Positions 1 through 64,000 of a stretch of 64,000 nucleotides of DNA are shown here, in pieces; position 1 is the stretch's first letter, and the number at the start of each line of letters is the position of its first letter. The DNA is taken from positions 1,550,001 to 1,614,000 of the forward strand of contig CP051229.1 of NCBI GenBank assembly GCA_017792365.1, read 5' to 3'. Origin of the DNA: Hyphomonas sp. (lineage in GTDB: Bacteria; Pseudomonadota; Alphaproteobacteria; Caulobacterales; Hyphomonadaceae). The notes beneath the pieces were generated by a model. It was not told the DNA's origin. It searched no databases and saw only the letters and a program-made list of their open reading frames with translations. Position numbers and translations under genes: made by a program.

Positions 1-383
1 CCGGCCAAATCGCCCGCCGCCCCGCCGCACACCCACGCCGATGAAGACGAATACTTCTCGTGCTCGAGGGCGAACTCACCTTCCTCAACGGCGACGAGAC
101 CATCACGGCAGGTCCCGGCACCCTCGCCGCCATGACGCGCGGCAACCGCCACGCCTTCTGGAACAATTCCGACGCCCCCGCCCGCGGCCTGCTGGCCGTC
201 GCACCAGGCGACTTCGCATCCTTCTTCGACCAGGTCGTGATGGAGATCCGCGCCCAGAACGCCGCCGACCCGGCAGCCATTGGCGGCATCGTCGCGGCCG
301 AAGCGGCCAAGCACAACGTCATCGTCGACATGTCCCAGCTCCCGCCCGAGCTGGCCGCGCTGATGGGCCCGCCGCCGCAATAG
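1..383 (+). CDS. Cupin-domain protein, 5' truncated and frameshifted
   Basis: Partial gene running in from the left edge. Frame 1 reads a cupin metal-site motif (HTHADEDEYF) up to base 57. The rest of the motif (VLEGELTFLNGDE) continues from base 60 in frame 3, so one base is missing at about 55-59. Downstream is a typical small beta-barrel pattern (GPGTLAAMTRGNRHAFWN) and a helical tail ending before the VOC gene. Cupins of this kind are metal-binding or sugar-binding barrels of very varied function; no substrate can be named. The 60-383 piece alone would start at a GTG in the middle of the conserved motif, so it is not a real start. Confidence 0.7.
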
Positions 384-428
384 CCGCGCGCCCGCGCCGT
401 GCTAGTCTCCGCCCCGGAGGAGACGCAC

Positions 429-824
429 ATGACGATCTTCGGCGCCCCGACACCGATCCTGCGCAGCTTCGATGAAGCAAAGGCGCGGGAATTCTATGTC
501 GACTTCCTCGGCTTCGAGGTGACGTTCGAACATCGCTTCGAGCCGGACCTGCCCCTCTACATGGGCCTCCGGCTCGGCGGGACCGAACTCCACCTCTCCG
601 AGCATCACGGCGACTGCTCCCCCGGCGCGCGCATCCGCATCGAAACCACCGGGCTGGAGGCTTTCGCCGCCACCCTGCGCGCACGAACCTACGCCAACGC
701 CCGCCCCGGCTGCCCAGAGCGCCAGCCATGGGGCGAACTCGACCTCACGATCGCCGACCCGTTCGGCAACCGCCTTACCTTCTACGAGCCCATTGAACCC
801 GCCCCGCCCGAGACAGCCGCATGA
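429..824 (+). CDS. VOC (glyoxalase/bleomycin-resistance) superfamily protein
   Basis: 131 aa, the usual size for a single-module vicinal-oxygen-chelate protein. The sequence opens with the beta-alpha-beta pattern of the fold (PILRSFDEAKAREFYVDFLG) and ends with the hallmark DPFGNRLTFYE. The start is the ATG at 429, chosen because a GGAGGAG Shine-Dalgarno lies 8 to 14 bases upstream; an in-frame GTG at 399 lacks one. Possible metal ligands are the His of LHLSEHH and the final Glu of TFYE, but the substrate is unknown. The stop codon overlaps the start of the next gene by 4 bp (ATGA), so the two are probably translated together. Confidence 0.85.
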   Translation: MTIFGAPTPILRSFDEAKAREFYVDFLGFEVTFEHRFEPDLPLYMGLRLGGTELHLSEHHGDCSPGARIRIETTGLEAFAATLRARTYANARPGCPERQPWGELDLTIADPFGNRLTFYEPIEPAPPETAA

Positions 825-1606
825 CCGAATCCAGCATCACCCTCGTGAAGGCCGACCACATCGCGACGCTCACCATCGACAGACCGCCGGTCAACGCGAT
901 GAGCGTCGACCTCGCCCGCGAACTGGCGGACGCGCTCGAAAGCATCGACGCCGACAGCGAAACCCGCGCCATCGTCCTCCGCGCCAAGGGCAAGGCCTTC
1001 TGCGCCGGCGCCGATCTCTCCAAACGAGCGGATGAAATCGGCATTCAAGCCAAGGAAGACGAACCCAAAGGCAATCCGCTCTACGACGAAGCCGTCCGCC
1101 TCTACACGACGAAGAAACCGATCGTCGCCGCCATCCACGGCCCGGCCGTCGGCGCCGGCCTCGGCCTCGCGCTCGTCGCCGACTTCCGCATCGCCTCGCC
1201 CTCGGCGCGCTTCGTCGCCAACTTCACCGCGCTCGGCTTCCATCCCGGCTTCGGCCTCACCCACACCCTGCCGCGTCTCATCGGCCAGCAGCGCGCCGCG
1301 CTGATGTTCCTCACCTCGCGCCGCATCAAGGGCGACGAATCCGTCGAATGGGGCCTCGCCGACGAAGTCGTCTACGACGACCTCGTCCAGGACCGCGCCC
1401 ACGAACTCGCCGCCGAGATCGCCGAAAACGCCCCGCTCGCGCTGATGTCCACCCGCGCCACCCTCCGCACCGACCTCGCCAACGCGGTGCGCGCAGCGAC
1501 CAACCACGAATTCACCGAACAACAACAACTCATGAAAACCAACGACTTCGCCGAAGGCGTAAAAGCCGTCGCCGAACGAAGACCGGGCAGGTTCACGGGC
1601 AGCTGA
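821..1606 (+). CDS. Enoyl-CoA hydratase/isomerase family protein, catalytic Glu positions substituted
   Basis: 261 aa crotonase-fold protein. Oxyanion-hole segments are visible: FCAGADLS at residues 60-67 and GPAVGAGLGLA at 107-117, followed by the LGFHPGFG turn at 138-145. Aligned by eye with rat mitochondrial enoyl-CoA hydratase, Glu144 falls on Phe135 and Glu164 on Leu161, so both hydratase acids appear to be absent. The family also contains isomerases, dehalogenases and hydrolases that use other residues, so hydratase activity should not be assumed. The start overlaps the VOC gene by 4 bp, suggesting a small operon with it and perhaps the cupin gene. Confidence 0.85.
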   Translation: MTESSITLVKADHIATLTIDRPPVNAMSVDLARELADALESIDADSETRAIVLRAKGKAFCAGADLSKRADEIGIQAKEDEPKGNPLYDEAVRLYTTKKPIVAAIHGPAVGAGLGLALVADFRIASPSARFVANFTALGFHPGFGLTHTLPRLIGQQRAALMFLTSRRIKGDESVEWGLADEVVYDDLVQDRAHELAAEIAENAPLALMSTRATLRTDLANAVRAATNHEFTEQQQLMKTNDFAEGVKAVAERRPGRFTGS

Positions 1607-1750
1607 CCGCCGCCTGCAGATCGCCGCAAGCGGACATTCAATGCCTCTGGGTCAACCTTTCTCATTCGGCGGGCGCGGTCCGTTCCAGGTTTGTCAGCAC
1701 GCAATGATGTGATTAACTGACCCCACGGACGAAAATCGGGGAGAACGGAC

Positions 1751-4264
1751 GTGACCGATTTCATTCGGTACGCCGCGTTCATTAGCTATTCGAGCGCGGA
1801 CTCCCAATTCGCAAGACGCCTTCACAAAGCGCTTGAAGGCTATGTCCTTCCCCGAAAGCTTGGGAGGTTTCATCTTGTTGGTGGCGGCAAACCTAACCGA
1901 GTTTATCCCGTATTCCGCGATCGCGAGGAGCTGAGCGCCGGCGATCTGGGCAAACGCATTGAATCCGCGCTGAGATCAAGCTTCGCACTGATTGTCGTGT
2001 GTTCTCCAAACTCAGTTGCGAGTTCCTGGGTCCAGAAAGAAATCGAATTCTTTGCAAGCCTCGGTCGCGCGGACCGCATTTATGCAATCATCCCAGACGA
2101 CGCGCCGTTGGAGGATGCAGATGGGGCCGATGCGATATCGTCCTGCCTGCCGTCTGCGTTCCGGGGAGATGCGCTCTCCGGCGCCCACGAGCAGCTGGCG
2201 GCGGATGCACGCAAAGGAAAGGACGGTTTCAGGCTGGCGTTCCTGAAGCTTGTCGCGGGACTTTTTGATGTCACGCCAGGAGATCTCGTCGACAGGGATC
2301 GGCGCCGAAGAAAGGGTCAGACCGCGCTCACAGCCTCTTCGCTTTCCGGCTTGGCGCTTGTGCTCTCGGCTGCCGGCGCCTTCGTGGATGCGAACCGCTG
2401 GCGGTCAGAGCTGACGACCCATGCCGAGCGCCTTGTGGGTGAAGGCCGTTCAGCCGAGGCCGCGGCATTCGCCTTGGCAGGACTGCCGTCTAGAGGAGAT
2501 TTGATCGCGTTCGCCACGGCTTCGGCGAACGAAGCGCTTACGACTACAGGTCTCTCCGCACCCGTCGTCGCAGAGTTTGGCCGGCTTCCGCGCGACGATG
2601 TTGGGTATACAGGCGGCTACTTCTCGCCCGACGGACGTTTTCTGCTGACGCAAGACGATGAGCTGCAGGGGCGGCTCTTTGATTTGCTTGACCTGGAGAT
2701 GTCGCCAGTCGCGCTTGGTCGAATCGCGGTCTCCGGGAGCTACTTCTCTCCGAGCGGGCGATACCTGATCACCGAGTCTTCGGAAGGGGTTTCGTCGATG
2801 AGGGATTTGGCGGCCCCGGATGAGCCGCTGATCGATCTTGGCGCGGTAACCTTCGTGGATTTCTCCGACGATGAACGTTTCATCGTTATCAGCGACGGGA
2901 ACGAGGATGGATGGCTTTGCGACACTGCCTCGGGGTGCGCAAATCGGAGTTCCATCGGGGTGACCCGCGTACTTGGAGGCTTCTCTCCAAATGCCCGGCA
3001 CGTTGTCGTCGTAGACAATGGCTTTCCTGGAAATCGACGACTCTACGATACTTCCGGCAGGCTGCGTAGGATTTGGGAGGGGCGCAGCCTCACCACACGG
3101 TTCTCTCCAGATGGACGTTTCCTGGTCGTGCAAAACGAGTCCATAGGCGGTCTCTACGACCTTGACCTGGACGACGTCACAGCGGTCGCGACGTTTGGAA
3201 TTAAGGAGATGACGGACTACGGGCCGGAGTATGAATTCTTCCCCGACGAAAGCTTCATGGTCGTGTCCGGGCCAGAGGGAATCCTTGTCCGGGACCTGGT
3301 CGCCCAATCCGAAGAATTGATCGCCCCAAACGCCGATTATTTCGAGCTATCCGGCACGGGCGATCATTTGTTTGTCATCAGGACCGACCCCTCGGTGGAC
3401 TTATATCGAGACGCGTTCGTGTACGATATGACAACGCCGTCGGCTGAACCATTATCTCTTGGCGGGATAGGCCGAGTGCAGTGTGGATTTTCGCCCGATG
3501 GACAATTCCTTGTCACAGAAGATGAGGACGGATCGAGCTGGTTGCATCACTTATCGGAACAGGATTCCGAACCTGTCCCGCTCGACTATATGACGGGTTG
3601 TGAGTTCTCCTCCGACGGTCGCTTTCTGCTCGCAGCTTCCCGTTGGGAGGACGAGCGAGTGTACGACCTGACGGCTCCGCATGAAGGTCCGATCTTCGAG
3701 GGGGATTTCTATGACCCGCAGTTCGGAGGTCGTTTCTTCTTGGCGGTCGACGGGCTGACAAGCGAAGGTGCGGTCTTCGATCTGGAGACTCCTTCGCGCC
3801 CGCCGGTGCGCCTGGGGCCTGTGGAAGCGTTCGATATCGCCGGCGAATTCCTGCTCACCGTCGGGCCAGAAAGCGATCACCTCCTACGAAGACTTGGCGA
3901 TACGCATGCCCGGTCGCGAGCAGATGCGTGCCGAGCTGGCGGCAATGCGCTACGACCGTTCCCAAGCGAAGTTCGGCATGGCGAAGCGAGGGACGCGCTC
4001 CATCTTTCCGAACCGCTCCGCGGTCGGCTGTGGAACCCGTGTGACTGGAGGGGGCTCCTGGCCATATGGCCAGATCCCGAGCGGGGTGACGGGTGGTTCG
4101 AAGGGCCCCGGCAATGGATGCGCCTTGTTGCAGCGCGTATGGGCGGGGCTGATCGCTCGTGCGAGGAAACGACCTCGCGGGCGTCAGAAAGCGTTCGGTC
4201 CGCGCGGGCGAGGATGTGCGCGCGCACTATCGAAGAACCGGACGAGTTTGAAGCAGCAGGTTGA
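1751..4264 (+). CDS. TIR domain - membrane helix - WD40-like beta-propeller protein
   Basis: 837 aa with GTG start (GGGGAGA upstream). Residues 1-140 form a TIR domain: the AAFISYSSAD box, VYPVFRDREEL, and SSWVQKE around residue 93, with Glu97 at the position of the catalytic Glu of NAD-cleaving TIR domains. A basic stretch (RDRRRRKG) precedes one hydrophobic helix at about 191-212, so the TIR probably lies in the cytoplasm. An alpha-helical linker follows. From about 280 to 710 there are at least seven blade motifs of the form FSPDGRFLLT (YFSPDGRF, YFSPSGRY, RFSPDGRF, GFSPDGQF, EFSSDGRF and others), i.e. a beta-propeller. The tail (about 720-837) holds NPCDWRGLLAIWPDPERGDGW and several Cys. 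Codon use is less GC-biased than the neighbours, consistent with later acquisition. Bacterial TIR proteins act in phage defence or signalling; which applies here is unknown. Confidence 0.85.
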   Translation: MTDFIRYAAFISYSSADSQFARRLHKALEGYVLPRKLGRFHLVGGGKPNRVYPVFRDREELSAGDLGKRIESALRSSFALIVVCSPNSVASSWVQKEIEFFASLGRADRIYAIIPDDAPLEDADGADAISSCLPSAFRGDALSGAHEQLAADARKGKDGFRLAFLKLVAGLFDVTPGDLVDRDRRRRKGQTALTASSLSGLALVLSAAGAFVDANRWRSELTTHAERLVGEGRSAEAAAFALAGLPSRGDLIAFATASANEALTTTGLSAPVVAEFGRLPRDDVGYTGGYFSPDGRFLLTQDDELQGRLFDLLDLEMSPVALGRIAVSGSYFSPSGRYLITESSEGVSSMRDLAAPDEPLIDLGAVTFVDFSDDERFIVISDGNEDGWLCDTASGCANRSSIGVTRVLGGFSPNARHVVVVDNGFPGNRRLYDTSGRLRRIWEGRSLTTRFSPDGRFLVVQNESIGGLYDLDLDDVTAVATFGIKEMTDYGPEYEFFPDESFMVVSGPEGILVRDLVAQSEELIAPNADYFELSGTGDHLFVIRTDPSVDLYRDAFVYDMTTPSAEPLSLGGIGRVQCGFSPDGQFLVTEDEDGSSWLHHLSEQDSEPVPLDYMTGCEFSSDGRFLLAASRWEDERVYDLTAPHEGPIFEGDFYDPQFGGRFFLAVDGLTSEGAVFDLETPSRPPVRLGPVEAFDIAGEFLLTVGPESDHLLRRLGDTHARSRADACRAGGNALRPFPSEVRHGEARDALHLSEPLRGRLWNPCDWRGLLAIWPDPERGDGWFEGPRQWMRLVAARMGGADRSCEETTSRASESVRSARARMCARTIEEPDEFEAAG

Positions 4265-4402
4265 AGCCTCTAAGGACCACCGCACAGATCCAGACCTGAT
4301 GGCCGGTTCAACTTCACCGCGCGCTGAAATTTGAACGCGCTCATGCGTTCGTCCGCAATGGGCTACCACCAGCCAGCCACGAAGTCCGGGCCATACGCGC
4401 CC

Positions 4403-6239
4403 TCAGCTCCCCGCCTTCACCTCGGCGATCCACCGGTCCACCCGCGTCTCCAGAACCGGCAGCGGCAGCGAGCCGCCGCTCAGCACCGTGTCGTGGAAAC
4501 CGGCCATGGTGAAATCATCGCCCAGTTCGGCCTGCGCCTTCGCCCGCAGCTCCTGGATCTCGATCATGCCGATCTTGTAGGCCGTCGCCTGACCCGGCCA
4601 CACGATGTAGCGCTGGATCTCCGAACGCACCGCCGCCTCGGGCACGGATGAGTTGGCGAGGAAGTACTGAACCGCCTCTTCCTCGGTCCAGCCCTTGGAA
4701 TGGATGCCGGTGTCGACCACCAGACGGATCGCCCGCCAGATCTCCGCCGACAGCTGGCCATACTCGGAATAAGGTCCTCGTACCGCCCATCTCCTTGGCC
4801 AGCGTCTCGGTATATAGCGCCCAACCCTCAAGATAGGCCGTGTGCCCGTACTGCCCGCGGAATTCCGGCAGCCCGGTCAGCTCCTGCGCGATCGAGATCT
4901 GCATGTGATGGCCCGGCAGGCCCTCATGATACGCAATCGCCTCCAGCTCATACGTCGGCATCGCCTTCATGTCCGAGAGGTGGGCGTAGAAGATGCCCGG
5001 CCGCGACCCGTCCGGCGTGCCGGCGAAGTAGTGCTGGGCGCCGCCATCTTCCTCGCGGAACGCCTCGACCCGGCGCACCTCAAGGTCAGCCTTGGGCAGA
5101 ATGCCGAAATACTCCGGCACCTTCTGTTCCATGTCTTCAAGATAACCTTCGGCCAGCGCGATATACTCGGCCCGGCCCTCATCCGTGTTGGGCAGGTGGA
5201 ACTGGTCCGCATCGCGCACCCAGACGAAGAACTCTTCCAGCGTGCCGTCGAACGCAACCTCTTCCTTGATCGTCTCCATCTCGGCCTTGATCCGCGCCAC
5301 TTCTGCCAGCCCAAGCTCGTGGATCTCATCCGCCGTCATGTCAGTCGTGGTCTGCGCCTTCAGCCGCGCCGCGTAATACGCATCGCCATCCGGCAGCGTC
5401 AGCGCGCCGACCTGTCCCGACGGCGCATTCGCCATGTCGCCTTCCAGCCACGCAACGAGGCGATCATAGGCGGGCTTCGTCTCAGCCGTCAGGATTGTCT
5501 GCGCCTGGTCGACATAGCTCTGCGCCTGCGCGTCATCGATCGCGCCCGCTTCAACGAGGCCCGCCGCCTTGGCTTTCACATCAGCAAAGATCGGCGAATC
5601 CTCGCCAGCCGAAAACGGCGCGCCGCTCACCACGCGCTGCGCCTCATCGATCGACTTCTCGTACGCGAACAGCGGCATCCGCACGCCCGCATCCACGCCC
5701 AGCTGCGCCCGCTCCATCAGCGTGCCCAGCGCATCATCGATCTGCGACAGCCGCGAGAGATAGGCGTCCATGTCGGAAGCCTCGCTCACCTCATGAAAGT
5801 TGATCATGAAGTTCGGCAGGCCGGTATGCGCGCCGCTGCGTCCAAAGATGTAGGCATGGCGGCGATACGGCAGGTTGATCTCCTCCGTCGCCAGTTCCGC
5901 AGCCCACACGTCGTAAGAGGTCTTCGCCTCGTTGCTCAGAAGATCGTAATCGAAATTCGCCTCCATCTCGGCGACGCTCTCCCGGCGCCACGCAAGATCG
6001 GCGTCAGCCGCAGCCTCGGAATAATCATTGAGCTGGCCATACTGCTCCTTGCGGCCCAACTGCGTCAGCCATTGCGGGCTGCGCTGCAGCTCCTCCTCGA
6101 ACTCGGCGTTCAGATAGGCGGTCAGCCGCTCGCTCTCGGCCACGATCGCTTCGGCGCTCGGCGCCCCGTCCGGCGCATCACCCTCCGGCGCACAAGCCGC
6201 CGCAATCACGAACGCCGCAGCGCCAAGCCAAATCCGCAT
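4403..6239 (-). CDS. DUF885 family lipoprotein, peptidase-like (frameshifted)
   Basis: Reconstructed length about 612 aa, typical for DUF885. The start ATG at 6239 opens a lipoprotein signal (AAFVIAAACAPE). The family zinc signature HEGLPGHHMQ is intact, followed by YLEGWALYTETLAKEMG. At about 4775-4795 the frame breaks: the family reads MG-x-YEDPYSEYG, and the sequence shows MG + RYED in one frame and PYSEYGQLSAEIWRA in another. Two single-base losses within about 15 bases explain this. The last 120 codons (to VDRWIAEVKAGS) are clear family sequence. Members are thought to be secreted zinc-dependent peptidases of the M3-like fold; the substrate is unknown. The gene converges on the TIR gene and is otherwise alone. 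Confidence 0.85.
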
Positions 6240-6397
6240 GATTGATCCTCCAGCATCCCGCTCAGGGAAGCGTTATCCCACAAGCACGCCTCTATAGCGG
6301 TAGAAACGTCCCGCTGGCCAGACGCCCGGCCTCACAGTTCCTACAAACCCGCATAACCTGCAGCGCTCAGATGGCACGCTGCTTGCGGTCGCAAAAT

Positions 6398-6474
6398 TGG
6401 GGAGTGGCGCAGCCTGTAAGCGCGTCCGCCTTGGGGGCGGAAGGTCGCTGGTTCAAATCCAGCCTCCCCGACCG
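6398..6474 (+). tRNA. tRNA-Pro (anticodon TGG), atypical D-loop
   Basis: Cloverleaf folded by hand: acceptor TGGGGAG/CTCCCCG (first pair T-G), D-stem GCGC, anticodon stem TCCGC/GCGGA with loop CTTGGGG (anticodon TGG), T-arm GCTGG-TTCAAAT-CCAGC, discriminator A at 6471. The next three bases are CCG, so CCA is not encoded. The D-loop reads CCTGTAAG where tRNA-Pro normally has CCTGGTAG, so the G19 that pairs with C56 is replaced. It could be a functional variant, a degenerate second copy, or a base-call error. Confidence 0.85.
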
Positions 6475-6491
6475 CCACACTCACCAAGAGC

Positions 6492-7529
6492 TCAGCTGTA
6501 GATCGGCCGGATGCGCCGCATGAAGTCGATCGGCGCCGGCCGGAATTCCGCGCCATAGCGCTGCCCGATCACCGGCGCCCAGTCGGCCTTGAACCCGCCG
6601 CCGCCGGCCAGGTCGACCAGCTTGAAGCCCTGCTCCCGCGCCCACTCGATCGCTCGGTCCAGCGCATAGGTCCCGACGCCATAAGCGTCATAGTCGAAAC
6701 TGCGGGATGTGGACTGCCACATCAGCTTGTCCCCGCAGCTCAGGAAGATCACGCAGGCGACAATCCGGTCTCCGTCGCGCACACAAAGCGTCCGCAGACC
6801 CAGCTGATCGCGACCAGCCGGCGGCGCGTCACGCAGCGCCCGCCAGAAATTCAGCCGGTCCGGATAGGCGCACACCTCCGCCTCCGGATCGTCCTTCCAC
6901 ATGTCACGCCAGGCGGCCAATCCCCATTCCAGATCGTCCGGCCCGTCCACGACAACGTCGAACTGCTTGCACTTCCTGCGCGCCTTCTGGATCGAATTCC
7001 GGCAGCGCCGCTTGTTCAGGCTCCAGTGCGCCTCGTAGTCCGCATCAAGCCTCACCCCGTAGACGTCATAGCCATACTGCACCGACGGCTCCAGCGACGC
7101 AGCGCTGCTCGCAAGACCCGATGAGACAGCCACCTCCAGCCCCGAATACTTCAGCGCCGCCTTCAACGCCTGCTCGTCCTCCGCCGGCGCAATGAAACCG
7201 GGCAGGCATTGCTGCGTCACCGGCTCCCAGAATGACTTGCGCCGCCGCAGCGACAGCAGCGCCACCGGCTCGTCCGCCCTGCGCACCAGCACGTGGCGTT
7301 TCTGGTATTCGGTATCCTTGAGCAGCGTCAGGTAGGTCCCGCGCGTGCAACCGGGAGGCGAAGGCAACATCTCCAGCGCCGCCACATGCTCATCGGTCAA
7401 CCTGTCCGAAACTTGGACGATCTCTCCCGATACGCGATTCATCCGGCTCAATGCGCGCGCCCCAGCCTCGATCGCCGGCCACGAGGCGACGACCACAGGT
7501 CTCGCGAAATTGACGACGGCGCGCTTCAA
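6492..7529 (-). CDS. FemAB/GNAT-like acyltransferase (Acetyltransf_6 type)
   Basis: 345 aa from the TTG at 7529, chosen because GGGGGAACGG sits just upstream; the open frame extends further to 7709 but that N-terminus (Cys-rich, no family likeness) is probably untranslated. The C-terminal half carries the double-GNAT pattern of FemAB-related proteins: NKRRCRNSIQKARRK (the lysine/arginine-rich loop), then YGVGTYALDRAIEWAREQGFKLVDLAGGGGFKADW, the acyl-donor binding core. Such proteins transfer acyl or aminoacyl groups in cell-wall, exopolysaccharide or lipid modification; the exact substrate cannot be read. It runs divergently from the SDR gene at 7753 and ends close to the tRNA-Pro gene. Confidence 0.75.
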   Translation of the reverse strand: MKRAVVNFARPVVVASWPAIEAGARALSRMNRVSGEIVQVSDRLTDEHVAALEMLPSPPGCTRGTYLTLLKDTEYQKRHVLVRRADEPVALLSLRRRKSFWEPVTQQCLPGFIAPAEDEQALKAALKYSGLEVAVSSGLASSAASLEPSVQYGYDVYGVRLDADYEAHWSLNKRRCRNSIQKARRKCKQFDVVVDGPDDLEWGLAAWRDMWKDDPEAEVCAYPDRLNFWRALRDAPPAGRDQLGLRTLCVRDGDRIVACVIFLSCGDKLMWQSTSRSFDYDAYGVGTYALDRAIEWAREQGFKLVDLAGGGGFKADWAPVIGQRYGAEFRPAPIDFMRRIRPIYS

Positions 7530-7700
7530 TCCGTTCCCCCCAAGGCCAGGGACAGAGTCAACAAGGCCACAACACCCGACACAGACAACGACACGTTTGC
7601 GCTCCCTGCTGGTTTCCGAATTGATCGACGGCGCATATTGAACGATCAGATATGCCGTCGGCTCAATTTCGACTGGCGCGACAGCGTGACGAGGCAAGCA

Positions 7701-7717
7701 GTATACCACCGGTATGC
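7701..7717. promoter_or_regulatory. Candidate operator, ATACC-N3-GGTAT palindrome
   Basis: GTATACCACCGGTATGC: perfect 5-bp arms with a 3-bp spacer, 6 of 7 if extended. It lies 36 bp before the SDR start at 7753 in the divergent intergenic region, a position typical for a TetR- or GntR-type repressor site. The regulator is not adjacent. Confidence 0.4.
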
Positions 7718-7752
7718 CGCCCTAAATCAATCAATCGGAAGGCGAATCCCGA

Positions 7753-8544
7753 ATGACCCGGTTCAACAACAAATCCATCATCGTCACCGGCGCTGCCTCC
7801 GGCATCGGACGCGCCTCCGCGAAGATGTTCGCAGCCGAGGGCGGGAAGGTGATCTGCGCCGACAAATCGCCCGACGTTCACGCCACCGCCAAGGCCATCA
7901 CCGAAGCTGGCGGAACCGCGCTCGCCGTCGAAATGGATGCAGGCTCCGCCGCCGACGTACAGGCGCTGGTCGACAAGGCGATCGCCGAACACGGCGGCAT
8001 CGATGTCGTCTACGCCAACGCCGGCATCTCCGGCGGCATGGTCGGCCTCCTCGACCAGCTCGAACCGGCCTGGCACGAAGTGCTGCAGGTCAACCTCATC
8101 GGCCCGCTCCTCGCCATCCAGATCGCAGCGCCTGAAATGGCAAAGCGCGGCGGCGGCGCCATCGTCTGCACCGCCTCGGTCGCAGGCATCAATTCCGGCG
8201 CCGGCAGCCCCGCCTATTCCGCCTCCAAGGCCGGCGTCATCTCGCTGGTGAAGACCGCCTGCCAGAACCTCGCCGGAACCAATGTCCGTGTGAACGCCAT
8301 CTGCCCCGGGCTCATCGAAACCGGCATGACCAGGCCGATCTTCGAGCGCGCCCGCGAGCGCGGCAAGGAAGACATGATCGGCCAGCTCAACCCGATGCGC
8401 CGCTACGGCCAGCCCGAAGAGATCGCCGCCGGCGCGCTCTTCCTGGCCTCCGACCAGGCCAGCTACGTCAACGGCCACGCCCTCGTCATCGACGGCGGCC
8501 TCACCTCATCCATGCCGATCATCCCGCCAAAGCCAAGGGCCTGA
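7753..8544 (+). CDS. SDR family oxidoreductase (classical)
   Basis: 263 aa classical short-chain dehydrogenase. The cofactor motif TGAASGIG is at residues 12-19, the structural NAG motif is in ANAGISGG, the catalytic Ser is in TASVAG, Tyr-x3-Lys is in YSASKAG, and the C-terminal ...LVIDGGLT pattern is present. An acidic residue after beta-2 (ICADKS) favours NAD(H) over NADP(H). The substrate is not identifiable; candidates in this clade are hydroxy-acyl or alicyclic alcohols. It stands alone behind a short divergent promoter region that carries a palindromic operator candidate. Confidence 0.9.
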   Translation: MTRFNNKSIIVTGAASGIGRASAKMFAAEGGKVICADKSPDVHATAKAITEAGGTALAVEMDAGSAADVQALVDKAIAEHGGIDVVYANAGISGGMVGLLDQLEPAWHEVLQVNLIGPLLAIQIAAPEMAKRGGGAIVCTASVAGINSGAGSPAYSASKAGVISLVKTACQNLAGTNVRVNAICPGLIETGMTRPIFERARERGKEDMIGQLNPMRRYGQPEEIAAGALFLASDQASYVNGHALVIDGGLTSSMPIIPPKPRA

Positions 8545-8622
8545 TCCCCGGCCGGTCCTGCCTCGCGAAAAAATCCCATCGCCAGGCTTTCGCAGCCGGA
8601 GTACAAAAGGGCGTCTTTCTGA

Positions 8623-9327
8623 AAAGGCGTCGCGCTCGCCGCCGTCTCGCTTGCGCTCGTCTCCGCCTCCTGCGGCCCCGCCAAACCGGCGGCCGAAGCC
8701 GCACCCGCACCGGAAGCGCCACAGCAATCGGCCGCTGCGCCCTCCGCCGCGGCCCAGCCGGCGGCGCCGTCCAGCAGCCTCGACGATCTTTTGTCTGCGA
8801 CCGTGATCCGCTGGAGCGCCGTTGGCGACTTCGCGGGAGACGTCCAGATCCTCGACGCCGGCACTACCGGTTCGGCGCCCGTCACCGATCACGTTGAATT
8901 CGCCTACGACTTCACGCTGGAAGGTAATACAGGTCTGGTCGGCACGCCGACCTTCACAAACTTTCCCTCCACCATGGGCGCCCTGCGCAACGGCGCGGAA
9001 GGCTGCCGGGCGCCAACCGTGTCCGGGTCTCCCTACGAACACTGGACCATCGAGAACATCGAAAACGGTCTGGGCGGCGCGATCGCCCTCACCATCCGCA
9101 CTGACTACCCGGAAGGTCAGGTTCCCGTCGCCTGCACGGGCGGCGACCAGCCCTCGCCCGCGCGCACGGTCACAAGCCACGTCGAGATTCCCATTCCGAG
9201 CGTTGCGCTGCTGATGATGGGCGACCAGTTGACCGGCGACGCGGTGCAGCTCTCGCACGACAAACGCTCGATCATCACGAAGGATCGCGGCTGGACCTAC
9301 ACCTACACGCCCAGCCGGGTGAGATAG
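8623..9327 (+). CDS. Predicted lipoprotein of unknown function (start unresolved)
   Basis: No family recognised. The frame contains a clear lipobox (SLALVSASCGPAK), an Ala/Pro-rich linker, then a folded domain of about 180 aa rich in beta-type sequence (HVEFAYDFTLEGNTGL, RTVTSHVEIPIPS, DRGWTYTYTPSRVR). There is no start codon between the TGA at 8620 and the signal peptide; CTG AAA A GGC immediately upstream would give a normal start with one base fewer, so an N-terminal indel is likely. A TTG at 8791 would remove the signal peptide and is not favoured. The 3' end overlaps the convergent GNAT gene by 25 bp. Confidence 0.6.
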   Translation, partial: KGVALAAVSLALVSASCGPAKPAAEAAPAPEAPQQSAAAPSAAAQPAAPSSSLDDLLSATVIRWSAVGDFAGDVQILDAGTTGSAPVTDHVEFAYDFTLEGNTGLVGTPTFTNFPSTMGALRNGAEGCRAPTVSGSPYEHWTIENIENGLGGAIALTIRTDYPEGQVPVACTGGDQPSPARTVTSHVEIPIPSVALLMMGDQLTGDAVQLSHDKRSIITKDRGWTYTYTPSRVR

Positions 9328-9737
9328 CGCACGAAAACGATCTCGGGATCGCCCGGATCGAGGTGATCGATCGCGCCCGCTTCCTGATAGCCGCGCGCCT
9401 CAAGCAGCGCGCGCATCGGCCCATTGGAGCGGTTGGTGGAGGTGAACACCTGTGGCGTCGTCGCGCCCGTCTCCGCCGCCTGAAACAGCGCGCTCGCCAG
9501 TCCCCCACGCCGCGCGCTTTCCTTGACCTCCACCAGCGACACGAAATCCCTGCCGTAGAAGTGGCGCCGCGACAGGACGAGATAGCCCTCAGGCGCCTCA
9601 TCGCGCCCCGCAATCCAGCAGCTGTCCTCCGTAATGCCCTGCAAGATCAGCTCGCGCCGGTAGGCATCGCCGCCCGCTTCCGCGTCAATGCCGACGATCC
9701 CATCGATGTCACTGCTGCGCGCAAGCCGGACCCACAT
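9303..9737 (-). CDS. GNAT family N-acetyltransferase
   Basis: 144 aa single GNAT domain. The acetyl-CoA site is recognisable as VKESARRGGLASALFQAAE (motif A, Q/R-x-x-G-x-G/A variant ARRGGLAS), with the preceding beta-4 strand FVSLVEV, and motif B is NGPMRALLEARGYQEAGAIDHLD. The acceptor is unknown. The start ATG 9737 is the only one in frame. It is convergent with the lipoprotein gene. Confidence 0.85.
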   Translation of the reverse strand: MWVRLARSSDIDGIVGIDAEAGGDAYRRELILQGITEDSCWIAGRDEAPEGYLVLSRRHFYGRDFVSLVEVKESARRGGLASALFQAAETGATTPQVFTSTNRSNGPMRALLEARGYQEAGAIDHLDPGDPEIVFVRYLTRLGV

Positions 9738-9802
9738 GCCGACAGGCTACATGCATTGCGGGATCGACCGAAGACGAAAATCTCCCGCCGCGCCGGCTCG
9801 CA

Positions 9803-10111
9803 TCAAGCAACCGCCGTCGCCTGCTTCACCCGCAGCTCCCGCACCACCAGATAGAGCAGCGGCCCGAACGATCCCGCGACAAGCGTCACGATGATGAACG
9901 GCCACGCCGGCACGCCGCTGCGGCGATCGTAAACCATCCAGATCACGGCCAGCAGGCACGCGATCACTAGGTCGACGAACACCTGCGCGCCGCCCCACGT
10001 TTGGAAGTGCGGTTCGAGAATCCCGAAATAGCCGACGTCCATGACGGCGAGCACGGTAAGCACGCCCAGCCCCAGAATGGCGGCGAGCAACAGAACGAGA
10101 CGAAGGGTCAT
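9803..10111 (-). CDS. Small membrane protein, possibly DUF2834
   Basis: 102 aa starting at the ATG 10111, preceded by AAGGAG; the longer frame to 10243 lacks a ribosome site. Three hydrophobic helices are evident: residues about 4-25 (LVLLLAAILGLGVLTVLAV), 45-60 (VFVDLVIACLLAVIWMV) and 70-92 (WPFIIVTLVAGSFGPLLYLVV). The ending GPLLYLVVRELRV and the WxxxD-like centre resemble DUF2834 inner-membrane proteins, but the match is by eye only. It is divergent from the MmyB-type regulator at 10246. Confidence 0.65.
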   Translation of the reverse strand: MTLRLVLLLAAILGLGVLTVLAVMDVGYFGILEPHFQTWGGAQVFVDLVIACLLAVIWMVYDRRSGVPAWPFIIVTLVAGSFGPLLYLVVRELRVKQATAVA

Positions 10112-10245
10112 GGCGATCTCCTTGTTTGATGCCGCCACAGGATCGCCTCGGGCCTGAATGGCCGCAATTACCTCAGAGGTCATTGAACGCCCGCGCCATC
10201 GCGGCGACACTGCCCGCCAGCGGAACACCGGCCGGAGCAGCACAC

Positions 10246-11052
10246 ATGACGACCCCCGCCATCACCCGCACTGAAGGCCCCCACGCAGATCAGCACGGCG
10301 GCTTCCCGGCGCTGCTCAGAACCTGGCGCAACAAGCGCCGTCTCTCCCAACTCGACCTCGCGCTCTCCGCCGGCGTCTCCCAGCGCCATCTCAGCTTTCT
10401 GGAATCTGGCCGCGCCCAGCCCAGCCGCTCGATGATCCTGCAGCTCGGCGAGGCGCTGGAAGTGCCCCTGCGCGACCGCAACGATCTCCTCTCCGCCGCC
10501 GGCTTCGCACCCGTCTTCCGCGCCCGCCCGCTCGACGACCCACAGATGAGCCAGATCATGAACGCCGTCCGCATGATGCTGGCCAACCACGACCCGTTCC
10601 CCGCCGCCGCCATCGATCGCGCCTGGAACATCCGCATGGCCAACAAGGCGTTCGAGATGATGCTGGCGATGTTCGGCGCCGAGCGGAACCTGATGCGCCT
10701 CGTCTTCCACCCCGACGGCGTCAGACCCTACATCCGCAACTGGGCCGCCGCCGCGCCGCTGATGTGGGCCCGCGCCCGCCGCGAAGCCGAAACGCTCGAA
10801 GGCGAAGACATGAAGGCGGTCCTGCGCGAACTCGAGCCCTATCAGGACGCTGATCTTCTGTTCGCGGCGGAGGAGGCCGCGCTGGTCCCCGTCCTGCCGC
10901 TCGAGATCGAGAAGGACGGCATGCGCATCTCCCTGTTTACCGTCATCGCCACCTTCGGCACCGCCCAGGACGTCACCGCCGAGGAGCTCCGCATCGAAAG
11001 CTTCTTCCCTGCCGACGAAGCCACCGAACAACTCTTCCGCGCCGCCATCTAG
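10246..11052 (+). CDS. XRE-family regulator with MmyB-like ligand domain
   Basis: 268 aa. Residues about 15-75 are a Cro/C1 helix-turn-helix (LLRTWRNKRRLSQLDLALSAGVSQRHLSFLESGRAQPSRSMI). The remainder matches the MmyB-like ligand-binding domain, including the AIDRAWNIRMANKAFE strand-helix, RLVFHPDGVRPYIRNW and FSLFTVIATFGTAQDVTAEELRIESFFPAD-type ending. MmyB-like regulators of the actinobacterial branch bind fatty acids; here the ligand is unknown. The start at 10246 is chosen because the extra upstream residues to 10126 overlap the divergent gene and lack family likeness. Neighbours do not reveal the target. Confidence 0.88.
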   Translation: MTTPAITRTEGPHADQHGGFPALLRTWRNKRRLSQLDLALSAGVSQRHLSFLESGRAQPSRSMILQLGEALEVPLRDRNDLLSAAGFAPVFRARPLDDPQMSQIMNAVRMMLANHDPFPAAAIDRAWNIRMANKAFEMMLAMFGAERNLMRLVFHPDGVRPYIRNWAAAAPLMWARARREAETLEGEDMKAVLRELEPYQDADLLFAAEEAALVPVLPLEIEKDGMRISLFTVIATFGTAQDVTAEELRIESFFPADEATEQLFRAAI

Positions 11053-11172
11053 TCCCCAGCCCTCGTCAGCACCCTCCGGCCCGACCCGGCCACCACATCG
11101 CTGTCGAGAGCGCCATTGCACTTACCGCCCCGGCTGGGCCACAAGACCTGCACAGAAAATCGGGAGGACGCC

Positions 11173-12108
11173 ATGATCCAGCTCACCAGAACCATTGCCG
11201 CCATCATGGCGAGCGCTGCGATCCTCGCCGCCTGCGCCACGACCCCCGCCGACGAAGCTCGCCCCGAAGTCTCCCACCTCGTCTTCATCGGCGACAGCAA
11301 TCTCGACATCGGCCGCATGCGCACCGAACAGGCCGGCGATACGAACGACGGCAAACTCGTCCCGCCCAACACCGTCGGCGACCGCTACGCTGACTCAACC
11401 GTCCTCCCGGAATTCCTCAGCCAGCGCCTCGGCCTCTCCCAGACCAATTACGCATGGGGCGGCGCCACCACCGGCATGACCAACATCGTCGGCGCGCGCG
11501 AGCCGAACGACGCAACCAATACCGGCGCGCTCGCCCAGATGCAGGAATTCGAAGCCGCACTCAGCGGCCAGCCCGCCGACCCCGATGCGCTCTACATGCT
11601 GATGGCTGGCTCCAACGATCTTGCCTTCGTCGACAAGACCGACCAGCCCGCCATCGAAGCCGCCATCGCCGGAGCCCTCACGAACCTGCGCGCCACCATC
11701 ACGAAGCTCGACGACCTCGGCGCCGAATTCATCGTCGTCGGCACGCGCACCCCGCGCCCCGTCCTGTCCGACCACGACATCGCGACAGCCGAACCCGATG
11801 AAGAGGCAAAGAACGACGCCGCAGGCCGCCAGCTCAACATCGCCATCCGCCAGCTCGTCGCCGATCTGAACGCAGAACTCGAAGCCGATGTCGAAGTCTT
11901 CGACTTCTACGCCAACATCCGCGACATCGCCGAGAACGCCGAAAGCTTCGGCCTCGCGCCATATTCCGCCGACCCGGCCAGCTATTGCACCGCCGATGGC
12001 GTCAGCGACTGCACCCGCCTCATCAATTACGACGCGGCCCACAAGACCACCGCCGTCCACGCCATCCTCGCCGACCGCTTCATCGAGCAGTTCGACCTCG
12101 AGGACTGA
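11173..12108 (+). CDS. SGNH/GDSL hydrolase, lipoprotein
   Basis: 311 aa. The start ATG at 11173 follows GGGAGGACGCC. A lipobox (ILAAC) ends the signal peptide, so the enzyme is probably anchored in the periplasm or outer membrane. The block I motif is FIGDSNLDIG (Ser nucleophile), block II Gly is in NYAWGGATTG, block III is MAGSNDL, and the catalytic Asp-x-x-His is DAAH near the C-terminus. These features define a plant-type GDSL esterase/lipase as in autotransporter passengers, but no beta-barrel follows. The 3' end faces the PepSY gene with a 3-bp gap. Confidence 0.88.
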   Translation: MIQLTRTIAAIMASAAILAACATTPADEARPEVSHLVFIGDSNLDIGRMRTEQAGDTNDGKLVPPNTVGDRYADSTVLPEFLSQRLGLSQTNYAWGGATTGMTNIVGAREPNDATNTGALAQMQEFEAALSGQPADPDALYMLMAGSNDLAFVDKTDQPAIEAAIAGALTNLRATITKLDDLGAEFIVVGTRTPRPVLSDHDIATAEPDEEAKNDAAGRQLNIAIRQLVADLNAELEADVEVFDFYANIRDIAENAESFGLAPYSADPASYCTADGVSDCTRLINYDAAHKTTAVHAILADRFIEQFDLED

Positions 12109-12111
12109 AAC

Positions 12112-13197
12112 CTAACGCGCGCCCGCCACGGCCCGGGCCCGCGTCCGGCGCTGGTCGCGCGCCTTCTTGGTGAGAAACGTCCACGCGCCAAGCAGGCCAA
12201 GCCAGGTCAGTGCGACGCCGGTCAGGAACGTGATCGCATCATAGATGCGCCCCCCGACAAAGGCTGCGTGCAAGGGATAGATCGCATTACCCATCCGGTC
12301 GCCGCGCGACAGCGCATGGGCGTCGCGAGTCTCCAGAACCGCGCTCGTCGCCGGATCGATATAGACAACCGTGCGCCCGTTCGGATGCCACTCACCCGGC
12401 TGCCGCATACGCAGCGATGCAGGATCGCCCGGGCTGTCCGGCCACGACAGGATGCGCGGCTCAGCCCCCGGAAACGCAGCCTCGGCCCCCGCCATCGCCT
12501 TCGCCCAGTCCACCTCGCCTTCACCCGCGCGCGGCGCCGCCGGCTGCGCAATGCTGCGCGAACCCGCGACGAAGTTCAGAACCGCGCGCGCCTCCGCCGA
12601 CCAGATCATCCCCACGCCAGTCACGACGATCACAAGCAGGGGCGCCGCAAACAGAACGCCAAGATCGCGATGGTTCGACAACAGGTCGCGCCGCTTGCCC
12701 GAGCGCGGCCATGCCCGCCACGCAAAACTGCGCGCCGCCGGCAGCCAGATGTAGAGCCCCGTCAGCACCAGCAGCGTCCCGGCTATCCCGCTGACGCCCG
12801 CCACAAGCTTTCCGGTATCTCCCATCAGCAGATAGTGGTGCAGGTCGAACAGCCACAGCTCGAACCGCTCCAGCCCCGTCCACCGCGCAACCAGATCGCC
12901 ATCCGCCGCAGCATAGGCGCCGCCTCCGCTTTCCATCCCGATCGTGTGGATGCCCAGATGCGCATCCGCAAACCGCAGATAGCCGAGCTCCTCGGCCGGA
13001 ACCTGCATCTCAACCCGATCGATCGCAGCCCCAAGGCTGGCGGCGTCCAGCGGCGCCTCGATGCGCGCCTCCGGAACCACCGCCCGCAGATAGTCCGCCT
13101 TCAGCACCAGCAGCGACCCCGACAGCCCAAGCGCCGCCAGCACAAGGCACAGAACCACACCGGCCCATGCGTGTATGGTGCGCAACGCCCGCTGCAC
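12112..13197 (-). CDS. PepSY-associated inner-membrane protein (siderophore/iron reductase type)
   Basis: 361 aa with the PepSY-TM layout: N-terminal helix (HAWAGVVLCLVLAALGLSGSLLVL) after RTIHAW, a periplasmic PepSY section, a second helix pair around LLVLTGLYIWLPAARSFAWR, then LGVLFAAPLLVIVVTGVGMIW, and a last helix (FLTGVALTWLGLLGAW). Conserved His residues (HAW, HHYLL, NHRDLG, HALSRG) suit haem-b binding. Such proteins accompany TonB siderophore receptors and are thought to reduce ferric siderophores. The GTG start shares its G with the TAG stop of the receptor gene (TAGTG), indicating translational coupling. Confidence 0.85.
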   Translation of the reverse strand: MQRALRTIHAWAGVVLCLVLAALGLSGSLLVLKADYLRAVVPEARIEAPLDAASLGAAIDRVEMQVPAEELGYLRFADAHLGIHTIGMESGGGAYAAADGDLVARWTGLERFELWLFDLHHYLLMGDTGKLVAGVSGIAGTLLVLTGLYIWLPAARSFAWRAWPRSGKRRDLLSNHRDLGVLFAAPLLVIVVTGVGMIWSAEARAVLNFVAGSRSIAQPAAPRAGEGEVDWAKAMAGAEAAFPGAEPRILSWPDSPGDPASLRMRQPGEWHPNGRTVVYIDPATSAVLETRDAHALSRGDRMGNAIYPLHAAFVGGRIYDAITFLTGVALTWLGLLGAWTFLTKKARDQRRTRARAVAGAR

Positions 13198-15344
13198 TAG
13201 AAGTCCTGCTGCCAGCCGATGGTCACCACCCGGCCGCGCCCCGCGAAGAACCGGCTATTGTCGGTCGGCCGCGTGGTCTGCGTGTTGTAGGTCACGAACT
13301 GCTCGTCGAACGCATTCGCCACCGCCAGCGTGAACACGCCAAGCTCGGTGTCATAGCTCGCGAACGCATCCACGATGCTATAGCCGTCAAAACCCGCCGC
13401 CGGATCGCCATCGAACGAACGGTCGAAATAGTTCTGGTTCTGCACCCGGAACGCAAACGGCCCGACCGCATAATTCACCGCAAGGTTCAGCCGGTCCGGA
13501 CCGATGTTGGCGCCATCCAGATCGACATCGACCGCCCCATCGCCATCGCTGTCCGTTTCGCCTTCCAGCATCGCGTAGGCGCCCGAGATATCCAGGCCCT
13601 CGATCGGCGTCTCCCACGTCGCGCTCAGCTCCAGGCCTTCGATCTCCGTCCGCTGCCGCTGCACCTCGAACACATCGTTGCGCAGCACCAGCAGCGAACC
13701 GCGATCAGACGACGACCAGAAATACGCCGCAGAAGCGGACACAGGACCAGCGCGATATTCCAGCCCCAGCTCCTGGTTGTCAGACACCACAGGCTCGACA
13801 TCCAGGAACGTGTCGACATCCTGCCCGGGCGTGCTGACGCCCCTCAGGATCCGCCCGACATCCGCCATCGTGAAGCCCTGCGAGTAGGACGCATAACCCG
13901 TCAGCCCGTCGACGATCTCCAGCGTCGCCCCGGCATTCCACAACGTCTCCTCGAACTCCGGCGACCCGCCGGCCACCTGCTGCGGCCCGTAGGAGAAGAG
14001 CGTCTCGAAATCGTCCACCTCAAGCTTGGCGATTTCCTGCCGCGCGCCGCCCGACAACGTCATGCGTCCGTCCAGCAGCGTCTGGTAAACCTGAACGAAC
14101 GGCGCAACCGAGGTAAAGGTCGTCTCCGGCACCCAGTTCCGCCCGGTCTGGATCAGCTCCTGATAGGTCTCGTCGGCAAGGTAATCGACGCCCGCCGTCA
14201 CGCGCGCGCCCGGCAATGCCTCGATCTCGCGATCATAATCCACCCGAAACCCCGTCTTCTCCGACTTGTTCGCAGACTGGTCGAACAGCGCGCCCGAAGG
14301 ATCGATCGTCGGGTCCTGGAACGTCCCGAACACGCCGCCGCCGAACACGGCCGAGAAATCCTGATAGAAGGTCTGCGCGCGCAACCGTCCGCCGAACAGG
14401 TTCTCGTCGGTGAAGTTCAGCGAAACCGTGGTCACCTCGTTGGTGGGGATCACGCCGTCGCTCGATCCGCGCTCGGCGCTCGCCGGCAGGTTGGCCGCGC
14501 GCGAACCGGGCACCAGCACATAATCGCCATCGCCTTCCAGCTCGAAGCGCTGCGCCATCAGCTCAAGCCGGCGCGCCTCACCAAGATCCGCGCCCGTCTT
14601 CAGGAAGAAGGATGCGCTCTGCGAATCCTGCAACTCGCCCTGCGTACCGTCCACGCCTACGCGCCGCCCGTCGCCGCTATAAAAAGCGCCGCGCTTGTTC
14701 CAGGCCCCGCCGACAACCAAGTCGACCGCGCCGAAATCCTGACCGGCCAGCGCGCCCAGACGCGCGCCATAGCCATCGCCCTGAAATTCGTTCGCCGCCG
14801 ACGCCTGCGCCATCAACCGACCCGTCCACCGGCCGGTCACAAGATCCGGGTCCGCGGTCACATAATTGATGACGCCGCCCGTCGCCCCCACGCCCTGAAT
14901 CGCATTCGAGCCGAAGATCACTTCCACGCGCTCGATGAAGAAGGGATCGATCGTGAAGCCGTCGCGGCTGCCATCGCGCAACGGGTTCGACTGCGGCACG
15001 CCATCGATCAGGTAGAGCGGACTGCGGCCGCGCAGCGATTCGCCTGCGCCGGAAATCTTTTCGCGGGTCGGCGAGAACGAAGGCGCCAGCGTCGAAACAA
15101 CATCGACAGCAGAACCCGTCAGCTGCGCCTGCTGGTCAACCGTATCCTCGTCGATAATCTGGATCGTGTTCGGCAGCGCCGAACGCGGCAGCGATGTCCG
15201 CGCCGCGGAGACCACAACAACCTCTTTGTCGCCAGAGGCGGCTTCGTCGCCTGCCGCTGTCTGGCCGCTCACTGCTGGCGCAACACAAAGCGCGCCGACC
15301 GCGCACGCCAGAAGGCCGCGCCGGCCCGTCAAAAAGAAGGTCAT
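13197..15344 (-). CDS. TonB-dependent receptor, iron/siderophore type
   Basis: 715 aa from the ATG at 15344 (the open frame continues upstream to 15446 without a signal). Signal peptide: GRRGLLACAVGALCVAPAVSGQ. The plug domain is recognised from VVVVSAARTSLPRSALPNTIQIIDED and IERVEVIFGSNAIQGVGATGGVINYVT. The barrel ends in an aromatic residue (IGWQQDF), as outer-membrane barrels do. The coupled downstream PepSY protein indicates ferric-siderophore or similar uptake. A repeat resembling an iron-responsive operator lies 11 to 58 bp before the start, so induction by iron shortage is likely. Confidence 0.9.
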   Translation of the reverse strand: MTFFLTGRRGLLACAVGALCVAPAVSGQTAAGDEAASGDKEVVVVSAARTSLPRSALPNTIQIIDEDTVDQQAQLTGSAVDVVSTLAPSFSPTREKISGAGESLRGRSPLYLIDGVPQSNPLRDGSRDGFTIDPFFIERVEVIFGSNAIQGVGATGGVINYVTADPDLVTGRWTGRLMAQASAANEFQGDGYGARLGALAGQDFGAVDLVVGGAWNKRGAFYSGDGRRVGVDGTQGELQDSQSASFFLKTGADLGEARRLELMAQRFELEGDGDYVLVPGSRAANLPASAERGSSDGVIPTNEVTTVSLNFTDENLFGGRLRAQTFYQDFSAVFGGGVFGTFQDPTIDPSGALFDQSANKSEKTGFRVDYDREIEALPGARVTAGVDYLADETYQELIQTGRNWVPETTFTSVAPFVQVYQTLLDGRMTLSGGARQEIAKLEVDDFETLFSYGPQQVAGGSPEFEETLWNAGATLEIVDGLTGYASYSQGFTMADVGRILRGVSTPGQDVDTFLDVEPVVSDNQELGLEYRAGPVSASAAYFWSSSDRGSLLVLRNDVFEVQRQRTEIEGLELSATWETPIEGLDISGAYAMLEGETDSDGDGAVDVDLDGANIGPDRLNLAVNYAVGPFAFRVQNQNYFDRSFDGDPAAGFDGYSIVDAFASYDTELGVFTLAVANAFDEQFVTYNTQTTRPTDNSRFFAGRGRVVTIGWQQDF

Positions 15345-15354
15345 GTAGTCTCCC

Positions 15355-15402
15355 GCAAATGCAACTCGTTCGCATCCACTATCGATACTGGTTCGCATTT
15401 GC
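15355..15402. promoter_or_regulatory. Candidate iron-responsive operator (paired GTTCGCAT repeats)
   Basis: Two direct GTTCGCAT copies (15368-15375 and 15391-15398) sit inside outer inverted arms GCAAATGC (15355-15362) and GCATTTGC (15395-15402). ATGC-and-GCAT palindromes of this kind occur before TonB receptor genes in related bacteria. Assignment to Fur or Irr is inference from position and the receptor-PepSY pair downstream. Confidence 0.45.
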
Positions 15403-15485
15403 AACGACGGAATTGAAATCGGATCGGGCGCGATGTCGCATCGCAAACCCGGCCGTGTTCGAAGTCAGAAGGTCAGTTCAGCCGC

Positions 15486-16223
15486 TCAGGTGGGAACCAC
15501 AGTCCCGTCCCACGCCAGACACGCGCCGGAATCCTCCGGCGTGATCTCATCCAGCACACGCAGCAGGTGCGCAGCGCTTTCATCCGGCGCCATCAGCTGG
15601 CTCGCCGGCACATTCCCCTGAAACGGCGACGACAAACCCGTATCCACCGTGCCGGGATGCAGCCCGACGCAGGCTGCCATCGGATTGCGCCGCGCCAGCT
15701 CGATCGAAATGGTCCGGATGATCTGGTTCAGCGCCGCTTTCGACGCACGATAGGAATGCCACCCGCCCAACCGATTGTCCGAGATCGACCCGACCCGCGC
15801 CGACAAGGCCGCCAACACCGACTTCGAGTCCGCATTCAGAAGACCCAGCACGTGCTTTGCGACAATCGACGGCCCGATCGCATTCACGAGGAAGACCTGC
15901 TGCATCGCCGCCCCGTCCAGCGACCGCCAGGTCTTCTCCGGCGAAACGCCGCCGCCGTGCAGAAACCCGGTCGCCACGATCGCCACATCGACCGCGCCCG
16001 CTTCGCCGATCATGCGACAGGCCGCTTCGATGCTCTGCTCATCTGCGAGGTCGAACGCAAACGGCGTCACCTTGTCCGACGCATCCACCGATCCCGCCGA
16101 ACGCGCGCCGGCAAACACGCGGGCACACCCAGCATCCGACGCCAGCTGCGCCGTAAGCGCCGCGCCGATCCCGCCGGAAGCGCCGAACACCACCGCGGTA
16201 TAACCCTGCCTCAGCGATTGCAT
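15486..16223 (-). CDS. SDR family NAD(P)-dependent oxidoreductase (C-factor-like)
   Basis: 245 aa. GASGGIG at residues 14-20 is the cofactor loop and YRASKAALN carries Tyr-x3-Lys. The catalytic Ser region is ALSARVGSISDNRLGGWHSY, and HPGTVDTGLSSPFQ is the typical PG-x-V-x-T loop. The D-N-R-x-G-G-W-x-S-Y-R-A-S-K block is characteristic of the C-factor/CsgA-like subgroup of unknown substrate in most bacteria. It lies between the TonB receptor promoter and copB, all on the minus strand, with gaps of about 100 bp, so it need not belong to either unit. Confidence 0.85.
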   Translation of the reverse strand: MQSLRQGYTAVVFGASGGIGAALTAQLASDAGCARVFAGARSAGSVDASDKVTPFAFDLADEQSIEAACRMIGEAGAVDVAIVATGFLHGGGVSPEKTWRSLDGAAMQQVFLVNAIGPSIVAKHVLGLLNADSKSVLAALSARVGSISDNRLGGWHSYRASKAALNQIIRTISIELARRNPMAACVGLHPGTVDTGLSSPFQGNVPASQLMAPDESAAHLLRVLDEITPEDSGACLAWDGTVVPT

Positions 16224-16318
16224 CCCAAGCCCCCGGCGCCGTTCTCGTCAAACCTGTCCATGACAAGTCTACGGCAACGGCCGGGCGCCAGTTCACTCAC
16301 GCAGGACGACGCAAGGCC

Positions 16319-17136
16319 TCACCACCACATCCGCACGCCGGCCACCACGCTCACGCGCTCATCGTCACCGCCTGCAGCCTCGATCATCCGCGTCGTCTCG
16401 CCCAGCGCGCCGGTCCACTCCACGCCGACATAAGGCGCAAATTCCCGCGCAATCTCGTAGCGCAACCGCACGCCCGCAGCCGCCCCAAACCCGTCCCGAT
16501 CTCCCGGTCCGCAACCTCCTGCGCCGACAGCTCCAGCTCGGCGCGCGGCTGCAGGATCAACCGCTGCGTCAGCCTCAGATCGTATTCCACCTCGGCCCGC
16601 GCCGTCAGGTCGCCATCGGTCGACACGAACGCCGCCGCATCCACCTCGAACCAGTAAGGCGCCAACCCCTGCAGCCCCAGCACGGCGTGCGTCTTCCCAT
16701 CCGGCTCGAACTCCTGCCGCAGGCCAGCCTGCACATCCCAGTAAGCCGAGACCGCATGAGACCACAGCGCCTGCACCTCGGCGTCCTCCAACTCGCCTTC
16801 GTCGAACGAATACTCGCCCTCCGACTTGAACCAGATCTTGTCGATGTCACCGCCATGCCAGGCGTCGCCATCCCACAGCAGCACGTCCGCGCCGTCCTCG
16901 TCCCGCCACTCCAGACGGTCGGCCCTGAACATCGTCTGCTTCATGCCGCCCATCTCGTGGCGCCCCTGCGCACGCGCCGCCGCCATCGCGTCGGCATCCC
17001 AGTAGGCGTCAGCCTGCGACCACGGCGGAGCGCCATCACCCGCCGCATCTCCTCCATGCCCAGCATGCTGCGCGAACGCAGGCGCAGCCACACACAAAGC
17101 AACGGCATGCACAGCCGTCATCAGCATCCATCTCAT
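16319..17136 (-). CDS. copB: Copper resistance protein CopB (frameshifted)
   Basis: Reconstructed about 272 aa outer-membrane CopB. It has a signal peptide (AVHAVALCVAAPAFAQ) and a short His/Gly N-terminus. The CopB core reads DRLEWRDEDGADVLLWDGDAWHGGDIDKIWFKSEGE, and the C-terminal barrel is IAREFAPYVGVEWTGALGETTRM ending VVAGVRMWW. One base is missing in the C-run at 16481-16486: GTGLG in the first frame is followed by AAAGVRLRYE in another. CopB binds or exports copper at the outer membrane together with CopA. Its ATG overlaps the copA stop by 4 bp (ATGA), so the pair is translationally coupled. Confidence 0.88.
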
Positions 17137-19022
17137 TGGTGCGCCCCCCCATGCCCGCTGTGATCCATGGCGTCAGGCGGATCCGCTTCCGCATCGGCCT
17201 GCGGCTGGTGCGCCTCGTGACCCGCCCCATGCCCCTCATGCTCGCCATGCCCCTCATGCCCGCCATGATCACCCGGCAGCACCGACACCACCTGCATCAT
17301 CCCGGCATGCATGTGGTAGAGCAGGTGGCAGTGGAACCCCCAGTCGCCCACCGCATCCGCCGTCACATCGAACGACAGCTTCTCGCCCGGCTTCACGATC
17401 ACCGTATGCTTGCGCGGCTTGTGATGACCCGCGCCGGTATCCAGCTCGAAATACATGCCGTGCAGGTGGATCGGATGGTTCATCATCGTGTTGTTGACCA
17501 GCGTCATCCGCACCCGCTCGCCCTCATGAAACACGAACGGCTCCGTCACCTCATGGAACTGCACGCCGTCGAACGACCACATGTACCGCTCCATGTTGCC
17601 AGTCAGGTGCACGACGATCTCGCGCCCCGCCGGCCGCACATCCGGGTTCATCTTCAGGCTGCGCAGCTGCGAATAGCGCAGCGTCCGGTGCGCAACGTCC
17701 TCCAGCCCCAGCCCGGGCTCATCCAGCCGGCTCACCGGGTTCATCGCCACCATGTCGATCCCCGGCCCCGTCGACAGATCAGCCGCAGACGCCGTCGCCA
17801 TCTCCCCGTGGCCCATGTCCCCATGCCCCATCGCCACATGGTCCATCGCGCCATGGTTGATCTGCGAATGATTCATCGCACCGTGGCCCATCGCGCCATG
17901 ATCCATGCCGCCATGCCCCATGTCCTTCATGGTCAGCGTCGGAACCGCCCGCATCATAGGCGCCTCCGCCCGCATCCCCGGCTCGGCGCCCAGCGTCGCC
18001 ACCACCTGCCCGGACCGATCAATGCTCTCCGCCGTCAACGCATACGGCCCGCGCCCGTCTGGCTGCACCACCACGTCGTACGTCTCCGCCACGCCGATCT
18101 GGAACTCGTCCGTCTCGACCGGCTCGACATCTTCGCCGTCCGCATTGACGACGCTCATCGCCAGCCCCGGAATGCGCACATTGAAGATCGTCATCGCCGA
18201 CGCATTGATGATCCGCAGCCGCACCCGCTCGCCCGGCCGGAACACCCCATTCCAGTTGTCCGCCGTCGTGTGCCCGTTGATCAGGAAGTCGTAGGTGGCG
18301 CCCGTCACATCCGCGATATCGCGCGGCGACATCCGCATCTCGCCCCACATCGCCCGCTCGGACCACGCAGCCCCCAACCCCCTCTCGCCAGCGTCCCGGA
18401 AAAAGTCGCCAACCGTCCGCTGCTGGAAGTTGAGCGAATGCCCCTCCTTCTTCAGCTGCGAGAAGATCCGGTGCGGGTCCTCGAAACTCCAGTCCGACAG
18501 CACGATCACATACTCGCGGTCCGACTGCACCGCATCCACCCCCGCAGGATCGATCACCATCGGCCCGTAATGCCCGATCTGCTCCTGCAGTCCCGAATGC
18601 GAATGATACCAGTACGTCCCGCTCTGCTTCAGCGGAAACCGGTAGCTGAACGTCTCGCCCGGACGAATGCCCGGAAAGCTCACCCCCGGCACGCCGTCCA
18701 TGTAGAACGGCAACAAAATGCCATGCCAGTGGATCGACGTGTCGACATCCAGCCGGTTGGTCACGTTCAGCGTGACCTCCTCGCCCTCGCGCCATCGCAG
18801 CAACGGCGCCGGCAGCGAACCGTTGACGCCCACCGCCATCGCCCGCCGCCCGCCAATCGTCACCGGAAACCGGTCCACAATCAGATCGAACCGATTGCCC
18901 GTCAGCGTCGACAGGCCGCGATTGCCCTCGCTCGCCGGACGCGCCCACGCAGGCAATCGCGCGCCAAGCCCCAGCGCCAGGCCGCCGCCAGCGGCGCCAA
19001 GCAGTCTTCGTCTCGACAACAT
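17133..19022 (-). CDS. copA: CopA family multicopper oxidase, Tat-exported
   Basis: 629 aa from the ATG at 19022, preceded by CAGGAG; the frame starting at 19055 adds residues before the Tat signal and is not favoured. The signal is SRRRLLGAAGGG. Copper motifs appear in order: HWHG, HSHSG, HPIHLHGMYFE and HCHLLYHMHAGMM (type 1, 2 and 3 sites). Between cupredoxin domains 2 and 3 lies a repeated Met/His segment of about ten M-x-H-G units (about residues 375-415), and a second His/Gly-rich tail ends the protein, both suited to Cu(I) loading. It oxidises Cu(I) in the periplasm. It sits in one unit with the His-rich gene upstream and copB downstream. Confidence 0.93.
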   Translation of the reverse strand: MLSRRRLLGAAGGGLALGLGARLPAWARPASEGNRGLSTLTGNRFDLIVDRFPVTIGGRRAMAVGVNGSLPAPLLRWREGEEVTLNVTNRLDVDTSIHWHGILLPFYMDGVPGVSFPGIRPGETFSYRFPLKQSGTYWYHSHSGLQEQIGHYGPMVIDPAGVDAVQSDREYVIVLSDWSFEDPHRIFSQLKKEGHSLNFQQRTVGDFFRDAGERGLGAAWSERAMWGEMRMSPRDIADVTGATYDFLINGHTTADNWNGVFRPGERVRLRIINASAMTIFNVRIPGLAMSVVNADGEDVEPVETDEFQIGVAETYDVVVQPDGRGPYALTAESIDRSGQVVATLGAEPGMRAEAPMMRAVPTLTMKDMGHGGMDHGAMGHGAMNHSQINHGAMDHVAMGHGDMGHGEMATASAADLSTGPGIDMVAMNPVSRLDEPGLGLEDVAHRTLRYSQLRSLKMNPDVRPAGREIVVHLTGNMERYMWSFDGVQFHEVTEPFVFHEGERVRMTLVNNTMMNHPIHLHGMYFELDTGAGHHKPRKHTVIVKPGEKLSFDVTADAVGDWGFHCHLLYHMHAGMMQVVSVLPGDHGGHEGHGEHEGHGAGHEAHQPQADAEADPPDAMDHSGHGGAHQ

Positions 19023-19104
19023 GGAAAAGTCTCCTGAACTGAAGCGGACGCGCACGACCGCAATATGACGACAGCAGGCGCGATCACGCGCCGCATGCTG
19101 CGTC

Positions 19105-19557
19105 TCAGTTCAGGGAACGAACCTTCAGGGTGACAGGTGAAACCGTCGGCGGACTGGCCCGCAATCGCCATGCGGGCGGCGCACGCGAGTCATATTGCGG
19201 CGACGCCGCGCCCGGCGCAGGCGGCGCATAGGACGCCTGCACAGGAGCCTTCGACGCAGACGGCGAGTCCGCCTTCGCCGCCACGACTTCGATTTCAACC
19301 GCATGATCGCACGCCAGCGGCGACCGCTCGGCATCACAATGATCTAGAGGCGCCTCAGCCCCGCCGACCGGCGCGTGATGCCCGTGCGCATCGCTCCGGG
19401 CCGCGCCGTGATCGCCATGCCCATGATGCTCGACAGCCGGGGCCTCGGTGCCCACATAGCCCCCCTCATGCGCATGAGCGCACGCACACGCAGCCTGGGC
19501 GCCGCCCAGCACCAGCGCAGCAAGCAAAGCAATGAATGAGCGAAGCGCCACAGTCAT
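19105..19557 (-). CDS. Exported His-rich protein, copper-unit member
   Basis: 150 aa, no family recognised. The signal peptide is LRSFIALLAALVLGGAQA, followed at once by a metal-ligand-rich mature N-terminus with CACAHAHEGG, then HHGHGDHG, HGHHAP and DHCDAERSPLACDH. The C-terminal half is Ala/Pro-rich and ends LKVRSLN. It is the first gene of the leftward copper unit, 82 bp upstream of copA. A periplasmic copper sponge, sensor or chaperone role is inferred from the histidines, cysteines and position only. Confidence 0.75.
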   Translation of the reverse strand: MTVALRSFIALLAALVLGGAQAACACAHAHEGGYVGTEAPAVEHHGHGDHGAARSDAHGHHAPVGGAEAPLDHCDAERSPLACDHAVEIEVVAAKADSPSASKAPVQASYAPPAPGAASPQYDSRAPPAWRLRASPPTVSPVTLKVRSLN

Positions 19558-19647
19558 GGCCCGAAAGATCAGCGCTCACACCGGCAATGGCAAGTGGACA
19601 AAATCACCACAGACAGCGGCGCACATCACAGCGGCGTCAGCCGCGCA

Positions 19648-20553
19648 TCACATATGCCCGGCGGCAGCCTCGGCTTCCGCCTCCGCCTTGCGCACGCCGC
19701 GCGTGGCTTCGTGAATGCGTTCCGCCGCCCGCTGCGCCGTCTCAGCCGTCGCCCGCGCGCCCGCCGCCAGCTTCTCCGCCGCCTTGTCGACCGGTTCGGA
19801 CAAAAGCTCTTCTTCCTTCTTGCTCATCGGCGCCAGCGTACCGATCAGCGCGCCAACCGCCGTAGAGATCGCGATCGCCAGCGCGGGATTTTCCTCATAC
19901 TGCGACCGCCCAGCCGACGCTGCGTCCTTCACCTTCTCGCCCGCGTGCTTCACCGTATCGACGGCTTCGGCCATGGCGGCCTCGGCCGCATGCTTCGCCT
20001 TCGCAGCAGCAGCCTCGATCCGGTGGCCCGCTTCCTCGGCTGCGTGCGCCGCCTTCTCCCGGGCCGACTTGATACGCGCGCCAAGCGACTCATCCGTCTC
20101 GCCGTCCTCGCGCTCGATCTCGAGGATCTGGGCATATTCGTCATGGCGCCGCGCAGCGTAGGCCGCGTCCAGCTCGCCCGGCGTACGGACAAGATTGCGA
20201 TCCAGCGCATCCAGCGACCGGCCCAGCCGGCGCGCCGCCAGGTCGGCCGAAGGATCATAATCCTCAGCCTCATCGCCGGCGCGATCCTTGTCGCCGCCCA
20301 GCAACTCGGAAATCTTGCTCATCCCGCCGCCGGCCAGGAACATCGCCGCGCCCGCGCCTACCAGCGCGCCGGGGATCACCAGCTTGTACAGCGTGTCGTT
20401 GCGCGCAATCTCCGGCCAGTTCACCCGGTCACCCAGCACGAACTCATCCACGATGCCGCCGATGGTCAGCTTCTCGGCCAGCTCTTCCACGTGGTCCTCA
20501 AGGTTCTCACGGGTCTCCGACAATTCCTGTTCAATCGCTTCGATCTCGGTCAT
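19648..20553 (-). CDS. DUF3618 domain protein with amphipathic helical repeats
   Basis: 301 aa. The N-terminus IEAIEQELSETRENLEDHVEELAEKL is the DUF3618 helix. A membrane segment follows (LVIPGALVGAGAAMFLAGGG, about 58-77). The middle and C-terminus are long Ala/Glu/Lys helices (AAHAAEEAGHRIEAAAAKAKHAAEAAMAEAV) of the type seen in LEA and apolipoprotein-like proteins, with a second membrane segment ALAIAISTAVGALIGTLAP near 228-246. It overlaps the holin-X-type gene by 4 bp. The trio resembles the YqjD-YqjE arrangement of membrane-bound, stress-linked proteins; the molecular function is unknown. Confidence 0.8.
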   Translation of the reverse strand: MTEIEAIEQELSETRENLEDHVEELAEKLTIGGIVDEFVLGDRVNWPEIARNDTLYKLVIPGALVGAGAAMFLAGGGMSKISELLGGDKDRAGDEAEDYDPSADLAARRLGRSLDALDRNLVRTPGELDAAYAARRHDEYAQILEIEREDGETDESLGARIKSAREKAAHAAEEAGHRIEAAAAKAKHAAEAAMAEAVDTVKHAGEKVKDAASAGRSQYEENPALAIAISTAVGALIGTLAPMSKKEEELLSEPVDKAAEKLAAGARATAETAQRAAERIHEATRGVRKAEAEAEAAAGHM

Positions 20554-20936
20554 GACAGCGTCTCTTTCAGCGTTTCAGCGTCTCGTTCCAGATTTTCAGT
20601 GGTCTCGCGCAACCGCGCATGCTTCGACCCGACATTGCGGCGCGCCGCCAACAGCATGAACACCGTTAGCAATCCCAGCAGCCCGCCCACGATCGCGAGC
20701 CCCGCCATCGGCGACAGCCCAACCTCGCCCAGCGCCAGCGCGGCCGCGGCGCCGAGCAGCGTGATGGCCGGAATGGCGAACGCCACCGCCAGCACCAGCT
20801 GGATCAAACCGGCGCGCGCGTCTTCCATGCCGGCCTTCAGCTCGGCCCGGCCAAGCCGGACCTCGTTCTGAACAAGCGTGGTGACGTCGTGCAGCACGCC
20901 CTTGAGCAGGTGAGTGATGGAGTTCTCGGACGCCAC
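20550..20936 (-). CDS. Phage-holin-family (holin-X / YqjE-like) membrane protein
   Basis: 128 aa. The N-terminal amphipathic helix (LLKGVLHDVTTLVQNEVRLGRAELK) is followed by two hydrophobic helices (LIQLVLAVAFAIPAITLLGAAAALAL and MAGLAIVGGLLGLLTVFMLLAA) and a charged tail. This is the signature of PF07332, named after holins but mostly chromosomal and unrelated to lysis. The company of DUF3618 and YqjD-like proteins supports the chromosomal envelope role. It is coupled to the DUF3618 gene by ATGA overlap and follows the YqjD-like gene by 3 bp. Confidence 0.82.
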   Translation of the reverse strand: MASENSITHLLKGVLHDVTTLVQNEVRLGRAELKAGMEDARAGLIQLVLAVAFAIPAITLLGAAAALALGEVGLSPMAGLAIVGGLLGLLTVFMLLAARRNVGSKHARLRETTENLERDAETLKETLS

Positions 20937-20939
20937 GAC

Positions 20940-21443
20940 CTAGACCCCCGCTGTGATCCGTGTCGGTTCGACCGGCATCGGTCGCATGTTGTCGGGCGCG
21001 TCGTGGTCGGAGAGATGTCGCGAAGCGACACGTCCCGCGCGCGCCAGACCAAAGCCCAGCGCCATCGCCGCGCCGATCGTGATGGCCGGATTGTTCCGCG
21101 CGAACGTCATAGCCTGCGCCACGGTCTCCTTGGCGCCTGACTGCTCCGCCTTCTGCGCCGTCGTCTGGATGCGGTCGGCCGCCTTTCCGACCAGGCTTGC
21201 GACCAGCGGCTCCGAAATTTCCGATCGCGCTTCCGAGAGTTTCGCGGCGACAGTGCGCAGCGCGCCAGCAAGATCAGAGGCCTTGTCGCCGGCGACGCGC
21301 TGCGCGGCTTCCGCCGTGCCCTTGCCGACATCCTTCGCCGCTTCTTTCAGTTCATGAGCCGCGTGGCCCGCAGCCTTGATGCCCTCGCGAACGTCCTGCT
21401 CGCTCTTCCTTGCGCTATGATTGCCCGAATTTGCCGTGGTCAT
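20940..21443 (-). CDS. YqjD/ElaB-like (DUF883-type) tail-anchored protein
   Basis: 167 aa. A long Ala/Lys/Glu helical region (GIKAAGHAAHELKEAAKDVGKGTAEAAQ) precedes an AMTFARNNPAITIGAAMALGFGLARA segment, the NP-x-x-A/S-v-G-a-A-x-x-G-F-x-l-G motif typical of YqjD/ElaB membrane anchors. It is the first gene of a three-gene leftward unit with the holin-X and DUF3618 proteins. In E. coli, YqjD and ElaB anchor ribosomes to the membrane in stationary phase; transfer of that role here is inference. Confidence 0.75.
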   Translation of the reverse strand: MTTANSGNHSARKSEQDVREGIKAAGHAAHELKEAAKDVGKGTAEAAQRVAGDKASDLAGALRTVAAKLSEARSEISEPLVASLVGKAADRIQTTAQKAEQSGAKETVAQAMTFARNNPAITIGAAMALGFGLARAGRVASRHLSDHDAPDNMRPMPVEPTRITAGV

Positions 21444-21610
21444 GGTCAGCCGCTTCCGAATTCATGTGGGTGTTTCTCCAACGGACCGCGAAGAACTTGG
21501 TTCCGCAGCCGCCCGCGAACGCGCCGCGAATTTCATCGCCGGCGATCACTGCGAACGCGCATCCGGAAAATCTATCCAACACTCCGGCAGCCAGCCGCAT
21601 ACTCGCGCCC

Positions 21611-22093
21611 ATGACACAGGCGTCAGCACGCACACCACGGAATTCGGACCTCCCCGCGCTCATCCAGCATTGGCTGGAGGCCGGCGTGCGCGCACTGATC
21701 GAGCTTGTGCAAAACCTCCTCCATGCCCTCCGCACCGCGCATGCCCCTGGCGCCGCGCAACCCGTCCCGGTCACTCCGGGCGAACGCGCGCCTTCCACCA
21801 CTGTCATTCCGGGCGAAGGCGCAAAGCGCCGAAGACCCGGAACCCAGCCGACGAAGAAACTCGAACCGCCAGGTTCGAGCCCTCCGCCTCATCCTGAGCT
21901 TGTCGAAGGATGCTCCGGCCGGATGCCGACGCAACGGGCGTGGTGTCATCCCGGAGGCGCAAAGCGCAATCCGGGATCCATCGCGCAGCACTCGGACATA
22001 TGGAGACACCTCTCCCGCCAATCCGCAGGCCACGCCCGCGCAACACGGGACGACACAAACGGAGACCCACCGGCCCGCGCCGGGTCCGCATAA
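21611..22093 (+). CDS. Doubtful small ORF invaded by repeat sequence
   Basis: An ATG at 21611 opens 160 codons. The first 45 residues look protein-like, with an amphipathic helix ([27 protein letters not shown]). From about residue 55 the frame runs through extragenic palindromes and is low-complexity, so any real product was probably shorter before the repeats arrived. There is no clear ribosome site. It may be non-coding. Confidence 0.25.
21770..21980. repeat. Cluster of extragenic palindromic repeats
   Basis: Four kinds of unit follow each other: a partial TCACTCCGGGCGAA unit (21771-21785); CATTCCGGGC...GACCCGGAA with the core GGCGCAAAGCGCC (about 21803-21843); a hairpin CTCGAACC-GCCA-GGTTCGAG (21860-21879); CATCCTGAGCTTGTCGAAGGATG (21890-21912); and TCATCCCGG...GCGCAAAGCGC...CCGGGATC (about 21945-21978). 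Such REP-like elements are common between alphaproteobacterial genes. The remainder of the 870-bp gap between 21444 and 22314 shows only a doubtful ORF. Confidence 0.75.
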
Positions 22094-22314
22094 CCCGCGC
22101 CCGCTGCCCGCTACCCTAAGCGCCTCAGCCAGCCTGAGCCCGCGCGCATCGCAAGAACGTCATGCTTCGCGCGCCCCGCCGCAGCGAAGACGCCCGCGCG
22201 CGCGCGCCCCATCGCCTCCTGAAAAACCGCTCGCACCACCCGCCAAAGACGTGTATCCGCCACCGCGAACCAACCGGGCGGAACCGCCCTCCATGACCCA
22301 GGACGAGCATCGTT

Positions 22315-22806
22315 GTGACCGCTCCCTTGATCGTTGGCTGGAAGGAAAGCTGCGCGCTGCCGGAACTCGGCATCGTCGACCTGCCCGTGAAGGTGGACAC
22401 CGGCGCCCGCACCTCCGCCCTCCACGTCATCTCCGCCGCCCTCATCACCCCATCCGACGGCCCGCGCCGCATCCGCTTCGAGGCCGACCTCACCGGAACC
22501 GGCACCCAGACCTACGAAGCCGCGGCGGCAGAGTCCCGGATGGTCCGGAGCTCGAACGGCGAGGTCGAGGAACGCTTGGCCATCCGTACGCGTCTAGTGC
22601 TTGGCGGAATGAACCGCGCCGTGGACATCACCCTGACAAACCGCAACGACATGCGCTTCCCCATGCTCGTCGGCCGCACCTCCCTGCGGCGCGGCGTGCT
22701 GGTCAATCCGCTGCAATCCTTCCTCGTCTCCCGCCGCGTCGAGCCCGGCGGCCCTGCCGAGCCGGAAGACGCCGACATATCGGAACACGAAGTCGGAGAC
22801 GACTAG
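22315..22806 (+). CDS. RimB-like retropepsin-fold protease (ATP-dependent zinc protease family)
   Basis: 163 aa, GTG start. The domain starts [14 protein letters not shown] and contains the aspartic-protease-like [13 protein letters not shown], the hallmark of PF05618 proteins; a second conserved block is [18 protein letters not shown]. It is followed 2 bp later by rimK. In Pseudomonas, RimB and RimK act together on ribosomal protein S6: RimK adds glutamates and RimB modulates or removes them. The same partnership is likely here from the pairing. The acidic tail ([15 protein letters not shown]) is variable in the family. Confidence 0.85.
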
Positions 22807-22808
22807 CC

Positions 22809-23720
22809 ATGCGCATCGCCATGCTGGCTCGCAACCCCGACCTCTACTCCCACAAGCGTATAGTCGAAGCCGCAAAGGAACGCGGCCACGAGATCGATGT
22901 CATCAACACCCTCCAGTGCTTCATGGAGATCACCTCCCGCCGCCCGACCATCCACTACAACGGTCGCGTCATCGCCGCTGAAAGCTACAACGCCGTCATC
23001 CCGCGCATCGGCGCATCCGTAACGTTCTACGGCCTCGCCGTCCTGCGCCAGTTCGAGATGATGGGCGTCTATCCGCTCAACGAATCCGTCTCGATCGGCC
23101 GTTCCCGCGACAAGCTCCGCTCGATGCAGCTCCTCGCCCGCGACGGCGTCGGCCTCCCCGTCACCGCCTTCGCGCACGACCCCAAGCAGACCGCCAGCGT
23201 GCTCGAAACCGCCGGCGGCGCGCCCGTCGTCATCAAGCTCCTGGAAGGCACCCAGGGCGTCGGCGTCGTCCTCGCCGAAACTCCGTCATCCGCCATGTCG
23301 GTGATCGAGGCGTTCCGGGGCGCCAAGGTGAACATCCTCGTCCAGGAATTCATCAAGGAAGCCGGCGGCTCCGACATCCGCGCCTTCGTCATCGGCGGCA
23401 AGGTCGTCGCCGCCATCAAGCGCTCCGGCGCCAAGGGCGAATTCCGCTCCAACATCCACCGCGGCGGACGCGCCGAACCCGTCAAGATTACGCCGGAAGA
23501 ACGCGCCACCGCCGTCCGCGCCGCCCGCTCGATGGGCCTAAACGTCTGCGGCGTCGACATGCTCCGCTCCGAGCACGGCCCCGTCGTGATGGAAGTGAAT
23601 TCCTCGCCCGGACTCCAGGGCATCGAAGGCGCAACCGGCATCGACGTCGCCGGCCGCATCGTCGACTTCATCGCGGAAAACGCCCGCGCCGGCCGCACAC
23701 GCACGCGCGGCAAGGGCTGA
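22809..23720 (+). CDS. rimK: RimK family ATP-grasp alpha-L-glutamate ligase
   Basis: 303 aa. The N-terminal Rossmann-like part is [17 protein letters not shown]...[28 protein letters not shown], followed by the ATP-grasp: [37 protein letters not shown] (phosphate loop), [28 protein letters not shown] and [14 protein letters not shown] (Mg ligands). It ligates glutamate to the C-terminus of ribosomal protein S6 in species studied. The ATG at 22809 follows the RimB-like stop by 2 bp. The family also includes coenzyme F420 and lysine biosynthesis ligases, but the length and the RimB pairing support RimK. Confidence 0.92.
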
Positions 23721-23722
23721 GC

Positions 23723-24175
23723 CTACTTCACCGCCACCAGCACCGCGCCGACCCCAAGCAGAACCAGCCCCGCCGCCCGCTTCAGGTCGACCTGGTAGAC
23801 CGGCGCCCCGAACAGCCCGAACTGGTCGATCACCGTCGCCATCACCAGCTGCGCCACCACCACGCACATTACGAAATTGCCGACGCCGAACTGCGGCGGC
23901 ACGAACGTCGCGCTCAGCGCGTAGAACGCCATGATCAGCCCGCCGCAATACGCAATCAGCGGCGCCGCGCGGATCGCGTCCATCTCCGGCGCCGGGGGCC
24001 GCGCCACCGCAAGCACGATCGCAACCGTCACGAACGACAATCCCACGACCGCCAGCGTCGAATGGAACGGCGCGCCCCACGCCCGGCCCAGCGCGCCATT
24101 GTTCGCGGCCAGCACAGGGATCAGCGCGCCCGCCAGCGCCGACCATGCGGCAAGAAACACCAGATTGGATTGCAT
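23723..24175 (-). CDS. DMT family transporter, DUF606 (YdcZ-like)
   Basis: 150 aa with five hydrophobic segments: FLAAWSALAGALIPVLAANN, TLAVVGLSFVTVAIVLAVA, APLIAYCGGLIMAFYALSA, VGNFVMCVVVAQLVMATVI and AAGLVLLGVGAVLVAV. The segments with N-x-x-L-G-R, GGL-x-x-A and the middle Q-x-x-x-A-x-x-x-D-x-F-G-L-F-G match DUF606, a half-size relative of EamA permeases that often works as a dimer. The substrate is unknown. It converges on rimK with a 2-bp gap. The 158 bp between its start and the next stop hold a short hairpin (CTCCCG-ACTCG-CGGGAG, 24186-24202). Confidence 0.85.
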   Translation of the reverse strand: MQSNLVFLAAWSALAGALIPVLAANNGALGRAWGAPFHSTLAVVGLSFVTVAIVLAVARPPAPEMDAIRAAPLIAYCGGLIMAFYALSATFVPPQFGVGNFVMCVVVAQLVMATVIDQFGLFGAPVYQVDLKRAAGLVLLGVGAVLVAVK

Positions 24176-24333
24176 GCCGACGACCTCCCGACTCGCGGGA
24201 GACTGTCGTTGCGCTCTTGGCTTGGCACAAGCCCGGATCGCCTATCCGATTCTATGAGGCCCGCTACACCTCGCCAGCGCCGGAAAGGCCGCGCGGGGCG
24301 CCGGCGTCCAGCGCCCCGCAGAGACCCGTCCCC

Positions 24334-26456
24334 CTAGAACCGCGCCCGCAGAGCAACGCGCACATTCCGTCCCGGCATCGGCGCCAGGTCCTTGAGCGGC
24401 GAGGTATGCAGCCGCACTTCTTCATCGGTGAGGTTCGACCCCGACAAGATCAGGTCGACATTGTCGGTGGCGGCATACGTCACGCGCGCATCCAGCGTCA
24501 CATAGCTATCCGTCGGCAACTCGAACGCAGCCACATCCGTCTGCGCATCGGCCCAGTTGGCGCCGATCCGGCCCGAGAAGCGGCCGGCCTCCGCTTCAAG
24601 TCCGAGCGATGCAGACAGCGGCGGAATGCGCGGCAGGTTGCCGCCGGCATCCAGCTCGGCCTCGACAACATCCAGCGCGCCATCCACGGCCCAGCCGACG
24701 CCGCCGACCGCCGAAATCATAGCGGGCCGTCAGTTCGCCGCCGACGAAGTTCGCGTCTTCCTGAACGATCTGGAACACCGGAAGCTCGTCTTCCTCATCC
24801 CCCGTCGGCGCGAAATAGATGAAATCCGAGAAGTCGATGTAGAACACGTTCAGCCCAAGCTCGAGCGGACCGGACTCCCAGCGCGCCGTGCCTTCAAGGT
24901 TGATCCCGGTCTCGGTATCCAACGACGCATCGCCGATCTCGAACTGCTGAACAGCGAGGTGCGGACCGTCAGCGAACAGCTCGACATCCGTCGGCGCCCG
25001 CTCCGTCCGGCTGATCGAGGCGCCAAGGAACCACGCATCCGACGGGTGCATGTGCACGCCAAACGAAGCATTCAGCGTATCGAACGAGCGCGATCCCATC
25101 ACCTGATTGTCGAGGTCGACTTTGTCGAACCGGACGCCGCCTTCCATTTCAAAGCCGCCAGCCTCAAACTCCTCGAAAAGGAACACGCCAGCCTGTTCCG
25201 TCACCGTCGGTAACGAACGCCTCTTCGCCGATGGCGACAAAGTCCCGGCGCGAGGCCTGAATGCCCCAGCTCCCGCGCACGCCGTTTGCGTGCTGGTGCG
25301 ACAGCTCCGCACGACCCTCGACGCCATCGTTGGTGAACGTCGTCCCGGCCTCGCCTGGCCCCTCGAACTCGACGTGCTCATATTCGACGCCGGTCACAGC
25401 CACGCGAAGGCGATCGAAGAATCCATCATCGAAGTTTACGCCGCCCGCGATGTCATAGCGGGTCTGTTCCAGCACGATGAAGGGCGATTCTTCGCCTTCT
25501 TCCTCGTCGTGCGCCTCTTCGTCGTGGTCCTCGTCTTCGTCTCCGTGCTCTTCCTCGTCGTGGTGATGATGCCCGTGCCCGACCAGACCATACTCGCTGT
25601 CGAGCTGACGCACCGAGGCGCCGATGAAGCCGTTCTCGCCCGAAAACGAAATGCCGACGCTGTAATTGTCGGTGTCAGAGAACGAGTTCGGCAGCGTGCC
25701 AAAAGCTTCTTCTTCCTCTTCGTGATCGTGCTCTTCGCCTTCTTCCTCGTCGTGATCCTCTTCATCATGCTCCGCTTCCTCCAGCGCGCGCTGGCGCCTG
25801 GATTCCGCAAACCCGGGGATCTCGATGTCATCCGCGTCACGCGACGCGCCAGTGATCACCAGCGTCATTGGGCCAGAAGCCAGCACGCCGCGACCAGACA
25901 GTGTCGTGCCTTCGTCCACGCTTGTGTACCCGGCATAGGCCTGGCCGCCCGTCTCGCCCGGCTGCTCGGCGATCAGGCCGTCAATCACGTTGACGACGCC
26001 GCCCGATGCCCCGCCGCCATACGCAAGCGTCGCCGGCCCGCGCAGGATCTCGATCCGCTGCGCGCCAAGCGGATCAGCCGTCGGCGCATGATCCGGAGAC
26101 GCCGCAGAGGCGTCGATCACGCCAATGCCGTTCGTCAGCACCTGCACCCGCTCGGCGCCAAGCCCGCGAATAATCGGCCGGCTGGCGCCCGGCCCGAACG
26201 CCGTCGATGAGACACCAGGCTGCGCGGATAGAGTATCGCCCAATCCACCATCCAGCTCTTCAATGATAGCTTCGCTGTCGAGCACCGTCGTGCTCTCGAT
26301 CAACTCGCCGCCCGGCCGATTGAGGCCAATGCCGGTAACGACGACCACCTCGGAGCCGACGACAGCCTCCCCCATCTCGGTCGTCTGCGCGAGCGCTGGG
26401 GCGAGACACGGCGAGACGGTGACAGCGCCAAGCGCCACAAGGACATACGACCGCAT
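24334..26456 (-). CDS. ZnuD-like zinc TonB-dependent receptor (two frameshifts)
   Basis: About 706 aa once reconstructed. It opens with signal SYVLVALGAVTVSPCLAPALAQ; the plug motif is VVVVTGIGLNRPGGELIESTTVLD, then RPIIRGLGAERVQVLTNGIGVIDASAASPDHAP, which is typical of ZnuD-type receptors. Two extracellular loops are packed with Asp, Glu and His (HDEEDHDEEEGEEHDHEE at about 235-255 and GHGHHHHDEEEHGDED at about 295-325), suited to zinc capture. The frame breaks near 25207 and near 24710 (each equals one extra or two missing bases), and the last strand ends NVRVALRARF. A Zur-like box is 42 bp upstream. It stands alone, with no adjacent ABC transporter genes. Confidence 0.88.
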
Positions 26457-26497
26457 GAAAATGCTCCAGATCACTGCAGGTAAGACGGAATGGGTGA

Positions 26498-26512
26498 TGT
26501 TATAAAATTACA
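26498..26512. promoter_or_regulatory. Candidate Zur box
   Basis: TGTTATAAAATTACA, an imperfect dyad with halves TGTTAT and ATTACA (5 of 6 matching) around three A bases, in an otherwise GC-rich region. It matches the general TGTTAT-N3-ATAACA pattern of Zur sites and lies 42 bp before the zinc-receptor start. Binding by Zur is inference. Confidence 0.55.
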
Positions 26513-26628
26513 ATCCGCTGCGGCGCAAGCCCCGTGACCGGATTGGCGCTCCCGACACGCCATTGCACTTCGACTTCCCCTGTTTTCCCCTGTAGAAACG
26601 CCCTCAACGCCAGCAACAGGGCCGCGTT

Positions 26629-27285
26629 ATGAGCATCATTCCCAACCTACTGACCCTGCTCCGCCTGATCCTGGCCCCCATTGTCGCCTACGCGCTGTGG
26701 CGGGCGCTCAGCCTCCCGGACGCCAATCCAGCCCTCGACCTGGCCACTCAGGGGCCGTCCGAGGGCGACTGGGCCATCCTCGCGGCGGGCCTCTTCACCT
26801 TCGCCGCTTTCACCGACCTGCTCGACGGCTGGGCTGCGCGCGCCCTCAATGCAGGCTCGAAGCTGGGCCGCATCCTCGACCCCATCGCCGACAAGGCGCT
26901 CGTCGGCCTGCCGCTGATCGTGCTGACGCTCATCGCCTACCAGCAATCATCCCCCACACCCATGCTGGCAGTCATTGGCGTCTCGACAATCGTGATCGTC
27001 GGGCGCGATCTCCTGATCACGATCCTGCGCATGACCGCGTCCGACGGCGAAGGCGCCCGCGTCACGCAACTGGCCAAGTGGAAAACCACCGCGGAATTGC
27101 TGGCGGTCGGCCTGCCGATCTTCCTCGCCGCGGCGCCCGCCATCGCCGAGAGATTCGGCGAGGAATTCTCCGCGGCGCCGTGGATGATCTGGTCGTGGCT
27201 GTTGCTGCTCGGCTTCGCAGCGCTGCTGTCAGCGATCACCGCGATCCAGTACCTGACAGGATCCGCCAAACCGGCAGAGGCTTGA
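26629..27285 (+). CDS. CDP-alcohol phosphatidyltransferase (PgsA-like)
   Basis: 218 aa integral membrane enzyme. The family signature D-x2-D-G-x2-A-R-x8-G-x3-D-x3-D is complete in DLLDGWAARALNAGSKLGRILDPIADK. The N-terminus (IPNLLTLLRLILAPIVAYAL) is typical of CDP-diacylglycerol--glycerol-3-phosphate 3-phosphatidyltransferase, and further membrane helices follow (VIGVSTIVIVGRDLLI, PWMIWSWLLLLGFAALLSAI). The product would be phosphatidylglycerol phosphate; other head groups cannot be excluded by eye. The gene is monocistronic, followed by a long perfect hairpin. Confidence 0.88.
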   Translation: MSIIPNLLTLLRLILAPIVAYALWRALSLPDANPALDLATQGPSEGDWAILAAGLFTFAAFTDLLDGWAARALNAGSKLGRILDPIADKALVGLPLIVLTLIAYQQSSPTPMLAVIGVSTIVIVGRDLLITILRMTASDGEGARVTQLAKWKTTAELLAVGLPIFLAAAPAIAERFGEEFSAAPWMIWSWLLLLGFAALLSAITAIQYLTGSAKPAEA

Positions 27286-27305
27286 ACGACGGCCCGAAAG
27301 AACAA

Positions 27306-27340
27306 GGCCGCGTTCGCCGAGGGGGAAGGCGAACGCGGCC
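27306..27340. terminator. Stem-loop downstream of the CDP-alcohol phosphatidyltransferase gene
   Basis: Perfect 13-bp arms GGCCGCGTTCGCC and GGCGAACGCGGCC around a 9-nt purine-rich loop. No T-run follows on the plus strand, so it is either a Rho-assisted terminator or an mRNA-protecting hairpin. Confidence 0.6.
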
Positions 27341-27581
27341 GTTCAAGCAAGCGCGCGGGAGGGGGTTAGCGCATCGCTCGCTACGTGCTGGGGGCCAATC
27401 AAGGCTGAATGAATCAGGACCCCAACCAGTTGAGACGATGGGGGAACTTAGTGGATAAATAGTTAACGCCAGCCCCGCAAAAATTCATACATTGGGCGGT
27501 CGGCGCTGAACCGCCCTCCAGAACTTGACCGCAATCGCCAGCGCGCTAGCGCACCGAGACGCCACCCTGAGGAGCATCGCC

Positions 27582-28687
<1,106 letters not shown>

Positions 28688-28691
<4 letters not shown>

Positions 28692-29918
28692 GTCACAACC
28701 CCGGCCCGCTGCGGCGCAAACGCGGCGGGCTCGCCATCCGCCGTCCTGATATCGACTTCATCGTCGACCTCGGCGTCCACCTGATCAGGCGCGTCCGCCT
28801 GCAGCCCGTTCCTCCGCCAGAACGCCCAGCGGATGGAGCGATCATGCCTGCGCGCCAGCGGCGGCCCGATCAGCGCCGCCAGCGGTCGCGCCTGCGGCGT
28901 ATGCTCCAGCACCACCTTCAGCATGATCAGCATCGGCAACGAAATCAGCCCGCCCACCGGCCCCATATCCACGTCCAGAAGCTCGCGGTCAGAATGATCA
29001 CCAGCGGATTGAGCGTCATCCGCCGCCCATGATCAGCGGCGTGAAGACATTCGACTCGAGGAAGTTGATCGCAAGGTAGGCAAGGATCGGCATCAGCATC
29101 CCGACCAGCGTGTCCAGCGCCGTCAGCCCGGCAAGGCCCAGCAGCGCCACCGTGATCGCCGGCCCGACATATGGAATGAAGTTCAACAGCCCCGCCAGTC
29201 CGCCAAGCATGATCGGATTAGGCAGGCCAAGCGCCCAGCACGACAGGCCAACCGCAATGCCCATCACGATATTTATCGCAGAGAACGTCACGATGTATCC
29301 CGACACGCGGCGCTCGACTTCGCGAAACATCCGCGCCGTCCGCACCCGCCGCGACAGCGTCGGCTGGAACGCCACGATCTTGTCGCGGAACTCATGGCGC
29401 GTGAGCAGGAAGAAATACACGAGCACACACACGAACAGCAGCTGGATCGCGAAGGTCTGGAAGCTCGACATCAGCGACTGCGTCAGCTGCGGCCCCTCCA
29501 CCACGACCGCCTGCTCGCCACGCTCCGACGACGGCGCCGCCAGCTCCTCCACCTCGTTCGACAGCGACTGCACCTTGTCGAGCGGCTCCCGCAGCTGCTC
29601 CAGCTCCTGCTCGGCCTTCCGGATCGATTGCGGCGCGTCCTCCAGCCAGGCAGCCGCCGGCTCGGCAATCATCGAGAACACGAAATACGCGAACCCCGAC
29701 GCCAGCCCGATCGCCACCAGCGCAGACACAGCCCGCGGCAGAAGCAAATCATCCAGCCGCGAGCAGATCGGGCTTAAAATGACGGCAAACACAAAGGCGG
29801 TCGCGATCGGCAGCAGGTAGGCCCGCGCAACATAGAACGTGGCGGCAAGCGCGATCAGGGTAAGGAGACCGACACAAACCGCAAGAATGAGGTTGGGCTT
29901 GCGCTCCATCAGGCTCAT
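28688..29918 (-). CDS. AI-2E family transporter (frameshifted near C-terminus)
   Basis: Reconstructed about 410 aa. Membrane helices at the start ([28 protein letters not shown]), a large soluble insert ([29 protein letters not shown]), then the conserved back half ([36 protein letters not shown]). Family members continue with RR[31 protein letters not shown]; here those pieces lie in three frames, requiring one missing base at about 29026 and one at about 28960, both in C-runs. The start is set at the ATG 29918; a further 66 upstream codons lack hydrophobic character. Despite the name, most members export or transport unknown small molecules. It separates frmA and fghA. Confidence 0.85.
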
Positions 29919-30115
29919 CGCATCGCGCGGCAAGGTCGTGCCGCCGGGACGCATGGCTCCCATACGGCGCGCGCGATGTCGCTTTTTGCGGTCTGGTTTC
30001 ATCTGCCTGTTGCACCGCCCATATCGAGCGATAAACGACGGATCGACGCAGCAGTTCCCCGACACAGATTCTATATGGGTCCGGTGCGGGGTCCATCGCG
30101 CAACAGGAGACGGCA

Positions 30116-30949
30116 TTGGACATCACAAAAACCCACAAGGTTTCCGGCGGAACGCTCGCCTACTGCACGCACGACAGCGCCACGACGCAGACGCTCATGA
30201 CGCTGTCGGTCTTCACCCCGCCCGGCCCCGGCCCTTTCCCGGTGCTGATCTGGCTGTCCGGCCTCACCTGCACGGAAGACAACTTCACAACCAAGGCCGG
30301 CGCCTACAACGCCGCCGCCGAACACGGCGTCATGATCGTCGCCCCTGACACCTCGCCCCGCGGCCCGGGCGTCGCCGACGATCAGGCCTACGACCTCGGC
30401 CAAGGCGCCGGCTTTTACATCGACGCAACCCAGGCCCCCTGGACGCCCCACTTCATGATGGAGAGCTACGTCACAAAGGACCTTCTCTCTCTGATTGCAG
30501 ACAATTTTCCGGCCGATATCTCCCGCATCGGCGTATCTGGTCATTCTATGGGCGGTCACGGCGCGCTGACCCTCGCGCTCAAACACCCTGACCTGTTCCG
30601 CTCCGTCTCGGCCTTCGCGCCCATCGTATCGCCCACACGATGCCCATGGGGCGAAAAAGCCTTCACCGCCTATCTCGGCGAGAGCCGCGAAACCTGGAAA
30701 CACCACGACGCCAGCCTGCTGATGGAGTCAGGCGCAGCAAAAGGCGCCTACGACGACATCCTCATCGATCAGGGAACCGCCGACAATTTCCTCGCAGAAC
30801 AGCTGAAACCGGAACTGTTCAAAAACGCGTGCGCCGCCGCCGGACAGAAACTGACTTTGCGCATGCAGGAAGGCTACGACCATTCCTACTTTTTCATGGC
30901 GAGCTTTATCGCCGATCATATCGCCTGGCACGCAAAACGTCTGAAATAG
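30116..30949 (+). CDS. fghA: S-formylglutathione hydrolase
   Basis: 277 aa esterase-D family alpha/beta hydrolase. The nucleophile elbow is GHSMGG; other markers are LSGLTCTEDNFTTKAG, VAPDTSPRG, GAGFYIDATQAPW and the C-terminal GYDHSYFFMASFI (catalytic His). It hydrolyses S-formylglutathione to formate and glutathione, completing the pathway begun by frmA 1.4 kb upstream. The TTG start at 30116 follows AACAGGAGACGGCA, a good ribosome site at correct spacing. It is divergent from the AI-2E gene. Confidence 0.93.
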   Translation: MDITKTHKVSGGTLAYCTHDSATTQTLMTLSVFTPPGPGPFPVLIWLSGLTCTEDNFTTKAGAYNAAAEHGVMIVAPDTSPRGPGVADDQAYDLGQGAGFYIDATQAPWTPHFMMESYVTKDLLSLIADNFPADISRIGVSGHSMGGHGALTLALKHPDLFRSVSAFAPIVSPTRCPWGEKAFTAYLGESRETWKHHDASLLMESGAAKGAYDDILIDQGTADNFLAEQLKPELFKNACAAAGQKLTLRMQEGYDHSYFFMASFIADHIAWHAKRLK

Positions 30950-31103
30950 AGATTGCACTTACCTATGCTTGTCACTTCACCGATTGAAATCTCAAACGTC
31001 GAAGTGTAATCGTGAAATTATAGTTGGGGTGGACAATCGTTTAATTGCTGAACAGCCGCTGGCGCTCACCAGTGTCACCGAAAGTCCCGGAGTAGTTTAC
31101 CCA

Positions 31104-31448
31104 ATGGCCCGCAAGCCCCTCCCGAAGATCGATCACCTCAACCTCAACGAACTGAACAAACTCATCGAACAGGCCGAAGCGCTCCGCGAATCCCGCAAGG
31201 AAGACGCCAAGACAGAGTTCATGGACAAGATGCGCAAGGAAGCGCTGGCCGCAGGGCTCAGCCTCGACGCGCTCATGGGCCGCGCGCCCTCAGGCCGCCG
31301 CAAGCGCTCCGACGCAGGCGTCAAACTCAAGCCGAAATTCGTCGGCCCCAACGGCGAAACCTACACCGGTCGCGGCCCGACCCCGAAATGGCTCAAGGAT
31401 CTTGAAGCCAAGGGCGTCAACCGCAACAAGTATCTCGTAAAGGGCTAA
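31104..31448 (+). CDS. H-NS family nucleoid-associated protein
   Basis: 114 aa. The N-terminal half is a dimerising coiled coil (LNLNELNKLIEQAEALRESRKEDAKTEF), and the C-terminal DNA-binding domain holds FVGPNGETYTGRGPTPKWLKDLEAKG, matching the Y/W-x-G-R-G-x-x-P-x-W-L core of H-NS. The linker SGRRKRSDAG is basic. In alphaproteobacteria these HvrA/Spb-like proteins act as regulators or xenogeneic silencers of AT-rich DNA. The ATG at 31104 is used; the 150 bp before it are the most AT-rich stretch locally, which suits autoregulation. Confidence 0.88.
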   Translation: MARKPLPKIDHLNLNELNKLIEQAEALRESRKEDAKTEFMDKMRKEALAAGLSLDALMGRAPSGRRKRSDAGVKLKPKFVGPNGETYTGRGPTPKWLKDLEAKGVNRNKYLVKG

Positions 31449-31468
31449 AGCAGGCAGGAGGTCTGGCC

Positions 31469-32527
31469 GTGGCGAGTGTTGAACGGCTGGACCTTCTTGG
31501 CTCGCCCGGCTCTCCCTACACGCGGAAGATGCTGGCGCTCCTGCGCTACCGGCACATCCCATACCGGATGCTTTGGGGCGGTCATCACATGCCGCCACAG
31601 GGCTATCCCGCGCCGAAGGTTCGCTTGCTGCCGACCGTCTACTTCCGCGGCGCTGACGGCGAGCTCGAAGCCGCCGTCGATTCAACGCCGATCATCCGGC
31701 GGCTGGAAGCAGAGGTCGACGGCAGGTCCGTCATCCCGGCCAATCCCGAACTCGCATTCTACAACGAGCTGATCGAAGACTACGCGGACGAGTGGCTGAC
31801 CAAGGCCATGTTCCACTATCGCTGGCACCACGAGGCGGATCGGCGCAACGCCGGTCCGATGCTCACTTACTGGTCGGACAACACCCTACCCGAAGCGGAT
31901 GCACGCGACCGTGCCGACCAGTTCACCAAGCGACAATTCGACCGGCTCTACGTCGTCGGATCCAGCCCGCTAACCGCAACGACCATCGAGCAGAGTTACC
32001 ATCGCCTGGTGACCATCCTCGACAAGCTCATCCAGTTGAAAGGCTACGTGCTGGGCTCTCGGCCATCGTCTGCAGACTTCGCAATCTACGGCCAGCTCAC
32101 CCAGCTCGGCATCGTCGAACCAACGGCTGCGGCAGTGATGTCCGATCTCTCGCCCAGACTTCGCGCATGGCTGGATCGCATCGAAGACCTTTCAGGCCTC
32201 GATCCCGAAGACAGCGGCTGGTTTTCAATTGAAGAGGCGCGCACAGCGCTCGCGCCGTTGCTGGCCGAAATCGGCCGCGTCTACGTCCCGTTCCTCGCAG
32301 CGAACGCACAGGCGGTCGCAGCAGGCGCAAAGAGCTTGGAGACAGAAATCGACGGACGCACCTGGTCGCAGCCGGTCTTCCCTTATCAGGCCAAATGCCT
32401 CGCCGCGCTCAGAGACGCCGTCGCCAAACTGCCGGAGGCTTCAGCCCACGGCACGATAGCGACGCTCAAGGCCGCAGGCTGCGACGGCCTGATCACCGAC
32501 GCGGCCGCCGCTCCCCCCAAGCCCTAG
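31469..32527 (+). CDS. Glutathione S-transferase family protein, extended
   Basis: 352 aa, longer than the usual 200-230 aa. The thioredoxin-like N-terminal domain is LLGSPGSPYTRKMLALLRYRHIPYRML with cis-Pro in LLPTVYF, and the DSTPIIRRLEAE strand-helix contacts glutathione. The helical C-terminal domain includes VLGSRPSSADFAIYGQLTQLG. A further 100 residues to the end (IGRVYVPFLAANAQAVAAGAKSLE...) lie outside the core. The likely active-site Ser or Tyr is in GSPGSPY. The GTG start at 31469 follows GCAGGAGG. The 3' end overlaps the convergent rnk gene by 4 bp. Confidence 0.85.
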   Translation: MASVERLDLLGSPGSPYTRKMLALLRYRHIPYRMLWGGHHMPPQGYPAPKVRLLPTVYFRGADGELEAAVDSTPIIRRLEAEVDGRSVIPANPELAFYNELIEDYADEWLTKAMFHYRWHHEADRRNAGPMLTYWSDNTLPEADARDRADQFTKRQFDRLYVVGSSPLTATTIEQSYHRLVTILDKLIQLKGYVLGSRPSSADFAIYGQLTQLGIVEPTAAAVMSDLSPRLRAWLDRIEDLSGLDPEDSGWFSIEEARTALAPLLAEIGRVYVPFLAANAQAVAAGAKSLETEIDGRTWSQPVFPYQAKCLAALRDAVAKLPEASAHGTIATLKAAGCDGLITDAAAAPPKP

Positions 32528-32922
32528 TTGGCGGACCTCACCGCCAGCACAGTCAGCCTGTGCGCGCGGCCCGCAGGCGCCTGCCACTCGATCGACTGTC
32601 CGGCCGAAAGACCGATCAGCATGGCGCCCACATGCGAGAGCACCGACAGCCTGCCATTCGAAAAGTCGGCGTCGCTCGGATAAACCAGCCTGAAGTCGCG
32701 ATAGACCGAACCATCATAATCGAAGTCGATCAGATTGCTCATGCCGGCGGCGTTGGCAGACGCCCCGTCGTCAGCGGCGATCTCCGCGCGCGCAAGCTCG
32801 CCAAGCAGCGCAGCAGCGCCCGGCTCGCGATCCTCAAGCGAGGAGGCAAGATTGAAGAGCCGCTCATGGTCGGCCCCGGAAACTACGATTGGCGGCAAGG
32901 CCGTTACAGATTGCATGGTCAT
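32524..32922 (-). CDS. rnk: Nucleoside diphosphate kinase regulator Rnk-like
   Basis: 132 aa from the ATG at 32922 after AGGAATC (another ATG is two codons on); the longer frame to 33024 is not family-like. The N-terminal helical piece has SGADHERLFNLASSLEDREPGAAALLGELARAEI. The C-terminal GreA/GreB-like domain contains FRLVYPSDADFSNGRLSVLSHVGAMLIGLSAGQSIEW, the Rnk hallmark. Rnk proteins bind RNA polymerase's secondary channel region and affect nucleotide and polysaccharide metabolism in Pseudomonas and E. coli. It is convergent with the GST gene. Confidence 0.88.
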   Translation of the reverse strand: MTMQSVTALPPIVVSGADHERLFNLASSLEDREPGAAALLGELARAEIAADDGASANAAGMSNLIDFDYDGSVYRDFRLVYPSDADFSNGRLSVLSHVGAMLIGLSAGQSIEWQAPAGRAHRLTVLAVRSAN

Positions 32923-33206
32923 GATTCCTGAAAATATGCAGAGGTCCGCAGCCGTTCTGCGCCATCGCGCGAGCCGTTCTGCCGACCTGGAAAGTTTAAG
33001 TGTTTCGTTCTGGCGGGCGCACATTCACTGCGCTGCGGAACATGATCTCCCCCAACAACGCCGAACGTAATTCGGCTGTCGCCAGGGGCTACTGGCGTGT
33101 CAGAATTCGAACCGTCCAGCGGTCGAAACGAAGACAGGCGAGGCTGATCATCGCAATTAGATTGGGGTGGTCCGGAACATTGTCAACGGATGTCGACGCC
33201 GCGAAT

Positions 33207-33283
33207 GGTAGTGGGAGAGAGACTTGAACTCTCGACCTCAGGATTATGAGTCCTGCGCTCTAACCAGCTGAGCTACCCCACCA
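33207..33283 (-). tRNA. tRNA-Met (anticodon CAT, elongator-like)
   Basis: Reverse-complement cloverleaf: acceptor GGTGGGG/TCCCACT (wobble at both ends), D-arm GCTCAGCTGGTTAGAGC, anticodon loop CTCATAA (CAT) on a CAGGA/TCCTG stem, T-arm GAGAG-TTCAAGT-CTCTC, discriminator A and encoded CCA. Normal G18-G19. Elongator Met is favoured, though a tRNA-Ile2 with modified C34 has the same anticodon. Confidence 0.92.
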
Positions 33284-33343
33284 CATTCCGGCGCGGAGGC
33301 CGGTGTATAGACAACCGATCCGGCCCATGCAAGGCGCGCAATT

Positions 33344-34474
33344 TCACGCTGAAAGCAGCGAGCTGACGCGCTCCCCGATCGCCATCGAGGATGTCAGGCC
33401 CGGGCTCTCGATCCCGATCAGGTTGACGAGGCCCGGCACCCCATGCGCCTCAGGTCCCTCGATCAGGAAATCTCCCGGCGCCTCTCCTGGGCCGACCAGC
33501 TTGGGCCGCACGCCGGCATAGCCCGGCGCCAGCGTCCCGTCCTTCAGCCCGGGCCAGTATCGCCGCACCTCCTTGTAGAAGACATCGGCCCGCTCGGGAT
33601 TCACCCGGTAGTCGAACGGCGGTCCGGCGTCATCCGGCAGCCATTCGACATCCGGCCCAAGCCGCGTGCCGCCCCCCAGGTCGATGGTGAGGTGCAGGCC
33701 TAGGCTCGCCTTGTTGTGCATCGGATAGATCAGCTGCGAGAACTGGGCCTTGCCGGCGACCGTGTAATAATTGCCCTTCGCCCAGTGCATGGTCAGCTCG
33801 GCATAGTCGGGCGCGCCCTCGATCGCACGCGTGAGCCTCAAGGCGGAGTGGCCGGCCGAATTCACCACCGTACGGGCGCGAATGCGTGCTGGACTATCCC
33901 CTCCCGTCACCACTTCGATACCATCGCTGAGAACGGAGCCGCCAATCGCCGGCGTGGAGAAAGCGACCGCGCCGCCGCGATCCTCAATCTCACCCTGCAG
34001 GGCAAGGAAGTAAGCATGGCTGTCGAATATGCCGGACACCGGGGAAACGATCGCGCCCCGCGTCTCCGGGCTCAGCGCGGGCTCCAGCTCCCGCGCCGCC
34101 GTCCCGGATATGACCTCGACGCCCTCGACATCGTTGTCGATCGACTTCTGGTGCAGCGCCGCCAGAGCGTCGGCTTCCTCGTCCGTGACCGCCACGACCA
34201 GCTTGCCGCACCGGTTCGCCTCAACCCCGCGCTCGGCGCAATACTGGTAAAGCATCCGCCGTCCCCGCACGCACAACTCGGCCTTGTTGGACCCGGTCGG
34301 GTAATACAATCCGGCATGCACGACTTCGGAATTGCGCGATGAGGTCTCCGTGGCGATGGCGTCGGCCGCCTCCAGCACAAGCACGTCGCGCCCGGCAAGC
34401 GCCAGCGCCCTGCCGCACGCCAGGCCCACCCCGCCGGCCCCGACTACGACCACATCAGCATCGAAAGATTCCAT
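33344..34474 (-). CDS. FAD-dependent oxidoreductase, L-2-hydroxyglutarate oxidase-like
   Basis: 376 aa from the ATG at 34474. The dinucleotide fold is VVVVGAGGVGLACGRALALAGRDVLVLEA near the N-terminus. Further family features are SSRNSEVVHAGLYYPTGSNKAELCVRG (FAD/substrate loop, characteristic of LhgO/L2HGDH proteins), CGKLVVA, YPMHNKASLGLHLTIDLGGGTRLGPDVEW and GVRPKLVGPGE. It would oxidise an L-2-hydroxy acid. Substrate identity beyond the clade is not certain. It is divergent from the Lrp-type regulator, which could control it. Confidence 0.86.
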   Translation of the reverse strand: MESFDADVVVVGAGGVGLACGRALALAGRDVLVLEAADAIATETSSRNSEVVHAGLYYPTGSNKAELCVRGRRMLYQYCAERGVEANRCGKLVVAVTDEEADALAALHQKSIDNDVEGVEVISGTAARELEPALSPETRGAIVSPVSGIFDSHAYFLALQGEIEDRGGAVAFSTPAIGGSVLSDGIEVVTGGDSPARIRARTVVNSAGHSALRLTRAIEGAPDYAELTMHWAKGNYYTVAGKAQFSQLIYPMHNKASLGLHLTIDLGGGTRLGPDVEWLPDDAGPPFDYRVNPERADVFYKEVRRYWPGLKDGTLAPGYAGVRPKLVGPGEAPGDFLIEGPEAHGVPGLVNLIGIESPGLTSSMAIGERVSSLLSA

Positions 34475-34713
34475 GCGCCTAGTTCTCCATAGCTGACCGC
34501 CAATGCAAGATGACAGTTTTGCCGCTCCACCCGCGCTCCACCCGCCGGCCACCCCCGGCGCTCATCTCTGATACGCCGCAGCCCACCTTCGACGGGCGAT
34601 GCCCACCCACGGGGCGCCGCGCCCGCCATCGAAGAAAATTTCTTGCCAAACCTTGCGATTTATGGCGTTTGCCAGATAATTCCTTTCCAGTATTCGAGTT
34701 TAGCGGGCAAAAC

Positions 34714-35217
34714 ATGTCATCAACACTGGACGCGATCGATACGCGCATTCTGAACCTCATCCAGAATGACGCTGCACTTTCCGTTGCGGAAATCGCAGAC
34801 AAGGTGGGCCTGTCTTCAAGCCCCTGCTGGCGCCGCATAAAACGGATGGAAGAACAAGGCGTTATCGCCAAACGCGTGACGATCCTCGACCACGACAAGC
34901 TGGGCCTCACCTTCGAGGTCGTCGCCAACGTCAAGCTCCAGCTCCCCAGCCGCGAGAACCTCGAACGCTTCGAAAACGCCGTCCGCGGCTGGCCCGAAGT
35001 CATTGAATGCATGACGGTAACTGGCGGCGTCGACTACGTCGTCCGCATCGTCACGACCGACATGCACGCCTACGACAACTTCCTGCGCGACAAGATCCTG
35101 GCCCTCGGTCTCGTCTCCGACATCCAGTCCCGCATCATCGTAAACGTCGCCAAGCGCACCACGGCGGCGCCGCTCGGCCTCATCAGCCCGCACCCAACCT
35201 CGACCGTCGACGCCTAG
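34714..35217 (+). CDS. Lrp/AsnC family transcriptional regulator
   Basis: 167 aa. The AsnC-type helix-turn-helix is LDAIDTRILNLIQNDAALSVAEIADKVGLSSSPCWRRIKRMEEQGVI at the N-terminus. The RAM (ligand) domain follows, with GWPEVIECMTVTGGVDYVVRIVTTDMHAYDNFLRDKIL. The start ATG 34714 matches the family; an in-frame GTG at 34510 would add 68 unrelated residues. The divergent neighbour is the 2-hydroxy-acid oxidase, a plausible target. The stop overlaps the convergent DUF2332 gene by 4 bp. Confidence 0.92.
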   Translation: MSSTLDAIDTRILNLIQNDAALSVAEIADKVGLSSSPCWRRIKRMEEQGVIAKRVTILDHDKLGLTFEVVANVKLQLPSRENLERFENAVRGWPEVIECMTVTGGVDYVVRIVTTDMHAYDNFLRDKILALGLVSDIQSRIIVNVAKRTTAAPLGLISPHPTSTVDA

Positions 35218-36281
35218 TCCCGGCCAGCCAACCAGCGCAGCCGTTTCCCATGCGGATCGGCCTCGCCCAGCACGGTGGATACGCCCGGACCGCCCGACCA
35301 CACTCGCGCACGCAGCAGGATGCGAGTGCTGTCCGCAGGCCCGCCAAGCACGGCCTCGGGCTCAAAGCAGACCCATGCAAGCTGATGCTCAGCATCCGCT
35401 GCAGATCCGGCAGCCTCGATCGCCTCAGCGATCCGCACCTGCTCCTCCCGGCTCGGATACTGCAGGAAGATCGAGTGGAAGATTACCGTCGTGCCGGCCG
35501 TCAATCCGCCTGCCAGCTGCTGCGCGAGCCACTCGTCCGCCTGCGCCTGTTCGACACGCACAGGCGCTGACCGCGCAACCTCGATCGCCGCATTCAGCCG
35601 GTCCATCCGGTCAAACTGATCCGGCCAGATGTAGGCCCGCAACCGCGCCGCCGCGCCTTCGTCCAAAGGATCAATCGGCGCCCGATCGCACGCCCGCCGC
35701 TCAGCGATCCGGATATCCCGCCAGACCGGCGCATCGCCGTCGATCTCGGTCGCGATCAATGGACCGACCGCGTCCGCCTGCTGAGAGTCACGGAACGTAT
35801 ACCGGAACCGGTCCCAGTTCGAATTGAGCCCGGCGCTCGCGCCAAGCTCAAGCATGCGAAACGGCCGCGGCGCACGCGCAGCCAGCCAGAGGAATCCGGG
35901 AGCAAGCACGCCTGACCGGCCGACCTCGTTCGTCTGCGGCGGCGACCTGAGAAACTCCCTGACCCAGGCCTCCCGCTCCGCAAGAAACGCCAGCGCCGCC
36001 CGCCAAACGCGATCGATATCGTAGGCCCGCTCACGCTTCGGGTACGTAGCTGCAAGCCTGTCCTCGAGCCCCAGCAGGACAGACGCATGCAGCGCGCCAG
36101 CCAGCCTCAACCCCAGCGCATCGACATGCGGATCTGTCGGCCAGCCTCGCGTCAATGTCTCGACAACGCCACCGGCTTCGCAATCGTCGGCGGCGCGCTC
36201 CATGAGCTGCGCGGTGAACTGCGACCCAAGCCGCTCACACCATGCGCCCTGCAGCCGCAGATGCTCTACGACAGACATCAT
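35214..36281 (-). CDS. DUF2332 family protein
   Basis: 355 aa. Family signatures: AWCERLGSQFTAQLMERAADD at the N-terminus, NEVGRSGVLAPGFLWLAARAPRPFRMLELGASAGLNSNWDRFRY in the middle, and IFHSIFLQYPSREEQVRIAEAIEAAG. The LELGASAGLN segment resembles the glycine-rich SAM-binding loop of class I methyltransferases, which suggests a methyltransferase-like fold. Its biological role is unknown. It lies downstream of a thiolase gene and a 33-aa membrane ORF on the same strand with short gaps, so the three may be one transcript. Confidence 0.87.
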   Translation of the reverse strand: MMSVVEHLRLQGAWCERLGSQFTAQLMERAADDCEAGGVVETLTRGWPTDPHVDALGLRLAGALHASVLLGLEDRLAATYPKRERAYDIDRVWRAALAFLAEREAWVREFLRSPPQTNEVGRSGVLAPGFLWLAARAPRPFRMLELGASAGLNSNWDRFRYTFRDSQQADAVGPLIATEIDGDAPVWRDIRIAERRACDRAPIDPLDEGAAARLRAYIWPDQFDRMDRLNAAIEVARSAPVRVEQAQADEWLAQQLAGGLTAGTTVIFHSIFLQYPSREEQVRIAEAIEAAGSAADAEHQLAWVCFEPEAVLGGPADSTRILLRARVWSGGPGVSTVLGEADPHGKRLRWLAGRD

Positions 36282-36306
36282 CCAAGGCGCCAGACGACTG
36301 GGCGCC

Positions 36307-36408
36307 TTACGCCATCACGACGAAGACCAGCGCAGCCACACCCGCAAGCACGATAGCAAGCAGCGTCGCCAGCGTAACGAACCTGAATTGTCGGAGCCGA
36401 CGCCACAT
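36307..36408 (-). CDS. 33-aa single-helix membrane protein
   Basis: Short ORF between the thiolase and DUF2332 genes. The translation begins with a basic N-terminus (MWRRLRQFRF) and continues as one uninterrupted hydrophobic helix (VTLATLLAIVLAGVAALVFV) to the stop, the positive-inside layout of a small inner-membrane protein. The gap to the thiolase stop is 30 bp and to the DUF2332 start 25 bp, consistent with a reading frame kept in an operon. No strong ribosome site is seen (GGTGGCAAGCC precedes the ATG). Resembles small TM proteins seen beside thiolase genes, but no named family was recognised. Confidence 0.65.
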   Translation of the reverse strand: MWRRLRQFRFVTLATLLAIVLAGVAALVFVVMA

Positions 36409-36438
36409 GGCTTGCCACCGGCGTCGCCCTGAGGCTGC

Positions 36439-37620
36439 CTAAGCCCGCTCGACCGCCATCGCGATGCCTTCGCCGCCGCCGATGCACAGCGCAGCCATGC
36501 CCTTCTTGGCGTCTTTCTGCGCCATGGCGTTCAGCAGGGTGACGATGACGCGCGCGCCCGAAGCGCCTATCGGGTGACCGAGCGCACACGCGCCGCCATT
36601 CACGTTGACCTTGTCGTGCGACATCCCGAGCTCTTTCATCGCGATCATCGGGACCACCGCAAACGCCTCGTTGATCTCCCAGAGGTCGACGTCTTCGGCC
36701 TTCCAGCCAGCCTTGTCCAAGGCCTTCTTCATCGCGGGAACCGGAGCGGTGGTGAAGTACTCAGGCTCGTGGCTGTGCGCAGACGTCGCGACGATTTTCG
36801 CAAGCACCTTCAACCCGCGCTTCTTGGCTTCGGACTCGCGCATCAACACCAGCGCCGCAGCGCCGTCGGAAATCGCCGACGCGTTCGCCGCCGTCACCGT
36901 GCCGTCCTTCGAGAACGCCGGCTTCAGTTGCGGAATCTTGTCCGGCATCGCGCTGCGCGGCAGCTCATCGGAGTCGACAACCGTCTCGCCCTTGCGGGTC
37001 TTGACCGTCACCGGCGCGATCTCGCCCTTGAACCGGCCTTCCTTGGTCGCCGACTGCGCGCGGCCCAGCGTTTCCAGTGCGTAGGCGTCCTGCTGCTCGC
37101 GCGTGAACTGGTACTCCCTCGCGATCATGTCGGCGAAGTTCCCCATCGCGCCGCCGCCATAGGCGTCCTCAAGGCCGTCCAGCGCCATGTGATCCTTCAT
37201 GCCCGAATGGCCATACTTGTGACCCTTGCGCAGGTCGACGAGATGCGGCGCGTTGGTCATGCTTTCCATGCCGCCCGCCACGACGATATCCGCTTCGCCA
37301 GCAAGGATCGTGTTGCGCGCTAGGATCGCAGCCTGCATGCCCGATCCGCACATCTTGTTGATCGTCGTCGCTTCAGAAGACTTCGGAAGACCTGCCTTGA
37401 TGCCGGCCTGACGCGCCGGCGCCTGGCCCTGGCCCGCGGGCAGGCAATTGCCCATCAGCACCCAGTCGATCACGTCTCCATCCAGCCCGGCGCCTTTCAC
37501 CGCGGCCTCGATCGCCACAGCGCCAAGCTCATTGGCCGAGAAGCTCGCCAACTCGCCCAACAGCCCCCCCATCGGCGTCCGCGCCATACCGACAATAACG
37601 ACAGGATCAGACTGGCTCAT
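36439..37620 (-). CDS. Acetyl-CoA C-acyltransferase (thiolase)
   Basis: 393 aa thiolase II-type. The acylated Cys is in INKMCGSGMQAA, with the second set NEAFAVVP, GGACALGHPIGASGARV (catalytic His) and ALCIGGGEGIA (proton-exchange Cys). The length and the absence of a mitochondrial-type extension suit the biosynthetic acetoacetyl-CoA thiolases (AtoB/PhaA), although beta-oxidation use is possible. It is divergent from the host-attachment-type gene at 37754 and followed by a tiny membrane ORF and DUF2332 gene on the same strand. Confidence 0.93.
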   Translation of the reverse strand: MSQSDPVVIVGMARTPMGGLLGELASFSANELGAVAIEAAVKGAGLDGDVIDWVLMGNCLPAGQGQAPARQAGIKAGLPKSSEATTINKMCGSGMQAAILARNTILAGEADIVVAGGMESMTNAPHLVDLRKGHKYGHSGMKDHMALDGLEDAYGGGAMGNFADMIAREYQFTREQQDAYALETLGRAQSATKEGRFKGEIAPVTVKTRKGETVVDSDELPRSAMPDKIPQLKPAFSKDGTVTAANASAISDGAAALVLMRESEAKKRGLKVLAKIVATSAHSHEPEYFTTAPVPAMKKALDKAGWKAEDVDLWEINEAFAVVPMIAMKELGMSHDKVNVNGGACALGHPIGASGARVIVTLLNAMAQKDAKKGMAALCIGGGEGIAMAVERA

Positions 37621-37753
37621 GGGTTTTCCTTCCTGAATTTAATGCGCTGCACAATCGCGGTCCCGCCGCGCTGCGTCAAGCGGTGGATCGTGAGGGAACG
37701 ACCCCCGCCGCCAGACATTAAGTTATGAGTTAGCGGAAAAGGGAGCGGCTCAA

Positions 37754-38194
37754 GTGAAACTCGGACACGGTGCGTGGATCCTGGTAGGCGACGGAGAAAA
37801 GGCTCTGTTTCTCGTCAATCAGGGGGACGCCACCCACCCCGTTCTCGAAACGCTTCGCGTGATGGAGAACCACAATCCTCCGTCTGGAGAGCAGGCCGCA
37901 GATTCACCGGGACGCATGCATGACGGTCCCGGACCTCACCGCAGCGCCGTCCAGAACACCGACTGGCATGAGATCGAGAAGGAACGGTTCGCGAAGGAGG
38001 TCGCTGAGTTCCTCTACAAGGCCGCCCACGAAAACCGCTACTCGAAGCTCGTCGTCGCCGCGCCTCCTAAGACGCTCGGCGATCTGCGCAAGGAATTCCA
38101 CAAGGAGGTCCAGGAGCGGATCATCGCCGAGATAGACAAGGACTTCACCAACCAGCCGCCCTACGAAATCGAGAAGCACCTCGCCGCAGCGTAG
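37754..38194 (+). CDS. Host attachment family protein (baeRF-like)
   Basis: 146 aa, GTG start behind AAAAGGGAGCGG. Family motifs: WILVGDGEKALFLVNQGD at the N-terminus, GPHRSAVQNTDWHEIEKERFAKEVAEFLYKAA, and LVVAAPPKTLGDLRKEFHKEVQERI. This is the protein family first linked to Agrobacterium attachment to plant cells and related to archaeal release-factor-like baeRF domains. The actual function in free-living bacteria is unsettled. A small acidic protein gene follows 30 bp downstream, probably in the same transcript. Confidence 0.85.
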   Translation: MKLGHGAWILVGDGEKALFLVNQGDATHPVLETLRVMENHNPPSGEQAADSPGRMHDGPGPHRSAVQNTDWHEIEKERFAKEVAEFLYKAAHENRYSKLVVAAPPKTLGDLRKEFHKEVQERIIAEIDKDFTNQPPYEIEKHLAAA

Positions 38195-38224
38195 GCGCGC
38201 TGGCCCCAACAAGGATTACAATCG

Positions 38225-38575
38225 ATGCCCCGTGAAGCCGCGCCTGAAGTGCGCCCGATCGACAGTGAACTCGGCGGCGACGCCGACACTCCCAACCTGT
38301 CGCTGGAGATGACAACCGACGATATCGACGACATCGCCCTGTCCCCCGAATTGCCCGCAGACCACCGCCGGCGTCAGCTGATCGACATCCGCAACGAACT
38401 GCAAAGCCGCGCAGCCACGGACGGCGGCGAAGACATGCACCGCCTCCTCGACTACGTTAACAGCCACATCGCCTCGTTCGACAATCCGATCGAAGCTGAA
38501 GGCGCTCTCGATTCCGTCGGCATGGACACCACCGACCGCACCGACGACGACGATCCGGCCGACAGTCTGCAATAG
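38225..38575 (+). CDS. Small acidic protein of unknown function
   Basis: 116 aa, no family recognised. It is acidic throughout and Asp-rich at both ends (TTDDIDDIALSPEL, TDRTDDDDPADS), with one predicted helix in HRRRQLIDIRNELQSRAATDGGEDMHRLLDYVNSH. There is no signal peptide or membrane segment. The ATG follows AAGGATTACAATCG. It sits 30 bp after the host-attachment gene and 8 bp before the end of the convergent dodecin gene. Confidence 0.7.
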   Translation: MPREAAPEVRPIDSELGGDADTPNLSLEMTTDDIDDIALSPELPADHRRRQLIDIRNELQSRAATDGGEDMHRLLDYVNSHIASFDNPIEAEGALDSVGMDTTDRTDDDDPADSLQ

Positions 38576-38583
38576 TCCCGCGA

Positions 38584-38816
38584 CTATTTCCTCGTTGTAC
38601 GTCTCGGAGCTGACGGGGTTTCGACCTCGAACGTCATCTGCATGTTCACGCGATAGGTCGCGATTTTTCCACCCTTGATGGTGGTCGACATGTTGTTGAC
38701 GTTGGCAGACTTGAGACCGCGCACGGTCTTGTCGAAGCGGGCGACAGCGGTCGCGATTGCATCTTCAAACGACTTGGTCGACTCCGCCATGATCTGTTCG
38801 ATTTCATGATGGCCAT
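38584..38816 (-). CDS. Dodecin family flavin-binding protein (start region frameshifted)
   Basis: About 77 aa when repaired. The dodecin core reads ESTKSFEDAIATAVARFDKTVRGLKSANVNNMSTTIKGGKIATYRVNMQMTFEVE. Dodecins are 65-75 aa beta-alpha-beta-beta proteins that assemble into dodecamers binding flavins, usually riboflavin or lumichrome, as storage. The frame of the core has no good start, whereas an ATG at 38816 with a perfect AAGGAGGG seven bases upstream is one base out of phase. One extra C near 38808 would give MAIHEIEQIMAEST, the normal family N-terminus, so an indel is likely. Confidence 0.82.
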
Positions 38817-39005
38817 AGTCCAACCCTCCTTTATGAGTGTCCGACCACGCTAATGGTCTCTGCCGCCGCAACAACCGTATAAGCCATCAACGGCGGAACT
38901 ATTTTTCAGCCGTCGACTCCCACGCAGGCCCGCCTCGCTCGCCACGTCCGACGAAAGCTCACCTTCCGCTGGCATCCTCGCCGCGACGGCGATAGAGACG
39001 TTGCG

Positions 39006-39638
39006 ATGCGTCTCACCCTCCATTCCGTAAACGTTGGACAGCCCGCCGCAATCGGCGAAATCGACGGCGCGCCCGTCATTTCGGCGATATCCAAGCAACC
39101 CGTCTCGGCAACCACGATCAGCCTGCAGGAAGCGACACTCGAGGGAGACGGCGTCGCAGACAGGCGCGTCCACGGCGGCCCAGACAAGGCAGTCTACGCC
39201 TATCCGAATGACCACTGGGACTGGTGGACCGCCGAAGCTGGCCTCAAGACCTTCCCCGGAGCGTTCGGAGAAAATCTGACGCTGGAAGGCGCTACCGAAC
39301 ACGAAGTCCAGATCGGCGACGTCTTCAAATGGGGCGACGCGCTCCTGCAGGTCAGCCAGCCCCGCGCGCCATGTTACAAGTTCAGGATGTACACGGGCCG
39401 TGACGACGCCGCCGCGCGCATGACGATATCGGGCAGGTGCGGGTGGTATTTTCGCGTCCTGCAAACGGGAACAGTGCCGACCTCCGGCGTCCTGGAACGC
39501 ATCGAGACGGGAGCCGGCGCAAGCGTCTACATGGCGTTCATGGCCGCCTTCAACCGGCGCTTCAGCCGGGACACGCGCGCGCAGATCGCAGCAGACCCGG
39601 CGCTGGCCGCCGACTGGCGCAAGATGCTCACCGCCTAG
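39006..39638 (+). CDS. MOSC domain protein (YiiM-like)
   Basis: 210 aa. The MOSC hallmark is GDGVADRRVHGGPDKAVYAYPNDHWDWW, followed by FGENLTLEGATEHEVQIGDVF, and the conserved Cys is in PRAPCYKFRMYTG. A C-terminal YiiM-type 3-alpha segment holds SVYMAFMAAFNRRFSRDTRAQIAADPALAADWRKML. MOSC proteins bind the molybdenum cofactor through the cysteine and reduce N-hydroxylated compounds. No partner genes are adjacent. The ATG 39006 is the first in frame after the AT-poor 182-bp gap before it, in which nothing else was seen. Confidence 0.9.
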   Translation: MRLTLHSVNVGQPAAIGEIDGAPVISAISKQPVSATTISLQEATLEGDGVADRRVHGGPDKAVYAYPNDHWDWWTAEAGLKTFPGAFGENLTLEGATEHEVQIGDVFKWGDALLQVSQPRAPCYKFRMYTGRDDAAARMTISGRCGWYFRVLQTGTVPTSGVLERIETGAGASVYMAFMAAFNRRFSRDTRAQIAADPALAADWRKMLTA

Positions 39639-39802
39639 GACAAGCCGTACGACATCAGCACATGCTGCGCCGCACACTGCCGCACAGCACCTGCAGCAAG
39701 TCGCGCATCCTCCCCCGGATCCCCTGCGTCTATCGCCAGCGCAATACAATTGGCACGCGCATCGCAACCAGCGCTTCGCTCAAGTGTTGAGAGGAGATCG
39801 CT

Positions 39803-40219
39803 GTGGGAGAAAACCCGATGTTCGACTCGTTCCTTCGTTCACAGCACCACGTTGAAGCAGAGATACACCCCCCAATCTGTGCCGCCGATCTGACGGTCCA
39901 GCATCAGGCGCTCGCGCAACGAATGGTGCAGGTCTTTCAAAGAGGCGATACCGAGCCGCCTTCAATCGCCTGCGCAGGACACTGCGTCTTCGTTCGCACC
40001 CGTCATGGACGCTTCTGCGTGACGATCGCGAATGACCGCCTGTTGCTTGTCAGCAGCGCGGACAACTCCGAACTGGGGCGGTTTTCAACGCCCGCAGGCG
40101 TCTGTCGCCACATCGTCCAGATGGAGCGAGGTCAGATCGCGGCCGCCGACGCGCCGGCGCTGACGGTCGCGGAGATGAAGCCGCCGCCGAGAACAAGGAT
40201 TGCGTCCGGGGCTGCGTAG
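39803..40219 (+). CDS. Hypothetical protein overlapping mnmA
   Basis: 138 aa, no family recognised. The GTG at 39803 is used because GAGGAG lies six bases upstream. The middle ([42 protein letters not shown]) looks like a small beta-rich fold. The 3' end overlaps the convergent mnmA gene by 88 bp, unusual in this compact but mostly non-overlapping region, so either the overlap is real or the true stop has been lost to an indel. Four Cys residues are spread along it without a clear metal motif. Confidence 0.5.
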
Positions 40220-41379
40220 AGCACACAGGCCTGCCCGGGCGAAACGCCTTCTTCCGCTTCGTCAAAAACGAAACCAGGAACCCGCGCTCCGTCGTCTCCA
40301 GCTATCATGGCCAGTCGTCCAGCTGCCGGCGGTCGCGTTGAGCGGACCCGCGCTAGTGCCGGCGTCTCGGCAGCGCAAGCAGCTTCCAGCGATCCCTCGC
40401 CCAGCCAGTTTGCCTCGCCCATGCTGAGCGCGCGCGTTTTCAGGGCTTCACGTGGACCAATGATGACGTGCTTCTTGGGCGCATCGATCTTCACGACATA
40501 CATCGGCTCTCCGGTCGCGACCTTCAGGCCGCGCCGCTGTCCGATCGTATAGCGGATCACGCCATCATGTTCGCCCATGAGGCGCCCGTCCATGTGACGG
40601 ATCTCGCCCGGCTGCTTGGCGTCAGGCCGCAGCTTCTCGACAATGTCGGCGTACTTGCCGTCTGGCACAAAGCAGATGTCCTGACTGTCCGGTTTCGCAG
40701 CCACCACCAGGCCAAGCGCCGCCGCAGCGCGACGCACGTCGGGCTTCGCCATGCCGCCTAGCGGAAAGCGCAGGAAATCCAGCTGCTCGCGCGTCGTTGC
40801 AAAAAGGAAATAGCTCTGGTCGCGATCGGCATCCTCGGCGCGTGCGAGCTGCGCACTGCCAGAACCGTCCGTCACCCGCCGGATGTAGTGTCCCGTCGCC
40901 ATGCAGTCCGCGCCAAGGTCTTTCGCAGTCGCCAGCAGATCCTTGAACTTGACCGTCTGGTTGCACCGCACGCACGGAATGGGCGTCGCCCCTTTCAGGT
41001 ACGTGTCGGCAAAGTCATCCATGACCTGCTCGCGAAAGCGGCTTTCGTAGTCGAGCACGTAATGCGGAATGCCCAGAGCCTCCGCCACGCGCCTCGCATC
41101 ATGAATGTCTTGCCCGGCGCAGCACGCGCCCTTCTTCTTCAGCGCCGCCCCATGATCATAGAGCTGTAGCGTGACGCCGATGACGTCATACCCGGCAAAC
41201 TTCAGCAGGGCTGCGACCACTGATGAATCCACGCCGCCGGACATCGCCGCCACAACCCGTGTCGCAGAACGCGGCTTGTCGAAGCCGAGATCCAACTCAG
41301 CCCCTGACAGGTCGACACTGCTCAGCCGGGAAAAATCACAGAAACCGCCGGCATCGGCCGCGGAGGTCGTATCGCTCAT
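40132..41379 (-). CDS. mnmA: tRNA 2-thiouridine synthesizing enzyme MnmA
   Basis: 415 aa. The PP-loop SGGVDSSV activates uridine 34 by adenylation, and the catalytic cysteines lie in [13 protein letters not shown] and [17 protein letters not shown] and YTIGQRRGL (the tRNA-binding segment) are present. The enzyme transfers sulfur to U34 in tRNA-Lys, Glu and Gln. The N-terminus carries about 45 extra residues before the PP-loop, common in alphaproteobacterial MnmA. The C-terminus overlaps the convergent hypothetical gene. Confidence 0.95.
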
Positions 41380-41530
41380 CGCTCGTCTCCAGCGGGTTCA
41401 AGGCCCGCAGCAAACTCATTTGACCGCCCATATAGGCAAACACGGGCCGCGCAGCAATCGCTGGTATTTCAAGCTTCCCGCCGCCATCCTCAGCGCCTAG
41501 CCTCATCGGGAAACAGACGGGAGCCAGTCG

Positions 41531-42043
41531 ATGATCCGAACCGCCCTCATGGTCGCAGCCGCCGCGGCGCTTACCGCGCCCGCCTCCGCCGAAATCCGCG
41601 ACTACTCCCCAGACGGCTTCGCCCTGCACTGGGAAGCGCCGGTGATGCAGTCCCGCGAAGCGCTATGGGACAAACTCATAACGCCATCGCGCTGGTGGTC
41701 GTCCGACCATACCTATTCTGGTGACGCCGCGAACCTGACGCTGGAACCGGTTCCCGGCGGATGCTGGTGCGAAACGTGGGATGGCGGCCAGATCCAGCAC
41801 GGCCACGTCCTTTCGGTCCAGCCGGGAAAGCAACTGGTCATCTCGGCGCCCTTCGGCCCCATGCAATCGATGGCCGTCAACGCTGTCATGACAATCTCGA
41901 TCGGCGAAACGGAAACCGGCGAGACCATGCTGATCAAGGATTTCGTCGCCACCGGCGCCAGTTTCCAGAATCTCGACGAGCTCGCGCAGGTCGTTCACAT
42001 GGTCCAGGGACAGGCCTTCAAGAGCCTCGCTTCAAACGAGTAG
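41531..42043 (+). CDS. Secreted SRPBCC (START-like) domain protein
   Basis: 170 aa. A signal peptide is present (ALMVAAAAALTAPASAE). The mature part reads FALHWEAPVMQSREALWDKLITPSRWWSSDHTYSG, the opening helix of polyketide-cyclase/AHSA1-type SRPBCC domains, then LVISAPFGPMQSMAVNAVMTISI and FVATGASFQNLDELAQVVHMVQGQAFKSL (long C-terminal helix). SRPBCC proteins bind hydrophobic ligands; the ligand is unknown. It is followed 31 bp on by a hypothetical gene on the same strand. Confidence 0.85.
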   Translation: MIRTALMVAAAAALTAPASAEIRDYSPDGFALHWEAPVMQSREALWDKLITPSRWWSSDHTYSGDAANLTLEPVPGGCWCETWDGGQIQHGHVLSVQPGKQLVISAPFGPMQSMAVNAVMTISIGETETGETMLIKDFVATGASFQNLDELAQVVHMVQGQAFKSLASNE

Positions 42044-42074
42044 CGCTCCAACCAGATCGTGCAGGGCACCTGCC

Positions 42075-42701
42075 ATGAGCAATGAACCGGCGACCGGCAA
42101 CCGCTACCTGTTCCAGACCTCGCAGCCGCGAGAGTTGCTCGCCTGCGTGGAGTTCGCCGCCCGGCAGGCTGACGAGGCTGCCGATGATCCGGGGGCATTC
42201 CGCTGGCTGGTCATCTCCATGGTGCTCGGCGTCCAGAACGCGTGCCTCTGCGCACTGGACTTCGACGATGAGTACGGAACGCGCGGCATGCGCTTCGCCG
42301 ATGCACGGACGATTCGTCACTGGACCAGAAACGGCCGGAAGGGGCCGCAGCCGAAAGCGATACGCGATCCCAGGATCGTTTCACCGCTCGAACTGCTCGA
42401 CCGCGTCGGCGACAGGAAATTCCTGCGCCCGCCCTACACGCTCCCGGTCACACGCCAGATCGCGTCAGACTTTGACGCGCTCAACGACCTCCGAAACACC
42501 TTTCTGCACTTTTCCGAGGACGGCTGGACGACCGATCTGCGGGAGATACCGCAACTCGTTCTGACCGCCTGCAAGATCATCCGGCATCTCGCGGTCACCC
42601 AGCCTGCCTACCTTCGCAACGCCGAGCGCGGTCACAAGGATCGCGTCGCTCACGCGCTTGATGAGATCGAATTAGCCATGGAGCACTACGGAGCGGGCTG
42701 A
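42075..42701 (+). CDS. Conserved-looking hypothetical protein
   Basis: 208 aa, no family recognised with confidence. It is helical and cytoplasmic, with segments such as ELLACVEFAARQADEAADDPGAFRWLVISMVLGVQNACLCAL and FDALNDLRNTFLHFSEDGWTTDLREIP; the latter N-x-F-x-H-F pattern is reminiscent of HEPN-like helical bundles but lacks the R-x4-6-H motif. The ATG follows 31 bp after the SRPBCC gene, and the 3' end overlaps the convergent PQQ-type dehydrogenase gene by 16 bp. Confidence 0.7.
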   Translation: MSNEPATGNRYLFQTSQPRELLACVEFAARQADEAADDPGAFRWLVISMVLGVQNACLCALDFDDEYGTRGMRFADARTIRHWTRNGRKGPQPKAIRDPRIVSPLELLDRVGDRKFLRPPYTLPVTRQIASDFDALNDLRNTFLHFSEDGWTTDLREIPQLVLTACKIIRHLAVTQPAYLRNAERGHKDRVAHALDEIELAMEHYGAG

Positions 42702-44119
42702 ACCTCTTCGGCATCGGCGGTCGTCTCCGGCATCGCCGCGCCGTCATCGCTGTCGGCGTCCTGGTCCTGGGAAGCGCCATCAGTCATTTCACGTTCGGTG
42801 GGCGCTGTCGGATCGCGCACGCGCCAGATCACGTTGCCGACGTCATCGGCAACCAGCAGCGCTCCATCATTGGCGATCTGAACGCCAACGGGCCGTCCGC
42901 GCGCTTCATCGCCCACCAGGAACCCGGTAAGCAGATCAATCGGCTCGCCCGAAGCAACGCCATTCTCGAACGGCACGAACAACACCTTGTAGCCGCTGCG
43001 GGGATTCCGGTTCCACGACCCGTGCTGGCCGATGATCGCACCTTCCTCGAACATGGGACCCAGCTCGGCGCCTTCGGCGAACGTCAGCCCCAGCGAAGCG
43101 GTGTGAGCGCCAACCGCGTAGTCCGGTTTGATCGCCGCCGCGACCTTCTCCGGCGCCTGCGGCTCCACGCGTTCATCGACGATGTCCCCGTAATAACTGT
43201 ACGGCCAGCCATAGAAGCCGCCGCGCTGAACCGAGGTGATATAGTCAGGAACAAGATTGTGCCCGAGTTCATCGCGCTCGTTGACCGCCGTCCACAACTC
43301 ACCCGTCGTGGGGTTCCACGCCAGTCCGACGGGGTTGCGAAGCCCGGTGGCGAACAATTGTTTCTCGCCGGTCGCGACATCCACTTCCCAGATCGCCGCG
43401 CGCCCTTCCTCGGCCGTCATGCCCTGCTCGCCAATATTCGAGTTGGAGCCAACCGTCGCATAGAGCTTCGATCCATCGGCAGATGCGATGATGGTCTTCG
43501 TCCAGTGATAATTGATCTCGCCCGCAGGCAGGTCAGTGAGCGTCCGCCCCGCAGCCGTGATTTCAGTTTCCCCCTCGCGATATGGGAAAGCGACAATGCC
43601 GTCGGTATTCGCGACATAGAGCGTATCGCCGATCAGCTGCATCCCCATGGGTGAAGTCAGGTCTGTCAGGAACGGCGTCTGCAGCTCGGCAACGCCGTCC
43701 CCATCTTCATCGCGCAGCAAGGTAATGCGGTCCGCCGACGGCACAGCGGCCCCAGCCTTCTCCATCGCTTGCTGTTGGAAATAAGCGCGAATGCCGCCGC
43801 CGCTGTCGGGCTTGGGCTGAGCATTACTCTCGGCCACCAGCACGTCACCGTTGGGCAGCACATACAGCCAGCGTGGATGATCCAGACCTTCCGCAAACGC
43901 GACAACTTCCAGGCCTTCAGCCGCTGTCGGCCCCGAACCGTCGATCCATCCCGTGGCTTCGGCCACTTTCAGCGCGGGGATCAGCGAGCCGCTGGGCTCA
44001 GGCAAGTTCGGCGAAGCGCCATAGCCGACTGAAACGGGCTCATCGGCCGTGCCCGCGCAGGAGGCGGCCGCCAGCCCGAAGGAAATGGCGAGCAATGATG
44101 TCGAATAACGGCGGAGCAT
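42686..44119 (-). CDS. PQQ-dependent sugar dehydrogenase (sorbosone-type), lipoprotein
   Basis: 477 aa from the ATG at 44119, which begins a lipoprotein signal (LLAISFGLAAASCAG); the extra 16 codons upstream are not signal-like. The beta-propeller has the family segments FAEGLDHPRWLYVLPNGDVLVAES, DLTSPMGMQLIGDTLYVANTDG, FATGLRNPVGLAWNPTTGELWTAVNERDELG and GQHGSWNRNPRSGYKVLFVPF, typical of soluble glucose/sorbosone dehydrogenases. It acts in the periplasm and would need PQQ; no pqq genes are in the window. The C-terminal tail is acidic and Glu/Asp-rich. Confidence 0.9.
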   Translation of the reverse strand: MLRRYSTSLLAISFGLAAASCAGTADEPVSVGYGASPNLPEPSGSLIPALKVAEATGWIDGSGPTAAEGLEVVAFAEGLDHPRWLYVLPNGDVLVAESNAQPKPDSGGGIRAYFQQQAMEKAGAAVPSADRITLLRDEDGDGVAELQTPFLTDLTSPMGMQLIGDTLYVANTDGIVAFPYREGETEITAAGRTLTDLPAGEINYHWTKTIIASADGSKLYATVGSNSNIGEQGMTAEEGRAAIWEVDVATGEKQLFATGLRNPVGLAWNPTTGELWTAVNERDELGHNLVPDYITSVQRGGFYGWPYSYYGDIVDERVEPQAPEKVAAAIKPDYAVGAHTASLGLTFAEGAELGPMFEEGAIIGQHGSWNRNPRSGYKVLFVPFENGVASGEPIDLLTGFLVGDEARGRPVGVQIANDGALLVADDVGNVIWRVRDPTAPTEREMTDGASQDQDADSDDGAAMPETTADAEEVQPAP

Positions 44120-44213
44120 GTCAGAACCTCGAATTTCTCGGAAAGCCGACACCCACCACTCCCACAACCCCCAGATGCCGCGACAGTTCCACGTGGCTCG
44201 GAAAACGCGCCGA

Positions 44214-45071
44214 TCAGGCGGGTCTGGTCAGTCCGAGCCGCTTACCGACGATGCGGTCGACCATACGCTTGGGGAGGTACTTCATCACAAGATACGTCAA
44301 AGGCGCGGGCGTCGCCAGCACGCGTGCGGCCGGCTTTTTCGCCGTCAGCTGCTCGCAGATCTTCTCGCCAATGTATTCCGGGGTCAGGCCCTTCTCCGCC
44401 ATCTTCTCGAACTGCTCGAACATGGCGTCTATCGGCTTCACATACTCAGGCCGCACATCGCTCCCGTACTTCTCACGGTCCGCCTTCGACCAGATCGGCG
44501 TTGCAACATTCCCTGCAGCCACGATCGAAGCATCGACCCCGAACGGCATCAGCTCACGCCGCATGCTGTCGGTTAGGCCTTCAAGCCCGAACTTGCTCAC
44601 ATGGTATGGCGCCATCAGCGGGAACGCATTGGTACCGCCGACAGACCCCACATTGACGATTCGGCCAGGCTCGCCGGCGAGCGACCGGTCGACGCCAAGC
44701 AGCGGCGCAAAAGCCTTCACGCATGCGACGATCCCGGTCAGATTGACCTCAAGCTGCTTGCGAAAATCATCAAGCGGCATGCTGAGCAAAGGTCCGCCCA
44801 CAGCGATGCCGGCATTGTTCACAAGGCCGCCCAGGGTGTGACCGTTGAGCGCTTCGCGAACTTCATCCGCTCCGCGCTGGACAGCGGCTTCATCGGTCAC
44901 ATCGAATTCGACAGCAGTGAAATTGTCGCCGAGTTCAGACCTCAGGCGCTTCCCGTCCTCACCGTTTCTGACAGACCCGAACACACGCCATCCTCGCGCA
45001 ATCATCACTTCCGAAGCGCCTAGACCAATCCCGGACGATGCACCCGTTATGACTACGCTTTGACGACTCAT
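44214..45071 (-). CDS. SDR family NAD(P)-dependent oxidoreductase
   Basis: 285 aa. The cofactor loop is TGASSGIG, the NNAG motif is in LVNNAGIA, and the catalytic set is VGSVGG (Ser) and YHVSKFGLE (Tyr/Lys). The region after Lys is GLTDSMRRELMPFGVDASIVAAGNVATPIW, and a hydrophobic, basic C-terminus (LTYLVMKYLPKRMVDRIVGKRLGL) could attach to the membrane, as in retinol-dehydrogenase-like SDRs. The substrate is unknown. It runs on the same strand as the PQQ dehydrogenase with a 95-bp gap. Confidence 0.88.
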   Translation of the reverse strand: MSRQSVVITGASSGIGLGASEVMIARGWRVFGSVRNGEDGKRLRSELGDNFTAVEFDVTDEAAVQRGADEVREALNGHTLGGLVNNAGIAVGGPLLSMPLDDFRKQLEVNLTGIVACVKAFAPLLGVDRSLAGEPGRIVNVGSVGGTNAFPLMAPYHVSKFGLEGLTDSMRRELMPFGVDASIVAAGNVATPIWSKADREKYGSDVRPEYVKPIDAMFEQFEKMAEKGLTPEYIGEKICEQLTAKKPAARVLATPAPLTYLVMKYLPKRMVDRIVGKRLGLTRPA

Positions 45072-45110
45072 GTATCGGCTCCGGCCCTCTATTCTCTGCA
45101 GACGCGCTCC

Positions 45111-45293
45111 TCAGCGAGTACGGCCAAGCCTGGCAAGCAGATCATCCGGATCCGCTCCCATCTCGCGCACGCTCTCTTCCCACCGGGCCAATGCGTCCCA
45201 GTAATAGTCGAAAATGCACGGGCTACATCCGCGCTCGCAACACTCGAACGGCTCGGGCTTGTTCGGCGGCGGAGGCACGGCCTGACTAGTCAT
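45111..45293 (-). CDS. Oxidoreductase-like domain small protein
   Basis: 60 aa. It carries the Pro-rich lead and cysteine motif KPEPFECCERGCSPCIFDYYWDALARWEESV, which matches the oxidoreductase-like N-terminal domain (PF09791). Four cysteines (C-C-x3-C-x2-C) could bind metal or form disulfides. The domain is otherwise known fused to eukaryotic oxidoreductases; stand-alone bacterial forms have no assigned function. It lies between the SDR gene and flgL, all leftward. Confidence 0.8.
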   Translation of the reverse strand: MTSQAVPPPPNKPEPFECCERGCSPCIFDYYWDALARWEESVREMGADPDDLLARLGRTR

Positions 45294-45324
45294 GGGTCCC
45301 GCAATTCAGTTGCGTAACGCCAGT

Positions 45325-46248
45325 CTACCGCAAATAGTTCAACAGCGTCAGGTTCCGGATCGTATTGAACACGTTGGCCGACGCCTCATAGGCGAACTGG
45401 GCCTGGTTCAAGCGGACGGCCACTTCGGCAAGGTCAACGTTGACGATCTCGCCAATCGCCCCGTTGAGCGACTCCATCCGCGCCTGCTGCCTGTCAGTCG
45501 CCGCATCGACGTCATGGAGCATCCTGCCATTCTCCGACTGGGCGTCGAGAATCTTGTCGAACGCGGCGTCGAGGTTGGCCAGTTCGGCTTCCAGAGCAGC
45601 TTTCTGGGGCAGGGTCAGCTCGCCGCCAAACGGGCCAAGCGCGCCTTCGTCCACCTCGGCCAGACGTTTGATCGCCGCCAGCGCGTCGGTGATGATGTCA
45701 TCCGCAACAAGGCCCGCTCGAACCGTGCGGTTCTCCTCGATGCGCAGCACCTGCGATTCCGCATTCTGCTCGATCGCGGTGTTGAGCGGATTGGCGGCCA
45801 GATCGGAAACGCTGTTGACCGTCACCGGCGGCCTGTCGTTCAGCACGCCGCCAAAAAGGTAACGACCGCCGATCGTGGTGTTCATCGCATCCTTGAGAAC
45901 GGAAAACGCCTGCTCGATCTGTGACCGCACGCCCTCACCGCGCTCGAGCCCGATGTTCTGGAACAGGTCCTCGCGCAATTGCGAAACGATGTCGGCGGCT
46001 CGACCGATCGCCACATCCTGCAGCTCCATCCGCGTCCTCAGCTCGCGCGACGTCGCAAGAAACCCCTCGGTCCGCGCAACAAGCCGCTCGGCCGACACAA
46101 GCGTCTGAGCCTCACGGCCATAGCCCTTGAGGTCTTCCGCCTTGGTCTGCGCGGAACTCTGGCGCGCGGCCTCAACCAGCGCACGCTGGGACTTCCCAAG
46201 GTCCGCAAGCGCGGACATCGGTATCATCGCTGAGGAAACTCTATCCAT
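45325..46248 (-). CDS. flgL: Flagellar hook-associated protein FlgL-like (flagellin family)
   Basis: 307 aa. Flagellin-type coiled-coil ends: N-terminal SSAMIPMSALADLGKSQRALVEAARQSSAQTKAEDLKGYG and C-terminal VNVDLAEVAVRLNQAQFAYEASANVFNTIRNLTLLNYLR, with the LFGG sequence (GGRYLFGG) typical of FlgL. As hook-filament junction protein it is exported by the flagellar type III machine. It follows flgK by 13 bp on the minus strand, the usual order. Confidence 0.9.
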   Translation of the reverse strand: MDRVSSAMIPMSALADLGKSQRALVEAARQSSAQTKAEDLKGYGREAQTLVSAERLVARTEGFLATSRELRTRMELQDVAIGRAADIVSQLREDLFQNIGLERGEGVRSQIEQAFSVLKDAMNTTIGGRYLFGGVLNDRPPVTVNSVSDLAANPLNTAIEQNAESQVLRIEENRTVRAGLVADDIITDALAAIKRLAEVDEGALGPFGGELTLPQKAALEAELANLDAAFDKILDAQSENGRMLHDVDAATDRQQARMESLNGAIGEIVNVDLAEVAVRLNQAQFAYEASANVFNTIRNLTLLNYLR

Positions 46249-46261
46249 AGCGTGGTCCTCC

Positions 46262-48376
46262 TCAGACCATGTTCAGCACGATATCGTAAAGATCCCGCGC
46301 GGCGCTGATCATGCGCGAGGCCGCCGCATAGGCCTGCTGGTAGGTCGTCATCTTGACGAGTTCCTCATCCAGATTGACCCCTTCTTCGCCAAGGCGGCGC
46401 TGGCGAACTTCCTCGCGAACCGACTCTGCGGCGACAGCAGCGGACTCCAGCGCCTCAGCGCGCAACGCAGCGTGCCCGGAAAGCCGCGCCGCATAGTCGA
46501 TAATGGAAGCCGCCTGCCCGACCACGCCGCCAGCATCCTGGAACTGCACCAGCGCGGTACCCGCTGCCTCAAGCGCCAGCGCGCCGCGGCCATCGCCGGG
46601 CGACAGGACCCGCGTCCCGACAGCCGCGCCGGCCAGATCGGCCTTCGCCGTGGAGATCAGGTTTGGGTTGGCGAGGATCGTGTTCTTGATCTGGAGGTTT
46701 TCAGAACGCTGTGCCGGCGCCACTTCGCCGACGCCGAAGAAATCGGAAAACGAAACGTTCGTCGCGCCCCGCTGCGTCGTATCTTCCAGCACATCGATGC
46801 GGCTGACGCTGCCAGCGACCGGCGCCAGGCGGACACGGCCATTGGCGTCGATCGAAGCAGAACCATAGCCCGAAAGCTGTGTGTTGATCGCGTTGAGAAG
46901 GTCTGTGACCGATCCGCCAGCTGTGACGTTCACCGTGGCCTGGCGGATAACCCCGCCATTGCTGTCACGCACCGCCAGACGCAGCGTGCCCGCGCCAAAC
47001 CCATGCGCGTCGCCGCCCTGCAACCCTGTCGCATAACTCGTCGGCTTGGACTTGGTGATCAGATCATTCAGCCCGAAGGTCTGCGCAAATCCACGTCCGA
47101 GCCGCGATGCCGGACTGGTGGGATCGTCAGCCACTACCACGCCGCGCCCGCCGGCCGCGCTTATCGACAGCGAGCCATTGGCGAACGCCGCAGCGCCATC
47201 GCCGTTTGCAGCGAGCCTTGTATTCAACGCAGTTTGGAAATCGCCGATCGAGTTGGCGAAAGCCGTGACGCCGCCAAGATCGTCCGTGACGGTGCCTGCC
47301 CCGAAGTCGATCCGGTAGTTGCGGGTTATCTGCCCGTCCGCATCGACAATCGCCAGATTGCTGGCGCCGGTGAAGCGCAGCGCGTCGCCCGCCAGCAGGC
47401 CTGTGTTCCGTCCGACAAGCGAGGTTGGCGCAGGAACCGCGGATCCGGCGTTGTGAGCATCGTTGATCGCATCGACCACGCCCGCGGCGAATTCTCCGAA
47501 CGCCAGGCCGAGATTGACGAGCTCCTGATCCCGCGCGCGCATGAGACCCAGAAGTTCGCCGCCGCGCATGTGCGAGGCCATCGGCGTTTCTGTGGTGGAG
47601 TTCGGCTGCATGATGACGATGCCGGGGTATGCCGAACCCGAGTTGGCGGAAGAGTATCCAAACCGCGCCGCCTCGACGTCCACCAGCAGAAGTCCGTCGC
47701 CAGTCCGCACCTCAACACCGCCCAGCGAGCGCCCGGCGGTACGGATGTCGACAATCTCCGCCAGACGGTCGAGCAGCCGCGATTGTTCCGTTTCAGACTC
47801 AGCTGAACTGACGCCCGCTATACGCGCCCGCTGGATCGAGCCGTTGAGCTTGGCGATATTGCTCATCAGGGCGTTCGCTTCTTCCATGAGCGAGTAGCCC
47901 TGCCGGTGCGCCTCCGTACGTAGCTCCGAAATTTCGTTCTGCGTGGTGTCGAGCTGCGACAGCATCGTCTGCAGTTCTGACAGCGCCGAGCTGCGACGCA
48001 GCGAAGAAGACGGATCGACCGAAAGCGCCCCGAACGACTGCATGACCGGGTCGATCGTGGCAAAAACCGACCCGCGCTCCGACGGGTCGCCGAAAAGCCC
48101 CTGGGCACGATCGATATACCGCGAAAGGATCTCGGCGGCGGACACGTCGCCTGCGCCGCGCATCTCGGCCGCGGCGAGGTAGGCGTTCGCGACGCGCTGG
48201 ATGTCGATATCGACGCCGGACACGCCTCCGCCGGACTGCCGCGTGACGAAGTGGACGTCCTTGCGCGAATAGCCCTCGGTGTTGACGTTCGCGACATTGC
48301 TCGACGTCGCCGCCAGCGCCTGCTGGTTGGCCATCAGGGCGGAGAGCCCGGTACCCATGATGCTGTTGATGCTCAA
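46262..48376 (-). CDS. flgK: Flagellar hook-associated protein FlgK
   Basis: 704 aa. The N-terminus INSIMGTGLSALMANQQALAATSSNVANVNTEGYSRKDV is the conserved FlgK/rod-hook motif, and the C-terminus EEGVNLDEELVKMTTYQQAYAAASRMISAARDLYDIVLNMV matches the FlgK heptad region. The start is a TTG at 48376 with GGAG eight bases upstream. The protein forms the hook-filament junction with FlgL and is secreted by the flagellar export gate. Its 5' leader contains two adjacent palindromes. Confidence 0.94.
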   Translation of the reverse strand: MSINSIMGTGLSALMANQQALAATSSNVANVNTEGYSRKDVHFVTRQSGGGVSGVDIDIQRVANAYLAAAEMRGAGDVSAAEILSRYIDRAQGLFGDPSERGSVFATIDPVMQSFGALSVDPSSSLRRSSALSELQTMLSQLDTTQNEISELRTEAHRQGYSLMEEANALMSNIAKLNGSIQRARIAGVSSAESETEQSRLLDRLAEIVDIRTAGRSLGGVEVRTGDGLLLVDVEAARFGYSSANSGSAYPGIVIMQPNSTTETPMASHMRGGELLGLMRARDQELVNLGLAFGEFAAGVVDAINDAHNAGSAVPAPTSLVGRNTGLLAGDALRFTGASNLAIVDADGQITRNYRIDFGAGTVTDDLGGVTAFANSIGDFQTALNTRLAANGDGAAAFANGSLSISAAGGRGVVVADDPTSPASRLGRGFAQTFGLNDLITKSKPTSYATGLQGGDAHGFGAGTLRLAVRDSNGGVIRQATVNVTAGGSVTDLLNAINTQLSGYGSASIDANGRVRLAPVAGSVSRIDVLEDTTQRGATNVSFSDFFGVGEVAPAQRSENLQIKNTILANPNLISTAKADLAGAAVGTRVLSPGDGRGALALEAAGTALVQFQDAGGVVGQAASIIDYAARLSGHAALRAEALESAAVAAESVREEVRQRRLGEEGVNLDEELVKMTTYQQAYAAASRMISAARDLYDIVLNMV

Positions 48377-48398
48377 GGTCGCATCTCCAATCGCAACC

Positions 48399-48429
48399 AG
48401 GCAGAATCTGCCTGCTCGTCATGACGAGC
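48399..48429. repeat. Tandem palindromes in the flgK leader
   Basis: AGGCAGAATCTGCCT (48399-48413, 7-bp arms, 1-nt centre) followed immediately by the perfect 16-bp palindrome GCTCGTCATGACGAGC (48414-48429). They lie 23 to 53 bp upstream of the flgK TTG start and could be an operator pair or RNA hairpins in the leader. Confidence 0.6.
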
Positions 48430-48654
48430 CTAGGCGCCGACGCCTTCCAGTTCGTGGAGGATTCGCGGAAAATCCGCGCAATCGCGCTTCTGCGCCTATA
48501 ATGAGCATCAGCCTCCCGGCCGCACTTGGTCGTTAACCAAGCAAGCAGCGGGCCAGATGCATCGCGTCTCCCCCACCGCCAACGCGTATTGAAAAGACTG
48601 ACGTTTCCCCAGCTTCAGGAACTGCAAGTCCCACCCGTCACGAGCCTTAGGCGC

Positions 48655-48688
48655 GGGCAAGTATTGCCCACCACAGCGCAAACCTTGC
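48655..48688. promoter_or_regulatory. Candidate FlbD (ftr-type) enhancer sites
   Basis: GGGCAA-GTA-TTGCCC (48655-48669) and GCAA-ACC-TTGC (48678-48688). Both share the GCAA-N3-TTGC core, and their centres are 21 bp apart, two helical turns. They lie about 70 to 100 bp before the -24/-12 promoter of fliK, the usual distance for a sigma-54 activator. Assignment to FlbD is inference from flbD 8 kb downstream. Confidence 0.5.
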
Positions 48689-48754
48689 CGGGCCAGAACA
48701 CAGGTCCAGAACGCCAAGCACCTGAATTCGCGAGACAAATTACGGTAAACCCGC

Positions 48755-48770
48755 TGGCCTGCAGGTTGCA
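48755..48770 (+). promoter_or_regulatory. Sigma-54 promoter of fliK-flgD-flgE
   Basis: TGGCCTGCAGGTTGCA matches TGGCAC-N5-TTGCW with the GG and GC pairs exactly 10 bp apart. The expected transcription start is about 12 bp downstream of the GC, roughly 35 bp before the fliK ATG. In Caulobacter, hook genes are sigma-54 and FlbD dependent. Confidence 0.65.
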
Positions 48771-48814
48771 GGCTCCTTCCGATGCGGACAGTTCCGCCCA
48801 CACGGAAGTAGATT

Positions 48815-50302
48815 ATGCCGGCTGGCGATACTCCAATCCGAGGCTTTGAAGTCTTCACGCAGCGCGTGTCGAACGAGAGCTCGCGCCACGATACTGACGA
48901 CGCGGATCGCCGTGAGTTCGCAGCGCTCGTCGATGACGCCCGAAACACAGGCGCGCCGCAACCGACAGATGCGCGCCAGTCCCGGAAGCCGGGCTCGCAA
49001 CCCGCTGACCAACCTTCGCCTTCACCAACCGCCCCGAAGGAACTGGCGTCATCCGACGCTCCGGAAATCCCGCCCACTGAGGCCACCGCGACGCCACAGG
49101 AGACGGGTCAGGCGAATCCTGCCGTCCCCGCCCCAACGGTGGCCACTCCCCAGAACAAGCCCGCCCCTCTCCTCACTCACCTGCTGACCCAGCTTCAGCA
49201 ACACACTCCCGAAGCGCAGCCAGCCGCCCCAGCAAGCCAGCAGGCCATCGCACCGGCCGCTGTTGCGGAACAACCCGTCGTTGCCCCGCTGCTCGCGACC
49301 GAAATCGCGCAGCCAGCTCAGGCGAACACCGCCACAACGACGGCGCCAGTGGATCCCGCAGCGCCTCAACAGCCAGAGACCGCCGCAGCATTGACCGGTA
49401 ATCCGGCGGCAGCGGCGAACGCGCTCGCCGGTGCGCCAAAACAGCTGGCGCCCACCACGCCCGCAACGCCGACAGCCGGCGACACACCCCAAACGGCTCA
49501 ACCCTCACCCACCGTCCCGCCCGCGCCGGAGGCAGGCCCCGGCGCCAACCGCCTGGCGGCAAGCCTCAACGCGCAAGCGCCGGCAATCGAAGCTGGCGGC
49601 GCGGCCAATCCCGGCTCGCAGAACCAGACGCAGTCGCAGGCCGGAACCACTCAGCAACCGGCGGCTCCCGCATCAGCCGCAAATGGCGCAGCGGCGCAGA
49701 AGCCCGCCAGCATCGGCGCGCCAGTCGTCGACGCCGCTTCGCCGGTCTCTCAGAGCGCAACCACCCAAGGCTCGGTTCTCTCAATCTCATCAACAACGCC
49801 GGCGACCGGCGCGACCGCCAGCCAGGCAACCTCCGCACCCTCCACGCCAACGCCCCCGCCAGCTCTCGCCGGCGCGTCACCAGCCGTGGTCCAAGTCTAC
49901 TCGCGGATGGTCGAACGTTTCGACGGCAAGGCCCAGCAATTCCAGATCCGCCTCGACCCGCCTGAGCTTGGCCGGGTCAATGTACGCATTGAGATCGGAG
50001 CCGATCACCGCGTCCACGCCGTCCTCGCTGCTCATGACAGCAACGCGCTTGCAGACCTGATGCGCGGCCAGCGCGCACTGGAACAGTCACTGGCCAATGC
50101 CGGCATCGACCTTTCCGAAGAGGGCATTCGTTTCGAACTGAGCGATCAGAATACCAACCAGTCGTCACGCGGCGATCAGGACGCTGCGCCCGAAAAACGC
50201 ACCCTACCTTGGATGCTGGACGCCGACACATCCGCTGCCGTCGAACAGGCAGTTGCACAGCAATCGCGTTGGTCCCGCTCGCGCATTAACGTCGTGGCCT
50301 AA
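48815..50302 (+). CDS. fliK: Flagellar hook-length control protein FliK
   Basis: 495 aa. The N-terminal half is a very long Ala/Pro/Gln-rich, low-complexity region (about 60-340), the molecular ruler part. The conserved C-terminal switch domain reads QFQIRLDPPELGRVNVRIEIGADHRVHAVLAAHDSNALADLMRGQRALEQSLANAGIDLSEEGI, the Flg_hook family signature. It measures hook length and switches export specificity through FlhB. It starts the rightward fliK-flgD-flgE unit behind a sigma-54 promoter; flgD begins 9 bp after the stop. Confidence 0.92.
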   Translation: MPAGDTPIRGFEVFTQRVSNESSRHDTDDADRREFAALVDDARNTGAPQPTDARQSRKPGSQPADQPSPSPTAPKELASSDAPEIPPTEATATPQETGQANPAVPAPTVATPQNKPAPLLTHLLTQLQQHTPEAQPAAPASQQAIAPAAVAEQPVVAPLLATEIAQPAQANTATTTAPVDPAAPQQPETAAALTGNPAAAANALAGAPKQLAPTTPATPTAGDTPQTAQPSPTVPPAPEAGPGANRLAASLNAQAPAIEAGGAANPGSQNQTQSQAGTTQQPAAPASAANGAAAQKPASIGAPVVDAASPVSQSATTQGSVLSISSTTPATGATASQATSAPSTPTPPPALAGASPAVVQVYSRMVERFDGKAQQFQIRLDPPELGRVNVRIEIGADHRVHAVLAAHDSNALADLMRGQRALEQSLANAGIDLSEEGIRFELSDQNTNQSSRGDQDAAPEKRTLPWMLDADTSAAVEQAVAQQSRWSRSRINVVA

Positions 50303-50311
50303 GGTGACATC

Positions 50312-50977
50312 ATGACGGATCTCGTCTCATTCGTACCGCCGGCGACCAGCACGGGACAAAGCGCAGCGGCGTCCGCATCCACGCTTGCCGACAATTTCGA
50401 CACCTTCCTGACAATCCTCACGGCCCAGATCCAGAACCAAGACCCGCTCGAACCGCTGGACTCCACGCAGTTCACCGAACAGCTGGTGCAGTTCTCCGGC
50501 GTCGAGCAACAGATCCGCACCAACCAGTCCATGGAAGCCCTGATCGCTGCGACCCGCGCCAACGCCGGCGCGTCGCTCTCGGGCTATCTCGGCTCGACTG
50601 CGGAGGTCGACGCATCCGGCGCAGCCTTCAACGGCGAGCCTATCAATTGGCGATTTGCGCTGCCCCGCGACGCACAAAGCTCGCGCATCACTGTGACCAA
50701 TGCGGATGGCGACGTCCTTTATTCGCAGGACGCGCCAAAGACAGCCGGCGCACACGATTTTGTCTGGAACGGCCAGCTCACAGGCGGCGCCACCGCGCCT
50801 CCCGGACCCTACTATCTCAATGTCGTCGCAAGCGATGGGGAGAACGAGCGCATCGAGGTCGACCACTCCGTGATGGCGCACATCACGGGCATCGACCTCA
50901 CGCACGGCGAACCCGCGCTGACGACATCGAACGGCGTCTACGCGTACTCAGACATCCGGCGCTTCGTCAGCAACTAG
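50312..50977 (+). CDS. flgD: Flagellar hook assembly protein FlgD
   Basis: 221 aa. The N-terminal scaffolding motif is DNFDTFLTILTAQIQNQDPLEPLDSTQFTEQLVQFSGVEQQI, diagnostic of FlgD, followed by FlgD Ig-like/Tudor parts (ITVTNADGDVLYSQDAPKTAGAHDFVWNGQ). FlgD caps the growing hook and is needed for FlgE assembly. The ATG follows the fliK stop by 9 bp with AAGGTGACATC in between; flgE follows after 91 bp. Confidence 0.94.
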   Translation: MTDLVSFVPPATSTGQSAAASASTLADNFDTFLTILTAQIQNQDPLEPLDSTQFTEQLVQFSGVEQQIRTNQSMEALIAATRANAGASLSGYLGSTAEVDASGAAFNGEPINWRFALPRDAQSSRITVTNADGDVLYSQDAPKTAGAHDFVWNGQLTGGATAPPGPYYLNVVASDGENERIEVDHSVMAHITGIDLTHGEPALTTSNGVYAYSDIRRFVSN

Positions 50978-51068
50978 ACGACGCCAAGACCAATTTACGG
51001 GCGCAGAAGCGCTACTTCGCCAAGAACGGCCGAACCGAACAAGCGAACAGGCCTAGGGAGTAGCATCC

Positions 51069-52430
51069 ATGAGTATCACATCCGCAATGCTCGCCGGCGC
51101 CGCCGGCATGCGCGCCAACTCGAGCACGCTGTCGGCGATCTCGGACAACATCGCCAATGTGAATACCGTCGGATACAAGCGGATCCGTACCGATTTCACC
51201 GCGGCCCTGTCGTCCCAGAACCAGCTGACGACGCACAGCGCCGGCGGTGTCCTGTCCAATCACTCGCACATGATGTTCGAACAGGGTTCCCCGGTCGCCT
51301 CCTCCGTGTCCACCCACCTTGCGATCCAAGGGCCTGGCTTCTTCGTTGTGCGCTCACGCAGCGACGACGCCGGACCATCGGACCCCTACCTCTACTCCCG
51401 CGCCGGCCAGTTCAAGCCTGACGAGGATGGCTACTTGAGATCGGTATCCGGTCATTACCTGCATGGTTGGCGCGTCCAGGACGACGGAACTGTCACCGCC
51501 AACCCGACTGATCTTGCCGCTCTTGAGCCGATCCAGGTCGCGGGGATCGCAGGCAACGCCGAAGCATCCACGCGCCTGTCGATCTCCGCCAACCTGCAAT
51601 CCTCGCAGGCGATCTCTCCGGCTGCCGGGACCTATAACGTCGACACAAACAACATGGCGTCCGGGGCGGTCACGCCTGACTTCGAACTGCCGCTGCAGGT
51701 TTATGACAGCCAGGGCGGCCTTCACACGCTCACGATTGGTTTCCTGAAAACTGCGGCAAACACCTGGGCGACCGAGGTCTACCTTCCCGATTCTGAAGTG
51801 ATCGCAGGCGGCGGCCTGGCCAACGGCCAGCTCGGCAGGGGCAATTTGGTCTTCACCGCCTTTGGTCAACTCGACACCGGCGCGTCCACCCTGCCAACAG
51901 CAGTGACGATCAACGCCAATGGCACAGCCGGCGCGCCGCAATGGGAAGCCGACCAGGGCGTCGCCACGCAGACGGTCCAGCTTCAGTTCGGCCCCATCAA
52001 CGGCCAGGGCGGACTGACGAGTTTCGATGCGCCTTCGGTGCTCGGCACCTCAACGGTGAATGGGACGCCCTTCGGCGCCCTCGCCTCGGTCGATGTCAAC
52101 GACGAAGGCTTCGTCACCGCGATCTTCACCAACGGACTGACGCGCCAGATGTACCAGATCCCGCTCGCGACCTTCCCCAACTATGATGCGCTTGCGCCCA
52201 CCGATGGCGGCGTCTTCAGGCTCGCCCCCGGCACAGGCCAGTTGGCCATGCGCGCAGCCGGCGCTGCAGGTACAGGTGAAATCACGGCGAGAGCGCTGGA
52301 AGGCTCCACCGTCGACCTCGCGGAGGAGTTTTCCAACCTGATCCTCACGCAGCGGGCCTATTCCGCGTCGTCAAAAATTATCACCACCGCCGACGAAATG
52401 CTCGACGAGCTGATCCGTCTGAAACGCTAG
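51069..52430 (+). CDS. flgE: Flagellar hook protein FlgE
   Basis: 453 aa. The N-terminal rod-hook motif is MLAGAAGMRANSSTLSAISDNIANVNTVGYKRIRTDF, and the C-terminal one is GSTVDLAEEFSNLILTQRAYSASSKIITTADEMLDELIRLKR. A FlgE-specific HLAIQGPGFFVVR occurs near residue 80. It polymerises to form the hook. The ATG follows GGGAGTAGCATCC. A hairpin with a T-run ends the unit (52471-52506). Confidence 0.95.
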   Translation: MSITSAMLAGAAGMRANSSTLSAISDNIANVNTVGYKRIRTDFTAALSSQNQLTTHSAGGVLSNHSHMMFEQGSPVASSVSTHLAIQGPGFFVVRSRSDDAGPSDPYLYSRAGQFKPDEDGYLRSVSGHYLHGWRVQDDGTVTANPTDLAALEPIQVAGIAGNAEASTRLSISANLQSSQAISPAAGTYNVDTNNMASGAVTPDFELPLQVYDSQGGLHTLTIGFLKTAANTWATEVYLPDSEVIAGGGLANGQLGRGNLVFTAFGQLDTGASTLPTAVTINANGTAGAPQWEADQGVATQTVQLQFGPINGQGGLTSFDAPSVLGTSTVNGTPFGALASVDVNDEGFVTAIFTNGLTRQMYQIPLATFPNYDALAPTDGGVFRLAPGTGQLAMRAAGAAGTGEITARALEGSTVDLAEEFSNLILTQRAYSASSKIITTADEMLDELIRLKR

Positions 52431-52470
52431 TCGACGTGAAGGCGCATCGCGCTAGGCGTCTGTTAACCTC

Positions 52471-52506
52471 AAAACCGCCCGTGCCGCTGATGGCGTGGGC
52501 GGTTTT
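52471..52506 (+). terminator. Terminator after flgE
   Basis: AAAACCGCCC (52471-52480) and GGGCGGTTTT (52497-52506) form a perfect 10-bp stem around a 16-nt loop, ending in TTTT. It closes the fliK-flgD-flgE unit 41 bp after the flgE stop. Confidence 0.7.
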
Positions 52507-52673
52507 CGCGTTTCCGGCCGTATTTTCGGCCCGCAGGACAGGCCCCGCTAAGGTCGACAAGGCCGCAAACAATTCGACGAATTTTGCGAGAAAGCGCGCA
52601 GCGCCGCTCAGCGCGACCTTAAATTGCGTCCCGTATGTTCGGTCCCAATCGAGCAAGAGCAAAGGGATCGATT

Positions 52674-52943
52674 ATGCTTACCCAGGAAACGCTCCGACCG
52701 ACCGTCGTCGGTCCGGATGGGCGGAAACTCACGCTGGCCGACCTGCCCAAGCCGGGCATTCAGCGTTGGGTGACGCGCCGCAAGGCCGAAGTCGTCGCCG
52801 CCGTGCGGGGGGAGCTGCTGACGCGTGAAGATGCGTGCCGCCGGTATGATATCTCCGACGAGGAGTTTCAGGGCTGGGAGCGCCTGTTCGATCGCCACGG
52901 CGTGAAGGGACTGCGCACGACGCGCCTCCAGAACTACCGCTAG
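52674..52943 (+). CDS. sciP: CtrA inhibitor SciP (DUF1153)
   Basis: 89 aa. The whole protein is the DUF1153 domain: VVGPDGRKLTLADLPKPGIQRWVTRRKAEVVAAVRGELLTREDACRRYDISDEEFQGWERLFDRHGVKGLRTTRLQNYR, a Trp-containing winged-type helix-turn-helix. In Caulobacter, SciP accumulates in G1 swarmer cells, binds CtrA at promoters, and blocks transcription of CtrA targets including flagellar genes. Its position between the flgE and fliF units is the same as in Caulobacter. The ATG 52674 follows AAAGGGATCGATT; a GTG at 52635 would lengthen it without family support. Confidence 0.93.
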   Translation: MLTQETLRPTVVGPDGRKLTLADLPKPGIQRWVTRRKAEVVAAVRGELLTREDACRRYDISDEEFQGWERLFDRHGVKGLRTTRLQNYR

Positions 52944-53049
52944 CAGCACAGAACACCATCAGGCTGTATTCGAGCGCCGGTCGCCTTATCCCTGGGCGGC
53001 CGGCGCTTCGCGTTTGATACACAGCCTGTTTGCCCCCTCGCCCGGTTCG

Positions 53050-53065
53050 TTAAGTCGTCGTTTAC
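53050..53065 (+). promoter_or_regulatory. CtrA-like box before fliF
   Basis: TTAA-GTCGTCG-TTTAC: matches the CtrA consensus TTAA-N7-TTAAC with one mismatch in the second half. It lies 60 bp upstream of the fliF start. In Caulobacter, the fliF operon is a class II, CtrA-activated unit, which fits. Confidence 0.5.
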
Positions 53066-53074
53066 GCTGCACAG

Positions 53075-53116
53075 GGAAATTCCTGCCTACCTGCAAATCA
53101 GCAGGCAGAAATTTCC
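53075..53116 (+). promoter_or_regulatory. Stem-loop in the fliF leader
   Basis: GGAAATT (53075-53081) pairs with AATTTCC (53110-53116). Inside, two CTGC blocks (53083-53086 and 53091-53094) pair with two GCAG blocks (53101-53108), leaving a 4-nt bulge CTAC and loop AAATCA. It ends 9 nt before the fliF ATG, so it could affect ribosome access. Confidence 0.55.
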
Positions 53117-53124
53117 GGGCGAAG

Positions 53125-54828
53125 ATGGCCGACCAGAATAACACGATCGCGAATCTTGCCCGTTCGGGCCGCATGCGGATCGCCGCAGCCTTGCTGGTGA
53201 CGGCGCTGGTCGGCGGCAGCCTTGGCGTCATCATCCTTCGCGGTGAAAACGCCGGCAACGCGCTCCTCTATTCCGGACTCGACCTCGAAGAAGCCGCAGA
53301 GATCGCCGGACGCCTCGACACCGCCAACATCAGCTACTCGCTCGAAGGCGGCGGCTCCGCCATCTTCGTCAACCGCGCCCGCGTCGACCAGGCGCGTATG
53401 ATGCTCTCCGAACAGGGCCTGCCCACGCGCGGCTCGGTCGGCTGGGAAATCTTCGACAAGTCCGATTCGTTCGGCGCGACGACCTTCGTCCAGAACATCA
53501 ACAAGATCAGGGCTCTGGAGGGCGAGCTGTCGCGCACAATCGCCTCGCTCGACCTCGTCACCGCCGCCCGCGTCCATCTCGTCCTTCCCGAGCGCACCCT
53601 GTTCCAGCGTGAAGGCGAAAAGCCCAAGGCCACCGTTGTGCTGGGCCTGACCGGCAGCTCCATGAACGGCGAAAAAGTCCGCGCAATCCGCAATCTGGTC
53701 GCGTCCGCCGTCCCCGGCCTTGCAGTCAGCTCCATCACGATCGTTGACGACGAAGGACGCATGCTGGCCGCCGGAACGGACAGTGAGGAAGGCGGCGGTC
53801 TGGCCGGCGCGATGGGAGACGAGCGCAAGGTCGCGCTGGAGGAACAGCAGCGCCGCAAGGTTCTCGAGATCGTCGAGAACATCGCCGGCATCGGCGCCGC
53901 CCGCGTTCAGGTCTCGCTCGACGTCGACTTCAACCGAATCACCCAGAGCCAGGAAACCTTCGATCCTGACGGCCGGGTGATTAGGTCCTCCTCGACCATC
54001 GAGAACAGCTCCAGCTCCAGCGACTCCGATGGCCAGGAGGGGGTCACCGTCGGCAACAACGTACCCGGCGAGGAGCAGGCGGCCCCTGAAGCCGAAGCCA
54101 CCAGCCAGTCTTCCCAGTCCAGCACCGAGGAGACGGTCAATTACGAAATTTCCCGTTCGACCCGCACCGAAATCATCGAAGGCGGCCGCATCCAGCGCAT
54201 GACCGTTGCCGTCGCCGTCGACGATAAGCGCGTGCCGGGCGTTGACGGCGAGCCCGCCACCTTCGAGCCGCGCGCGCCGGAGGAGATCGACCGCATCCTC
54301 ACCCTGGTGAAGTCGGCCGTCGGTTTCGACGAAAGCCGTGGAGACGTCATCACGGTCGAAAACATCTCCTTTGCGCGCCCTGAAGCGTCCCTCGACGGCG
54401 CGGAGCCGCCCGGCCCGTTCGACTTCGACAAGTTTGACATCGTTCGCGGCGTGGAAATCGGCGCTCTGCTAATCACCGCGCTGATGCTGGTGTTCTTCGT
54501 GCTGCGCCCCCTCATCAAGGGCCTGATCTCAAGATCGGAAGACGATCAGGATCTCAGCCTGCCGGCGCCTGGCGCCAACAAGCGCGCGCTTCCGCCGGGT
54601 GGCGGACACCAGCCGCCGACCGCGGTCGGCGTCCCGGATCCCGACCTGTCCGGCATCTCGTCTGAACCTCCGGGACCCTCCGAACCGGGCATCGACGTCG
54701 CGCGCATTTCCGGTCAGGTGAAGGCCTCCTCGATCAAGAAGATGTCCGAGGTCGTCAATCAGCACCCGGATGAGTCGCTGTCGATCATCCGCACCTGGCT
54801 CGCCGAACCGAACCGGGAGGCGGTGTGA
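53125..54828 (+). CDS. fliF: Flagellar MS-ring protein FliF
   Basis: 567 aa from the ATG 53125. Two membrane helices bracket the periplasmic part: [20 protein letters not shown] near residues 20-39 and [20 protein letters not shown] near 445-465. The ring-building motifs include [27 protein letters not shown] and [20 protein letters not shown] (secretin-like), and the C-terminus ([22 protein letters not shown]) binds FliG. It founds the basal body at the pole. First gene of the operon; its TGA overlaps the fliG ATG by one base. A Ser-rich, acidic insert ([13 protein letters not shown]) sits in the third ring domain. Confidence 0.96.
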
Positions 54829-55943
54829 TGGCCGCAGCGAAGAAAAAAGAAGAAGCCCAGGAATCTTCCACAGAGCTGGCGGCAGCTGCCCCGACCGCAC
54901 CGCCCCCAAGCGATGATGCCCAGCGCGGCGCACGAACAGTCCAGAAGGTCAACGCCCTGCACGGATCGGAAAAGGCTGCAATCCTGCTCCTCGCTTTGGG
55001 CGAAGAAGCAAAGCTCGTCTGGGAAAAACTCGACGACGACGAACTGCGGGAAATTTCTGCGGCGATGTCGAACCTCGGCCCCGTTCAGGCCGACATGGTC
55101 GAGTTCCTCATCAAGGACTTCGTCAACCGCCTGTCCGGCGCCGGCGCAGTCACCGGCTCGTACGACCAGACCCAGCGCCTGCTCGCTCAGTTCCTACCGG
55201 GCGACAAGGTCGAGAACCTGATGGAAGAGCTGCGCGGCCCCGCCGGCCGCACGATGTGGGACAAGCTCGGCAACGTGAACGAGATCGTCCTCGCGAACTA
55301 CCTGAAGAACGAATACCCCCAGACCGTCGCGGTCATCCTGTCCAAGGTGAAGACGGACCACGCGGCCCGGGTCCTCGGCTCCCTGCCGCCGGAATACGCC
55401 CTGGAAGTCATCCAGCGCATGCTGCGCATGGAGCCCGTCCAGCGCGACATCCTCGAAAAGATCGAGGTCACGCTCCGCAACGAATTCATGACCAACCTGG
55501 CGCGCACGTCAAAACGCGACAGCCACGAACAGATGGCCTCGATCTTCAACTCCTTCGACCGCCAGACCGAGGGCCGCTTCCTCGCCATGCTCGAGGAAAG
55601 CAGCAAGGAATCAGCCGACCGCATCCGTTCGCTGATGTTCGTGTTCGAGGACCTGTCCAAGCTCGACCCCGGCGGCATCCAGACCCTCCTCCGCAGCGTC
55701 GAGAAGGACAAGCTCGCGCTCGCCCTCAAGGGCGCCAACGAGGAAATGCGCAATCTCTTCATGTCGAACATGTCCGAGCGCGCCGCCAAGATCATGCGCG
55801 ACGACATGGAAGGCATGGGCGCGGTCAAGCTCAAGGATGTCGAAGGCGCCCAACAGGAAATCGTCAACAACGCAAAAGCCCTCGCCGACCGCGGCGAGAT
55901 CATGCTGGCCGAAGGCGGCGGCGAAGACGAGCTGGTCTACTAG
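54828..55943 (+). CDS. fliG: Flagellar motor switch protein FliG
   Basis: 371 aa from the ATG 54828, overlapping the fliF stop by one base. The N-terminal FliF-binding domain has [34 protein letters not shown]. The armadillo middle is [43 protein letters not shown], and the C-terminal torque domain includes [55 protein letters not shown] with the charged torque helix. It is 25-40 aa longer than E. coli FliG because of a Lys/Glu-rich N-terminus ([13 protein letters not shown]). Confidence 0.96.
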
Positions 55944-55954
55944 GAGCCCATGGA

Positions 55955-56566
55955 GTGTCAGGCAGCGCCTTCATATTCGACACGGAGTTTTCGCCGGAGG
56001 GCGACGTCCTTCAGGGCGGCGAGCGGTCATTCTATTCGCGCAACGAAGCCACTGAGCTCGCAAGTCGCGCACGTCAGGAAGGCGAGCAAGCAGCCCAGGC
56101 GCAAGGCGTCGCGGCGCTCTACGCCTTCATGTCCGACATCGGCGCCATCCATGCGGGCCTCGCACAGGCCGCCGCGCAGGTCCGCGAGGAAGCAGCGGAG
56201 CTGGCGCTGGCGGCAGCCCGCAAGATCGCCGACGCTGCGCTCGACGCAAACGGCCGGGGCTGCCGCCGAGGCGCTGTCCGAGGCGATCCGCAACCTCAAG
56301 TCAGGCCCGCAATCATCGTCAGCGTACCCAAGGACGCCATGCAGGCCCTCCTGCCCCACCTCGAAAAGCTCAAGGCCTCCGGCGCGGCCGACGCCATCCG
56401 GCTTGAGCCCAACGACAATGCGCGCCCCGGAGACTGGCGCATCGAATGGGACGACGGCGCGCAAAGTTTCGACCGCGAGCAGGTTGCGGATGCAGTCGAG
56501 GCTGCCGTCCGCGCCCGTCTTCAGGATCCAGTTGCAACCCAGCCCGATCTTTTTTCGGCTGCGTAG
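55955..56566 (+). CDS. fliH: Flagellar assembly protein FliH/FlbE (two compensating indels)
   Basis: 203 aa. A GTG at 55955 (GGAG 8 bases upstream) opens SGSAFIFDTEFSPEGDVLQGGE, then a coiled region (ASRARQEGEQAAQAQGVAALYAFMSDIGAIHAGLAQAAAQVREEAAELALAAARKIADAALDANG). Between about 56262 and 56307 the reading jumps: as read it gives RGCRRGAVRGDPQPQVRP, but one base fewer in the GGGG at 56255-56258 and one more near 56307 gives RAAAEALSEAIRNLKSGPAIIVSVPK, normal for FliH/FlbE. The remainder (PHLEKLKASGAADAIRLEPNDNARPGDWRIEWDDGAQSFDREQVADAVEAAVRARLQ) is the conserved C-terminal V-ATPase-E-like domain. It regulates the FliI ATPase. Confidence 0.85.
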   Translation: MSGSAFIFDTEFSPEGDVLQGGERSFYSRNEATELASRARQEGEQAAQAQGVAALYAFMSDIGAIHAGLAQAAAQVREEAAELALAAARKIADAALDANGRGCRRGAVRGDPQPQVRPAIIVSVPKDAMQALLPHLEKLKASGAADAIRLEPNDNARPGDWRIEWDDGAQSFDREQVADAVEAAVRARLQDPVATQPDLFSAA

Positions 56567-56581
56567 TGAAAGGCGAATGTC

Positions 56582-56950
56582 ATGAGCACCAGTGATCTTG
56601 ACCTGCCAGATCTCAAACAGGCCGCCGCGCCCGGCACTGCCGTTGGGCAGGCGAACCAGGGTCCCGCCCACTCTGAAGGCGGGTCAGAGGACGAACCGCA
56701 GAAACTCGCAGCAGACCTCCAGCCCGTCTTCGACGTGCCCGTCTCGGTCCAGGCCGTCATCGGCAAGACCAAGATGGAAGTCTCGGAGCTGCTCCGTCTT
56801 GCGCCCGGCTCCGTGCTCGAACTCGATCGCCGCGTCGGCGAAGCGATCGACATCTACGTCAACTCACGCCTCGTCGCGCGCGGCGAAGTCGTCGTCATCG
56901 AAGACCAGCTCGGCGTCACGATGACGGAAATCATCAAGAACGCGGAATAG
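56582..56950 (+). CDS. fliN: Flagellar motor switch protein FliN
   Basis: 122 aa. The N-terminal 45 residues are variable; then the SpoA domain follows: VFDVPVSVQAVIGKTKMEVSELLRLAPGSVLELDRRVGEAIDIYVNSRLVARGEVVVIEDQLGVTMTEII, complete FliN signature. It forms the lower C-ring. It starts 15 bp after the fliH stop and precedes flbD by 51 bp in the same operon. Confidence 0.95.
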   Translation: MSTSDLDLPDLKQAAAPGTAVGQANQGPAHSEGGSEDEPQKLAADLQPVFDVPVSVQAVIGKTKMEVSELLRLAPGSVLELDRRVGEAIDIYVNSRLVARGEVVVIEDQLGVTMTEIIKNAE

Positions 56951-57001
56951 GCCCATGACCCTTAGCCAGCCGCAGACCCAATCTCCCGGAGGAGCTGCCC
57001 A

Positions 57002-58375
57002 ATGCGCGTTCTGATCGTCGGAACCCTCCAGGGACAATTGTCCAACGCCACGAAGATCGCCTTCGAGCGCGGCGCCAAGGTCGTCCACGCAGACACGGCC
57101 GCCGTTGCGCTCGAACTACTGCGTGCAGGTAAAGGCGCCGATCTGCTTCTTGTCGACGTCAACGAAGACATCTCAGGTCTCTGCGTCGCGATGAAGTCGG
57201 AGCGCATCGTCGTCCCGCTCGTCGCCTGCGGCGTCATGGCGACGCCCGAAATCGCAGCCGCCGCCATCCGCGCCGGCGCCCGCGAATTCATCCCTCTGCC
57301 GCCCGATCCGGAACTCATCGCCGCCGTCCTCGCTGCGGTTGCCGACGACGACCGCCCGATGATCGCCACCGATCCGTCCATGGTGGCGGTGAAATCATTC
57401 GCAGAGAAGGTCGCGCCGTCGGAAGCCTCGGTGCTAATCACCGGCGAAAGCGGCGTCGGCAAGGAAGTGATGGCGCGCTTCATCCACGCCAATTCCGCGC
57501 GCGCCGACAAGCCGTACATATCCGTGAACTGCGCCGCCATCCCCGAGAACCTGCTCGAAAGCGAGCTCTTCGGTCACGAGAAGGGCGCTTTCACAGGCGC
57601 AGTCTCGCGCCGTATCGGCAAGTTCGAGGAAGCCAACGGCGGCACGCTGCTGCTCGATGAAATCTCCGAGATGGACATCCGCCTGCAGGCCAAACTCCTG
57701 CGCGCCATTCAGGAACGCGAGATCGATCGCGTCGGCGGCGGCAAGCCGGTGCCGGTCGACATCCGCATCATCGCCACCACGAACCGCAACCTCAACGAAG
57801 CGGTCACCGCCGGCGAGTTCCGCGGCGACCTGCTCTATCGCCTCAATGTCGTGAACCTCCACATCCCGCCGCTGCGCGAGCGAGCACGCGATATCATCGC
57901 CCTGTCGACCTACTTCATCGACAAGTATTCGACCGCCAACGGCTTCAACCCGCGCCGCATCTCGAACGAGGCCCGCGAAGCCATCCAGAATGCGCCATGG
58001 CCTGGCAACGTCCGCGAACTCGAGAACGCAATGCACCGCGCCGTCATCCTCGCCCAGGGCGAGGAGATCCAGGCCGACGACCTGCGCTCGCCAGATGGCC
58101 GGCGCGTTACCGAAAGTGCCTTCGACGCACGCGCCGGCCATGCGGTCGCCGCGGCCGAAGGCGCACTGGGCCTCTCAGGCGTGCGCGTCGGGCAGACGGT
58201 CGCCGAAGTGGAACAGGAACTGATCCTCTCAACGCTGGATCACTGCCTCGGCAACCGGACTCACGCCGCCAACATTCTCGGCATCTCGATCCGCACCCTG
58301 CGCAACAAGCTGCGCGCCTACTCCGACGCCGGCGTCGACATCGCCGCTCCCGGCGAAACCAGAGCAGCAGGATAG
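57002..58375 (+). CDS. flbD: Sigma-54-dependent flagellar regulator FlbD
   Basis: 457 aa. The receiver-like N-terminus (1-120) keeps Asp52 (LLLVDVNED) but lacks the acidic pair (LIVGT instead of LIVDD) and the conserved Lys (FIPLPPDP), so it is degenerate, in line with FlbD activation by FliX rather than by phosphorylation. The AAA+ domain has Walker [15 protein letters not shown] (sigma-54 contact), Walker [11 protein letters not shown] and the arginine-finger region. The C-terminal Fis-type helix-turn-helix is [36 protein letters not shown]. It should activate late genes such as fliK-flgD-flgE. GGAGGAG lies before its ATG. Confidence 0.95.
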
Positions 58376-58381
58376 ACCTGA

Positions 58382-60483
58382 ATGGCGCAGTCAGCGGCAA
58401 TTCCAGGCGGATCGTTCAACCTGAACAACTTCGCGCGGCATCTGGCAAAGGGCGAATACGCCCTTGGCGCCGGCGTGATCGCGCTGGTGATCATGCTGAT
58501 CATCCCGATCCCCGCCTTCCTGCTCGACTTCCTGCTCGCCATCTCGATCACGCTCTCCGTGCTGATCCTGATGACGGCGCTGCTGATCAAGAAACCGCTT
58601 GAGTTCTCGGCCTTCCCCACGGTCCTCCTGCTGGCGACCCTGCTGCGGCTCGCGCTGAACATCGCCACGACACGCCTGATCCTGTCGAATGGACACACCG
58701 GGCCCGACGCAGCCGGCAACATCATTCAGGCCTTCGGCGGCTTCGTGATGCAGAACAATTACGTCATCGGCGTCGTCGTCTTCATCATCCTGGTGATCGT
58801 CAACTTCGTCGTCATCACCAAGGGCTCGGGCCGTATCGCCGAAGTCGCCGCCCGCTTCACCCTGGACGCCATGCCCGGCAAGCAGATGGCGATCGACGCA
58901 GACCTCTCCGCCGGAATGATCACCGAGGACGAAGCCAAGGCCCGCCGCAAGGAACTTGAAGGCGAAAGCAATTTCTACGGCGCCATGGACGGCGCATCCA
59001 AATTCGTCCGCGGCGACGCCATGGCCGGCATCCTGATCACGCTGATCAACATCATTGGCGGCCTCACGATCGGCGTCGCGCAGGAAGGCCTCGCCTTCGA
59101 AACCGCAGCGAACTCCTACACCACACTCACCGTCGGCGACGGCATCGTCTCGCAGATCCCCGCCCTGATCGTTTCGGTTGCGGCCGGTATGCTGGTGTCC
59201 AAGGCGGGCGTCGAAGGCGCAACCAACCAGGCGCTCGGCACGCAGCTGTTCACCAACCCCCGCGGTCTCGCCATGGCCGCCGCTGCGGCCGCATTCGCCG
59301 GTCTTCTCCCCGGCATGCCGATCATCCCCTTCGCCTTGCTGGCAGGCATTGCTGGCTACGGCGCCTATCGCGGCTGGAAGCGTCAGGAGAGGGAGGAAGT
59401 CGAGAAAGCCGCCGCCGTGCGCAAGCAGGAACAGGCGGTCAAACCGAAGGAACAGCCAATCTCCGAAAGCCTGGCTGTGGATGAACTCAAGATCGAGCTC
59501 GGCTTCGGCCTCCTCGGCTTCATCAACGAAACGGCCGGACGCAAGCTCACCGACCAGGTCAAGGCGGTCCGCCGCCAGATCGCGACGGAATACGGCTTCA
59601 TCGTTCCGCAGGTGCGCATCATCGACAACGTCGAGCTGGGCAACGACGAATATCGCATCCTGATCAAGGAAGTGGTCGCCGGCCGCGGCATCCTGCGCCC
59701 CGCCCAGCACCTCGCGATGGAGATGTCCGGCGACAACTCAACGCTTGTGGGCGAACGAGTCAATGAACCGGTATTCGGTCTCCCGGCCGTTTGGATCGAC
59801 GGCGAATCCCGTGAGAACGCGCTCGTCGCTGGCTACACCGTGGTCGACGCGGCAACCGTCCTCACCACCCACTTCACCGAGCTCGTGAAAGAGAACATGG
59901 CCGAGCTGCTTTCGTTCGCCAGCGTCAAGGCCCTGATCGAGGAACTGCCCAAACCGCAGGCCTCCCTGGTCGACGACATCACGCCCAACCAGATCACGCT
60001 GTCCGGTATCCAGCGCGTCCTGCAGAACCTGCTGCGCGAACGCATCTCCGTGCGTGACTTCCCCACTATTCTCGAAGCGATCGCCGAAGCCACCGCCAGC
60101 TCCACCGACCTGCTCGCCGTCACCGAACACGTCCGCCAGCGCCTCGCTCGCCAGCTCTGCAATGCAAACGCCGACCCCAGCGACACGCTCTGCGTCCTGC
60201 CGCTGTCGGCGCACTGGGAGGAAACCTTCGCCAACTCTCTCATTGGCCAGGGCCCCGAGCGTCAGTTCGCACTCGATCCGTCAAAGCTTCAGGATTTCGT
60301 CCGTGACCTGCGGCGGGCGTTCGAAAGCGCCGGACAATCCGGCGACACGCCGGTCCTGCTCACCTCCGCTCCCATCCGCCCCTACGTGCGCTCGCTCGTC
60401 GAACGCTTCCGCCCACAAACCACAGTCATGTCTCAGAACGAGATTCACCGAAGGCCCGCCTGCGCTCCGCCGGCGCGGTCTGA
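58382..60483 (+). CDS. flhA: Flagellar export gate protein FlhA (frameshift at C-terminus)
   Basis: About 700 aa when repaired. The eight-helix export domain begins GVIALVIMLIIPIPAFLLDFLLAISITLSVLILM and includes FPTVLLLATLLRLALNIATTRLIL; the cytoplasmic domain includes ERVNEPVFGLPAVWID and PQTTVMSQNEIH. Family members end SQNEIHP-x-ARL-x-x-x-G-x-(V/I). Here CACCGAAG at 60446-60453 needs one more C to give HPKARLRSAGAV followed by the TGA at 60481. Without it the frame runs on through the next gene to 61513, an artefact. The protein is the core of the type III export gate. Confidence 0.9.
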
Positions 60484-60506
60484 GTCCACGCAAGAAGGTA
60501 GCTGCC

Positions 60507-61513
60507 ATGAAAATGAAAATGTTCGCAGCCCCTACCGAGGAAGAGGCGCTCGCCCTCGTCCGGGAGGAACTGGGACCGGACGCAGTCATCCTGTCGACCT
60601 ACGACGACGAGAATGGCCGCGTCGAAGTCCGGGCCGCCGTCGAACGCGTCTTCAGCCACCGCTTCGCGCCGCCACAGGGCGAGACAGTCCGGCCCTTCTT
60701 CAACCAGATGTCAGACATCCGCGCCGAGCAGCGGCAGGACACGATGCGCGACGGCCTGAGTGCGGCGCTGCACGCCAAGGGAGCGCCCGACGCCTTCATT
60801 CATCTCGTCGCCCGGGGGCGCGAAGATGGGCCCAGCCTCGAACGCCGGGCGCCCTGTCGGCTGGCCTCGAAGGCGCGCTCACCTTCGCGCCGATCCAGCC
60901 GGGCGTCGATCGCTCGCTGCTGCTGATCGGCCCTCACGGCTCCGGAAAGACGACGGCGACTGCAAAACTCAGCCTCCAGTTCGCCCATAGTGATTCGCCC
61001 ATGCCGGCCCTCTCCGCCGACCTCGACGTTAACGGCCAGGCCGCCCGGCTCGCCGCCCTGATGAGGGCTCCTCGCGTCGCGGCCATGTTTTCCCCAGATT
61101 CCTTGTTCAAAACAGTCCGTCAGAGACAGGACGAAGGCGAACGCCTGCTCATCGACGGCCCGAGCTTCAATGCCGCCAGCGATCAGGACATGATGCGCCT
61201 TAAGGCATTGATTTCATGTATGGAAGTCGAGCCCGTACTGGTGATCTCGGCGTCGGCTCACCCGCTCGACCTGGAGGACGACGCCCGCGCCTACGCCCAG
61301 TGCGGCGTACGTCGCGTAATCGTGACCGGTCTGGACGCCGTAAGACGCCCAGGCGCCGCAATCGCAGCAATTTCTTCAGCTCGGTTAAGCATCGCTCAAC
61401 TAGGTATGGGGCCTAGTATGGCCAGCGGACTAGCGCCCGCTTCGGCCGAACGCATAGCCCGCCTGCTGTTGGACGGGCAGCCGGAGACGGAATTGCTCAA
61501 GGGAGCCGCATAG
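60507..61513 (+). CDS. flhF: FlhF-like SRP GTPase (frameshifted, degenerate GTPase motifs)
   Basis: About 335 aa when repaired. The N-terminus is MKMKMFAAPTEEEALALVREELGPDAVILSTYDD, typical of FlhF, in frame 3 to about 60845. The rest is in frame 2 (GALSAGLEGALTFAPIQPGVDRSLLLIG...); one extra G in CGGGC at 60846-60850 joins them. The P-loop GPHGSGKTTATAK is intact, but the G3 motif reads LIDGPS (normally DTAG) and G4 reads VTGLD (normally TKLD). FlhF places the flagellum at the pole. Whether this one hydrolyses GTP is doubtful. flhG starts right after its stop. Confidence 0.85.
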
Positions 61514-62362
61514 ATGAACTTCGGGTTCAGCAAGAAAGACGGTCGGTCCCCGCAAGCGCGGGTCGAACCAGCGTCAGTCATCGCGGTCGCCTCCGGCAAG
61601 GGCGGCGTCGGCAAGACGTGGCTCTCGACGACACTGGCCGCAAGCTTCGCCAGCATGGGCCGCAGGGTCCTGCTCGTGGACGGCGACCTCGGTCTCGCCA
61701 ACGTCGACGTCCAGCTCGGCATCGCCCCGGAAACCGACCTCGCAGCAGTCGTCGCGGGATGGGTCGAACTCCAGGACGCGGTCTGCCCCGTCAACGGCGG
61801 CGCAGGCACGGCCTCAGGTTTCGACGTCCTGCCCGGCCGCTCAGGCTCAGGCGCGCTCGCCGGCCTGCCGCCCGAGGAAGCCGCAAAGCTCGCCGCAACC
61901 CTCACCTCGGTCGCCATGCAGTACGACACCGTGCTGATCGACCTCGGGGCAGGCATCGAGGAAAGCGTCATGCGCCTCGCACGCGCCTGCGACCGCTGCG
62001 TGATCGTCGCCAACGATGAACCAACATCGATGACCGACGCCTACGCCTTCATCAAGGTGCTGCGCGGCTACGCGCCAAGCGTCCAGCCGTGGATCGCCGT
62101 CAACATGGCCGACACCCGTGTCGCCGGACGCCGCACCTACGAAGCCCTCGCGCGCGCAAGCCAGACCTTCCTCGGCTTCCGCCCGCCAATGGCCGGCATC
62201 ATCCTGCGCGACCCCAAGGTTCGCGAAGCCATCCGTCAGCAGAAGACGATCGTCCAGCTGGATCCCAACACCGCTGCCGTCGACGCCTTCCAGATTGCCG
62301 AAGCGCTCGTGCGCGGCGGCGCAGAATCGACCGAGGACAGCCAGTACGCCCGCAGCGCCTGA
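61514..62362 (+). CDS. flhG: MinD-like ATPase FlhG/FleN
   Basis: 282 aa. The deviant Walker A is SGKGGVGKTWLSTTLA, followed by LLVDGDLGLANVDVQLGI (switch I), VLIDLGAGIEESVMRLARACDRCVIVANDEPTSMTDAYAFIKVL (switch II and the MinD-type segment). FlhG controls flagellar number with FlhF. The ATG directly follows the flhF stop (TAGATG), so they are coupled. Last gene of the fliF operon; a strong terminator follows within 60 bp. Confidence 0.93.
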   Translation: MNFGFSKKDGRSPQARVEPASVIAVASGKGGVGKTWLSTTLAASFASMGRRVLLVDGDLGLANVDVQLGIAPETDLAAVVAGWVELQDAVCPVNGGAGTASGFDVLPGRSGSGALAGLPPEEAAKLAATLTSVAMQYDTVLIDLGAGIEESVMRLARACDRCVIVANDEPTSMTDAYAFIKVLRGYAPSVQPWIAVNMADTRVAGRRTYEALARASQTFLGFRPPMAGIILRDPKVREAIRQQKTIVQLDPNTAAVDAFQIAEALVRGGAESTEDSQYARSA

Positions 62363-62393
62363 CCTCGCGTCCAACCATCTCCGTAGTCCAATT

Positions 62394-62423
62394 GGGCCGG
62401 CGCCTCGCCGGCCCCTTTTTTTT
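62394..62423 (+). terminator. Intrinsic terminator of the fliF-flhG operon
   Basis: GGGCCGGCG-CCT-CGCCGGCCC stem-loop (9-bp perfect stem), followed by C and eight T. A textbook Rho-independent terminator 31 bp after the flhG stop. Confidence 0.9.
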
Positions 62424-62523
62424 CGTCGCTGGGTTGAAACTTGCCGCTCCGGGCCAAAACGGCTGGCCTCCGGCGGGTTTGTGCTGCTACGACCCTGTTC
62501 ACTGAGCTTGGGCGGGGGACATC

Positions 62524-64000
62524 ATGAGACTTGTTGCGGCCGTCATCGGCTTCCTACTCTTCACCACATCGCAGGTCGCAACAGCGAAACCGCCAGTCGA
62601 AGCATTCGGCGAGGCGCTCGCCGTCAGAAACGTCGAACTGTCGGAAACCGGCCGCCTCGTCGGGTTCCTAAACCGCTTCGGCGAAACCGATCACGTCGTC
62701 GTCTATGACTTCGCAACAGGAGAAAGCCGCTCCCTCCTCGCGCTGGAAAACGTCCGCGCGCGCGATCTCAGGTTTGTCGGCGACAAGTATCTCGTCGTCG
62801 TGGCCTCGAAACTGGCCGAGCTGCGATCCTACCGTGGCCGCTGGGAGCACTCGATCGCCTACTCGATCGATCTTGAGTCCGGTAAGGCGCTCCCGCTCCT
62901 GCGCGGAACAGAGCGGCTCTACCCGGCTCAGGAAGGCCTCGGCCGGATCGTCGCCGTCGATGACGATGGCGAACATGTCTATATGCCCGCCTTCCGCGGC
63001 GACCAGACCAACACGCCGAGCTACGACGTCATAAAGGTCAATCTCCGCTCCGGCCGCGGCCTTGCCAGCGGAGACATCCCGGGACAGGACAACACCCACG
63101 ACTGGATCGTGGACGGCGACGGCAAGGTGCTTGCCCGCGAGGACTATGACGAGCGCAATCGCCTGCATGAGATCCGCGTCTACGATGGCCGCAGAAGCAA
63201 CGCCATCTATTCGAAGCAGACCGACATTCCGGAAGTCGCGCTGACCGGCGTTTCCGCATCTGGCGACAAGCTGATGCTTGTCGGCACCGGCGGCTCCGAA
63301 TTCCTTTCGCTCTACGAACTGGACGTGAACGACGGCTCCATCTCCGGACCCGTCCTACAGCGCGACGATGCCGACATTGAAGGAGTCGTGATCGATGAGA
63401 ACCGCGTCGTTCTCGGCGTGCAGTATTCGGGCATGCGCCCCACCTACGAGATGTTCGATCCGGAGATCACCTCGGCGATCGCATCCGTACAGGAAGCCAT
63501 CCCGAACGCATCGGTCTTCCTGTCGTCATGGTCACAGGATTTCTCGAAGCTGCTCTTCTACGTAACGGGCGGACTGGCGCCTGAACGCTACTACGTGTTC
63601 GACCGCACAACCGCTCAGTTCACGCAGATCGCTGCAGCGCGCCCCGAAATCACCGAGGCCGACGTCGGCGAAGTCATGACGATCGAGTACAAGTCGACGG
63701 ACGGCCTGACGATCCCGGCGGTGGTCACCTGGCCCACCGGCGTCAGCGAGGACGCGCGCGAAGGCCTGCCCCTCGTCGTCCTCCCCCACGGCGGTCCGGA
63801 ATCCTACGACTTCGTACAGTTCGACTGGCTGGCGCAATATCTCGCGAACGAAGGCTATCTGGTTCTCCAGCCGAACTTCCGTGGCTCCGCCGGACTCGGC
63901 AGCAGCTTCCGTCTCGCCGGCCATGGCCAGTGGGGACGCATGATGCAGGAAGACATCGATGCGGGCGCCCGCGCCCTGGCGACAATCGGGTGGGCGGATC
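62524..64000 (+). CDS. S9 family prolyl oligopeptidase-like peptidase, truncated by window end
   Basis: Reading frame open from the ATG at 62524 to the window edge (492 codons, no stop). Signal peptide: LVAAVIGFLLFTTSQVATA. A seven-bladed-type propeller region follows (LALENVRARDLRFVGDKYLVVVASK, TPSYDVIKVNLRSGRG, SKLLFYVTGGLAPERYYVFDR), then the start of the alpha/beta hydrolase domain: EYKSTDGLTIPAVVTWP, LPLVVLPHGGPESYDFVQFDWLAQYLANEGYLVLQPNFRGSAGLG and HGQWGRMMQEDIDAG, the S9 hallmark. The catalytic Ser (GxSxGG), Asp and His lie beyond the edge. It would cleave peptides in the periplasm. The start is 100 bp after the flagellar terminator. Confidence 0.9.
   Translation, partial: MRLVAAVIGFLLFTTSQVATAKPPVEAFGEALAVRNVELSETGRLVGFLNRFGETDHVVVYDFATGESRSLLALENVRARDLRFVGDKYLVVVASKLAELRSYRGRWEHSIAYSIDLESGKALPLLRGTERLYPAQEGLGRIVAVDDDGEHVYMPAFRGDQTNTPSYDVIKVNLRSGRGLASGDIPGQDNTHDWIVDGDGKVLAREDYDERNRLHEIRVYDGRRSNAIYSKQTDIPEVALTGVSASGDKLMLVGTGGSEFLSLYELDVNDGSISGPVLQRDDADIEGVVIDENRVVLGVQYSGMRPTYEMFDPEITSAIASVQEAIPNASVFLSSWSQDFSKLLFYVTGGLAPERYYVFDRTTAQFTQIAAARPEITEADVGEVMTIEYKSTDGLTIPAVVTWPTGVSEDAREGLPLVVLPHGGPESYDFVQFDWLAQYLANEGYLVLQPNFRGSAGLGSSFRLAGHGQWGRMMQEDIDAGARALATIGWAD

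Follow-up and report, generated by a model that had tools for sequence, protein, structure and literature searches.

Two flagellar units lie back to back in the window, i.e. the whole stretch of 64,000 nucleotides analysed here (the genome comprises 3.4 Mb in one contig), and the question is which promoters and which regulator serve them. Positions 48377-48814 very probably represent a shared control region between the divergent units flgK-flgL and fliK-flgD-flgE, namely a bidirectional region under FlbD and sigma-54 that is conserved and of the Caulobacter type. The original prediction had seen here a complete sigma-54/FlbD region for fliK-flgD-flgE. The type of region is supported by conservation, by a matrix scan, by the presence of RpoN and FliX and by the association with FlbD, and the fliK promoter element does exist, but the description was not complete: fliK-flgD-flgE is not the only unit served, and the flgK-flgL promoter (48540-48555) as well as a site in the flgK leader (48400-48412) had been missed. 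The genes concerned are:

46262-48376, minus strand: flgK, which opens the divergent unit and starts with TTG (PF22638, PF00460, PF06429)
45325-46248, minus strand: flgL-like gene (PF00700 and PF06429, both barely over the cut-off), named by its position beside flgK
48815-50302, plus strand: fliK (PF02120)
50312-50977, plus strand: flgD (PF03963, PF13860)
51069-52430, plus strand: flgE (PF07559, PF06429, PF00460)

On the plus strand flgE is followed by a SciP-like gene, fliF, fliG, a fliN-like gene, flbD and an flhA-type gene. The SciP-like gene (DUF1153) is located at 52635-52943, between flgE and fliF; SciP is the CtrA inhibitor of Caulobacter. A single ORF of 1043 amino acids (58382-61513) combines an FlhA (FHIPEP) domain (residues 36-690) with an SRP54-type GTPase domain (846-1030), so that it looks as if flhA and flhF were fused.

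Elements of the -24/-12 type with the GG-N10-GC spacing precede hook or late flagellar genes on both strands; the start sites given with them are predicted from the -12 elements:

48755-48770, plus strand: TGGCCTGCAGGTTGCA, -24/-12 promoter serving fliK-flgD-flgE, with a predicted start close to 48781
48540-48555, minus strand: TGGCCCGCTGCTTGCT, divergent -24/-12 promoter serving flgK-flgL, with a predicted start close to 48529

The fliK element had been described correctly as TGGC-N7-TTGCA with GG and GC ten nucleotides apart (48756-48757 and 48768-48769). It is the sole exact match to this pattern in the window, where 19 matches with at most one mismatch compare with a chance mean of 15. Sites and promoters were scored with a matrix trained without the window on 112 sites and 86 promoters from other species, the 43 loci of which overlap those counted below. 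The fliK element reaches 15.8 bits, the second-best plus-strand match in 100 kb, and the flgK element is stronger with 23.4 bits, the top minus-strand match. Measured against the RpoN motif given for Caulobacter in PMC4287350 (GGCNC-N4-CTTGC), the fliK element has two mismatches and the flgK element none. The sequence GGTTAAC, found right after the -12 of the flgK promoter (minus strand, just downstream of 48540), is common to close relatives. The top plus-strand match in the 100 kb is another strong sigma-54-like element (6372-6387, 20.4 bits), which stops 10 bp short of a tRNA-Pro gene (6398-6473).

Between flgK and fliK three ftr-like sites (sites of FlbD type, no strand assigned) can be found:

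48656-48668: ftr-like site B, GGCAAGTATTGCC, 17.9 bits, second-best match in 100 kb
48677-48689: weaker ftr-like site C, CGCAAACCTTGCC, 11.5 bits
48400-48412: GGCAGAATCTGCC, ftr-like site A within the leader of flgK, 18.6 bits, top match in 100 kb

The cores of B and C, GCAAGTATTGC (48657-48667, centre 48662) and GCAAACCTTGC (48678-48688, centre 48683), are the two GCAA-N3-TTGC palindromes with centres 21 bp apart that had been noticed before. They are the only two in the window. It is their adjacency that is special and not their number, because the chance mean is 0.97 and two or more occur in 27 of 100 shuffles. Site B is positioned at about -119 from the predicted fliK start and about -133 from the predicted flgK start, site C at about -98 and -154, so that dyad sites of FlbD type are present at enhancer distance, as judged by a motif derived from relatives rather than from measured FlbD sites. 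Site A (centre 48406) lies at about +123, i.e. downstream of the predicted start of the divergent unit; by its sequence alone this putative FlbD site is indistinguishable from a post-transcriptional element. An IHF site at the promoter is named as a feature in titles by Gober & Shapiro; here the best IHF match in the region has two mismatches to the consensus and is not put forward as a site.

The site motif, as read from the sequences, would be GGCAR-N3-YTGCC with the core GGCA-N5-TGCC. The motif GGGCAA-N3-TTGCCC proposed earlier is too narrow: it misses the GGCA...TGCC extension and occurs at one genomic site, in this region. As a regulon predictor it was rejected together with its shorter form, the longer motif finding only itself and GCAA-N3-TTGC finding 40 sites genome-wide against 36 for the reversed pattern. 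GGCA-N5-TGCC alone occurs at 49 sites against 74 for the reversed pattern, from which nothing is drawn because the reversed control is made of CpG-bearing arms. Counted by reading, 20 of the 49 have the R-N3-Y form, and four of these 20 are flagellar. Among the other 16, 13 lie inside ORFs according to a simple third-position GC rule and three outside (666513, 1069897, 1939716). Four of the 16 score at least 18, and therefore the matrix alone does not separate the flagellar sites.

The combination of site and promoter is more selective. GGCA-N5-TGCC at 80-110 bp from TGGC-N7-TTG gives four matches in 3.4 Mb and none for the reversed control. Two of them start from site B, one towards the fliK and one towards the flgK promoter, and one lies before a flagellin gene, so that three of four are flagellar; the fourth (2823607-2823714) falls mid-locus within a long ORF, an ABC permease by eye. 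That the -24/-12 and palindrome matches arose by chance is hardly credible in view of this composite search (4 vs 0) and of the conservation across species, even if neither pattern alone is clearly enriched in window or genome (for TGGC-N7-TTGC 183 matches genome-wide vs 158 for the control). In this genome GGCAR-N3-YTGCC at about 100 bp from TGGC-N7-TTGC picks out flagellar promoters and can replace the motif that found only itself.

A matrix scan of the 100 kb around the region ranks site A first and site B second. In the 50 kb of the second flagellar cluster, whose gene names, FliX excepted, were read from translations, the best match (2709024, 22.0 bits) lies before the flagellin gene, with a second site 19 bp on (15.3 bits); the promoter element TGGCACGACGCTTGAA is at 2709144, and the FlbD-type sites start 101 and 120 bp upstream of it. 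The second-best match (2730175, 19.7 bits) lies before flgF and is placed 147 bp upstream of it because the flgF-like reading starts at 2730027; by the third-position GC rule this site is also inside an ORF, and the matrix scan of this cluster gave no clear -24/-12 element ahead of flgF. The widened motif occurs before the flagellin gene and flgF, and a half-degenerate form of it before fliF. Matches off flagellar promoters are 78415 (16.2 bits) and 8550 (15.5) in the first region and 2727575 (17.1, within an ORF) in the second.

Relatives were found with FlgE, and the named ones include Hyphomonadaceae, Hirschia, Ponticaulis, Maricaulis and Robiginitomaculum. A divergent flgK is present upstream of flgE in 59 of 80 named loci. 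The remaining 21 comprise 16 with less than 2 kb upstream of flgE; in L076, L082, L083, L086 and L088 no divergent flgK was found despite more than 2 kb. In 51 of the 59 loci the flgK strand carries an exact TGGC-N7-TTGC at a distance of 60-320 bp from the start of flgK; on the fliK strand one is present 250-1000 bp from that start in 55. Divergent flgK and fliK were obtained from 57 of the 80 loci, and together with the window 44 of 58 regions had both exact promoters and were used for the site counts. These 44 are 43 loci plus the window; owing to the relatedness of the loci, the counts do not represent independent events. L018 (4.7 kb between flgK and fliK) and L087 (1.5 kb) were retained, and L133, L134 and L136 are taken as the same genomes as L035, L033 and L031 and not as extra evidence.

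Between the two promoters GGCA-N5-TGCC with at most one mismatch is present in 40 of the 44 regions (shuffles: mean 6.9, max 13) and the exact form in 12 (mean 0.5, max 3). In the flgK leader the motif is present in 41 regions if one mismatch is allowed (mean 5.2, max 10); the exact form is there in 31 (mean 0.25, max 2), which makes this the best-conserved site. A second upstream site of at least 8 bits could be found in 31 of the 44 regions, window included. The two are 20-24 bp apart in 23 of these and 21 bp apart in 14; therefore the same-face spacing, which the original prediction had pointed out for B and C, is a common feature. The palindrome itself is not: of 57 loci only L070 has an exact GCAA-N3-TTGC at the homologous upstream position, and where it occurs 62 bp from the flgK start (11 loci, mostly Maricaulis) it is the leader site. 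In L138 and L139, from another family of the order, sites are picked up by the matrix at all three places, i.e. upstream of fliK, within the leader of flgK and ahead of fliF.

The strong conservation of the leader site (exact in 31 of 44), together with the Caulobacter precedent of downstream ftr elements known from a title, gives some room to an arrangement in which B and C serve the fliK operon alone, with the leader site driving flgK. We consider this possible but rather doubtful, because the distances of B and C from the two promoters (-133/-154 and -119/-98) are usual ones for enhancers and the composite pattern is matched either way. One pair acting on both units is the arrangement we prefer.

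The candidate for the regulator is encoded in the same cluster:

57002-58375, plus strand: flbD, sigma-54 activator with an AAA+ domain carrying GAFTGA, a Fis-type HTH and a receiver-like N-terminus

RpoN and FliX are encoded by one gene each in the genome, which thus harbours FlbD (with GAFTGA), RpoN and FliX. GAFTGA is found in 63 of 67 FlbD homologues, window included, and the HTH (residues 414-437) has an identity of at least 0.91 in the 67 homologues. The N-terminal domain is below the Response_reg cut-off; it reads IVGTLQG where receivers usually have the first acidic pair, and an aspartate near residue 52 is kept. According to PMC3096577 and PMC7064773 Caulobacter FlbD is controlled by FliX and not by a cognate kinase, while PMC6180460 mentions phosphorylation by an unknown kinase.

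In order to see how motif and regulator are distributed we used 200 genomes of the order, counting FlbD as present if a homologue at E <= 1e-100 (a threshold of our choice) was found, which applies to 122; composite matches were counted irrespective of flagellar position and not inspected one by one. A looser composite (75-105 bp, TTGC) is present in 120 of 200 genomes (reversed control: 14), i.e. in 103 of the 122 with FlbD vs 17 of the 78 without (Fisher p 6e-19, relatedness not corrected), leaving 19 genomes with FlbD and 61 without it that lack the composite. The stricter one (GGCAR-N3-YTGCC, 80-110 bp) is present in 93 (reversed control: 7), in 84 of 122 vs nine of 78 (p 4e-16, again not corrected for relatedness), with 38 and 69 lacking it. 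At least four of the 103 (G007, G166, G181, G186) rest only on the recurring GGCAGCAGATGCC, which by eye looks like conserved coding sequence. Among the 19 FlbD genomes without an exact looser composite, G100 has mismatched sites, and in G165 an exact site stands at 107 bp, too far from the promoter for the range of that search. In the family of the analysed genome (f1) a close FlbD is found in only five of 41 sampled genomes, and most other f1 genomes, of the genera g2 and g3, keep a distant FlgD; this pattern suggests that the flagellar system has been replaced or rewired.

FlbD binding is predicted here from sequence, and another sigma-54 activator, NtrC-, NtrX- or TacA-like, might bind the sites instead; Caulobacter encodes four such proteins (PMC10274813). 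We judge this improbable: the motif with its promoter goes with the presence of FlbD, it recurs at flagellar genes, FlbD is encoded in the same cluster, and no NtrC-type dyad was found, the best NtrC-type match in the region having three mismatches to the consensus. Counting against the FlbD/sigma-54 reading are the weak site C and the two mismatches of the fliK promoter. Our confidence in it is also slightly lowered because some composite matches in other genomes look coding and flgF has no clear promoter element.

Further candidate sites precede fliF (no strand assigned):

53104-53116: half-degenerate ftr-like site, GGCAGAAATTTCC, 14.1 bits, just upstream of the likely fliF ATG (53125)
53075-53087: second half-degenerate ftr-like site, GGAAATTCCTGCC, 9.6 bits

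A CtrA-like sequence, TTAAGTCGTCGTTTA, lies before fliF at 53050-53064 (CtrA motif TTAA-N7-TTAA in PMC4287350). The best CtrA match in the flgK-fliK region has three mismatches to the consensus, and no CtrA site is put forward there. The 250 bp ahead of fliF, whose start was extrapolated by homology, were scanned in 75 loci plus the window: the best matrix match scores at least 12 bits in 51 of these 76 regions (1% of mononucleotide shuffles) and at least 14 bits in 21 of 76 (0.5% of shuffles); the matrix gives no site in these 250 bp in L085 and L086. The best fliF site has one GGAA and one GGCA half in 52 of the 75 loci, GGCA in both halves in 15, and belongs to neither class in eight. Elsewhere a single GGAA half is seen in two of 43 loci between the divergent promoters and in none of 43 in the flgK leader, where 29 of 43 have GGCA in both halves; the upstream fliK sites are symmetric in 11 of 43 only.

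This asymmetry is possibly a new detail, and no paper on it appears among the literature matches listed, which is no proof of absence. It would provide a simple handle on how one regulator activates one gene class and represses another. Tentatively, FlbD sites might exist in two conserved grades with a weaker operator built in at fliF. If so, FlbD would activate the hook genes first and shut off the early genes only once more FlbD has accumulated, a timing device common to related species, with one enhancer pair driving two divergent operons simultaneously. Several observations speak against it: imperfect sites are frequent among the activating fliK sites as well, many loci are from close relatives, and the GGAA could be fixed because it overlaps the promoter or leader of fliF.

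From these elements we infer the following course of events. Sigma-54 RNA polymerase would wait in the closed state at both -24/-12 elements until the early flagellar parts have been assembled. FlbD, which FliX would hold back or release, would then bind the GGCAR-N3-YTGCC sites and occupy the pair some 100-150 bp ahead of the two promoters as well as the one in the flgK leader. Its AAA+ ring would form and open both promoters by looping, and from the degenerate sites near the fliF start FlbD probably turns fliF down.

Among known systems, fla2 of Rhodobacter sphaeroides resembles the locus in having divergent flagellar promoters with shared regulator sites, but it differs in using CtrA and in that none of the four RpoN is involved (PMC6180460). 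That paper states that flbD is absent in the Rhodobacteraceae it shows. FlbD binding sites are the subject of a paper by Fumeaux et al., cited in PMC12421884; no paper on FlbD sites in this bacterial group is among the literature matches listed, which does not prove that there is none. In Caulobacter the ftr sites are where FlbD acts: from them it activates middle and late genes, and at ftr4 it is a repressor of fliF (PMC3930126). The FlbD-type sites near the fliF start are the likeness to ftr4; here, however, both have one half of the form GGAA/TTCC and their function is predicted.

The closest comparison is with flaN-flbG of Caulobacter crescentus, which we take to correspond to flgK and the fliK-flgD-flgE unit. 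There too divergent flagellar units have sigma-54-type promoters and FlbD-type sites, also downstream of the start, and fliX and rpoN are present. A sigma-54 promoter and the downstream elements ftr2 and ftr3 for the divergent flaN and flbG are named in the title of Mullin & Newton 1993. In contrast, only one clear leader site is seen here. With this comparison, control regions of the Caulobacter type are extended to a Hyphomonadaceae-like genome as well as to many other Alphaproteobacteria, in dozens of which both promoters and sites are again present at this gene junction. The region looks like a well-conserved but ordinary example of this known switch and not like one new in kind.
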